Positions 1 through 34,866 of a stretch of 34,866 nt of DNA are shown here, in pieces (within the stretch, counting starts at the first letter, position 1; every line of letters starts with the position of its first letter). Where the stretch lies: positions 1 through 34,866 of the IMG/VR virus record IMGVR_UViG_3300037245_001877. One strand, given 5' to 3'. Under the pieces are notes generated by a model. That model saw only the letters and a program-made list of their open reading frames with translations, had not been told where the DNA came from and made no database searches. The DNA comes from a virus. The translations under genes were made by a program, and so were the position numbers.

Positions 1-47
1 TAAGCACAGGAAACACCCTCTATCATTTCTTTTCTTACTATAATCAC
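1..47 (-). CDS. def: Peptide deformylase, N-terminal part (continues at the right end of the window)
   Basis: This is the first part of the deformylase whose main body lies at 34449-34866. Read leftward, a GTG at 47-45 follows AGGAGG at a 7-nt spacing. It overlaps the TAG stop of the upstream gene as TAGTG, so translation is probably coupled. The frame runs off position 1 and continues in frame at 34866 whether the 9 bp shared by both ends is kept once (151 residues) or twice (154). The residues encoded here are a short N-terminal extension without catalytic motifs. Confidence 0.75.
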   Translation of the reverse strand, partial: MIIVRKEMIEGVSCA

Positions 48-298
48 TATTCACCCTCCTGGGTTTTATTTTTTATTAACCATATTTTAAAAGCTCTTTC
101 TAATTGCCCTATTATATGGATATATACAGTATTAACAGGCAGTAGCGGGTTTTTATCAAACATCATGGACCTGTCGTTATTACACATTCTTAATTCAAGT
201 TCGCCGTCCCGGTGCCATGTTTCATAAATTATATTTTTATAATTTATATTTAATTCATTTTCAATCAATTGCGCTTTGCTCTGGAAAGATATGTTCAT
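47..298 (-). CDS. Hypothetical 83-residue protein
   Basis: I do not recognise this protein. It ends with a Lys/Glu-rich tail, and its TAG stop overlaps the GTG start of the deformylase. The start is uncertain. An ATG at 298 gives 83 residues, and an in-frame ATG at 331 adds 11 hydrophobic residues but overlaps the upstream zinc-ribbon gene more. Neither has a strong ribosome-binding site, so translation may depend on the gene before it. The middle is polar, with a hydrophobic amphipathic segment near the C-terminus (VYIHIIGQLERAFKIWLI). It has no Cys pairs, unlike its neighbours. Confidence 0.6.
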   Translation of the reverse strand: MNISFQSKAQLIENELNINYKNIIYETWHRDGELELRMCNNDRSMMFDKNPLLPVNTVYIHIIGQLERAFKIWLIKNKTQEGE

Positions 299-506
299 CT
301 TTACAAATAGAACAATGATATATGTCACCATTTGCTACAGTTCTTTCATATACCAATTCGTCAAAATCGGCGCCACAATTATTACAATATCGGCTCTCTT
401 CATCGTCTATCAAATCAACAAGATCCAAGAGCTTACACCCGTCACAATTACCCATTACCTGGAACCGCCCGCAATTCCTTGGATTTAAATTATTATTACA
501 ACTCAT
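261..506 (-). CDS. Small zinc-ribbon protein (81 aa)
   Basis: The protein has many Cys residues in spaced pairs: an N-terminal C-x-(11)-C-x2-C group, then CNNCG and CSIC further on. This pattern fits one or two zinc ribbons. ATG at 506 is chosen because GGGAGG lies 5-6 nt upstream. The frame is open back to a GTG at 557, but that start has no ribosome-binding site and would add a GC-rich leader. It is one of several Cys-rich small proteins in the leftward early block. The family suggests nucleic-acid or protein binding, but no specific role can be assigned. Its 3' end overlaps the next gene. Confidence 0.7.
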   Translation of the reverse strand: MSCNNNLNPRNCGRFQVMGNCDGCKLLDLVDLIDDEESRYCNNCGADFDELVYERTVANGDIYHCSICKDEHIFPEQSAID

Positions 507-656
507 TAACGACCTCCCATTAATTAAAATATCACCGGCAGAGGTCCGCACCGCCACCAGTAATAAATTATATCTTTAATAATTTTCGTTAATTTCTCTC
601 TTAGGTATTAACAACCCTTTTATATATTAAGCTATAACATAGCCTGGTAAACTCAT

Positions 657-854
657 TTACTCCTTATATTCGCCACATGGCGGCTGCTGCTTATCAAGAG
701 CAACACCTTCAGGATTAAAACCACAAGACTCTTTCATTTCTATTTTATACGCCCAACTTTCGTATTGGTCAGAAAGAGCATTATATATAAACTTATATTT
801 AACATCCTCGTTTAAATAGAAATATATACACTTACTGCATTTATGCGGTCCCAC
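657..854 (-). CDS. Small Cys-rich hypothetical protein (65 aa)
   Basis: The protein starts MGPHKCSKCIYFY and ends PPCGEYKE, with CxxC near the N-terminus, a Cys near residue 44 and one near the end. This four-Cys layout suggests a zinc knuckle of a kind common in phage accessory genes. It overlaps the end of the methyltransferase-like gene by 14 bp, which implies coupled translation. About 150 bp without a convincing gene follow before the next start at 506. That stretch holds only reading frames of 9-12 codons. Function is unknown. Confidence 0.65.
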   Translation of the reverse strand: MGPHKCSKCIYFYLNEDVKYKFIYNALSDQYESWAYKIEMKESCGFNPEGVALDKQQPPCGEYKE

Positions 855-1485
855 TTATTAGCCCGCCCCATTGCTCAGCCATCGCCCGGGCAATTCCTAC
901 CGGAGTCTTTGACCTCAATTTTGATCTATTAGGGCCGGGAGACATCAAATGAATCCAAGACCACTTTCTATGTTCATCAGTTCCTTTTTTAGGTGGAATC
1001 AATTTGTTTGTTGGTATCAAGTCTGGTAATCCTACCAACTCATAACCTGTACTTTTAAATGTTTTCTCACCAAACCACCAAGGTTGAACAACTTGGCGCT
1101 TCCCGAGCTTGATTAATTCCTTAGCGTGTTTATGCATTACTGGGTTTTCTATGCATTTAAGTGGTATTGGTGCGTCTCTTAGGGCCTTGTAAAACTCGGC
1201 ACCCTCAAAAAGTTCCCTCCACATTGACACAAGGCTTCTACCTTTAGGAGGAATCACCAACCACCTAACACCAGAATTAGCCAATCTTGTGCATGGTGGA
1301 TGGCCTATAAGTGCGCCATACTTTCCAGAATAAGCCTCTTTTATTGCATCGCCCTGTATATGCCATTCTGGATGGCCCCCGGAACACTCTAAGAGGTCAC
1401 AACTATACGCTTCATAACCTAACTCTCTAAAAGCTATTGTTACCGCCCGGCTTTCTTCACATGCTACCAATATTTTTATATTCAT
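841..1485 (-). CDS. C5-cytosine-methyltransferase-like protein (214 aa)
   Basis: The N-terminus (ILVACEESRAVTIAFRELGYEAYSCDLLE, about residues 5-33) resembles the SAM-binding start of C5-cytosine methyltransferases. HPPCTRLANSG (62-72) has the Pro-Cys of catalytic motif IV, and IENP (112-115) stands where the family usually has ENV. At 214 residues it is much shorter than a typical restriction methyltransferase and has no room for a large target-recognition domain. The family is known in phages as a solitary enzyme, perhaps for base modification or protection from restriction. The target is not visible. It overlaps the upstream gene by 4 bp (ATGA type). The assignment to the fold is fairly firm and the exact chemistry is not. 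Confidence 0.7.
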   Translation of the reverse strand: MNIKILVACEESRAVTIAFRELGYEAYSCDLLECSGGHPEWHIQGDAIKEAYSGKYGALIGHPPCTRLANSGVRWLVIPPKGRSLVSMWRELFEGAEFYKALRDAPIPLKCIENPVMHKHAKELIKLGKRQVVQPWWFGEKTFKSTGYELVGLPDLIPTNKLIPPKKGTDEHRKWSWIHLMSPGPNRSKLRSKTPVGIARAMAEQWGGLISGTA

Positions 1486-1808
1486 TCCTTGCCGCCTCTT
1501 AGAATATCCTTTAATTTTTCACTATAGACCCCAGGTAAATTATTCAAAGGATCAGGACACAAAATAAAAATAGTCTCCTTTAAAAGCTTATTCTCTTTTG
1601 TCAACTCACTTATTTTATGTAAAAACCCTTTACCAGTTTTTTCTATAGCTTCATAAAATACCCGCGTCGCTTCAGGTATATCCGACTTTTTATAATCAGA
1701 GTTAAAGTTATTATCTATACTATAAATAATTTCCCCATGCTCTGAAGTTAACTCAAACCCTGGATTTTCTTTTTTTGGAAAGTCCAGGATATTACTCTTT
1801 TCTTCCAC
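1482..1808 (-). CDS. Hypothetical protein, possible coiled coil (108 aa)
   Basis: The start is probably the GTG at 1808, after AGGCGGTGGC. Residues 50-80 (EAIEKTGKGFLHKISELTKENKLLKETI) have heptad-like spacing and could form a short coiled coil. The rest is polar and shows no catalytic motif. It overlaps the methyltransferase-like gene by 4 bp and so belongs to the same translational unit, but a functional link is only guessed from position. Confidence 0.6.
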   Translation of the reverse strand: MEEKSNILDFPKKENPGFELTSEHGEIIYSIDNNFNSDYKKSDIPEATRVFYEAIEKTGKGFLHKISELTKENKLLKETIFILCPDPLNNLPGVYSEKLKDILRGGKE

Positions 1809-1837
1809 GCCACCGCCTAATATGTATATTTCGTTTT

Positions 1838-2104
1838 TTAATCTTCTTTATTGCTTTCAATCATAGAGGATCTAACTACGCTAAAGAATGTTTTAGTATA
1901 TAAAATTTCCTTTCCTTTTTCGTTGAAATATGTAGGCCTTTTATCATTAGCGACGGCAATCTTTAAATGATCCCAACATAAATGTTTATGATTTACTAGA
2001 ACAGTACCTTTAACACCGCAGCTGCAGACATCTTTTTTATTATTATCAAAGAGCTCAAACCCGCATTGGCCTCCGCCGCTTTTATCAATTTGGAATTTCA
2101 TCAT
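1838..2104 (-). CDS. Hypothetical protein with Cys/His cluster (88 aa)
   Basis: Cys and His residues are scattered over the first half (GQCGF, CSCGVKG, NHKHLCWDHL), consistent with a metal-binding domain. I do not recognise the family. Start ATG at 2104 or the adjacent one at 2101; both lie inside the last codons of the metallopeptidase gene (overlap about 20 bp), which suggests coupled synthesis. The C-terminus is polar and acidic. Confidence 0.6.
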   Translation of the reverse strand: MMKFQIDKSGGGQCGFELFDNNKKDVCSCGVKGTVLVNHKHLCWDHLKIAVANDKRPTYFNEKGKEILYTKTFFSVVRSSMIESNKED

Positions 2105-2864
2105 TAACCGCCCTTGAATCTTCGAAACCCTGTAAATCTTCCTCTATTTGCTTAAGCCTCTCAAGTTTTTTCTCAATAGCCTTTTCAACTCTTTTTTTCT
2201 CTTCCATTAAAAAAGTCTCTTCGTCTACTGGATCTTTAGGCGCTCTAGCCGCTGGCAGCGCTTTGTTTTCAATTGCCTCCTGCCTCTCTACGGGATCTTT
2301 CAGCTTAACAATATTACGTGCTAAATCGCTGTTAATATCTTCAGGAACATCAAAAGCGTACATAGACATTATAACTTTAGCTTCCTTTTTATCTAATTGA
2401 CAAACTCTTTCAACAACATCCTCAAAAGGGTAATGATATTGTTGGCACTTCTCATAACAAGAAATCAAAATTTTACCAAAGTTTTTTAAAAACTTAGTAT
2501 GTTCTTTACTTACGCTTATAACGCTTCGAACCTCTGGAATATCAAGAGTTTTAAAATCTTCTCCATCCATAGCCTTTACAACTAAGCCGTGAAGGATAAT
2601 CTCAAAATCCTTATTATGACAATGCCTGCTTGATTTTTTTGGATTCTGAATAAAATCTATATGGTGCGCAAACTCATGCAGAGCCGTATAAATTAAATTG
2701 TTATCATCTTTGAAATTACGATTATGTATTAAAATTTCTTTAGTCTCTTTATTGTATAGACCATCAATTTTACTACTTTCCTTTCCTGTAAATATCACCT
2801 GAAAATCTTCCATTCCTTCAGGTAAATACTTCGTTAAAATCTCTTTTACTTTGTCTTGATTCAT
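2085..2864 (-). CDS. Putative zinc metallopeptidase with HExxH motif (SprT-like)
   Basis: Residues 63-67 (HEFAH) form a classic HExxH zinc site inside a helix. A further His in an HNKDFE context near residue 83 could be the third ligand, as in SprT/WLM-type peptidases. The remaining 150 residues are helical and charged, ending in a Lys/Glu-rich coiled-coil stretch (about 215-245). Start ATG at 2864 has GGGGTGGTT just before it; the GTG two codons earlier lies inside that site. Such proteases in phages can act on DNA-protein crosslinks or on regulators. Position downstream of the regulator and antirepressor genes makes a regulatory target possible, but this is inference. The peptidase call is good and the substrate is unknown. 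Confidence 0.65.
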   Translation of the reverse strand: MNQDKVKEILTKYLPEGMEDFQVIFTGKESSKIDGLYNKETKEILIHNRNFKDDNNLIYTALHEFAHHIDFIQNPKKSSRHCHNKDFEIILHGLVVKAMDGEDFKTLDIPEVRSVISVSKEHTKFLKNFGKILISCYEKCQQYHYPFEDVVERVCQLDKKEAKVIMSMYAFDVPEDINSDLARNIVKLKDPVERQEAIENKALPAARAPKDPVDEETFLMEEKKRVEKAIEKKLERLKQIEEDLQGFEDSRAVNDEIPN

Positions 2865-2876
2865 AACCACCCCTTT

Positions 2877-3065
2877 TTATTTAATACCATGCATTAATTC
2901 TTCTGACATTTCTGCATGATTAGATTCTTTGATACAATCCCGACATTCGCCGTTTATTTTTTCGACGTCAAAATTAAACCGTTGCTCCCTGTGAGTACAG
3001 TTTAAACAATGAGGAATTTCATTTTTTGATTTTGGAATTGATTTTTTTAAACTTGTATTTGACAT
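2877..3065 (-). CDS. Small zinc-finger-like protein (62 aa)
   Basis: HCLNCTHRE and ECRDCIKES give two CxxC pairs about 20 residues apart, a minimal zinc finger. The N-terminus is Lys/Ser-rich and the C-terminus acidic. It starts at ATG 3065, just after the GC-rich structured stretch at 3085-3162, and is followed after 12 bp by the metallopeptidase gene. Function unknown; nucleic-acid or protein binding is plausible. Confidence 0.65.
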   Translation of the reverse strand: MSNTSLKKSIPKSKNEIPHCLNCTHREQRFNFDVEKINGECRDCIKESNHAEMSEELMHGIK

Positions 3066-3084
3066 TATAACCCCCGCCTGAGTT

Positions 3085-3162
3085 CCGCCGTATTGAAATA
3101 AGAAGAGCTGGCAAGGCGAAAATTATTAAACGGCGGTTATATAAAAACACCCTACTGCCAGC
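3085..3162. other. Interlocking inverted repeats, possible structured RNA or DNA element
   Basis: Two perfect 7-bp GC-rich inverted repeats cross one another. CCGCCGT (3085-3091) pairs with ACGGCGG (3130-3136), and GCTGGCA (3107-3113) pairs with TGCCAGC (3156-3162). The order b-a-b'-a' allows an H-type pseudoknot or two mutually exclusive hairpins. It lies in a gap of about 135 bp between a small membrane protein gene and the zinc-finger gene. Its high GC is striking in this AT-rich genome. It could be a regulatory leader, an RNA, or a DNA recognition site. No function is proven. Confidence 0.4.
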
Positions 3163-3199
3163 CCGAAACCACATTAAATGATCTGATATAAATAATATA

Positions 3200-3328
3200 T
3201 CAAGATCCGCTAATTTGCAAGCCAATATTAAAATGCTTGTCTATTAATTTATCAGATTGAACCGTATAAACCCCTATTGCTAGAGTAACGAAAAACACCA
3301 TAAATAAAAACTTTAGTACTCTTTTCAC
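3200..3328 (-). CDS. Small single-pass membrane protein (42 aa)
   Basis: A GTG at 3328 overlaps the TGA stop of the upstream gene as GTGA. AAAGGTGGG stands 5-7 nt before it, the same ribosome-binding site type used by other early genes here. The product is basic at the N-terminus (VKRVLK), then has about 16 hydrophobic residues (FLFMVFFVTLAIGVYTV), then a short polar tail. That is a signal anchor with the tail probably outside. A membrane role such as exclusion or host take-over is possible but unproven. Confidence 0.55.
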   Translation of the reverse strand: MKRVLKFLFMVFFVTLAIGVYTVQSDKLIDKHFNIGLQISGS

Positions 3329-3588
3329 AAATCCCACCTTTTACCAATTAAATATTTTACTTTTTTATCAGTTATCTTTTTACCGGATAAAACTATATTA
3401 ACTATTCTCTGAAGGATTAAATATAATTGATGGTAATTAGCTACACACTTATATAATTCATCATATCGCTTATTTAAATATATTTCCCAACTAGAAGGAT
3501 TATCCGGCTTCAATGAAAAATCTATTTTACATTGCTGGTAATCATGTACTAGTTGGATATTATCTATTAAAGGTTTACCGCTATTCAT
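3325..3588 (-). CDS. Hypothetical protein (87 aa)
   Basis: I do not recognise this protein. It is rich in Tyr and Leu, with a probable helix at residues 43-68 (YDELYKCVANYHQLYLILQRIV) and a basic C-terminus (KKITDKKVKYLIGKRWDL). The basic end would suit nucleic-acid contact. It lies 4 bp after the upstream gene, and its stop is shared with the GTG start of the small membrane protein, so the three genes look translationally linked. Confidence 0.6.
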   Translation of the reverse strand: MNSGKPLIDNIQLVHDYQQCKIDFSLKPDNPSSWEIYLNKRYDELYKCVANYHQLYLILQRIVNIVLSGKKITDKKVKYLIGKRWDL

Positions 3589-3592
3589 TCAG

Positions 3593-3895
3593 TTATTCCT
3601 TTATCTTTATTGGTTTACCGCAGTAAGGGCAATAGGTGAAACTAGCCCATATTTTACCATACATTGTTTCTGACAGTTTTAATCCTCTTGAACATTTTAA
3701 GTTGTAATGGAATCTATGACCAACTTTATCATAAGTCTTTTCCCATATACATACTTCCTCTACTGGTTCTACTTTTTCAGTATCTTGTAATATTTTACGA
3801 CTACAAGCGTACATTTCTTCAGGAAAATAAACCATGCAATTATTATCATGACTCTCTGCATACTTGGAACATTTTTTATTTATACACTTTTTCAT
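3593..3895 (-). CDS. Cys-rich zinc-binding hypothetical protein (100 aa)
   Basis: There are eight Cys: an N-terminal group (KKCINKKCSKY, NNCMVY, YACSRK), one in EEVCIW, one in LKCSRG, and a C-terminal CPYCGKPI knuckle. The last motif is a standard zinc-ribbon half. The layout resembles small phage proteins of unknown role. It starts at ATG 3895 directly after the antirepressor stop. Function unknown. Confidence 0.65.
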   Translation of the reverse strand: MKKCINKKCSKYAESHDNNCMVYFPEEMYACSRKILQDTEKVEPVEEVCIWEKTYDKVGHRFHYNLKCSRGLKLSETMYGKIWASFTYCPYCGKPIKIKE

Positions 3896-4810
3896 TTAGA
3901 CACCCCCATTCTTTTTGTGAGCTATTTTATGACATCTAGCACAAAGAGTTTCCCCGTTATCAATATCAAATCTTTTATTAACTGATTTCGCCCACGGTAT
4001 TATATGGTGTGGTTCGATATCTTTACCAGAATAACCACATCTTTGACAGGTGTATAAATCCTTTTTAAAGACTTCTTTTTTCCATAACCTGTAAGGTGCT
4101 GTATTTCGGCTTTTAGGGTTCAATAAAACCATTCTAATTTTAATTAAACCCTTTTGACTTACTACTGTTGAGACACTTATATGACCCGTTTTAGATACTG
4201 ATTCAACAGACTTAAAAAGACCTTGTTTTTTATATTTTTGATATGGTTGGTTATACTGAGTTAAAAACCCTTCTAGTCTCAATATTTTAGTCAGGTTATT
4301 CCGGCCAACTTCAGGGACGTTTAAAATATCTGAAACCTGCTTTAAGGTTAGCCACTTATCAGATTTAGTAACCATCTCAACAAATTCAACTGCTGGCGTT
4401 TGTTCTATAATCTTGCTCCTTAAGAAAGATATCTTATTTTTATATTCAAGAATATTATTATTAGATATCTGTAGAGCTCTAGCCATAACGACTTCAGGAG
4501 TATTCCAAGCCTTTTCGAGCTCTATTAAATAGCTCCGGTATTCATGCGCTTTATCTGTTTTCATCTGCATCACTAGATGCTTCGCCATTTCAAGAGTAAC
4601 CTTAAAATCAATAACGGGGTTATGGTTCGACATTATGTCGTGCCTTATCCAATCCCTATTTGTCAGAAAAAACACACTATGATTAACATTACCACGAGCC
4701 CACCGCGACCACTGGCTTTTATTCATATCACAATCAAGATACAAATCCCTAAGAGAGCTCACATACTGATTATTGTTTATTGTCTCGACAATTACTAAAT
4801 CATTCATCAT
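3896..4810 (-). CDS. Antirepressor fused to HNH nuclease (AntA-KilAC-HNH, 304 aa)
   Basis: Three parts are visible. Residues about 13-101 match the AntA/AntB antirepressor domain (LRDLYLDC...QWSRWARG; FKVTLEMAKHLVM; EYRSYLIELEKAW). Residues about 148-230 match the KilAC C-terminal domain (DKWLTLKQVSDILNV, then VGRNNLTKILRLEGFL and NQPYQKYKKQGLF). Residues about 240-300 are a complete HNH domain with C255, C258, H268, H269, N285, C290, C293 and H294. Antirepressors normally end after KilAC, so the nuclease tail is unusual. It could be a fusion or a homing-type nuclease captured at the 3' end. Start ATG 4810 (or 4807) overlaps the T5orf172 stop, and the regulator lies two genes upstream. A control role in the lytic switch is likely; cleavage activity is inferred from the motif. 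Confidence 0.8.
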   Translation of the reverse strand: MMNDLVIVETINNNQYVSSLRDLYLDCDMNKSQWSRWARGNVNHSVFFLTNRDWIRHDIMSNHNPVIDFKVTLEMAKHLVMQMKTDKAHEYRSYLIELEKAWNTPEVVMARALQISNNNILEYKNKISFLRSKIIEQTPAVEFVEMVTKSDKWLTLKQVSDILNVPEVGRNNLTKILRLEGFLTQYNQPYQKYKKQGLFKSVESVSKTGHISVSTVVSQKGLIKIRMVLLNPKSRNTAPYRLWKKEVFKKDLYTCQRCGYSGKDIEPHHIIPWAKSVNKRFDIDNGETLCARCHKIAHKKNGGV

Positions 4811-5078
4811 TACCGCCTATATGCATATTAAAGCTAAAGTCATTTATTATTTCTTGATAAGTGCTGCTATCAAAAGTAAACCATTCGTTCTTAAAATTAT
4901 TAAGGACATATTTACCTTGTATAAACTTTTCTAAACCCTTATAGTCTGACAACCTCACAGAGGCCATTAACTCAATATAAGAATTCCCAGTAGAAAACTC
5001 TTTAATCCTTCTATTTAGATCAACAGTACACCCAATTTTGTATTTATCCGCCTCGTTAGTCTGTTTTGCAATATACAC
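4800..5078 (-). CDS. T5orf172/GIY-YIG-like protein (92 aa)
   Basis: VYIAKQTNEADKYKIGCTVDLNRRIKEFSTGNS is the typical opening of the T5orf172 domain, a relative of the GIY-YIG nuclease fold often attached to phage antirepressors. Here it is a separate gene of 92 residues immediately before the antirepressor, and the two overlap (ATGATG within the last codons). The start is unclear. The GTG at 5078 has only a weak AGGA. The same frame is open for about 25 more codons upstream and encodes plausible protein (NGKIYIYEC...CVVGF) without an ATG or GTG. A frameshift or sequencing error near 5085 that separates it from the preceding small gene is possible. Confidence 0.65.
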   Translation of the reverse strand: MYIAKQTNEADKYKIGCTVDLNRRIKEFSTGNSYIELMASVRLSDYKGLEKFIQGKYVLNNFKNEWFTFDSSTYQEIINDFSFNMHIGGNDE

Positions 5079-5083
5079 AAATC

Positions 5084-5197
5084 CTACAACACAACTACCT
5101 GAAGTAGTACATTCGTAAATATAGATTTTTCCGTTTCTCTTTCTACTTCCACTTTTTTAATATCCGTGGAATAACTACAAACTTCGTATTTAACCAT
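5084..5197 (-). CDS. Small conserved-type protein with KVEVERETEKS motif (37 aa)
   Basis: ATG at 5197 follows AAGGGG and lies one base after the stop of the regulator gene. The product begins MVKYEVCSYSTDIKKVEVERETEKSIF, which resembles short phage and plasmid proteins with a V-x-RETEKSI/V signature. Here it stops after 37 residues, while such proteins are usually somewhat longer. The DNA that follows stays coding-like in another frame, joined to the T5orf172 gene. The gene may therefore be truncated, or joined by a frameshift to the next one. Confidence 0.5.
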   Translation of the reverse strand: MVKYEVCSYSTDIKKVEVERETEKSIFTNVLLQVVVL

Positions 5198-5198
5198 C

Positions 5199-5414
5199 CT
5201 AAACCCCTTTTTCATCCACTAATCTAAGGCTTAATGTATACCCCAACACATTAGATATTTTAATTAAAGTCGTTAAACTAACGGCTTCATTATCCTTATC
5301 TAAAACCCTATCAATAGTAGGTCTACCAAGACCCGAAAGCTTTGATAATTTTGATTTACCAATTTTCTGCTTTCTCATTTCATTTTCTAATTGTAATATA
5401 AATATCTCTTTCAT
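5199..5414 (-). CDS. XRE/Cro-type helix-turn-helix regulator (71 aa)
   Basis: The helix-turn-helix spans about residues 16-40 (IGKSKLSKLSGLGRPTIDRVLDKD), followed by VSLTTLIKISNVLGYTL, the usual C-terminal half of XRE and HigA-like antitoxin domains. At 71 residues it is a DNA-binding domain only, like Cro. It opens the longest leftward operon. Its own promoter (5450-5422) has a perfect palindrome over the -35 box, so self-repression is likely. The predicted transcript would start at or next to the ATG, so the mRNA is probably leaderless, as for lambda cI from PRM. Role as lytic/lysogenic or early-gene regulator is inferred. Confidence 0.8.
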   Translation of the reverse strand: MKEIFILQLENEMRKQKIGKSKLSKLSGLGRPTIDRVLDKDNEAVSLTTLIKISNVLGYTLSLRLVDEKGV

Positions 5415-5421
5415 AATCTAA

Positions 5422-5450
5422 CAATAGAACACATACATTACATTGTCAAT
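5422..5450 (-). promoter_or_regulatory. Promoter of the XRE regulator, predicted leaderless
   Basis: Read leftward, TTGACA (5450-5445) is followed after 17 bp by TATTGT (5427-5422). The ATG begins only 8 bases after the -10 box, so transcription should start at about the first base of the start codon. There is no room for a ribosome-binding site. Confidence 0.6.
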
Positions 5451-5453
5451 GTT
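5441..5453. promoter_or_regulatory. Perfect 13-bp palindromic operator candidate
   Basis: ACATTG-T-CAATGT is a perfect inverted repeat centred on 5447 that covers the -35 box of the regulator promoter. A dimeric helix-turn-helix protein such as the adjacent regulator would fit it. It could also affect the divergent rightward promoter about 30-60 bp away. Confidence 0.5.
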
Positions 5454-5468
5454 TTTTGTAATATTTTC

Positions 5469-5512
5469 TTTACCTTTATACTTGACTATTACTATTATAC
5501 AGACAATAATAT
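5469..5512 (+). promoter_or_regulatory. Promoter region for the rightward early operon
   Basis: Two overlapping candidates are seen. One is TTTACC (5469-5474) with TATTAT (5493-5498) at 18 bp. The other is TTGACT (5482-5487) with AATAAT (5505-5510) at 17 bp. Either would transcribe the genes from 5542, which begin with AGGTGGTGGTT before the ATG. The sequence does not decide between them. Confidence 0.45.
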
Positions 5513-5541
5513 ATTTATATTAAATTAAATAGGTGGTGGTT

Positions 5542-5961
5542 ATGGGAATGATAAAAATAAAGCGGTGTCCTGAATGTGGGAATAGTAATTTAAAAAACAT
5601 GGATGATTTTAGTAAGTGGTATAGAAAATGTTTAGATTGTGGCAATGGCTTCTTTTCAAATAGTCATTACACAATAAAATACAGTGATAAACCATTTTTA
5701 AATTCTTTTAAAATTGGGAGTTTCGTTTCACCTATAGAGGGTAAATCATTTACTCATTTTTGCAGTTGCGACGAATGTCATTATATAGATGGGGATAATC
5801 TATATAAAAAAGGTATTGTTAAAAGTGTTGACAGTATTAAGAAAACTTACGCTATTGATTTTTTCAAGCTTAGAAGGAATGGCGAAAGAACTAAAAAAAT
5901 TGAAACAACGCTTACCTTTTTAGAGGATCAATTAACAGTATATACAGGTACAGCAAAATAA
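5542..5961 (+). CDS. Zinc-ribbon hypothetical protein (139 aa)
   Basis: The N-terminus has a clear zinc ribbon: RCPECGNSNLKN, then RKCLDCGNGFF, as in many Lar-like and restriction-alleviation-type proteins. Further Cys (FCSCDEC) lie around residue 70. ATG at 5542 has AGGTGGTGGTT before it; GTG codons at 5533-5538 are part of that site. This is the first gene of a rightward four-gene operon divergent from the XRE regulator, which suggests early expression under its control. No enzyme motif is seen. Confidence 0.65.
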   Translation: MGMIKIKRCPECGNSNLKNMDDFSKWYRKCLDCGNGFFSNSHYTIKYSDKPFLNSFKIGSFVSPIEGKSFTHFCSCDECHYIDGDNLYKKGIVKSVDSIKKTYAIDFFKLRRNGERTKKIETTLTFLEDQLTVYTGTAK

Positions 5962-5979
5962 ATTAAAAGGTGGTAAATA

Positions 5980-6267
5980 ATGGTAAAAAGTGAGCATAGA
6001 GGGCATAAGATGGAGTTATATAACGGCAAATGGGTTTATAGCGATAATAAACAGGCTGTAAAGGATTTCAATAGACCTTGTGGCTATTGTGCTTTAGAAT
6101 CCACAAAAGAAGGGCATGACGGATGTTTAGGGACATTAAAAGGGTTAATGAATGCATGTTGCGGTCACGGTAATATAAACGAAGCATACATCCAATTATC
6201 AAATGGTAGTGTAATTAGAGGTCAAAAGGCTAGAGACTTTATAGGTAAATTAAAAGGTGGTAAATAA
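5980..6267 (+). CDS. Conserved phage/mobile-element hypothetical protein (95 aa)
   Basis: The signature RPCGYCALESTKEGHDGCLGTL followed by MNACCGHG is one I recognise from a widespread, uncharacterised family in phages and other mobile elements. N-terminal RGHKMELYNGKWVYSD also fits. The Cys/His content suggests a bound metal. The start has AAAAGGTGGTAAATA immediately upstream, and the 3' end contains the same motif serving the next gene. Role unknown. Confidence 0.75.
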   Translation: MVKSEHRGHKMELYNGKWVYSDNKQAVKDFNRPCGYCALESTKEGHDGCLGTLKGLMNACCGHGNINEAYIQLSNGSVIRGQKARDFIGKLKGGK

Positions 6268-6268
6268 T

Positions 6269-6874
6269 ATGAGCAATGTAACAGTAGAAGTAATAAGCGT
6301 AATAGATCACTTTAAATCTGACTTGAATAACAAAACTAATGGACCGTATAAAATTAAAGTAAACGGTGAAAATTACACCTTATTTAGAAACAGTGATTCG
6401 TGGGGTGTTTTGTCCTACTTTATGGACAATCATTTTAGTAAATGCCTCGGTGTCCTTCGTGGCGATAGAATACAAATAATATCAGAAGCTATTGACGAAT
6501 ACATAATGAATAATGTTAAAAACAAATTAAGTGCTGGCATATGCGATCATTGCGAACATTGCACTATATCAAATTTAGGTGGTGGAACTACTGAACCGGA
6601 TCACTTTGCAGGTTTTTGTCCTGAATATAAAACTATAATAGAGCCAGTTCCTGAAGATATGCAATTAACAGAATGTCCAAAATACAAAAAGAGAGTGGTT
6701 AAACACACTATACTATTAACTGAGGAACAATTAAACAAAATAGTTGAGAATATGCTTTGTCCTGGCTTATATGATTTAGAAAATCAACCTTGCGAAATAG
6801 GCAATACAGAAATAAAATGTTTTTATTGCAAAAAGAGCGCACTATTAACAGCTAATAAAAAGGAAGGTGAATAG
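6269..6874 (+). CDS. Cys-rich hypothetical protein (201 aa)
   Basis: The first 90 residues show no Cys motif apart from KCLG. The middle has CDHCEHCTI (about 92-100), and later CPEYK, CPKYKK and a C-terminal CFYCKKSALL. Several zinc sites are likely. Start ATG 6269 lies 2 bases after the previous stop and has AAAAGGTGGTAAATA before it. The protein is larger than its neighbours, but no catalytic motif is recognised. It is co-transcribed with three other small proteins in the rightward early operon. Confidence 0.6.
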   Translation: MSNVTVEVISVIDHFKSDLNNKTNGPYKIKVNGENYTLFRNSDSWGVLSYFMDNHFSKCLGVLRGDRIQIISEAIDEYIMNNVKNKLSAGICDHCEHCTISNLGGGTTEPDHFAGFCPEYKTIIEPVPEDMQLTECPKYKKRVVKHTILLTEEQLNKIVENMLCPGLYDLENQPCEIGNTEIKCFYCKKSALLTANKKEGE

Positions 6875-6875
6875 T

Positions 6876-7136
6876 ATGGGCAAAGAAATGGATAACATGT
6901 TTAAGAAAGAAGCAATAGGAAAAAATTATCACAATTGCAAAAATATTTGTGAGGGTGACAATATTATAATAACCGAGTGTGATTTTATTGGACATACCCT
7001 AAAAGGTAAAATAAAAGGTAAAGTCATGTATTTTAACACAAGAGCATGTTTTGGAATTAAGACAGATGTAAAATATGGCATTCATTTAAGCTTTGATAAC
7101 ATCCCCTTTAAATGCTACCGGATAGATAAAAAATAA
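6876..7136 (+). CDS. Hypothetical protein, last gene of the rightward early operon (86 aa)
   Basis: The start at ATG 6876 has AAGGAAGGTGAATAGT upstream and lies one base after the previous stop. The product is basic with a predicted beta-rich core (NIIITECDFIGHTLKGKIKGKVMYF), like a small SH3- or OB-type barrel. I do not recognise the family. A good hairpin terminator follows 9 bp after the stop. Confidence 0.6.
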   Translation: MGKEMDNMFKKEAIGKNYHNCKNICEGDNIIITECDFIGHTLKGKIKGKVMYFNTRACFGIKTDVKYGIHLSFDNIPFKCYRIDKK

Positions 7137-7145
7137 AACATTAAC

Positions 7146-7172
7146 CCGTATATTAACCTATACGGTTTTTTT
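7146..7172 (+). terminator. Terminator of the rightward early operon
   Basis: CCGTAT (7146-7151) and ATACGG (7160-7165) form a 6-bp stem with an 8-base loop, followed by seven T. It sits directly after the last rightward gene. Confidence 0.8.
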
Positions 7173-7272
7173 ATGCCCTAATCCACATATAGCGTATAAG
7201 TTAGAGCAGCTTTCCAACAAATTACACCCTAGACTTATATTTTTAATACCCTTCTCTACTACCTATATAAAT

Positions 7273-7298
7273 AAAAAAGAGGCTAATAAAAGCCCCTC
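7273..7298 (-). terminator. Terminator of the leftward recombination operon
   Basis: Read leftward, GAGGGGC (7298-7292) and GCCTC (7283-7279) enclose TTTTATTA. They pair with two unpaired G and are followed by a run of six T. It stands about 25 bp after the stop at 7324. Between the two facing terminators lie about 100 bp with no gene. Confidence 0.65.
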
Positions 7299-7323
7299 AA
7301 ACGATCGATATAATATAAATAAG

Positions 7324-8607
7324 TTACTTATCAACTACTGCCTTAAGATAGTTTAATTCATCGGTTAAGATAGTAATACTCTTGATTAAAAGCTTTTTAA
7401 TATCTTCATCTTTAATTGTTATTTGATATTCGGCGATATTATTTAATATATCGGCAGTAAATTTAATAACCTTTTCTTTATCCGGTGCCAGGGCTGCCGC
7501 CAATTCTTCAGCTTTTTTATTTTCTAGTTCGGCTTTCTTTTGGGTTTTTGTAATGTTTTCTTTGTCGGCTTCAACTTCCAGGTTAAAAAGTAAATTAATT
7601 TCGTCTGCTTCATTCCAGCATTTTAATACAAAGTTGTTTGTTTCTGTCTGGATAAAGGTATTATTTTTCCCCACGAGATCCTTAAATTCTCTTTTGTTGA
7701 GAGCTTTTAAAGAATCTATCGAAACACTAATACTAGATTTAACATATCCTACTCTTTCTTTTGTATAACCATCTTTTAAAAGAGCTTTAACAAATAAATC
7801 AGCTTTGTCAGTTAATATTTTTTCCGCTGCTGCCGCCTCCTCTGCTGCCTGTGCCGCCTCTTCATCTTTAGAAGTTTTTTCATTAACAGCATCCGAAAAC
7901 AATAAATCATAATCACTATCCGATATAGAACCGAAATCAATATCGTTAAATCCAGGTATAAAAACAGCATATAAAGAACATTCTTTAATTCTAGAATCCT
8001 TAAGATCTAAAAGCCTTTTTGTTTCCGCTGCTTCCTCTTCCAATTTTATAGCTGCATCAGCTTTTATTTTCAATGCCGATTTAGTACCTAATAAATGAAT
8101 ATCCCAGGCGTCACTATCCATTTCACCCAAATTGCTAGGTATAAATATTTCAGGATCTAGCTCCAATAGGATATTTGATCTCTCTTCCTGGTTATCCGAT
8201 ATAATTTTAGCCTCGGCAATCTTCCTAAAATCTCGAATCCCTTTTAATTCTTCCTCTATACCGTGACCGGCCATAAGTTGAGCGTTTTTGTACCCGTCCA
8301 CAAAAAGTCCGAATTGTCGAGCAAATGCTTTTTGCTCTGTATGAATTTTAGCCGTTCCTGTTCGCGCTTTAACATATTTAGAGAGTAAAGCGCCCGCCTC
8401 TTTGGCGATCTCTTTTGTTATTTCGTCGCCTGCAATTTTTTCACGAATAACAATAACCTCTTTGCCTAAAGCCGTCATTGTTTCTAACATAGGCTTAAAA
8501 GCCTTTTCAACTGCTTCAGCCTGGTTTTCTTTTAAACCGAACTCAACAGGATTAACTTTCACAACAACTAAATCTTTCTCTTTAGAAACATCAGATACAA
8601 TTTTCAT
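7324..8607 (-). CDS. Recombination-associated coiled-coil protein (427 aa)
   Basis: This is a long, charged, almost fully helical protein. Residues about 55-130 (DEITKEIAKEAGALLSKY, then ARTGTAKIHTEQKAF, then KGIRDFRKIAEAK) resemble the coiled-coil phage proteins found next to annealing proteins, such as DUF1351-type. Ala/Glu-rich stretches at about 190-205 and 245-265 are strong coiled-coil candidates. It has its own promoter with the shared 23-bp element and AAAAGGTGGTTAT before the ATG. It is the last gene of the operon with the Sak3-type annealing protein and an HNH protein. A partner role in recombination or replication is inferred from position. Confidence 0.55.
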   Translation of the reverse strand: MKIVSDVSKEKDLVVVKVNPVEFGLKENQAEAVEKAFKPMLETMTALGKEVIVIREKIAGDEITKEIAKEAGALLSKYVKARTGTAKIHTEQKAFARQFGLFVDGYKNAQLMAGHGIEEELKGIRDFRKIAEAKIISDNQEERSNILLELDPEIFIPSNLGEMDSDAWDIHLLGTKSALKIKADAAIKLEEEAAETKRLLDLKDSRIKECSLYAVFIPGFNDIDFGSISDSDYDLLFSDAVNEKTSKDEEAAQAAEEAAAAEKILTDKADLFVKALLKDGYTKERVGYVKSSISVSIDSLKALNKREFKDLVGKNNTFIQTETNNFVLKCWNEADEINLLFNLEVEADKENITKTQKKAELENKKAEELAAALAPDKEKVIKFTADILNNIAEYQITIKDEDIKKLLIKSITILTDELNYLKAVVDK

Positions 8608-8636
8608 ATAACCACCTTTTAATTTTTATTTATTTA

Positions 8637-8666
8637 AATATAATCCACGTGTACACACTTTGTCTA
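8637..8666 (-). promoter_or_regulatory. Promoter of the 427-residue coiled-coil gene
   Basis: Read leftward, TAGACA (8666-8661) is followed by TTATAT (8643-8638) at 17 bp, or TATATT at 18 bp. The start codon is about 30 bp further on. The -35 box lies inside a 23-bp sequence repeated at the promoter near 11595. Confidence 0.5.
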
Positions 8667-8682
8667 TACAAAAGTATTACAT
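8660..8682 (-). repeat. 23-bp promoter-associated repeat, copy 1
   Basis: All 23 bases are identical to 11595-11617. On the leftward strand it contains GTAATAC-TTTT-GTATAGAC, an imperfect dyad with ATAC/GTAT as core, and it ends in the -35 box. A binding site for a regulator acting on both leftward early promoters is likely. Confidence 0.7.
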
Positions 8683-8684
8683 TA

Positions 8685-9017
8685 TTAATTATTATTTAAA
8701 TCTTCCATAATTTCATTTATTAATTCCTGGGCTTCTATAGGATTACTGGAAGGATTAAGAGATACCTTAACATTACAATCCGGGCAAGTAATAGGAGTAT
8801 TCTTTTTGTGGTGAATAACCTCATAACCATATTTTTTAATATAACTAACATACTTAGGTATTCTATGAGCAAATTGTGGCATATTGTAATAACTAAAAGG
8901 CTTATGACAAACATAACAACAACACCCTTGTTCTGCTATCATTTCTCTTTTCTGTGCCTCTATTGCTCTTTTATCATCATATGTGAGCTTTTTATCTTTA
9001 TATGTTAATTTTACCAT
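8685..9017 (-). CDS. HNH-type nuclease-like protein (110 aa)
   Basis: CCCYVCHKPFSYYNMPQFAHRI carries a Cys pair and the first His. YGYEVIHHKKNTP gives the His-His-Asn centre, and CPDCN closes the zinc knuckle. This order fits compact phage HNH domains. ATG at 9017 has AGGGG five bases upstream and lies one base after the previous stop. The longer frame from 9044 has no ribosome-binding site. In this operon, with an annealing protein, a structure-specific nuclease role in recombination, like NinG or RusA, is possible but unproven. Confidence 0.6.
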   Translation of the reverse strand: MVKLTYKDKKLTYDDKRAIEAQKREMIAEQGCCCYVCHKPFSYYNMPQFAHRIPKYVSYIKKYGYEVIHHKKNTPITCPDCNVKVSLNPSSNPIEAQELINEIMEDLNNN

Positions 9018-9018
9018 T

Positions 9019-9555
9019 TTAACCCCTACCATATTTTTGCACATAATTATAATAACCGATAGTCATTAAAGCCTCTCGGTCTTGTTCTAACTTATTTAAA
9101 GATATTTCAACAGCCCGTGGGATCTCTTCAGCGTGTTTAATTTCGGATATCATAAGGCTTAAAGCTCTGCATTTTTGTTTTTTTGTCATTTTCTCCCAGG
9201 GTCTAGGCTCAGGCACTATAAACCGGTGATAACTTTCCGGTAGATTTTCCAGGAAGAAAGATTTATCTTTTGATCTTTCAACACCAAAACTGTAATATTC
9301 TGCTTTACCGTCGCAACCCCAATACTTATAATACTTTTTTAAACCTTCAAGAGTTCTTATTGGTCGCTCGTTCCACTGGCAAGAATAACAACCAGAATCG
9401 AACCAATGACCTAAAAGGGCATGAAAAGCCCCTCTAAGTCTAATGTGATCCGTTTCGATATCGGCGGTTATATAGATAGTTTCCTTTTCGTTATTCTGGA
9501 TATAATCTAAAAAGTCAGGGCCTATATTACCGTCCTTAAATTTAAACTCTGGCAT
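9019..9555 (-). CDS. Hypothetical protein of the recombination operon (178 aa)
   Basis: The N-terminal half reads like an alpha/beta domain (ETIYITADIETDHIRLRGAFHALLGHWFDSG). It has a distant feel of NinB-type proteins, but I cannot support that with motifs. Aromatic residues are frequent in the middle (KYYKYWGCDGKAEYYSFGV). The C-terminal 50 residues are helical. It lies 2 bp after the annealing protein gene and 1 bp before the HNH gene, so the three are one translational unit, and a recombination or repair role is likely from context only. Confidence 0.55.
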   Translation of the reverse strand: MPEFKFKDGNIGPDFLDYIQNNEKETIYITADIETDHIRLRGAFHALLGHWFDSGCYSCQWNERPIRTLEGLKKYYKYWGCDGKAEYYSFGVERSKDKSFFLENLPESYHRFIVPEPRPWEKMTKKQKCRALSLMISEIKHAEEIPRAVEISLNKLEQDREALMTIGYYNYVQKYGRG

Positions 9556-9557
9556 TA

Positions 9558-10292
9558 TTAAAGACCTTTGCCTGTTTTAATAAAGTTCTGCTTAATAATT
9601 TTAGTGATACTATCATCATTTAATAATCGTTCTTTTTTACCTTTTGTAAAGTCTTTTCGAGCGTTAACAGCGATAATAAAATCCTTTTCATATTTAGGAG
9701 TTGCTGGTTTTTGGTTTATATTTTTAGATTTATCCTTACCGGCCTTGTCGTTTTTTTTACTATCATCAGGAACCTTAACGCCTGGCTTTTCAAAAGGATC
9801 TTTTGTTATATCGATTTTATCCTTAGGCTTGGCGTTTTTATCGGTTTTATCCTCTGGTATAATAATTTTTCCATTATCGTCAAGCTCGTAACCGTCAAGC
9901 TCTAGATTTTTCGGTATATCTTCACCCACATAAACACTTAAACCAAGGCCAAAGAGTGCGATATTTTTAACTAAACATCTTTTAACAGCTGTATTGATCT
10001 GATAAGTGTCCGGCTTCTTTATAGACTTTGTGCCATTAAATACCGGCAAAGACTCTTTTCTAGTAAAACCCTGAAAGGTTAAGGAGGTATAGACAGTATA
10101 CCCAATATCAGGATTACCAAAACATTGAAGTCCGTCTATTAAATTCCTCTCTACTTCATAAGTTGCGTTTTCATCTATTCCTAAAACAAGAGTCCAGGCA
10201 GCAGCCCAAGGTAAATAACTAAACCCCTTTCTTTCTTCCAGTAAATCAGCAACAACTATTGCCAATAAATCTTTTGTTGTCTTTTTATCCAT
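9558..10292 (-). CDS. Single-strand annealing protein, Sak3/DUF1071 type (244 aa)
   Basis: YLPWAAAWTLV (about 26-36), the YTVYTSLTFQGFTR strand region and NTAVKRCLVKNIALFGLGL (about 100-118) followed by VYVGEDIP are the hallmarks of the DUF1071 (Sak3) annealing family. Those proteins anneal complementary DNA strands in phage recombination and may aid replication. After about residue 125 comes a long Lys/Asp/Pro-rich linker and then a basic tail. ATG at 10292 is chosen because GGAG lies 8 bases upstream and because a separate small gene occupies 10295-10471. The frame is open to 10334. Confidence 0.75.
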   Translation of the reverse strand: MDKKTTKDLLAIVVADLLEERKGFSYLPWAAAWTLVLGIDENATYEVERNLIDGLQCFGNPDIGYTVYTSLTFQGFTRKESLPVFNGTKSIKKPDTYQINTAVKRCLVKNIALFGLGLSVYVGEDIPKNLELDGYELDDNGKIIIPEDKTDKNAKPKDKIDITKDPFEKPGVKVPDDSKKNDKAGKDKSKNINQKPATPKYEKDFIIAVNARKDFTKGKKERLLNDDSITKIIKQNFIKTGKGL

Positions 10293-10294
10293 CT

Positions 10295-10471
10295 TCACGG
10301 CTCCATTGATTGTGCAACCCGATTTTTTAAACAATCAGGGTTATTGTTTCTAGTTCCGGAATAATATATTTCACCGGATTTATTTTTATGCTTTACAGGT
10401 TCATTGCTGAAAACGTTTAACATACTTAATCTAATACTTTCTTTTTCTTCTTTAGAAATATTATCAGACAT
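10295..10471 (-). CDS. Small hypothetical protein (58 aa)
   Basis: ATG at 10471 is two bases after the previous stop, and AAAGGATGG lies in front of it. The product begins MSDNISKEEKESIRLSML and is polar, with a GEIYYSGTRNNNPD middle. It ends with TGA at 10297-10295, three bases before the annealing protein ATG, and its last codons hold the ribosome-binding site of that gene. The perfect fit between its neighbours supports a real gene. No function recognised. Confidence 0.6.
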   Translation of the reverse strand: MSDNISKEEKESIRLSMLNVFSNEPVKHKNKSGEIYYSGTRNNNPDCLKNRVAQSMEP

Positions 10472-10473
10472 AT

Positions 10474-10797
10474 CTATTTACCATCCTTTACAGGTCGAAA
10501 AGATCCATGATTATTAACAAGGCATGACTCCAATTGAATTAATCCCATTTTTTCCTTTTCGCAATCGTTAGGATTATCTTTTATATATTGTTTTAAGTCC
10601 CCAACAAGACCACTTATTGACCCCGTCAATTCTTTAGCTTCCTTCTTGGGTGCACCAAAGTTTTCAAGCCTATTTTGACAAGCTATATTTATTTCATTAG
10701 GTTTAACTATTCCCAATGCTTCAAGGTCTTTTCTTGTTGCCATCTTAGAAGGTACGCTCATTATTACGTTAAACATTTTTTCTATATCTCCACTCAT
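10474..10797 (-). CDS. Hypothetical protein (107 aa)
   Basis: This is a helical, polar protein. It starts MSGDIEKMFNVIMSVPSKMATRKDLEALGI, and a helix-turn-helix-like segment cannot be excluded there. A Gly/Ser hinge (TGSISGLVGDL) precedes a charged C-terminus. GGAG five bases before the ATG gives a confident start at 10797. It is part of the leftward recombination operon with gaps of only 2 bp on both sides. Family not recognised. Confidence 0.6.
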   Translation of the reverse strand: MSGDIEKMFNVIMSVPSKMATRKDLEALGIVKPNEINIACQNRLENFGAPKKEAKELTGSISGLVGDLKQYIKDNPNDCEKEKMGLIQLESCLVNNHGSFRPVKDGK

Positions 10798-10799
10798 AA

Positions 10800-10964
10800 C
10801 TACTCCACAAAAACAATTACGTCTACTTGAACATTAAGCGTAAACTTATGACTACAAGTTTCACAGACAACAAGATCACTAAAAGTTTTATCATCACACG
10901 GCATTGACCCACAAAATAATTCGCCACACTTAGGACATTCATATTCAAAGTCTATTTCATCCAT
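10800..10964 (-). CDS. Small zinc-ribbon protein (54 aa)
   Basis: YECPKCGELFCGSMPC near the N-terminus and VCETCSHKF in the second half give the two Cys pairs of a zinc ribbon, followed by a beta-rich tail (TLNVQVDVIVFVE). ATG 10964 lies one base after the previous stop, with GGATGGTGAATAAT before it. Its TAG stop precedes the next ATG by two bases, and its last codon supplies the GGAG used there. Probably nucleic-acid or protein binding. Confidence 0.65.
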   Translation of the reverse strand: MDEIDFEYECPKCGELFCGSMPCDDKTFSDLVVCETCSHKFTLNVQVDVIVFVE

Positions 10965-10965
10965 A

Positions 10966-11346
10966 TTATTCACCATCCTTAATTAAATCATTGATCCTTG
11001 CACATGATCGCCACCCGTACCACTTAACCCTAGTTTCATCTAACATAATTTTTATATCTGGATCATCAGCGTAATACATGTAATCCTCTCCATCCCAATC
11101 TATTTGACTAGGAATATCTGTATTAATTTCAAACTGCGCTCTTAATTCATCTACAGAGAGTTTAACGGGAATATTTGATCTAGTATTCCAATCCTCTATA
11201 ACGCCTTTCTTAGAACTTCTCACCATTGAAATACAATATTGTACACAAGTTATTTTCCATGAAGATCTTCCAGTTAGTGAAATTTTAAAGGGTTTATCTG
11301 CTTCACCTCCACAAATAGGACAATTCTTTATTTCCTTATTGCTCAT
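10966..11346 (-). CDS. Lar-like zinc-binding protein (126 aa)
   Basis: Residues 8-60 follow the Lar restriction-alleviation pattern: CPICGGEA, then W-x-ITCVQYC, then KKGVIEDWNTRS. In Lar proteins, Cys pairs precede a conserved WN-R. The family name comes from Rac-prophage Lar, which reduces type I restriction, but most phage members are untested. The C-terminal half is acidic and Tyr/Trp-rich (WDGEDYMYYADDPD), beyond the usual short Lar domain. The start has AAAAGGTGGTAAG upstream. Confidence 0.6.
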   Translation of the reverse strand: MSNKEIKNCPICGGEADKPFKISLTGRSSWKITCVQYCISMVRSSKKGVIEDWNTRSNIPVKLSVDELRAQFEINTDIPSQIDWDGEDYMYYADDPDIKIMLDETRVKWYGWRSCARINDLIKDGE

Positions 11347-11371
11347 ATAATACTTACCACCTTTTAATAAT

Positions 11372-11542
11372 TTAATTATCCAACACCCATTTTAAAGTTC
11401 TAATATCTTGTTTAACAATTTCCAATTCTTCTTTCAAATCATCCTCATTATCAAGAGAGGCTTCCTTAATAAATCCTCTTATCTTATCAGCGACAACTTC
11501 TTTATCTGCCAATCTTGATTTAATTACCATTTCTTTTAACAT
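11372..11542 (-). CDS. Small hypothetical protein opening the recombination operon (56 aa)
   Basis: ATG at 11542 has AAAGGTGGTGGTT directly in front. The product (MLKEMVIKSRLADKEVV, then helices rich in Glu and Lys) is a short helical hairpin that ends KWVLDN. It is the first gene after the leftward promoter at 11573-11601. It resembles a small regulatory or chaperone-like helix protein, but no family is recognised. Confidence 0.6.
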   Translation of the reverse strand: MLKEMVIKSRLADKEVVADKIRGFIKEASLDNEDDLKEELEIVKQDIRTLKWVLDN

Positions 11543-11572
11543 AACCACCACCTTTAATAATTTAATTACCTA

Positions 11573-11601
11573 AATATAACATTAATAGTATTTATTGTCT
11601 A
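11573..11601 (-). promoter_or_regulatory. Promoter of the leftward recombination operon
   Basis: Read leftward, TAGACA (11601-11596) is followed by TATATT (11578-11573) at 17 bp. The -35 box lies inside the second copy of the 23-bp repeat. The first start codon is about 30 bp downstream. Confidence 0.55.
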
Positions 11602-11617
11602 TACAAAAGTATTACAT
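11595..11617 (-). repeat. 23-bp promoter-associated repeat, copy 2
   Basis: Identical to 8660-8682. Here it lies between two divergent promoters. Its end touches the -35 box of the rightward promoter (11619), so one bound protein could control both directions. Confidence 0.7.
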
Positions 11618-11618
11618 G

Positions 11619-11648
11619 TTGACAATAATGTGTTTTTACAAGTATTAT
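11619..11648 (+). promoter_or_regulatory. Promoter of the rightward regulator operon
   Basis: TTGACA (11619-11624) and TATTAT (11643-11648) are separated by 18 bp. The ribbon-helix-helix gene starts 16 bp further on. The consensus match is the best in the window. Confidence 0.7.
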
Positions 11649-11664
11649 CAAGCAAGGAGTTATT

Positions 11665-11838
11665 ATGTCAGATATAAAAGATAAGTTAATACAGATAAGA
11701 GTTACAGAAAAAAAATCGATCGATATTAAAGAGATTGCTAAAAATCAATATCTTTCCGTTGCTGCATACTGTAATAAAGCTATTGATAATCAAATGGAGA
11801 ATGATAAAAATGTTGAAAAAACTAGTAAAAATTCTTAA
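11665..11838 (+). CDS. Ribbon-helix-helix (Arc/CopG-like) regulator (57 aa)
   Basis: ATG 11665 follows AAGGAG at a good spacing. The product has the layout of an Arc/CopG domain: a short strand (KLIQIRVTEK), a helix (SIDIKEIAKNQ), a turn, and a second helix (LSVAAYCNKAIDNQM), then a polar tail. Such proteins bind DNA as dimers. It is the first gene of a short rightward operon, divergent from the recombination operon, and may bind the 23-bp element between them. That pairing is inference. Confidence 0.65.
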   Translation: MSDIKDKLIQIRVTEKKSIDIKEIAKNQYLSVAAYCNKAIDNQMENDKNVEKTSKNS

Positions 11839-12028
11839 CGCTAAAGATGTTAGACGATATAATTTTATCGTAGGTACCAGGTTATTATACCAGGGTGTTT
11901 TTACTCAGTATCATATACTAGGTTGGTTTTGGGTTAAGCCTCAACTCATTAACAAAAAATATGAACTGGCGTATAAATATATGATTCACCCAAAAGATAT
12001 TTGTATATCGATCACCATAAAGGATTAA
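11810..12028 (+). CDS. Hypothetical protein (72 aa)
   Basis: ATG 11810 overlaps the end of the regulator gene by 29 bp in another frame, with GGAG about 10 bases upstream. An ATG three codons earlier is an alternative. The protein is basic at the N-terminus (MLKKLVKILNAKDVRRY) and aromatic in the middle (YQGVFTQYHILGWFWVKPQ). Hydrophobic pieces are too short for a clear membrane span. It is followed after 3 bp by the MazG-like gene. Family not recognised. Confidence 0.5.
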   Translation: MLKKLVKILNAKDVRRYNFIVGTRLLYQGVFTQYHILGWFWVKPQLINKKYELAYKYMIHPKDICISITIKD

Positions 12029-12031
12029 TAA

Positions 12032-12403
12032 ATGATAAATTTAAATATGCTACAAAAAAAGGTACATCAAATTACAATTTCTTTAGGATATAAACATGAT
12101 AAAAAAAATACTATAGCGGCTCTCAAAAGAGAATTAAAAGAGTTTAAAAAATCTAAAGAACAGCTAGACAAAAACACTTCTTTTAAAATATCCAACGTAG
12201 AAAATGATAGTAACTTTAAAGAATTTTATGAACATCTTATTAAGGGTACTAATGAAGATGAAATACCAGACATTATAATAGTATTAATGTCGCATTGCCA
12301 AGAAAACGGTATTGACCTGGAAACAATACTTAAAAATAAAATCAGATACAACCGGTTAAGAGGTAAAAAACAGCATCCCAGGAAATCAATATTCAATATA
12401 TAA
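12032..12403 (+). CDS. MazG-like nucleotide pyrophosphohydrolase (123 aa)
   Basis: The all-alpha NTP pyrophosphohydrolase signature is present. RELKEF puts E34 and E37 in an ExxE pair, EIPD puts E77 and D80 in the ExxD pair, and NGIDLETILKNKIRYNRLR closes the domain as in MazG-type proteins. These residues bind magnesium. Members hydrolyse (d)NTPs and can affect nucleotide pools or ppGpp. In phages they may keep the host cell productive or clear modified nucleotides. It is the last gene of the rightward regulator operon. The fold is fairly sure, the substrate unknown. Confidence 0.65.
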   Translation: MINLNMLQKKVHQITISLGYKHDKKNTIAALKRELKEFKKSKEQLDKNTSFKISNVENDSNFKEFYEHLIKGTNEDEIPDIIIVLMSHCQENGIDLETILKNKIRYNRLRGKKQHPRKSIFNI

Positions 12404-12444
12404 TGCACTTTTAACAACTAAATAACATCTATAGATAACAAAAA

Positions 12445-12467
12445 CCCTCTTAACTGAGGGCTTTATT
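12445..12467. terminator. Bidirectional terminator between converging operons
   Basis: CCCTC (12445-12449) and GAGGG (12456-12460) enclose six bases. T-rich tracts follow on both strands (CTTTATTTTTT rightward, GTTTTTGTT leftward). It separates the rightward MazG gene from the end of the long leftward late operon. Confidence 0.75.
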
Positions 12468-12469
12468 TT

Positions 12470-12904
12470 TTATAATGAATCTTCTATCAAATATTTATAA
12501 AATAATACCGTGCGGTCGCGGTCCATAGTAAACAAAATATTATAACATGAATCTAGTTCTAATCCCTGGGTTATACTAAAGCGCTTTTCAGGACTATTTT
12601 TTAAATCATCTATTGTAAATACTTTCGAATAAGCGGTTATTGCCCTGCCTGTTTTATCATCAATATTATTTTGTTTTAAATCTGCTAAATCTTTTTTTAG
12701 CCCTATAACGTCGTCGGCCATGGGTTTAATCATTCCAGGTACTTCACTATGAATAACTTCTACTACGCTTTCCTTAAACTGGTCAATAACTACCTGAGGG
12801 ACGGCTATATCTCCCCTAGTTCCAGCAATAGCGATATTCATTCCCACCGATCCAGAGAGTAAGATTCCCATAACAATTATTAATAATTTCGTCCACATCT
12901 TCAT
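12470..12904 (-). CDS. Secreted hypothetical protein of the lysis region (144 aa)
   Basis: The N-terminus (MKMWTKLLIIVMGILLSGSVGMNIAIAG) is a good signal peptide or signal anchor. The rest is polar, with amphipathic helices around residues 38-75 (IDQFKESVVEVIHSEV, MADDVIGLKKDLADLKQ), then a mixed C-terminus. It is the last gene of the late leftward operon, and its ATG overlaps the TGA of the preceding lysis-region gene (ATGA). A role in envelope disruption or as a lysis accessory is suggested by position. Family not recognised. Confidence 0.6.
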   Translation of the reverse strand: MKMWTKLLIIVMGILLSGSVGMNIAIAGTRGDIAVPQVVIDQFKESVVEVIHSEVPGMIKPMADDVIGLKKDLADLKQNNIDDKTGRAITAYSKVFTIDDLKNSPEKRFSITQGLELDSCYNILFTMDRDRTVLFYKYLIEDSL

Positions 12905-13344
12905 TTAAATATCTCCTTAATATAATATCTAGTGTATATGTAAATTATAATACTTTCAATAAAAATAACAATGCTGCTAATTAGAGTTGCTTTCTTCCAG
13001 AACTTCACCTTGTCCTCTGTAATACTTAAGGAGATCGATAACTCCTTGAATTCCGTCAATATCTTCTCGTAATCCTTCCTCAATAACTTTAAGTCCACTT
13101 TCGAGCTTTTCAACTTCGTCGACAATGACCTCGACCTCGTCAATAATGATTGAACTTTCGTCAATAGTTTCCCTGATCCCGTCCTCGATATTTTTAATTG
13201 CAATTCCTTGTTCTCTAATGAGTTCTGTACCGTTTCTAATTCCACTATCATTAAGTCTATTGCTTCCAAGGGAATATCCCGTGAAAAAACAGGCTGTACC
13301 AATAACGATAATAATACCAATACAGATAAAAACCTTTTTAACAT
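12901..13344 (-). CDS. Signal-peptide coiled-coil protein with C-terminal membrane span, spanin candidate (147 aa)
   Basis: Residues 1-21 (MLKRFLSVLVLLSLLVQPVFS) form a signal peptide, 30-110 a Leu/Lys-rich coiled coil, and about 116-140 a membrane span (ATLISSIVIFIESIIIYIY). Its ATG overlaps the holin-like stop as TAATG. Over almost all of 12977-13344 a second gene is encoded in another frame. The topology (exported coiled coil, tail in the membrane) would suit a protein that bridges the periplasm. There is no lipobox Cys, so it is not a classic Rz1. Which of the two frames is the conserved one cannot be settled here. Confidence 0.6.
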   Translation of the reverse strand: MLKRFLSVLVLLSLLVQPVFSRDIPLEAIDLMIVELETVQNSLENKELQLKISRTGSGKLLTKVQSLLTRSRSLSTKLKSSKVDLKLLRKDYEKILTEFKELSISLSITEDKVKFWKKATLISSIVIFIESIIIYIYTRYYIKEIFK

Positions 13345-13351
13345 TATTCAT
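12977..13351 (-). CDS. Rz-like inner-membrane spanin candidate, overlapping frame (124 aa)
   Basis: Its ATG at 13351 lies 7 bp before the start of the 147-residue frame, and it shares the AAAGG site. The product has an N-terminal membrane span (about 7-28, VFICIGIIIVIGTACFFTGY) and then a long acidic coiled-coil region (about 45-110) rich in Ile, Glu and Asp. This is the layout of Rz-type i-spanins. Both frames are free of stops for about 370 bp and both read as credible envelope proteins, as in Rz/Rz1 nesting, but here the overlap is nearly total. Assignment rests on topology and context only. Confidence 0.55.
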   Translation of the reverse strand: MNNVKKVFICIGIIIVIGTACFFTGYSLGSNRLNDSGIRNGTELIREQGIAIKNIEDGIRETIDESSIIIDEVEVIVDEVEKLESGLKVIEEGLREDIDGIQGVIDLLKYYRGQGEVLEESNSN

Positions 13352-13544
13352 TTACCTTTCCTTTTAATTTTTCACCAATTAAATGTTTTGCGGTATTTCC
13401 AAAGATTAAAAGCATAGCAATATTAACCCAAAACTTTATTATTTCATAATCACCATCAAGGATAAAAATTACAACACTCCATATAAAACAAAGAAGTAAT
13501 AAAATATAACCCCTGGTTTTCATTTTACCATTAGTGTTTAACAT
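13344..13544 (-). CDS. Holin-like membrane protein (66 aa)
   Basis: There are two hydrophobic spans, about 12-29 (YILLLLCFIWSVVIFIL) and 37-50 (FWVNIAMLLIFG), joined by a short acidic loop, with a basic C-terminus (GEKLKGKVNE). This fits a class II holin that permeabilises the inner membrane and frees the endolysin. It overlaps the endolysin gene by 7 bp and is followed by the spanin-like pair, a typical cassette order. The start is ATG 13544; an ATG seven codons later is possible. Confidence 0.65.
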   Translation of the reverse strand: MLNTNGKMKTRGYILLLLCFIWSVVIFILDGDYEIIKFWVNIAMLLIFGNTAKHLIGEKLKGKVNE

Positions 13545-14092
13545 ATTCTATCCATCTCTTCAGCAACCATTATTTTAAAAAGTATAAACTCTTTAGGGTT
13601 ATCCACGTAAAATTTAGGGCATATTTTACCTGTAATGTCGTAATGCCTACAAATATCTTCCAACGGATCTAAATTATTCTCTATGCATTGCTCAGCACAA
13701 TAGACAACGGTATTTGCTAAAGTCATTATGTCTGGCTTGCCTGTTTTTGTAGGGTGATACATTTCTACGCCTAAAACCCGGCAGTTAGGCCACGAGGATA
13801 TTTTTAAACCATATTGAGTGTAGTTTTTAGATCCTACATGATAGGCAATTTCATCTACTGGAATACAATTAATAATTTCCGTACTATCTATAAAAACATG
13901 AGCAGATGCGTAAGTATCTTTTATATTATCAGTAGAATCTTGATTTTTTAAGCCTTTAATATACTCTACGTTTTGCCGTGCTGTAGTTGCATGGTTCCCG
14001 AAATAATGGATGGCTATTTTATCTACTGATCTTAATTTGTCACCACATCTTGAAAACTCATTGATTGGAATAAAATCTTTTATAATAACCAA
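13538..14092 (-). CDS. Endolysin, N-acetylmuramoyl-L-alanine amidase (184 aa)
   Basis: This is an Amidase_2/PGRP-fold enzyme that cuts the bond between muramic acid and L-alanine. Zinc ligands are visible: H29 in IAIHYFG, H150 in RHYD and C158 in TGKICP, as in T7 lysozyme. SAHVFID (63-69) and VLGVEMYH (106-113) are conserved core strands. There is no separate cell-wall-binding domain and no signal peptide, so release depends on the holin. The start is TTG at 14092, six bases after AAAGGTGG, with no upstream ATG in frame nearby. Confidence 0.85.
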   Translation of the reverse strand: MVIIKDFIPINEFSRCGDKLRSVDKIAIHYFGNHATTARQNVEYIKGLKNQDSTDNIKDTYASAHVFIDSTEIINCIPVDEIAYHVGSKNYTQYGLKISSWPNCRVLGVEMYHPTKTGKPDIMTLANTVVYCAEQCIENNLDPLEDICRHYDITGKICPKFYVDNPKEFILFKIMVAEEMDRIC

Positions 14093-14164
14093 GTCTAACC
14101 ACCTTTATTTTTTATTATTGTATTATATCATGACTTTAACTATATTTAAAGTAGAGGTAAAGTT

Positions 14165-14353
14165 ATGAAAGTTTTATTAATGTTATTCGTGTTAAGTAGT
14201 TTTAATAACAACGCGGGAATTTATACGTCAAAGAATCAAGATATAGTTTTGTATGAAGATATAGTTAAAGAACAAAAAGTTAAAACATACCACGCTTTAC
14301 AGTTTCTTAAAACATGGTATGAATTCTATATGGTCGAGTTAGGTCTTACTTAA
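14165..14353 (+). CDS. Lone rightward gene for a small secreted or membrane protein (62 aa)
   Basis: This frame lies on the plus strand inside the leftward late operon, between the fibre and the endolysin. It starts at ATG 14165, after AGAGGTAAAGTT. The first 18 residues (MKVLLMLFVLSSFNNNAG) look like a short signal peptide. The rest is polar and Tyr-rich. Its 3' end overlaps the end of the fibre gene by 15 bp. The minus strand is closed by many stops over 14093-14338, so the 245-bp gap is otherwise unexplained. It may be a moron-type gene with its own promoter, but the upstream AT-rich stretch shows no strong -35/-10 pair. Confidence 0.4.
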   Translation: MKVLLMLFVLSSFNNNAGIYTSKNQDIVLYEDIVKEQKVKTYHALQFLKTWYEFYMVELGLT

Positions 14354-15730
14354 CACCGCTGATGCTGCCCCGCTTCCAGAGGTAATAGTCAGTCTTATCC
14401 TTAGGTTTGTTCCCGTAGAACTCTCCAACCCTCCCATCATAGCTTCAGCTGTCATACTTGTTGCAGAATTAGAAGCTATTGTTCTCCACGCACCATTTAT
14501 AAACTTTTCAAGGGTTAGTGAGCTTGTGCCTAATGTCGCGGAAACCGTACTTTCAATATAATATGTTCCCCTTGGGATTAGTGCGGTACTTCCATTAATA
14601 TTTAATGTAACCGTTGCACTCTCTACAGGTGAAGTAGTAGGGTTTATCTGGCTATTTATATTTATGAAATCCCCGGACTCTGCGGCTATTACATTTGTTT
14701 GTAAGGCATTTTGTATTACTACATTACCATTCGGGAACCTCACAAAATCTATTGTTGTTCCGGTTCGCTCTACTTTTAACCAATCAGTAGTTACAGACAA
14801 AGCGTCGTTTACTGCTCTAAATACAGCATCCCCACCAGAGGCGCCCATAAACCATACATGTTCGTCGGAGGCTGCGTCTGATTCGTACAGAATATAGTTT
14901 GGACTTGTAGAACTTAATAGCATAGAGCCAATATCCCCAAAGCTAGCCATTGCCGTAGCGTCTGCGCCAACATGGAAAACAGCTTTGTTGTCGTTTTCGC
15001 CTATTGTCACTCTACCGTTAGGAAATATAACCTTATCAATTACCGCGCCCGTCCTGTCTACTTCCATCCAATTATTAATAGTTGCCAAGTCGTCAGATAC
15101 AGCCCTAAAAACCTTTTTACCCGAAGATACACCATCAATCCATAGGTGTTCATTTACTGCCGCGTCTGATTCGTAATGAATAAAAGACGGGCTAGTTGAC
15201 GCCGACATTATAGCTCCAATATCTCCAAAGTCGGCCATTGCGGGCGCGTCTGCGCCAACCTGAAAAAACGTCTTATTGTCGTTATCACCTATAGACACTC
15301 GCCCATTAGGGAACAGAACCCTATCGATAGTAATACCTGTTCTTTCAGCTATAAGCCAATCCGTAGTTGCTGAAATATCATCCTTAACAGCCCTAAAAAC
15401 TTGTCTACCAGCGGACGCACCTATAAACCAAATATGTTCGTCTATATCCGCGTCTGTCTCATATAAGATATAACTCGGACCCGTTGAAGCCAGTAGCATT
15501 GACCCAACATCACCAAAAGCGGACATTGCAGTAGCGTCTGCCCCTACATGGAAAACAGCTTTATTATCATTATCCCCTACAGATATATTACCTAATGTAA
15601 ATTTTTTGCTTCCTTTAAATAAAGTATTTTCATCAAGTATATATAAAAGGTTTTTACCTATATTATTTAAATCATTGCTGGGTATCGGATTACCAGGAAC
15701 AAAATTTATTTTAATTGTCTGTCTTGCCAT
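14339..15730 (-). CDS. Tail fibre with three 96-residue repeats (463 aa)
   Basis: The N-terminal 47 residues are a short attachment segment. Then come three repeats with a 96-residue period. Each begins (V/I)G(D/E)NDNK, runs through FGD(I/V)G, an S-P/Y-x-I-x-YE(S/T)DA motif and DEH(I/V)W or NEHLW, and ends FPNG. The last about 120 residues are different and rich in Ser and Thr, probably the receptor-binding tip. Start ATG 15730 follows AAGGAAGGG. It is the last tail gene before lysis, where host-range fibres usually stand. Repeat number could change fibre length by recombination. Confidence 0.75.
   Translation of the reverse strand: MARQTIKINFVPGNPIPSNDLNNIGKNLLYILDENTLFKGSKKFTLGNISVGDNDNKAVFHVGADATAMSAFGDVGSMLLASTGPSYILYETDADIDEHIWFIGASAGRQVFRAVKDDISATTDWLIAERTGITIDRVLFPNGRVSIGDNDNKTFFQVGADAPAMADFGDIGAIMSASTSPSFIHYESDAAVNEHLWIDGVSSGKKVFRAVSDDLATINNWMEVDRTGAVIDKVIFPNGRVTIGENDNKAVFHVGADATAMASFGDIGSMLLSSTSPNYILYESDAASDEHVWFMGASGGDAVFRAVNDALSVTTDWLKVERTGTTIDFVRFPNGNVVIQNALQTNVIAAESGDFININSQINPTTSPVESATVTLNINGSTALIPRGTYYIESTVSATLGTSSLTLEKFINGAWRTIASNSATSMTAEAMMGGLESSTGTNLRIRLTITSGSGAASAVLSKT
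14723..15586 (-). repeat. Three tandem 288-bp repeats within the tail fibre gene
   Basis: Blocks begin near 15586, 15298 and 15010 (read leftward) and encode the 96-residue units. The DNA is clearly related between copies but has diverged, so the array is not fresh. A fourth copy seems cut off after the words FPNGNVVI. Confidence 0.75.
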
Positions 15731-15731
15731 T

Positions 15732-17606
15732 TTAAACCCTTCCTTGCATAGTCATGCCTAAACTTTTCTGATTAAATACTAAATCTTGTCTTGTAAGTTT
15801 GTAATTCTTAGTTGTATACCTATCAGTTACCGCTATTATATCACCTAATTCTAATATTGGGTTACCCCCTACATCAAAACTTAGAGTTAAATCTCTTTGA
15901 GGGTCTTTAAAACTTGACAGCATATTATCGGCTATATTCTCCGCCAAAGGTATTGTTTGTAAAAAAGGATTCTCAGGATATGGGAAAACTACCAAACCAT
16001 TATCTTCTATGGAAGCGGAATCACTTCTAGTAATTTGTTTTTGACCCGATACTTCATAAGTGGCACCAATTGCCCTTAATTGAAAACTTGTATCTATACC
16101 GTTTATATTTGTCACTTCTACATCGGCACCCCATGAATACTCTGTAGTATTTGTCACTGTTACCCCTGCGACTAATGGGAATACATCAAGAGTAGTTATA
16201 TCTGATACCGGAGATTTATTATATATTATAGTAAATGTTTCAACGCTGCTTGCTGTTACCGTTTCGGGATCTGTAGCAATTGTTTGATAAACTGTTACGC
16301 CTATAGTTTTTAATAACGGGGATGTTTTAACGGTTATCTTATTAGCTATATTCTGATAAATAGGTTGATTATCTTTATCTGAATAATCATTCTGAGTAAA
16401 AGTTTTTACTACTCCGCCTGGAAAATCATTTAGTGTTTTTATTTGAATTAATCCTTCTCTATCTTGATAAACAACTGAGCTTGAAGCCTCCGCAAGTATG
16501 GTTAACGCTCGCCTGTGACTAGTAGCAACAAACCACCCATAAGGGATAATATAATCTGATCCGTTTAATGTTGTATCAATATCGTATTGAGTATTAGCTA
16601 AACCATAATCATTTAAAACTAACTCAAACCATTCGAATATAGTTAAATCAACTTGTACTACAGATGTAGTTATATCTGTTTGAGTCATTAGCTCGAGTCT
16701 ATCCCTAATAGTTGCCGTTGCTGTTTTTTCCGACTCCGGAACATCCCAATTAGCAACCCAACCCTTATAGACTGGCACCCATTCGCCCAGGTTCCCGGCG
16801 CTCATATAAATTGCTACGAATGAATTAGGTTTTACTAGTTGATATAATCTACTTAAAGTATTATTTGCGTCAAACTTTCTATTTTCATTATTTATTATAC
16901 ACATTGACGCCTGGTTAGATGATATATTTCCCGCTGGCAGCGTATTGTCGTTAGAAATTTCTCTTTCTTCTAATACCAACCAATCACAAACAACATCGTC
17001 ATAATAAATTTCTACTACCTGGGTGGTTGATTCGGCTATTTTTACACATGTATTTATTGCCGACCATTTAGTTATATTTAAAATAGCTTTATTAATATTA
17101 GATATTTGCGTAAATGTTTCAGTATGCTTTGATTCTGTATTCCCAGTAACAATTAATGTAAAAATCAATGCAGCATCATTATAGAACTCTACAGTATAAT
17201 CTACAGCGTATTCGTCCCGCTGGAAATCGCCAGCTAAAAAATGTCCCGATACCTTCCTTTTTGAATACTCTATTTGTGAGGTTACATTTATAACACCTGA
17301 TCCATTTGACCGAGTCAAAGACCACCAACCCATCTCGGTAAAATTGGCTTCGGTTTCATTGTACGGGCAGCAACCATAATCACTATCTGTAACAGTCAAA
17401 GGATTATCACACTCAATATATTTATATGTAGTGTCAACTTTACCATTTACCATTTGTCGAGGAAAGGATTTATAGTTATTATCAGAGCTAGACGCCGTAA
17501 TAGTAGGATCAAGCTCTACATCTGTATAATTAACTTCTATTTTACACTGTAGATTCCTTGAATAAGCATCAAATAGGGCATCTAAGGCCGGGCTTACTGA
17601 GATCAT
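15732..17606 (-). CDS. Tail tip / baseplate hub protein (624 aa)
   Basis: This is a large beta-rich protein directly after the tape measure and a small tail gene, the place of the tail-tip or hub protein in siphophages. The middle (VPVYKGWVANWDVPESEKTATATIRDRLELM, about residues 285-315) and the C-terminal part (LTLSFDVGGNPILELGDIIAVTDRY) resemble hub proteins of gp27/Dit-Tal-like modules. Six or more Cys occur in the first 220 residues, unusual for a virion protein here (LQCKIEV, CDNP, GCCPYN, TCVK, VVCDW). It overlaps its upstream neighbour by 4 bp. No peptidase or lysozyme motif is seen. Confidence 0.65.
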   Translation of the reverse strand: MISVSPALDALFDAYSRNLQCKIEVNYTDVELDPTITASSSDNNYKSFPRQMVNGKVDTTYKYIECDNPLTVTDSDYGCCPYNETEANFTEMGWWSLTRSNGSGVINVTSQIEYSKRKVSGHFLAGDFQRDEYAVDYTVEFYNDAALIFTLIVTGNTESKHTETFTQISNINKAILNITKWSAINTCVKIAESTTQVVEIYYDDVVCDWLVLEEREISNDNTLPAGNISSNQASMCIINNENRKFDANNTLSRLYQLVKPNSFVAIYMSAGNLGEWVPVYKGWVANWDVPESEKTATATIRDRLELMTQTDITTSVVQVDLTIFEWFELVLNDYGLANTQYDIDTTLNGSDYIIPYGWFVATSHRRALTILAEASSSVVYQDREGLIQIKTLNDFPGGVVKTFTQNDYSDKDNQPIYQNIANKITVKTSPLLKTIGVTVYQTIATDPETVTASSVETFTIIYNKSPVSDITTLDVFPLVAGVTVTNTTEYSWGADVEVTNINGIDTSFQLRAIGATYEVSGQKQITRSDSASIEDNGLVVFPYPENPFLQTIPLAENIADNMLSSFKDPQRDLTLSFDVGGNPILELGDIIAVTDRYTTKNYKLTRQDLVFNQKSLGMTMQGRV

Positions 17607-17986
17607 AGAGTTTCCGTTAATATTAAAGCTGTACCAAAGTTGTAAAACTCCCCTGAAGGTAGAAGGGTGCCAAATGACGGCACGGTAGCCTTAACTTGAA
17701 TAGTTTCTTCAATATCGTCTTTATCTGTCTGTATAAAGCTCAGAAAAGCGTTATTACTTATTTGTGATTTTACATGGTCCATTAAAATCTTTTTTGTGGC
17801 CTGGGTGTTAACATCCCATTGAATAGTAAAAACCCTTCTAATATCTGTAAAATCGGTGTGGATCTTTCCGCTAACTGCCTGTGCCGATACTTCTATTAGT
17901 TCGTTTTCTTCTCCGGCATTGATCCGAGACTCGATAGGTAATTCGGTTTCAAACCCTGCAAGTCCTAATTTTAAACTTTGGCTCAT
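17603..17986 (-). CDS. Small tail protein between tape measure and tail tip (127 aa)
   Basis: The protein is beta-rich, starts MSQSLKLGLAGFETELPIESRI, and has the pattern of small distal-tail or adaptor proteins (IRRVFTIQWDVNTQATKKIL). It overlaps the tape measure by 4 bp (ATGA) and the tail tip gene by 4 bp. By position it could be the distal tail protein that links the tube to the tip. It is shorter than typical Dit proteins, so this is a position-based call. Confidence 0.55.
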   Translation of the reverse strand: MSQSLKLGLAGFETELPIESRINAGEENELIEVSAQAVSGKIHTDFTDIRRVFTIQWDVNTQATKKILMDHVKSQISNNAFLSFIQTDKDDIEETIQVKATVPSFGTLLPSGEFYNFGTALILTETL

Positions 17987-20727
17987 TTTATACCTACCCT
18001 TTGATTAGCATTAACTAATGCCGGTCTTAATTTTATTGCAAAATCTTCTAAATCTCTTTTTGTTGTCATTGTTCTACCATATATATTAACAGTTATTCCG
18101 CCTGACCGTCCACCTAATAGTTTGGCTGTCTCCCTGGCGTTTTCCTGGGCTAATTGCTTTCTAAGTGCGGCACCCTTTGAACCCATCCCCTGAATTATTT
18201 CACCCTGGTTATTTTCTCCAACCGTTACGTCAACACCTCGCTGGCTTCCAGCTACTACAAGACCAGTATTTAATTGTGGTTTTGGTGGTGCTTTTTGTGA
18301 AGAAATAACACCTATTTGAAATGCTCCCGCTAGTCCTGAGGCTATCATTAACGGAACATTAGGAATTGACGCGGCTATCCCTCTGGCTGTCGTTACTACT
18401 GCTTCAGCTAAAGAGAGCGCCTGAGTAGCTTTAAATTGCGCTAAGTCTATTTTATATTTTTTATTTGCAAATTCTTTCTCTATTCTAAGTTTCTCGGCTG
18501 CCTTTTCTGCTTCTATTCTATCCGCTTCCGTTTTTGCTGCCTCTGATATCGTTAACCGTTCGGCCTCTGCATCTTCCTGGGCATTTGTTATATCTTTTAT
18601 TCTTTGCTCTTTGTCCAGGTTCGCTTTATCTTCTAAGATCCTTAAGGCTGCGTCGTTGTCTATTTTTAATTGTAGTCTTTTCGCTTCCTCTGCATCTTCA
18701 ATTTCGCCACTGGCTAATAATTCTACTATCCGGGCTTCTGTATCTGCAATTTCTGTCTCTCTTCGCTGTTGGTCTAAAGTATCTCTAAATTCGGATAGCT
18801 CTTTTTCTGCTGCTGTCTCTATATTTAATTCTTCAAGTTTTAGAGCTAATTTATCAGATGTTAGTTTTAATTCGCTTGCCAGCTCTTTGTTATTTGTATC
18901 TATGGCATTCTTAAGAGCTATGTTATTTATATTTATTTCTTCGTTTAATTGGTCGTTTAATATTCTTAATTCTTCTTTAGATTCGTTAGACGCTATTTGT
19001 AATAGACTTGACGCTACGCTTAAAACTGCATTTATATACTGATTAGCAAGATCAATCATACTATCAAACTTTTCTTTTTCGTCTTTTAGTTCCTGTTCCC
19101 GGATCTTCTTTTTTTCTTCTCGAGCATCTTTAAGAATATCGAGAGTTTCTATATCAAAATCACGCCTTGCCTTGGCTTCAGCTAATATTGCCGCTTCAAT
19201 GTCGGCCGCCTCTTCGTCTAATATCGCCTTTTTATCTGCCTGTAGTTGCTCAGTAGCTTTTAATTGATCGTCTGAAAACTTACCAGCTGCTAACCCTAAT
19301 TTATTAATAAAGGCTATTTGTTCGTCAAGTAGTTGTATTTCTGATTTATGATTTTGCAAGATCTCTTGAACTGCGTCATTCTGGTCTGTATAAAGTTTTA
19401 ATTGTGCTGCTGTCAGAGTTGTTGTTGATTCAATAGTTTCGTCAAGTATTTTTTTAGTTTCTTTTCTCCTAGTATTGCTAGCGTTAATTCTTTCGTTTAT
19501 TTCTTTATAATAATCTAAATCCTGTTGATAGAGGTCTTTGCTGAGAGCAAGAATACTAATTAATTCCTCTTTAGTTATATTGAATTGCTCTTGAACTATC
19601 TTTTCTGATTCCGCCAATGTTTCACCCTGGAATACTAGGTTAGCAAACTCTAAGTTTATCGCGTTTAATTCTTTAGCTGTTTTCCCTGAAGATTCCGCCA
19701 AACCATCAAAGTTCTTTTCGCTCTCTAATAAGTTCGCTTCGTTAATAAGTTTTATTCCGGCAACTATAGCAGTTATAGCAATTAAAGCAAGGCCGATACC
19801 ACCCTTAGGAGTAGCCAACAATTTAAAAGCTTTGTTTAATTTTAATACCGCGGTAACTGCCGGCCCCGCTACTGCTGCTATTCCGGCAACCCCTATTATT
19901 ACTTTTTTTGATTCGTCGCTTAATTCAACCCATTCAACCAATAATCCATTTACAGCCTCTAAAATATCGGCCACTGCTGGTAATAGTATATTCCCAAACT
20001 CAACAGCTAAATCTTTTGTACGCTCTTGGACTAGCTTTGTCTGGTTGGCTACACTGTCAGAAGTTCTTAAATAATCGCCCTGGGCGTCTCCTGTCTGCTG
20101 TAGGATTAAAGTAAACGTAGCTTGTGCCTTTGCAAGTTTACCGGCCTGGCCTGTTAATTTATCTTGGCCTGTTCTTACAAGTTCTTGTTTTATATCTACA
20201 TCTAAAAGAGATACACCTAGTTCCGACAAACCGTCTTTATTCCCTAAAACTGATTTAGTTAATATTTTTGATACCCTAGAGGCTCCACCCTGGACATTAT
20301 TATAAGAGGCTAAATCAACGGCTAGTTTTTGTATTTCTAATGAGAAATCTAAGGCACCATCAGCACTGGCACCAAAACCTTTTAATAAATCCCCTGTATC
20401 ACCAAGTAATTTTTCAGAAGATTGTCGAGCTAATCCATATTGTAAGGATAATTCTTTAGCTGTCTTAGCTGCTCTATCTTCTATACCGGCGAATGCTGTA
20501 TTAAATTTAGCCCTTGACTCTTCAGCATCCGACGCAAACTTAATAGCAGCAATAGACATTGCAAGGATAGGGAGTGTAACTTTACGGTTAGCCGTATCGC
20601 CAAACTTTTTCATAGAGGCTTCAAACTTTTCTGTTTTCTTTTTTGAAGCGTCTATACTTTTATCATATTGAGCGGTTTCACCGGTTATCAATACAAGTAA
20701 TTCGCCTAATACGTCCGTTGCTGGCAT
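17983..20727 (-). CDS. Tape measure protein (914 aa)
   Basis: This is the longest gene. The N-terminal 250 residues are helical with an Ala-rich core; the segment around residues 70-210 contains QYGLARQSSEKLLGDTGDLL and VLGNKDGLSELGVSLLDVDI, typical of phage tape measures. Hydrophobic spans follow (about 275-335, AGIAAVAGPAVTAVL; GLALIAITAIVAGI). A very long coiled coil of Glu, Lys and Ala covers about 430-800, then a hydrophobic and basic tail. At about 0.15 nm per residue the tail would be near 135 nm. ATG 20727 follows AGAGGGGATTGA and lies just after the end of the frameshifted chaperone. Confidence 0.9.
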   Translation of the reverse strand: MPATDVLGELLVLITGETAQYDKSIDASKKKTEKFEASMKKFGDTANRKVTLPILAMSIAAIKFASDAEESRAKFNTAFAGIEDRAAKTAKELSLQYGLARQSSEKLLGDTGDLLKGFGASADGALDFSLEIQKLAVDLASYNNVQGGASRVSKILTKSVLGNKDGLSELGVSLLDVDIKQELVRTGQDKLTGQAGKLAKAQATFTLILQQTGDAQGDYLRTSDSVANQTKLVQERTKDLAVEFGNILLPAVADILEAVNGLLVEWVELSDESKKVIIGVAGIAAVAGPAVTAVLKLNKAFKLLATPKGGIGLALIAITAIVAGIKLINEANLLESEKNFDGLAESSGKTAKELNAINLEFANLVFQGETLAESEKIVQEQFNITKEELISILALSKDLYQQDLDYYKEINERINASNTRRKETKKILDETIESTTTLTAAQLKLYTDQNDAVQEILQNHKSEIQLLDEQIAFINKLGLAAGKFSDDQLKATEQLQADKKAILDEEAADIEAAILAEAKARRDFDIETLDILKDAREEKKKIREQELKDEKEKFDSMIDLANQYINAVLSVASSLLQIASNESKEELRILNDQLNEEININNIALKNAIDTNNKELASELKLTSDKLALKLEELNIETAAEKELSEFRDTLDQQRRETEIADTEARIVELLASGEIEDAEEAKRLQLKIDNDAALRILEDKANLDKEQRIKDITNAQEDAEAERLTISEAAKTEADRIEAEKAAEKLRIEKEFANKKYKIDLAQFKATQALSLAEAVVTTARGIAASIPNVPLMIASGLAGAFQIGVISSQKAPPKPQLNTGLVVAGSQRGVDVTVGENNQGEIIQGMGSKGAALRKQLAQENARETAKLLGGRSGGITVNIYGRTMTTKRDLEDFAIKLRPALVNANQRVGIK

Positions 20728-20737
20728 TCAATCCCCT

Positions 20738-21426
20738 CTATGAATAATAATCTAATAAATCTCTGCATTCCTGTGCGTCTGCTTTTTCTTCTTTTTCGTC
20801 GTCTTCAAACTTCACGCCGGACAACTCCAATATATCGCGGGTCGATCTCTCCCAAAACTTTATGACGTCGCTTTCTGTATAGGATTCAACTTCTCCCAAT
20901 CTCCAAGAATATCGGCGAGCGACGTCAAGGCATACGTCTGAAAAGATAACACTTCTTGTTTTGTTTTTCCCTTCAGCATCTCTTCCAGGCTTTCCGTTAT
21001 CTCCGCTAAGAAGTTCCGGCTCTTTTTTTTTTGCCCTGTAATAACTTCAGTTACCCACTCAACAAAGATGTTTAATTCATTTTCTGTTAGGCTCTCAATG
21101 TATCTAACAGATATTAAATACCTTTTTATAATTTCTTTAACGGAATCCCAAAAACTAAAACGCCTTTTAATTATCTCGAATTCTTGTCTTATAATAAAGA
21201 GGCCTATTGCTATTATCTTCCTGGTTGCTTTTTTGGTTGATGTTATGGGCTTTTTTTCTGATACTAGAGCGGTACCTTCAGTATCTCTTAAAATTTCACC
21301 GTCTGTATCCACTTGATAGCCCATTAAAACATTCCATTTTTTACGAGCTATTCTTTTTTGATATACTGATATATTCGAAATATCGATTTCATATTTACCG
21401 ATTATCAATATTTTCTCTTTTTCCAT
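20738..21426 (-). CDS. Tail assembly chaperone, long form made by -1 frameshift
   Basis: The zero-frame protein stops at 20860, but the -1 frame is open from before residue 130 to a TAG at 20740-20738. It encodes credible protein (DVCLDVARRYSWRLGEVESY, then ESDVIKFWERSTRDILEL and an acidic end). This fills the otherwise empty 130 bp before the tape measure. It mirrors the lambda G/GT arrangement, where a small share of ribosomes slip to make the long form that binds the tape measure. Slip candidates are GGGAAAA (20971-20965) and an A10 run (21032-21023). A real frame error in the A10 run of the assembly is the alternative. Confidence 0.65.
20860..21426 (-). CDS. Tail assembly chaperone, short form (188 aa)
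   Basis: This is the zero-frame product, starting at ATG 21426, which overlaps the stop of the previous gene as TAATG. It is basic and helical in the middle (KKATRKIIAIGLFIIRQEFEIIKRRF; FWDSVKEIIKRYLISVRYI). After the A10 run, third-position GC of this frame looks high for the genome. That hints that the -1 frame is the more constrained one there. It lies between the first chaperone and the tape measure, as expected for a tail chaperone. Confidence 0.65.
   Translation of the reverse strand: MEKEKILIIGKYEIDISNISVYQKRIARKKWNVLMGYQVDTDGEILRDTEGTALVSEKKPITSTKKATRKIIAIGLFIIRQEFEIIKRRFSFWDSVKEIIKRYLISVRYIESLTENELNIFVEWVTEVITGQKKKSRNFLAEITESLEEMLKGKTKQEVLSFQTYALTSLADILGDWEKLNPIQKATS
20965..20971 (-). 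promoter_or_regulatory. Candidate -1 frameshift heptamer G GGA AAA
   Basis: Read leftward, the zero frame is AAG GGA AAA ACA. The heptamer G-GGA-AAA fits the X-XXY-YYZ rule and differs by one base from the lambda G/GT site GGGAAAG. Slipping here joins the chaperone to the -1 frame that ends at 20738. Confidence 0.6.
21023..21032 (-). promoter_or_regulatory. A10 run, second candidate slippery site
   Basis: In zero frame CAA AAA AAA AAG contains A-AAA-AAG, a very efficient bacterial -1 site. It would shift into the same -1 frame about 60 nt earlier than GGGAAAA. The frame has no stop between the two sites. The homopolymer could also hide a one-base assembly error. Confidence 0.4.
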
Positions 21427-21791
21427 TATTTAACCGCCTCTTCAAGATTAATTGCTAAATCTAGATTTCCCTCTACTAGTTTTTTATTCTTTTCTAGCTC
21501 CATGGCTCTTTTATTTAGATAGACTAATTCGCTCGGGGAAAACTCAGGCTCAAACAATGTATCTTTATCTTTTTCCCAATTAAAGGCGTAAGGCTTTTCA
21601 TTTTCATCTTTAAGAATAACAAATTCGACCTTTTCTTTATCTTCCTCTGTTAATTCTATTTTCTCTCTAATAGACCGCTGGAGCAATAAAGACTCTTTAT
21701 CCGCCTCCACTAAAAACAAAGATTGCACTCCTTGTATTCTGTCTGAAACTGTTAATTTTAATTTAAATTTCTTTTTCTTTTTTTCGTCCAT
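21426..21791 (-). CDS. First tail chaperone-like small protein (121 aa)
   Basis: Start ATG 21791 has GGAGAG upstream; an in-frame TTG four codons earlier lies inside that site. The N-terminus is very basic (MDEKKKKKFKLKLTV), the rest acidic and helical. It lies between the major tail protein and the frameshifted chaperone. In siphophages this place holds tail tube or chaperone accessory proteins. It is preceded by a hairpin terminator, so its expression may be lower than that of the major tail protein. Confidence 0.6.
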   Translation of the reverse strand: MDEKKKKKFKLKLTVSDRIQGVQSLFLVEADKESLLLQRSIREKIELTEEDKEKVEFVILKDENEKPYAFNWEKDKDTLFEPEFSPSELVYLNKRAMELEKNKKLVEGNLDLAINLEEAVK

Positions 21792-21808
21792 TTTTCTCTC
21801 CAAGAAAA

Positions 21809-21836
21809 GCCCCGCACCCTTGGAGTAATGCGAGGC
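21809..21836 (-). terminator. Hairpin terminator after the major tail protein gene
   Basis: Read leftward, GCCTCGCA (21836-21829) pairs with TGCGGGGC (21816-21809) as an 8-bp stem with one G-T pair and a 12-base loop. TTTTCTT follows. It ends just before the ribosome-binding site of the next gene, so it probably reduces rather than ends transcription. Confidence 0.7.
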
Positions 21837-21843
21837 GGTAAAA

Positions 21844-22716
21844 CTATTGTTTAATTATATATGATTCAACTATTGAAAGTTGGTCTCCGGCGGCTCTGTC
21901 CGGATCTTCCTCAAAAGTCATTTCTATAGGCGCAACTACAACCGGATCAGTAGAGTCTTTATCTAAGAAAGTCCATTGTAATCCGTTTGTAACCGTTCCA
22001 GCATAAGCCGTAATTCTTCTAATTCTAAAAATAGGATCTCCAACAGTTAAAGATAAAGCCGGGTTTGCGTCTTTATCTACCTGTGTAGCCTTAGAATCTG
22101 TCTTATTAGTTAGCCTCAAAGTTTGATCTTCTTGTTGCACTAAACCACCAGTAGACAATTTTTCCGTAGCCAAAGGAGTATAATCTACAGTTAACTCTAA
22201 ATCCTGGGATTCGGTAGTTACATTAGTACCCGTAACCAAAACAACAGAGTAAATATATTCTGATACTTTTTGTACGGTAAAATCAGTTCCTAACACCAAA
22301 GTCCCGTCTGTTACCGCCTCTATAGCAACAACAGGAAGTACAGCGCTTGGGAATATTATTTCAATAGGAGTTTTATACTTCCATTTACCCTCTAGAACAT
22401 TCTGTACACTTCCAGTAACAGGAGTGGCGGTCGTATTTGTATAAACGTCAATACCGCCCCTAACCTTGTAAAGATTAAATAAAACCCTTGCAATAAGCGT
22501 AAACGCCATATTTCCAATTTGCGACGCCATGCCTTTAAGCGGGTGCTTTTTAGCCCCGTTATCTACTTGCACATCTAGAGGGGTACCCACAACATTATAT
22601 GACACCTCTCTGGCAACTCCCTGGTCTACATAAGAACCATCAATTAAAAGTTCTATCTTTGCAGCACCCATAACAACATTACTTGATGAAATACTACTTG
22701 TTTGACTTATCCCCAT
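21844..22716 (-). CDS. Major tail protein (290 aa)
   Basis: This is a beta-rich protein with the usual tail-tube composition: Thr, Val and Ser repeats, few Cys, and a C-terminal domain after about residue 190 (KLSTGGLVQQEDQTLRLTNK). It lies between the tail terminator-like gene and the chaperones, where the major tube subunit stands in siphophages. ATG 22716 overlaps the preceding stop as TGATG and follows GGGGGGATTG. A terminator hairpin directly downstream is consistent with a very highly expressed gene. Confidence 0.75.
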   Translation of the reverse strand: MGISQTSSISSSNVVMGAAKIELLIDGSYVDQGVAREVSYNVVGTPLDVQVDNGAKKHPLKGMASQIGNMAFTLIARVLFNLYKVRGGIDVYTNTTATPVTGSVQNVLEGKWKYKTPIEIIFPSAVLPVVAIEAVTDGTLVLGTDFTVQKVSEYIYSVVLVTGTNVTTESQDLELTVDYTPLATEKLSTGGLVQQEDQTLRLTNKTDSKATQVDKDANPALSLTVGDPIFRIRRITAYAGTVTNGLQWTFLDKDSTDPVVVAPIEMTFEEDPDRAAGDQLSIVESYIIKQ

Positions 22717-23117
22717 CAATCCCCCCAATAAGTTACACGAACCGCCAAGGGTGCGTTAACTTCGGTTTCCGTTGGGTTCGGTACACTTACCGACCCGGTT
22801 AATCTTAATCGCATGGTTACACCCAATATAGTACAGGCTGTATCATCCAATAACTCCATAATTGTATTTCTAACAACTTCCGCTTCATCTTCCGTTTCAG
22901 CGTAAACGTTTAAATTATAATTTTGCTCGTTTAATGTAGAGGCTAATATATCACCCGTTCCACCTGTCAAACAAAGTGCCGGCATGTTTTTTGCCGTTTC
23001 CGGTATTATTCCACTAAATATAACGGGAATACTTGACCCTTCCAAAACGCCAAGCAAAGAAGTAATTGCTGGACTAGTTTTTAATAACTCTATAAATGCA
23101 CTACGTACAGTACTCAA
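22716..23117 (-). CDS. Tail terminator / head-tail joining protein (133 aa)
   Basis: The helix MSTVRSAFIELLKTSPAITSLLG, the short beta-rich core and the C-terminal RLTGSVSVPN...APLAVRVTYWGD pattern resemble tail terminator proteins (gpU/SPP1 gp17 type). It lies after the HK97 gp10-like gene and overlaps it by 4 bp, and it shares TGATG with the major tail protein. This order (adaptor, stopper, gp10-like, terminator, tube) is standard. Confidence 0.6.
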   Translation of the reverse strand: MSTVRSAFIELLKTSPAITSLLGVLEGSSIPVIFSGIIPETAKNMPALCLTGGTGDILASTLNEQNYNLNVYAETEDEAEVVRNTIMELLDDTACTILGVTMRLRLTGSVSVPNPTETEVNAPLAVRVTYWGD

Positions 23118-23530
23118 ATTGCTTTTCTCCCTTCCTGAATAAATATTGTTTTAATCTCTGATTTATTATTATTAAGCGCCGGTCTCATAAAAGGTTGCGC
23201 TTTCATTCCTGAAGTTCTGATATACATCCCAATAACTTCATTATAATAAACCCATGATGTTTGACGGCCAAGACCGTTTTCTGCATGCCGACCAGTACCA
23301 AATTCAACATAAAAAGCATAAGCCAAATTGGTAGAAACTTCCATTTGTAATTTTTCAATTATCAAACGCTTTGCTATAGATCCCTTTAAATCCCCGGTAT
23401 CTACAGGCGACAAAGTCTTGGCATCGGCAACAACAATAAGCCCGGACCTGGTTAAAGCCTTAATAATAGCTTGCCTCATATCCGCTTTCTTAATATCACC
23501 TCGCCATTTTAAAGTCGTCTTTACTGCCAT
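23114..23530 (-). CDS. HK97 gp10-like tail completion protein (138 aa)
   Basis: VVADAKTLSPVDTGDLKGSI (about residues 33-52) is the clear signature of the HK97 gp10 family, and YAFYVEFGTGRHAENGLG then MKAQPFMRPAL finish it. The family takes part in joining head and tail. ATG at 23530 (MAVKTTLK) is chosen, but no ribosome-binding site is visible. The frame is open to a GTG five codons upstream. Confidence 0.8.
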   Translation of the reverse strand: MAVKTTLKWRGDIKKADMRQAIIKALTRSGLIVVADAKTLSPVDTGDLKGSIAKRLIIEKLQMEVSTNLAYAFYVEFGTGRHAENGLGRQTSWVYYNEVIGMYIRTSGMKAQPFMRPALNNNKSEIKTIFIQEGRKAI

Positions 23531-23572
23531 AAATAATAATAACACATAACTATTGAGTTGTTAAGCTCTGTA

Positions 23573-23932
23573 TTATTCCACCCTTATTAAATCCAATATT
23601 ACCACTTCGTCCTTATTTAATGGGTTTTTGGCGGTAACTATTCTATATTCTTCGCTTTCTGTATCTGATGTAGTTACAAAACATTTCATTTTTTCATCTA
23701 TTTTAGTTGTAACCAAAACGGGATCCAATATTAATCCATGAGTAGAAATCTTTTGTATTTGCTGTCTCTTAAATGCTTCACTAGCTGACAATTCGTAAAA
23801 GATACCAGGATTATTAAAAACTATTACTTCAGTCTGTACTGGATTCCCGCCCGGTACTTCCGTCCAAGTAATCCCGTTGGTAATTATAACAGTAGCGTTT
23901 TCGTCCTCTCGAAAATCATCATATATAGACAC
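23573..23932 (-). CDS. Head-tail stopper-like protein (119 aa)
   Basis: This is a small beta-rich protein (MSIYDDFREDENATVIITNGITWTEVPGG; later GLILDPVLVTTKIDEKMKCFV). Its size and its place between the connector and the gp10-like gene match the head-tail joining stopper (SPP1 gp16 type). The residues are not diagnostic on their own. It starts two bases after the connector stop. Confidence 0.6.
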   Translation of the reverse strand: MSIYDDFREDENATVIITNGITWTEVPGGNPVQTEVIVFNNPGIFYELSASEAFKRQQIQKISTHGLILDPVLVTTKIDEKMKCFVTTSDTESEEYRIVTAKNPLNKDEVVILDLIRVE

Positions 23933-23934
23933 AA

Positions 23935-24516
23935 TTAAAGCCCGCTCATATATTTAGGTAAAGCTTTAACAAACCAGGTCGGCATTCCACTAACACCATC
24001 AATCTTATTATCTGCATCACTATAAGTAACGCTTAAAGGTGGTATTGATTTTGATTTAACAGACTTTGCCGGCGCGTTTGTATTCTGCTGACCTGTTAAA
24101 AACCATACGCCCTTGGCTATCGTTGGCAAATAAGCTATTGATATACCAAAGTATAGGTCTTGGCCTGAATTAGTCGCTACTACAGCCTTAGAAAGTTCTA
24201 CAAAAGGAGTCTTGTAACTGGTCCCGCTAATATCAAAAACATCCCTACCAATAAAAATATTAACAATAGTTGTATCAGCGTCGATATTATCGCCAAATAA
24301 TTGTTGTCCAGCTTCCAGGCTTTCACCGTTATACTCTAATAATTCTAAATATTTTGTGCTGTCTAAATTACCGTAGTAATGATCGTTAAAATTATGATTA
24401 GTAATAAGTTTTACTTTGCTATCTATTATAGGAATATAAGCATCAATAAGAGCGTCATGATCTGTAACTGTGATTCCTAAGTATAATTTAACTTGATCTC
24501 TAGTTATTATAAACAC
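23935..24516 (-). CDS. Head-tail connector, SPP1 gp15/HK97 gp6 type (193 aa)
   Basis: The N-terminal helix DQVKLYLGITVTDHDALIDAYIPIIDSKV is typical of the gp6/gp15 adaptor that binds the portal. A beta-rich insertion follows (about 50-120), making it longer than usual, then LSKAVVATNSGQDL and a final helix. The start is a GTG at 24516 that overlaps the upstream stop as TAGTG, with GAGGAATTATA before it. Confidence 0.7.
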   Translation of the reverse strand: MFIITRDQVKLYLGITVTDHDALIDAYIPIIDSKVKLITNHNFNDHYYGNLDSTKYLELLEYNGESLEAGQQLFGDNIDADTTIVNIFIGRDVFDISGTSYKTPFVELSKAVVATNSGQDLYFGISIAYLPTIAKGVWFLTGQQNTNAPAKSVKSKSIPPLSVTYSDADNKIDGVSGMPTWFVKALPKYMSGL

Positions 24517-26267
24517 TATAATTCCTCACTTACTGCATCAATATGCATATCCATTGTCTGAATAGTATTATTTTGACTTGTTATTATTTCAAAGATTATA
24601 CCCTCCGAAGCATCCCCATGTATAAAGGTATCTAATAAAACCCTCTTCCAAGATCCATCTTCGTTATCGTTAACATCTCCGGCTAATACTTGGTCAACGC
24701 TCTTTCTAGCGATATCTCCATTTCCAGGAACAAAACCCGACGCCGAATATGTCCAGCCCTCCGGTTTATGGTGTTTTAAAGCGATATCAAAACTAGCGTC
24801 AAGAGCGTTACCCTGCCAAACACATTCTAGCCCGGTAAGAGTAAAATCCTTATTCCCTAAATCGTCATACTTAGAATACCCATAATTAAAAGTTAAACTA
24901 TAATTAACCGGTGATCCTGAAACAATATACAATTCAAAAGTAACCTGGCCGGAAAACTTTTTAAATGTCTCCGCCATTACATCGGCTGTCAAAGTCGTTA
25001 TATCCTCAGTTATAACGCCAGTTTGCGCGGCCACTTGTATTCCTGTTTCGCTATCTTCTATACCTGTTACTTTTAAACCTACTTGACCGGCATCTACAAC
25101 ACCTGGACCATCTGGCACAATACCAACATGAGCAGCATAAGCCCGCCCACTATCACCAAATATTTGCGTCAAAGATCCTTGATTCAAAGTAATGGAAGTT
25201 GCGGCCCAATCGTAAAACCCGCCTTTATAGTAAAGTCCCTCACCTATACCTCTTGATGTAAAAGCGTAACCCTTTCCTAAGTCGGCCCTCACAAGTCGTT
25301 GATAATTAATAAAAATCTCACCATCAGAAACACCCGTCTTTGTCACAGCACCAACTAGAATCCTTTGCTCTGGATATAGTGGCCTTATTTGAGTATACCA
25401 ACCATCTGAATCTGCATAAATAAACCCTTGTATTAAACTTTGAGTATTCATACCTTTAACAAGGCCATAGGATGTAACTATCCCAGGCTCACCGGGTGGA
25501 ATATCCATAGTAGCGATCCCGGCAAAAGCTAAAGCATTTAAACCCGTACTTGAATCAGTAGGGTAAATGTCTGGTAATACTTTCGGGACCCCTAAAACTA
25601 TCACAGTAGAAAATGTAACCGTAACAGAAACAGGATCACCATTTTTAATAAGAGTACCGGTTATATTAAAAAACTCTCCCTGAGTTTCCCTGCCGGCGTC
25701 AACTACTACGTCAGTATATCCGGTATGTAACATATGATTTTTTAAAACTGGATCGTAAGAAAATCGACCCTCTTTATATGGAGTGGTTAATTTCCCAACT
25801 AAATCAACATAACACCCAAAGTTCGTATTATCTAAATCCGGGGTTACGGCAGTAACAACACCGGTTAAACTAATATATCTAACACCTAAATAATTTATAA
25901 AAGATCCTATTTCTAATGTAGGGCTAACAGCAAAAAAAGCGGCCCAATCGGTAGTAACATCGAAAATAACAGTTTTTAAAGAATTGACTGATTGTTCTTC
26001 CCAAAATCCCCAATAATTATTAACCGGGTCAACGTCTATATCGTTCTTAACAATATAAAGCCCTGGCGGTTTCTCATACTTAGGCGCCGTCCAAAAAATT
26101 ACTTTGGAAGATGTAAATTCATTCTCCCCGAAAATAACCTTTGAAAGATCCCCAATAAGATAATTAGCGGCTGGATAGCCCGCAAGTAAAGCACTGTAAT
26201 TTAGAACTGAAGCTTTAATAAAGGCATCACTAGACCCAATAACGCTGTTAGATTCTCGAATACTCAC
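24516..26267 (-). CDS. Large virion surface protein, head appendage candidate (583 aa)
   Basis: This long beta-rich protein stands between two small post-capsid genes and the connector, a place where most siphophages have no gene this large. Residues about 280-315 (GFIYADSDGWYTQIRPLYPEQRILVGAVTKTG) resemble the beta-structured trunk parts of fibres, and the end is Asp/Thr-rich. A head fibre or decoration protein is the best guess. It could also be an adsorption protein made out of its usual place. Start GTG 26267 overlaps the stop before it as TAGTG. No transmembrane segment or enzyme motif is seen. Confidence 0.5.
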   Translation of the reverse strand: MSIRESNSVIGSSDAFIKASVLNYSALLAGYPAANYLIGDLSKVIFGENEFTSSKVIFWTAPKYEKPPGLYIVKNDIDVDPVNNYWGFWEEQSVNSLKTVIFDVTTDWAAFFAVSPTLEIGSFINYLGVRYISLTGVVTAVTPDLDNTNFGCYVDLVGKLTTPYKEGRFSYDPVLKNHMLHTGYTDVVVDAGRETQGEFFNITGTLIKNGDPVSVTVTFSTVIVLGVPKVLPDIYPTDSSTGLNALAFAGIATMDIPPGEPGIVTSYGLVKGMNTQSLIQGFIYADSDGWYTQIRPLYPEQRILVGAVTKTGVSDGEIFINYQRLVRADLGKGYAFTSRGIGEGLYYKGGFYDWAATSITLNQGSLTQIFGDSGRAYAAHVGIVPDGPGVVDAGQVGLKVTGIEDSETGIQVAAQTGVITEDITTLTADVMAETFKKFSGQVTFELYIVSGSPVNYSLTFNYGYSKYDDLGNKDFTLTGLECVWQGNALDASFDIALKHHKPEGWTYSASGFVPGNGDIARKSVDQVLAGDVNDNEDGSWKRVLLDTFIHGDASEGIIFEIITSQNNTIQTMDMHIDAVSEEL

Positions 26268-26506
26268 TATCTTAAATCCTTCATAACAATACTACCCTTT
26301 TCACTATAACCGTATAAATTGCCTACGATCTTATCAAATTCATACATTCTGTTTACAATACATATTTTACCCGGGTGATTATCCGCTGTCGGTAGCGTTT
26401 CTGAATCAACAACTTTAATATCGTTACCCTGGGCCTGGAAGTCTACCGACACGGTAGAAATTTCAGTCCATACACGGGGCAATAATTTAATCGGAGTAGT
26501 AGCCAT
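26267..26506 (-). CDS. Small virion-associated hypothetical protein (79 aa)
   Basis: The protein is short and beta-rich (RVWTEISTVSVDFQAQGNDIKVVDSETLP), with the look of an N-terminal attachment domain. The ribosome-binding site GAAGGTGGTCTAA lies directly before ATG 26506. It shares TAGTG with the large appendage candidate, so the two are coupled and may act together, for example as an anchor and a fibre. Not recognised. Confidence 0.5.
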   Translation of the reverse strand: MATTPIKLLPRVWTEISTVSVDFQAQGNDIKVVDSETLPTADNHPGKICIVNRMYEFDKIVGNLYGYSEKGSIVMKDLR

Positions 26507-26815
26507 TTAGACCACCTTCCAGCCGTGCTTTTTATGAGCTTCAACTTTGCTTTCCAATACATCAGTAGTAGATAAAATGTTTCTATATGTTATTTCCATT
26601 TGTACTTTTTTTTCTTCGACCTCTTCGGTCTCAACAGGGTCAACAGGGTCAACAGGGTCAACAGGGTCAACAGGGTCAACAGGGTCAACAGGGAGACCAT
26701 GAACATCTTCTATATTCTTTGTCAAGGTTTCTTCTCCTGTATTCCAGGAATATTTAACCCCTAGCTTATCAGCAAGTTCTTTTTTCTGTTCAAATGACAT
26801 ATCTTTCAATTCCAT
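26507..26815 (-). CDS. Repeat-linker protein with (PVD)n tract (102 aa)
   Basis: There are three parts. A helical N-terminus (MSFEQKKELADKLGVKYSWNTGEETLTKNI) resembles an HeH/SAP-like fold. A tract of six PVD units and one PVE spans about residues 42-62, and a charged helical C-terminus follows. Rigid Pro-rich linkers join head decoration or fibre domains in other phages, so a surface role is possible. The linker is coded by 9-bp repeats and so can vary in length. It follows the terminator after the coat gene. Confidence 0.6.
   Translation of the reverse strand: MELKDMSFEQKKELADKLGVKYSWNTGEETLTKNIEDVHGLPVDPVDPVDPVDPVDPVDPVETEEVEEKKVQMEITYRNILSTTDVLESKVEAHKKHGWKVV
26632..26694 (+). repeat. 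Seven tandem 9-bp units in the PVD linker
   Basis: CAACAGGGT is repeated six times without a change, and a seventh copy ends in GGGA. All units keep frame, each coding PVD. The perfect identity indicates recent expansion or contraction. Confidence 0.9.
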
Positions 26816-26834
26816 AACATCCCCTAAATTAAAA

Positions 26835-26853
26835 GCCCCTCACATAGAGGGGC
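26835..26853 (-). terminator. Hairpin terminator after the coat gene
   Basis: GCCCCTC (26835-26841) and GAGGGGC (26847-26853) form a perfect 7-bp stem with a 5-base loop. Read leftward, TTTTAATTT follows. It stands 7 bp after the coat stop at 26861 and before the linker gene. Confidence 0.8.
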
Positions 26854-26860
26854 GTATTTA

Positions 26861-28033
26861 TTAACCAAGTAACAACACGGAGTGAGCAGGTTTAACCATC
26901 TTAACACCCCAGGCGATTGCAACCTCAATTTTCATCTGTCTATATTGACCATAAACAGAAACCTCAAAAGCTAAGCCGGTTACTGGATCTGTGATAATCA
27001 TTCGATCCTTTGCGTCGTCCATAGCTTGACCATTAAGCTCTACCATAGCCGGTAATCTTGCACCAAGTACAAGCGCGCCTCTATCAAAAGCCATATTAAT
27101 CTCGTTAGATGTTGCACCAATTGTCATTGCTACATCGTCGGCAAGCACTTTCCTTAACCCAGGTTCCGCAATTACTAAAGTATCTACGGCTGTAATTCCT
27201 TCAGCAACAACATACTTATTAGTATCTCCGGTAAACGTCACAACATCACCAGCTTTAACAACACCAGAACCAGTTTTAAGAAGTATATCAGTAGTTCCAA
27301 TAGGAACCGATACGGTTACATCAGTTACGTAACCAGTTCCCGCGCCTTTAACGTGTCCCAAAGTTTGACCACTTTCACCAATCATAAGGCCTTGAACTCT
27401 TCCTAAAACTCCATCCCGTAAAAGTCCTGAGTCTCCCGCTTCATTAACTTTAAATAAACTGGACTGAGTACCTCTTAAATTTGCAGCGGATGAACTACCA
27501 AGTATTAAATGTCTATCCCCGCCAGCGGCCCCATTATCATTTAAAACCTTCAGAATGTCAGCAAAATCGCTTAAATCGTTAGCGGTTCCAAACGGTAAAG
27601 TTCCCGCTGCTCCGACAGCCCTTGAAGCTGCAACATAAAGATTAAAAATATCTAATTCAATTTCGTTTGTCAGAACCCTAAAAGCCTGTGCGAATTGATC
27701 TCTCAAAATATTATCATACTGAGGATTATCCGAGCCCTCTTTTAAACTTTTCTGTTCTTCCCCATTCCACAAAATAGGATATGCCCTACTCTTAGAAATA
27801 GTCATAGTACCCTTACCTATGGTTTGAGAACCACTAGCCGCCGGTGCTGCTCCTGGCGTAATATCTTCCGCCGATCCCTGAGGGACTATAGGAAACGTAA
27901 TAGTTTGCCCTTTCGCTGCTCTTTCTACGCCGGTATTTCTTCTAACTGCCGGTATGAAACCCACCAATTCCCTGCTTACTGTATCTAAAGCAGCATAAAT
28001 CACCGGAATTAAACCGGTCAAAACATTAGCCAT
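26861..28033 (-). CDS. Major capsid protein, P22 coat-like (390 aa)
   Basis: The N-terminus (LIPVIYAALDTVSRELVGFIPAVRRNTGVERA), the helix NEIELDIFNLYVAAS, and SSSAANLRG are typical of the P22 coat family, an HK97-fold shell protein that needs a scaffold. An extra beta domain of about 80 residues (about 230-315, GYVTDVTVSVPIGTTDIL onward) is inserted, like the I-domain of P22. Start ATG 28033 follows AGGGAGATATT. The scaffold gene lies just upstream, and a terminator follows, consistent with high expression. Confidence 0.85.
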   Translation of the reverse strand: MANVLTGLIPVIYAALDTVSRELVGFIPAVRRNTGVERAAKGQTITFPIVPQGSAEDITPGAAPAASGSQTIGKGTMTISKSRAYPILWNGEEQKSLKEGSDNPQYDNILRDQFAQAFRVLTNEIELDIFNLYVAASRAVGAAGTLPFGTANDLSDFADILKVLNDNGAAGGDRHLILGSSSAANLRGTQSSLFKVNEAGDSGLLRDGVLGRVQGLMIGESGQTLGHVKGAGTGYVTDVTVSVPIGTTDILLKTGSGVVKAGDVVTFTGDTNKYVVAEGITAVDTLVIAEPGLRKVLADDVAMTIGATSNEINMAFDRGALVLGARLPAMVELNGQAMDDAKDRMIITDPVTGLAFEVSVYGQYRQMKIEVAIAWGVKMVKPAHSVLLLG

Positions 28034-28050
28034 AATATCTCCCTATTTTT

Positions 28051-28692
28051 TTATTCTTCTGTTAATGTCCCGCCACCCTGCATAAATGTTGATTTAGCAG
28101 TAGCGCCCAAGGCTTCAAAATCGCCTCTATTCATAATCTTAGCCGGATCTGTATTTACAGATTGTTTTGGTGGAGTATTCCCGAAACGTGTTTTAATTTC
28201 CAAATTAACCCCGTTTGTAATTGAATCAGCAAAATACTTAGAATCTGCTTCTAACATCTCTAAAGCCTTATCACCGTAAACATGATAACCCTCTGCTCTA
28301 ACTGGATCAAATTTTAATTCTGTCGCCTTAGTTCTTAAACCAGCTTTAACCGTTGCAACTTCGTCACGGCTTTTATTTGCTGCTGCCTCTGTCTCCAAAA
28401 CCTTAATTCTTTTTTGATCGTCTGTTAAATCGGGATTCAACTCCGCTTCAATCTTTACCCTAATGCTCTTTTCAAGTTCCGGCAGCTTTGTTTTATCGTG
28501 ATTCTCTATTCTAGTAGATGTTTCACTATCCAAAGCCGATTTAAAGACACCATCTTTACCCATAAGCTCTAACGCTTTTTCTTTAGTATCAATGCTCTTT
28601 AACTCTACGATTTCCTTCACAAGTGTTTCCACTTCCGCAACCTTCGCACCTTCTTTTAAATTCGCTTTAATCCATGCTAAAATCTTATCCAT
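28051..28692 (-). CDS. Capsid scaffolding protein (213 aa)
   Basis: This is an almost fully helical, charged protein just before the coat gene. It has heptad-like stretches (AEVETLVKEIVELK, ELEKSIRVKIEAEL, RIKVLETEAAANKS) and a Gly/Asn-rich tail, typical of scaffolds that leave before DNA packaging. Start ATG 28692 has AGGAG upstream. In that leader, the 10-mer CCCTCAAACG occurs twice, 16 bp apart. Confidence 0.75.
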   Translation of the reverse strand: MDKILAWIKANLKEGAKVAEVETLVKEIVELKSIDTKEKALELMGKDGVFKSALDSETSTRIENHDKTKLPELEKSIRVKIEAELNPDLTDDQKRIKVLETEAAANKSRDEVATVKAGLRTKATELKFDPVRAEGYHVYGDKALEMLEADSKYFADSITNGVNLEIKTRFGNTPPKQSVNTDPAKIMNRGDFEALGATAKSTFMQGGGTLTEE

Positions 28693-28766
28693 TGTTTCTC
28701 CTACCCCTCAAACGCTCACGCCCTCAAACGATTATTACCTAATAATACCATAGCTTTCTCAGTTTA

Positions 28767-29858
28767 TCAACTCAGTACTATTTTACCAGCTTTATTATAA
28801 TGTACATTTTGTAATTTCATCCAATCATTGAAAGAAGTATTGCTAATAATATCCGTTTGCTCAGACCTTGGAAAAATCTTTGTTCCGTCGGCTAACATCC
28901 TGTTTTTCTTCTCTGCTGCCGATGAATTACGCCACTGAATCTCTTTAACTGGATCTCTTGCCCGTCTTTGTTCCGGCTCGATACCATCAGGCAAATTGAT
29001 AGAACTACACCGACAATTAACATTCTCTTTGACCTGGCTTAAACTTCCAGGATATAAACCAGTAGAGGACCCCACCTTAAAATCATCATTAAGCTTAACT
29101 TTTTGACGGTCTGCTCTGGAATGCGTTACCCTGGTCATACTGTCAAGAGTAGCGTCCCATAGTTTAAATATATCTAATCCTAATTGTTCCGCGTCTATAC
29201 CTTGATAATAAGCCCCTGCATTTAGATTCCTTATTCCTTCAGTTCGAGCAATACGCATTGCATTGCTAAAAGATGTATCATAAACGCCCTGGATATCTTT
29301 AGCGGTCTTAGCGAAGCCCTGGCCACGAATTAAGCCGGATGTTAAAACCTCTCTAACCTTCTCTATGTCTTGAGCTCTGTTTTTATTTAATAAGGCCGAT
29401 AATGTACCGTAAGGAGGTAATAAGGGTTTATATAATTGTTGTTTAGCTATTTTCTTCCAGGCTTTAATAGATCCGGTAACGGCTGCCTCAACCACATCAG
29501 GGTTAATCATTGGACTAATTATAATCCCGGACCATTCCGCATTATATAAATTTCTCCAATACATATTATTTACATTTAAGGTCCCACCGTCTACCAGGCT
29601 CTTAAATGTTTGCTTGTAGGTAGCGTTTAACTCATTCTCCATAGAACTAAGTAATTTCTCTAACCTATCAAATTTTACCATTTCTAAATAATAATCTTCA
29701 GGCTTAACACTGATCAAATGCTCTGAAAATGCCAGGGATATAGTTTTTTTATTCTCTTCAATAAAATCTTTATACCCTTTTACTATAGAATTAACAAAAG
29801 GTTTATACTCTTCAGCTGTGATTTTAAATTGTTCTACACCTAATGAATTAAAAGTCAC
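28767..29858 (-). CDS. Minor head protein, Mu F / SPP1 gp7-like (363 aa)
   Basis: The Mu-F domain is seen at about residues 195-290. ARTEGIRNLNAGAYY is the first block, and WDATLDSMTRVTHSRADRQKVKLNDDF and the end VNCRCSSINLPDGI are the later ones. In SPP1 the gp7 protein sits at the portal and helps DNA exit. The N-terminal 190 residues are helical. It lies right after the portal gene, the usual order. Confidence 0.85.
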   Translation of the reverse strand: MTFNSLGVEQFKITAEEYKPFVNSIVKGYKDFIEENKKTISLAFSEHLISVKPEDYYLEMVKFDRLEKLLSSMENELNATYKQTFKSLVDGGTLNVNNMYWRNLYNAEWSGIIISPMINPDVVEAAVTGSIKAWKKIAKQQLYKPLLPPYGTLSALLNKNRAQDIEKVREVLTSGLIRGQGFAKTAKDIQGVYDTSFSNAMRIARTEGIRNLNAGAYYQGIDAEQLGLDIFKLWDATLDSMTRVTHSRADRQKVKLNDDFKVGSSTGLYPGSLSQVKENVNCRCSSINLPDGIEPEQRRARDPVKEIQWRNSSAAEKKNRMLADGTKIFPRSEQTDIISNTSFNDWMKLQNVHYNKAGKIVLS

Positions 29859-29860
29859 CC

Positions 29861-31228
29861 TTAATCATCCTCTAATATATTTGTCTTTGTCTTTTTATCT
29901 AAATCCTGTTTATTAGCTTCCATTCGTTCCAACTCTTTTTCAGCATTTTCTATAATGGAAATAGGTAAAAACTTTAAAATAGTTTCAACAGATATACCAA
30001 CACCCCGCATTGCTATTGCAATTTCAAGCTTAACCTTTTCGTCTACAGGTAGGTTTCTGTGAGTCTTAACAATTGTTTTATAATCATCTGCTACTATTTG
30101 CGTAGTGGCGTCAATAACGTCTTTAATTAAATTATCCCGTTCAAATATACCCTGGTTAAAATAAGTATCTAACTCACTGGCTTTAAATTCTAACCCTAAA
30201 AGCTTATAAGCTATAGCAACGCCGGATTGTTCACCACCCGCAAAAGCTTCTGAAGTCATATCAGGATCTTTAACAGATTTATGGAATAATCTTTCTAATC
30301 TATCAGCTAATCCGCTGTAAAAATCTGTTATTCCGGCTAAATTCTTCTCTAAAAACTTAGGCCATTTATCAGCTTCATACTCTTCTAGTTTTTCTAAAAC
30401 CTGTATATCTTGCAATTTATCTTTTAATTCCTTGGTTATTTTCCCAGGAAACAAAGTGATTAACGCGTTAAACCGGTCTATCTCATTAACACTTTTTGAC
30501 AATAGAGTATCATGAGCATCAATCAAAGGTTTCTCAGCTTCAAACAATGCGTCTTGATCCGGGTTAGCTCTAAAAGGAACTACCGGAACTGTTTTGTATG
30601 GATAAATTTCATCACCTTTAGCAGCCTTTGCCCACGTACTATTTGTTTTTGTCCATCTCTCTTTTTTAAGAGGGAAATATATATCTACAAATTCCGCGTC
30701 CGTTACATTATCTTTCCAGAAATAAAACGCTGCTAATTTAATAGGCTTGATATCATTACTGTAAACTATTTCGATAGATGAAGGATTAACCTTTTTGAAC
30801 TCAGCAACTAAAACACTATCGCCTTGCCCTGCGGTTGTCCATAAAACCTCGTAACCGACACCGAAAACTAAAGCGTCCTTAAAAAGCTCTGAAGTTTCCA
30901 AAGGTTCATTATTAAAATCGTAAATCTTCCTCATTTCATTAGTAAAATCAGACTCTTTTTTTTGATCTTTATTATCATCTTCTTTTAAATCTGTCTTGTT
31001 TTCCCAAAAAACTTTTCGATCTCCAGGCCGTCCCGCATAGCCCTGCATATCGTCTACAGCTATTTTTGCTAAAGGCACGGGGATTCTATTATCAGGGCTT
31101 CGATGTTTTGCGCCTTTAAGGATAGGCGGGTTTTTACCCTTAGTATAAGCCCTATCATTCTGATATTTTTGTAAGTTCTTTTGATACTTATTCCAAAACT
31201 TATCTAATAATTTAGTTGTAATCTCCAT
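29861..31228 (-). CDS. Portal protein, SPP1 gp6-like (455 aa)
   Basis: The opening (KNPPILKGAKHRSPDNRIPVPLAKIAVDDMQGYAGRPG) and the central KSVNEIDRFNALITLFPGK are typical of SPP1 gp6-type portals. The protein forms the ring at one vertex for DNA entry and exit. GGEQSGVAIAYKLLGLEFKA (about 330-350) is the conserved helix near the tunnel. Length is within the family range. It overlaps the terminase stop as TAATG. Confidence 0.85.
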   Translation of the reverse strand: MEITTKLLDKFWNKYQKNLQKYQNDRAYTKGKNPPILKGAKHRSPDNRIPVPLAKIAVDDMQGYAGRPGDRKVFWENKTDLKEDDNKDQKKESDFTNEMRKIYDFNNEPLETSELFKDALVFGVGYEVLWTTAGQGDSVLVAEFKKVNPSSIEIVYSNDIKPIKLAAFYFWKDNVTDAEFVDIYFPLKKERWTKTNSTWAKAAKGDEIYPYKTVPVVPFRANPDQDALFEAEKPLIDAHDTLLSKSVNEIDRFNALITLFPGKITKELKDKLQDIQVLEKLEEYEADKWPKFLEKNLAGITDFYSGLADRLERLFHKSVKDPDMTSEAFAGGEQSGVAIAYKLLGLEFKASELDTYFNQGIFERDNLIKDVIDATTQIVADDYKTIVKTHRNLPVDEKVKLEIAIAMRGVGISVETILKFLPISIIENAEKELERMEANKQDLDKKTKTNILEDD

Positions 31229-32502
31229 TAAAACCCCTCGTCTGGTACTGACATTATACCATCAGTTCCCTTGTAATCATACCAGAACATACTTAAACAG
31301 TCCATGTAATGATCGTTCCCGTCCATTGGTTCGGGCAACGGATTACCCTCTTTGTCTTGCTGCCATGCATAAGTTGACATCTCACGATTTAAATTAATGT
31401 CACCTTCCATAACTAATATTTCGTAACCCTGAAGAACTCTAATTACGTCCCTCTTGTATCTAGGTCGCTTTTTAACCCCTCTTATACCTCTAAAACCTTC
31501 TCGGCGAACCTCTTCTTTACTCTTAGGCTCGGCACTATCACAGATTATCTTATCATCTGATTTAACCTTTTTCTCTTTCATTTCATCGGCTAAATCGGGA
31601 TTAGTTAAACCCCGTTGATAAACAATACCCTTAATTACAATCCTTAAATGACCGACCTTCCATATTTTTAATACTGCCGCCGGATCTCCCGTAAAACCCC
31701 AGTCCAGGCCATACCCTAAGAACTCCGCGCCCTCTGGTAGTTTTTGGATGTTGCGCCAATTGGTATATATAGCCCCTTGAACCTCTGTGTATTCTCCAAG
31801 CGTCCAAAGCTTGTAAAGTATAGGATTAGTTAACTTAAATCCTTCTAATCGTTTCTTGGTCGCTTCAGGAACGAAACTATTATGCTTATATGTAGTTTTC
31901 ATAGATGTTACATAAGAGCCTAATCCTTCGTGGTAAAATCTTCGGGGAATACCTGGCTTTAAATTACCAGGGTCAAATAAGTCCTGAAACCAATATGTAG
32001 TACCTGGGATAATCGGAACCGGGTTATGCATTAAATAGGTTATAGGTGGATAATTTTTACCACGAATAGACATATCAAGAGTTTCAAAGTCTAACCGCGT
32101 AAACTCGTTACACTCTTCTATGATTAATCTATGAACACCTGAAAGCCCTTTAGCTTTATCGGGCTTATCAAGTCCTTTGAAAATAACCTTTGATGCTTTC
32201 TTTTTTTCTGTTTTATTTAAAAAATCTATTCTCAGCGGGTGGGTGGTTGTTGTGTAATGGACACCCTCTATTAAATCTTCCATTTCCAACACTAATAAAA
32301 AGTCGGCGTATAGCGAATCTTTTATAGTATCGTAAACCTTTCTTGCCCCTGCAATAACTAAACCAGGGTTTTCGTATGCTTCCTTGACGTTATCTTGAAG
32401 TACTGAAAATGTCTTAGCACTCCACCGCCCGCCTACCTCGTAGACATATCTACAATCCCGATGATAATAAAATTGTTGTAGAAACGGGAGATTGATTTCC
32501 AT
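31228..32502 (-). CDS. terL: Terminase large subunit (424 aa)
   Basis: Packaging ATPase and nuclease. Walker A GGRWSAKTF (24-32) and Walker B LIIEE (126-130) are clear. The RNase-H-like nuclease has D267 in LDWGF and D322 in IICDSAEPKS, with a further Asp in the NDHYMDCLSMF helix near the end. It fits the PBSX/SPP1-type Terminase_3 group. ATG 32502 immediately follows the HNH stop, and its upstream site lies in the 3' end of that gene. The large and small subunits are separated by two inserted genes. Confidence 0.9.
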   Translation of the reverse strand: MEINLPFLQQFYYHRDCRYVYEVGGRWSAKTFSVLQDNVKEAYENPGLVIAGARKVYDTIKDSLYADFLLVLEMEDLIEGVHYTTTTHPLRIDFLNKTEKKKASKVIFKGLDKPDKAKGLSGVHRLIIEECNEFTRLDFETLDMSIRGKNYPPITYLMHNPVPIIPGTTYWFQDLFDPGNLKPGIPRRFYHEGLGSYVTSMKTTYKHNSFVPEATKKRLEGFKLTNPILYKLWTLGEYTEVQGAIYTNWRNIQKLPEGAEFLGYGLDWGFTGDPAAVLKIWKVGHLRIVIKGIVYQRGLTNPDLADEMKEKKVKSDDKIICDSAEPKSKEEVRREGFRGIRGVKKRPRYKRDVIRVLQGYEILVMEGDINLNREMSTYAWQQDKEGNPLPEPMDGNDHYMDCLSMFWYDYKGTDGIMSVPDEGF

Positions 32503-33189
32503 TTATACACAATACCTTGAACCCTTTTTTAAGTTATCTATAGCCCACAGTGGTTGAAGGTTTTTATAATGGAAACATTCTTTTTGCTGAGTAGGAATAG
32601 TTAAATCAAAAAGAACGCAAGGCTTTATATGGTCTATGTGCCACCCCTTCCGCCCGTAATTCTCCCAGGACATTCCGGCTAAGAACAAACTTTCAAGATA
32701 TCCCTTAAAATAATCCAAAGAGCACCCTAGCAAATCTATTGTAGGTTCACTTTTACTATTACCCCTAAGAACCTGAGACATTCTAGTCCTTAAATTACAA
32801 AGTATTTTATATTCTTTATCTGCAGCTTTTCTAGCCTTGCTATACTTTAGGGCATATTTATTTGTAGTCTCTTTATGTTTATTACGAGACTTCAGGCTTA
32901 TAGCCTTATATTTCTCGGGATCTTCGTCTCTTTCTATTTTTTTTCTCTTAAGTATAGAGTATTTATTTTCTGAATAATATTTTTTACCTTTGGCTTTTAT
33001 ATGCTCTTTGTTTTCTTCAGCCCAAACTGAGTACTTTAAATCAAGATCGGACTTGTTTTTATCCCTATATGCTTTAAATCTTAGACTCATGCAACCTCTA
33101 CAATATTTACTCAAACTATCCTTTTGGCTTTTATCTTTAGAAAATTCAGAGAGTTTTTTAGATTTATTGCAATCTTTGCATGCTTTCAT
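32503..33189 (-). CDS. Free-standing HNH endonuclease (228 aa)
   Basis: The N-terminal zinc finger has C4, C7, C30 and C33. A Lys/Glu-rich helical middle (40-135) follows. The HNH domain is at about 180-226 with HIDHIKP (184-190), YKNLQPLW and DNLKKGSR. This layout fits phage HNH endonucleases, often of homing type. It lies between the terminase subunit genes, a known site for such inserts, and its 3' end carries the start signal of TerL. In some phages HNH proteins next to terminase help in packaging, so a useful role is possible. Confidence 0.8.
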   Translation of the reverse strand: MKACKDCNKSKKLSEFSKDKSQKDSLSKYCRGCMSLRFKAYRDKNKSDLDLKYSVWAEENKEHIKAKGKKYYSENKYSILKRKKIERDEDPEKYKAISLKSRNKHKETTNKYALKYSKARKAADKEYKILCNLRTRMSQVLRGNSKSEPTIDLLGCSLDYFKGYLESLFLAGMSWENYGRKGWHIDHIKPCVLFDLTIPTQQKECFHYKNLQPLWAIDNLKKGSRYCV

Positions 33190-33191
33190 AT

Positions 33192-33326
33192 CTATTTAGT
33201 CCTCTTTTGTTTATTATTCAGCGGTATCCAAATAATACAATCACGACACTTAAGGCCGTTACATAAACAATGCTTATTAGCCCTTCCGCAGTTCTTAAAA
33301 GTATTACAATTTTCTTTATCATTCAT
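33192..33326 (-). CDS. Small Cys-rich protein between the terminase genes (44 aa)
   Basis: ATG 33326 overlaps the end of the small terminase gene by 8 bp in another frame, and TAG at 33194-33192 is followed after two bases by the HNH ATG. Six Cys are packed in 44 residues (NCNTFKNCGRANKHCLCNG, then KCRDC), which suggests a metal knuckle. Its last codons contain GAGGA for the next gene. No function recognised. Confidence 0.55.
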   Translation of the reverse strand: MNDKENCNTFKNCGRANKHCLCNGLKCRDCIIWIPLNNKQKRTK

Positions 33327-33774
33327 CGTCTTTGCTTTCCTCTATAGCCTTAGGCGCCGTAACCGTAATGCTTACAGCTGCCCCGCTATGCTCAATCTCT
33401 TTCTTATCACTCCAACCAAAGTTTTTAAGCGCAAAAATAGACCCTGTAGGCTTTATATCCGGATTTCTAATGTCTTGCTCGTATGAGTTCTCTATGAACA
33501 GCCTAGCACGTTTTATAGTGTAAGAGAATAATTCCTTCTTTTCATAGTCATAAAATGATTGTCGAGACTCAAAGCCCAGGTGCATACATAACCCGGTTAT
33601 AGTTGGTTTATTAGGGTTGATCATTATTGGCTGGCCCTTAGTAATAATTAATTCCTGTGTCCTAGGATCTTTTAAGAACTCAGGAATACACATATTTACA
33701 TACTCTGATATTTTAAGCTGCATATCTTCGGGATTATCATATGTAGGTTTAGCGCCAACTGTGTATTTGTCCAT
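33319..33774 (-). CDS. terS: Terminase small subunit (151 aa)
   Basis: PTITGLCMHLGFESRQSFYDYEKKELF (about 54-80) is the helix-turn-helix DNA-binding part seen in phage small terminases, followed by helices (SYTIKRARLFIENSYEQDI) and a loop GSIFALKNFGWSDKKEIEHSG. It recognises viral DNA for packaging and brings in TerL. Start ATG 33774 has only a distant GGGG, so the ribosome-binding site is weak. The two terminase genes are separated by 816 bp holding two genes. Confidence 0.75.
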   Translation of the reverse strand: MDKYTVGAKPTYDNPEDMQLKISEYVNMCIPEFLKDPRTQELIITKGQPIMINPNKPTITGLCMHLGFESRQSFYDYEKKELFSYTIKRARLFIENSYEQDIRNPDIKPTGSIFALKNFGWSDKKEIEHSGAAVSITVTAPKAIEESKDDE

Positions 33775-33799
33775 GTATTTAGTATAACCCCTTTATTTA

Positions 33800-34255
33800 T
33801 TATTTTCTACTTACATAAGATAGTAGTAAATCTCTTTCACTTTTAAAATGTGAAGCCTGAAACTTTAGATTTCCAGACTCCATGACAATATTACCCTTAA
33901 AGCATTCAACCCTTTTTAAAGTTTTTCTTTCAGGTGAATAATATAGTAATCCCCACCCCTCCGGTAATTCTTCAGGTTTTATCAATCCATCAGGACATAA
34001 ATATAATCTAAATGTACCCATTCCGAACTCTGGAAACTGCCTAAATATCTTTTTAGCATCTACTTTAAAATCGGATCTTGAAGTTTTACACTCTATCAAT
34101 ATTGAGTAGCCACCCTTCCAACCTATAACATCGGGTATTTCACCATAAGTATTACAACAAACCATCTCAGATATTGCCAATCTTGCACCTATGGTCTTTT
34201 TTAACCACCTTTGACCCTGTTTGCATAATTCATCATGTAAGGCACTGCTACCCAT
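33800..34255 (-). CDS. PD-(D/E)XK-like nuclease (151 aa)
   Basis: The catalytic pattern is visible: IPDVIGW (D near 39), then LIECKTSRSDFKVDAKK with the E-x-K of the family (about 50-66). The N-terminus (HDELCKQGQRWLKKTIGARLAISEM) and the later RLYLCPDGLIKPEELPEGWGLLYY resemble MmcB/VRR-NUC-like repair or packaging-associated nucleases. ATG 34255 has GGAGGGTAGAAA upstream. Its place before the terminase genes would suit DNA processing at packaging or attack on host DNA. Confidence 0.65.
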   Translation of the reverse strand: MGSSALHDELCKQGQRWLKKTIGARLAISEMVCCNTYGEIPDVIGWKGGYSILIECKTSRSDFKVDAKKIFRQFPEFGMGTFRLYLCPDGLIKPEELPEGWGLLYYSPERKTLKRVECFKGNIVMESGNLKFQASHFKSERDLLLSYVSRK

Positions 34256-34275
34256 TTTCTACCCTCCAAGGCTTA

Positions 34276-34449
34276 TTATTTCTCTTCCAACAATTTCACC
34301 GATTCAATATATTTAGTTACTATAAATGAATCCTCGTCGATATCTAGGCAGTTTTGTAGCTTTATATCCTTTCTTAATTCTGGATATGTTACATCTGATT
34401 TAAATATATGTTGTATACCGGATATCATTGTTATTTTATATTTATTCAC
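34276..34449 (-). CDS. Small hypothetical protein (57 aa)
   Basis: A GTG at 34449 overlaps the deformylase stop as TAGTG. The product reads (V)NKYKITMISGIQHIFKSDVTYPELRK, then LDIDEDSFIVTKYIESVKLLEEK. It resembles short beta-rich proteins of phages and mobile elements with a KYIESV-type ending. It fills the gap between deformylase and nuclease. No function recognised. Confidence 0.6.
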   Translation of the reverse strand: MNKYKITMISGIQHIFKSDVTYPELRKDIKLQNCLDIDEDSFIVTKYIESVKLLEEK

Positions 34450-34866
34450 TATTTATTCCTATAAAATATTGTAATACCGTTTAGGTGGTCTAGCTCATGT
34501 TGGAAACACTTAGCTTCCAACCCTCTAAGCTTTATGACTATCACCTTATTATTTTCGTCCTGGTATTCGACTTTTATAGTTTTAGGCCTCATTACGTTAA
34601 CTGCGGGCCTCATATTAGGGCTTAGCTCATAACCATAGGATAAGCAGCTTTCAGACATTGCCGACTTTTGAGGGCTTGAAAATAATATCTTAGGATTAAA
34701 ACAAGTTATATACCGGCCACCGTAACCCATAATAAAAAATCTTTTTAATATACCTACTTGCGGCGCTGCTAATCCAATACCATTATATTTTTTCATTAGA
34801 TCAACCATTAATTTAAAAGAATTATTATAATAATGGGATATTTCGCTATCAGAAACATAAGCACAG
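34449..34866 (-). CDS. def: Peptide deformylase, main part (continues at the left end of the window)
   Basis: The three deformylase motifs are present: GIGLAAPQVG, ESCLSYG (with the metal-binding Cys) and QHELDHLNG (HExxH). The enzyme removes the formyl group from new proteins. The middle and C-terminus are complete. The first residues continue at window position 47, giving 151 residues in all, like the short phage enzymes that lack the C-terminal helix of bacterial ones. Motif II is ESCLSYG instead of the usual EGCLS. It is coupled to the genes on both sides by TAGTG overlaps. Phage deformylases are known; here the target is unknown. Confidence 0.88.
   Translation of the reverse strand, partial: CAYVSDSEISHYYNNSFKLMVDLMKKYNGIGLAAPQVGILKRFFIMGYGGRYITCFNPKILFSSPQKSAMSESCLSYGYELSPNMRPAVNVMRPKTIKVEYQDENNKVIVIKLRGLEAKCFQHELDHLNGITIFYRNK

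Follow-up and report, generated by a model that had tools for sequence, protein, structure and literature searches.

Known spanins and the lysis operon of the window phage

The defining component of spanins is an outer-membrane lipoprotein. In the described systems closest to the locus reported here, lambda Rz/Rz1 and P2 LysB/LysC, the spanin genes lie in a lysis operon after endolysin and holin genes, one of the partners is a coiled-coil protein with an N-terminal anchor, and the second gene is read from the same strand in the +1 frame. According to Kongari et al. 2018 (PMC6139136), nested or overlapping spanin genes are common, and the second of two nested genes usually starts at 0.4–0.5 of the length of the first. 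The same study reports that about 13% of 677 surveyed phages of Gram-negative hosts were without a recognisable spanin. Some phages, such as the “spanin-less” Acinetobacter phage Petty, have endolysin and holin-like genes and no lipoprotein in any frame, and must break the outer membrane otherwise. The authors also name type I inner-membrane proteins, which have their span at the C-terminus, as possible spanin parts that fell outside the search of that survey.

Here, we analyzed a phage sequence of 34,866 nt from an environmental DNA sample (IMGVR_UViG_3300037245_001877, positions 1 to 34,866; hereafter “the window”). Its lysis operon, on the minus strand, runs from an endolysin gene through a gene for a 66-aa holin-like protein to two almost fully overlapping genes, designated A and B, and then to a gene for a 144-aa protein and a hairpin. 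An initial annotation of the DNA had described two same-strand frames with starts 7 bp apart, both open for about 370 bp and located behind endolysin and holin genes; the coordinates, strand, and lengths were confirmed, the overlap measuring 368 nt, and the operon position was also right. The features are as follows.

13538–14092, minus: endolysin, N-acetylmuramoyl-L-alanine amidase (Amidase_2), 184 aa (PHROG lysis, 2.2e-29; Pfam PF01510, 1.2e-14)
13344–13544, minus: 66-aa membrane protein, resembling a holin in size and place (ORF; no family match)
13352–13365, minus: ribosome-binding stretch, AAAAGGAAAGG followed by TAA, common to the A and B start codons (sequence)
12977–13351, minus: frame A gene, 124 aa (ORF and translation, hydropathy, AlphaFold2, heptad, codon scores)
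12901–13344, minus: frame B gene, 147 aa, +1 relative to A (ORF and translation, hydropathy, AlphaFold2, codon evidence)
12977–13344, minus: dual-coded segment, 368 nt, two frames open and 18 stops in the third
12901–12976, minus: B-only tail coding for most of the C-terminal span (T-ending codons back to phage-like levels)
12470–12904, minus: last gene of the operon, 144 aa, N-terminal signal or anchor (ORF, hydropathy; no relatives)
12441–12464, minus: terminator-like hairpin at the operon end

No cell-wall-binding domain was found in the endolysin. The 66-aa protein has one clear span by hydropathy (residues 13–31) and a second, weaker hydrophobic stretch discernible by eye. Both start positions are fixed by upstream stops, that of A by a TAA immediately 5′ of its ATG and that of B by a TGA two codons 5′ of its ATG. 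B shares bases with both neighboring genes, its ATG with the stop of the 66-aa gene (TAATG) and its stop with the start of the 144-aa gene (ATGA). In contrast to nested genes of the Rz/Rz1 type, B starts at about 0.02 of the length of A, and nearly all of A is dual-coded.

Codon choice in the two overlapping frames

In the shifted (+1 and +2) frames of 32 other window genes, the longest stop-free run was 64 codons, compared with about 122 in the A/B overlap. We calculated the probability of an open frame by fixing the amino acids of the partner and drawing codons at the phage's own frequencies. With the A protein fixed, frame B was expected to contain 17.7 stops on average and to be open with P = 4.2e-12; with the B protein fixed, the values for frame A were 11.6 stops and P = 7.8e-8. 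A weaker null, in which codons were drawn only from A's or B's own set, gave 0.03 and 0.001, respectively. These values are higher because the codon sets of A and B are themselves shaped by the overlap, and we therefore examined context-specific signals.

A third-position adenine in frame A harms B only where the second base of the codon is T and the next base is A or G. At such stop-making sites, none of 34 codons ended in adenine (51% expected from the phage average), whereas 37 of 65 did so at all other sites (average 44%; Fisher p = 1.4e-9). Among the Ile, Leu, and Val codons, the NTA form accounted for 1 of 40 in A and for 24–74% in each of the 32 other genes, and the single NTA codon of A is a TTA before CGA, a context harmless to B. 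If only frame A were real and frame B accidentally open, this stop avoidance, with NTA depletion confined to contexts that would stop B, would not be expected; nor would the minute probability of an open B given A, the perfect abutment of B with both neighboring genes, or the recurrence of the pattern in a second phage (see below). We thus regard that reading as extremely improbable, even though A has a clean coiled coil and a codon-position composition normal for the phage, and the codon use of B is atypical within the overlap. The GC contents at the three codon positions were 0.50, 0.29, and 0.30 in A and 0.46, 0.36, and 0.29 in the phage, compared with 0.26, 0.28, and 0.46 in B. Because the composition of A is normal for the phage and that of B within the overlap is not, the frame of A is probably the older one, and B was probably overprinted on it.

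The reciprocal signals were found in B. A third base T was absent where it would be harmful to A (0/28) and present in 12 of 60 codons elsewhere (p = 0.008). T-ending codons in B increased from 13/90 within the overlap to 13/20 past it (p = 1.2e-5), the shift falling exactly at the stop of A, and GC3 changed from 61/121 within the overlap to 5/24 past the end of A. Furthermore, the codon scores of frame A resembled those of the phage's other genes and lay beyond the range reached by shifted frames of real genes. It could be argued that only B is real and frame A accidental, as B by itself fits the operon through its TAATG and ATGA junctions; however, the shift in T-ending codons, the codon scores of A, its strong heptad period, and the low probability of an open A given B all contradict this, and we give this reading next to no credence. 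When same-strand overlaps in related loci were used as controls, the window pair ranked lowest of 35 in joint probability. The evidence supports dual coding well, and both frames are very probably genes. Taken in both directions, the codon evidence rejects the reservation in the initial annotation that only one frame may be real, as does an independent second example.

A second phage with the same arrangement

The control scan of same-strand overlaps brought to light a second pair in a 39.3-kb record, IMGVR_UViG_3300027739_000001 (locus L170), from a phage whose terminase is about 30% identical to that of the window phage. Its lysis cassette comprises the following genes.

L170 1446–1874: M15 endolysin (PHROG lysis, 2.6e-21; Pfam, 9.5e-13)
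L170 1871–2062: small membrane protein, 63 aa
L170 2059–2385: A-like gene, N-terminal span and coil, 108 aa
L170 2075–2440: B-like gene, signal peptide, helix, and C-terminal span, 121 aa, +1 relative to the A-like gene

The two phages have in common the A/B topologies, the +1 frame, the codon signature, and the order endolysin, small membrane protein, A/B pair. In the L170 pair, NTA codons numbered 1 of 35, again in a harmless context, the third frame contained 16 stops, and T-ending codons of the B-like gene increased from 12/79 in the overlap to 9/16 after it (p = 0.001). The B-like start is preceded, seven bases upstream and within the A-like gene, by AAAGGA. The initial annotation had named, as evidence against two genes, related phages in which one frame is broken by stops and the other kept; we found the opposite, in that the sole other phage found with this arrangement keeps both frames open. 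When the two pairs were compared directly, the best DNA register was not significant (P = 0.34), and the protein registers, which are not independent of one another, agreed weakly (P about 0.015–0.0175); shared ancestry of the pairs, as judged from these alignments, is not proven. A class 3 lipase-like gene (L170:424–969, plus; Pfam, 2.3e-10) is located just before the second phage's lysis cassette.

Predicted proteins and comparison with known spanins

A is predicted to have its N-terminus inside and a single N-terminal span (residues 7–25 by hydropathy). A single-sequence AlphaFold2 model showed helices at residues 2–27 and 35–123, with pLDDT over 90 across much of the coil, and the heptad period was 3.50, none of 2,000 shuffles being as strong. 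These features agree with the N-terminal membrane anchor and acidic coiled coil previously ascribed to A. For B, the proposed signal peptide and C-terminal span corresponded to hydrophobic stretches at residues 2–20 and 119–137, with a basic helical middle between them; the AlphaFold2 model was all helix with low confidence, and heptad periodicity was weak (P = 0.06; P = 0.96 in the B-like protein of the second phage). The coils of the window pair carry opposite charges (A residues 61–90, +2/−10; B residues 56–92, +10/−2). In the window this is suggestive of charge-complementary pairing of the A and B coils; it is not claimed as a rule, the second pair not matching this strength (net +3 and −3). 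That two coiled-coil proteins can share the same DNA is explained in part by the carry-over of hydrophobicity patterns between frames, described as a general property of the genetic code (PMC7084103).

Neither strict nor relaxed patterns revealed a lipobox in A, B, or any other frame of the window, a record that may be incomplete, and this bears out the earlier remark that neither protein has the lipobox of an o-spanin. Similarly, no lipobox protein was found in any frame of the second phage's record with either pattern set; the same scan detected lipoprotein-like starts in three other phages. Because no frame of either phage record encodes a lipobox protein, the pair does not qualify as a canonical spanin: it has the overlapping genes within a lysis cassette and, in A, the predicted N-terminal span and coil of the Rz/Rz1 type (calling the coil periplasmic assumes a two-membrane host), but it lacks the lipobox, which among the features examined is the one that defines both kinds of spanin. 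The window pair resembles lambda Rz/Rz1 and P2 LysB/LysC in operon place, in the anchored coiled-coil partner, and in the +1 second gene, and differs from them in having no lipoprotein and in the C-terminal membrane span of its second protein. Like unimolecular spanins of the T1 gp11 type, B has a signal for export at its N-terminus and a membrane span at its C-terminus; unlike them, it has no lipobox cysteine, is predicted to be all helix, and has an overlapping partner. The window phage resembles “spanin-less” phages such as Petty in having endolysin and holin-like genes and no lipoprotein in any frame, but its cassette contains a candidate replacement pair. The NCBIfam model spanin2_2 aligned to the C-terminal part of B with an E-value of 0.032 and 14.3 bits against a cut-off of 100, and this model also has sub-threshold matches in archaeal control genomes.

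It is very unlikely that the pair is a canonical two-component spanin whose lipobox was missed or lost through sequencing error. A does have the i-spanin topology, and nested or overlapping genes are common among spanins (PMC6139136); however, B has an inner-membrane span, the second, independent pair is likewise without a lipobox, and a scan that was positive in three other phages found none in any frame of either record. The suggestion in the initial annotation of a new spanin arrangement thus holds in part: the pair has the lysis-operon place and a topology compatible with unconventional spanins (PMC6139136), but an outer-membrane lipoprotein is absent and B has an inner-membrane C-terminal span. 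The predicted topology of B is the type I inner-membrane kind with a C-terminal span that is named as a possible spanin part in PMC6139136.

Proposed role in lysis

The best reading is that A and B are a pair of lysis proteins, dual-coded and anchored in the membrane without a lipid, an explanation that we consider moderately probable as a whole when averaged over its steps. The 368-nt stretch would yield two membrane proteins from different frames, and these are probably made together because their starts lie within 7 nt behind one ribosome-binding stretch. A would be held by its N-terminus in the cytoplasmic membrane with its long coiled coil pointing outwards; B would be exported via its signal peptide, with a helical outer part and the C-terminal span as its anchor. 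The two would most likely pair outside the cytoplasmic membrane and, after the action of holin and endolysin, may complete the disruption of the envelope in a spanin-like role without a lipid anchor.

The adjoining endolysin in both phages supports a role in lysis, and place and topology, which are the sole basis for assigning function here, make it likely that A and B act together in this process. The same two features suggest a spanin-like action only tentatively, and without a lipobox there is no known way for the pair to reach the outer membrane. It is somewhat doubtful that the pair represents a class of lipid-free disruptors, in which two inner-membrane-anchored coiled-coil proteins of opposite orientation, encoded by almost fully overlapping genes, replace the lipoprotein spanin in phages devoid of one.

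Alternatively, both proteins may be real and act on the holin, as a regulator/antiholin pair or as a multi-subunit holin, rather than on the outer membrane, in a host that perhaps has no outer membrane. The pair directly follows the small membrane protein, the phage has no lipobox, and the window endolysin and tail protein were nearest to Gram-positive-type sequences among those searched: the closest phage relatives of the endolysin are of Bacillus type, and the tail protein was nearest to a Clostridia genome. These hints point towards Bacillota as the host of the window phage, and a holin-regulating role therefore keeps some probability. Long coiled coils outside the membrane are nevertheless atypical of holin regulators, and the closest sequences of the second phage belong to phages of two-membrane hosts: its terminase is 45% identical to that of a Helicobacter prophage and 41% to that of a Vibrio phage, and its helicase-methyltransferase is 49% identical to those of Flavobacterium phages. 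On balance, we consider action on the holin rather unlikely.

Found in the lysis cassette of each of two distant phages, the lipid-free, dual-coded pair is a concrete candidate for the means by which phages without a recognisable spanin break the outer membrane. Gene callers would miss a same-strand overlap of two membrane proteins as nearly complete as this one, and codon choice within one genome is enough to recognize it as real.

Searches for relatives and other overlapping genes

When 3.0 Mb of related loci were scanned for the A/B topology, no other convincing pair was found, nor did one occur in six phage genomes, annotated or deposited, that are related to the window or the second phage. 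Neither protein of either pair had a relative in 50,697 phage records. In INPHARED, tblastn with A, B, and the operon's last gene (12470–12904) returned no close relative for any of the three. Searches of IMG/VR by peptide pattern returned no close relatives of A, B, the last gene, or the endolysin, and the window terminase had none in IMG/VR and GTDB contigs. Relatives reached via tail and head proteins shared structural genes alone, their lysis genes being unrelated or out of reach. Two matches in Clostridia genomes were rejected as spurious, that of B because it crosses five stops and that of the last gene because it sits within a thiamine pyrophosphokinase-like gene; profile matches to MukB, relaxase, and VanY were discarded as sub-threshold coiled-coil or membrane matches.

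Several other features were observed in these sequences. At 24516–26267 (minus) of the window, the C-terminal 420 residues of the product show about 50% identity to proteins from two otherwise unrelated phage contigs, L174 and L175, with no other gene in common within the compared stretches. The product of the gene at 3896–4810 (minus) joins an antirepressor, with its AntA and KilAC domains, to an HNH endonuclease domain. A 143-aa open frame at 18611–19042 (plus) runs antisense to the tape-measure gene and probably arises from codon bias. The C5 DNA methyltransferase genes of three divergent loci each share 519–822 nt with a second, same-strand open frame.

L170:5905–6660 with 5922–6629, minus: C5 DNA methyltransferase overlap
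L005 15082–16186 and 15296–16118 (reverse-complement coordinates), minus: C5 DNA methyltransferase overlap
L135:4296–5084 with 4483–5001, plus: C5 DNA methyltransferase overlap

The second-frame products have the motifs WPTP and GFPxGWTDL in common, and that of L170 matches PHROG 1008, which is also named DNA methyltransferase. As far as these sequence matches indicate, this overlap may be a recurrent dual-coded pair.
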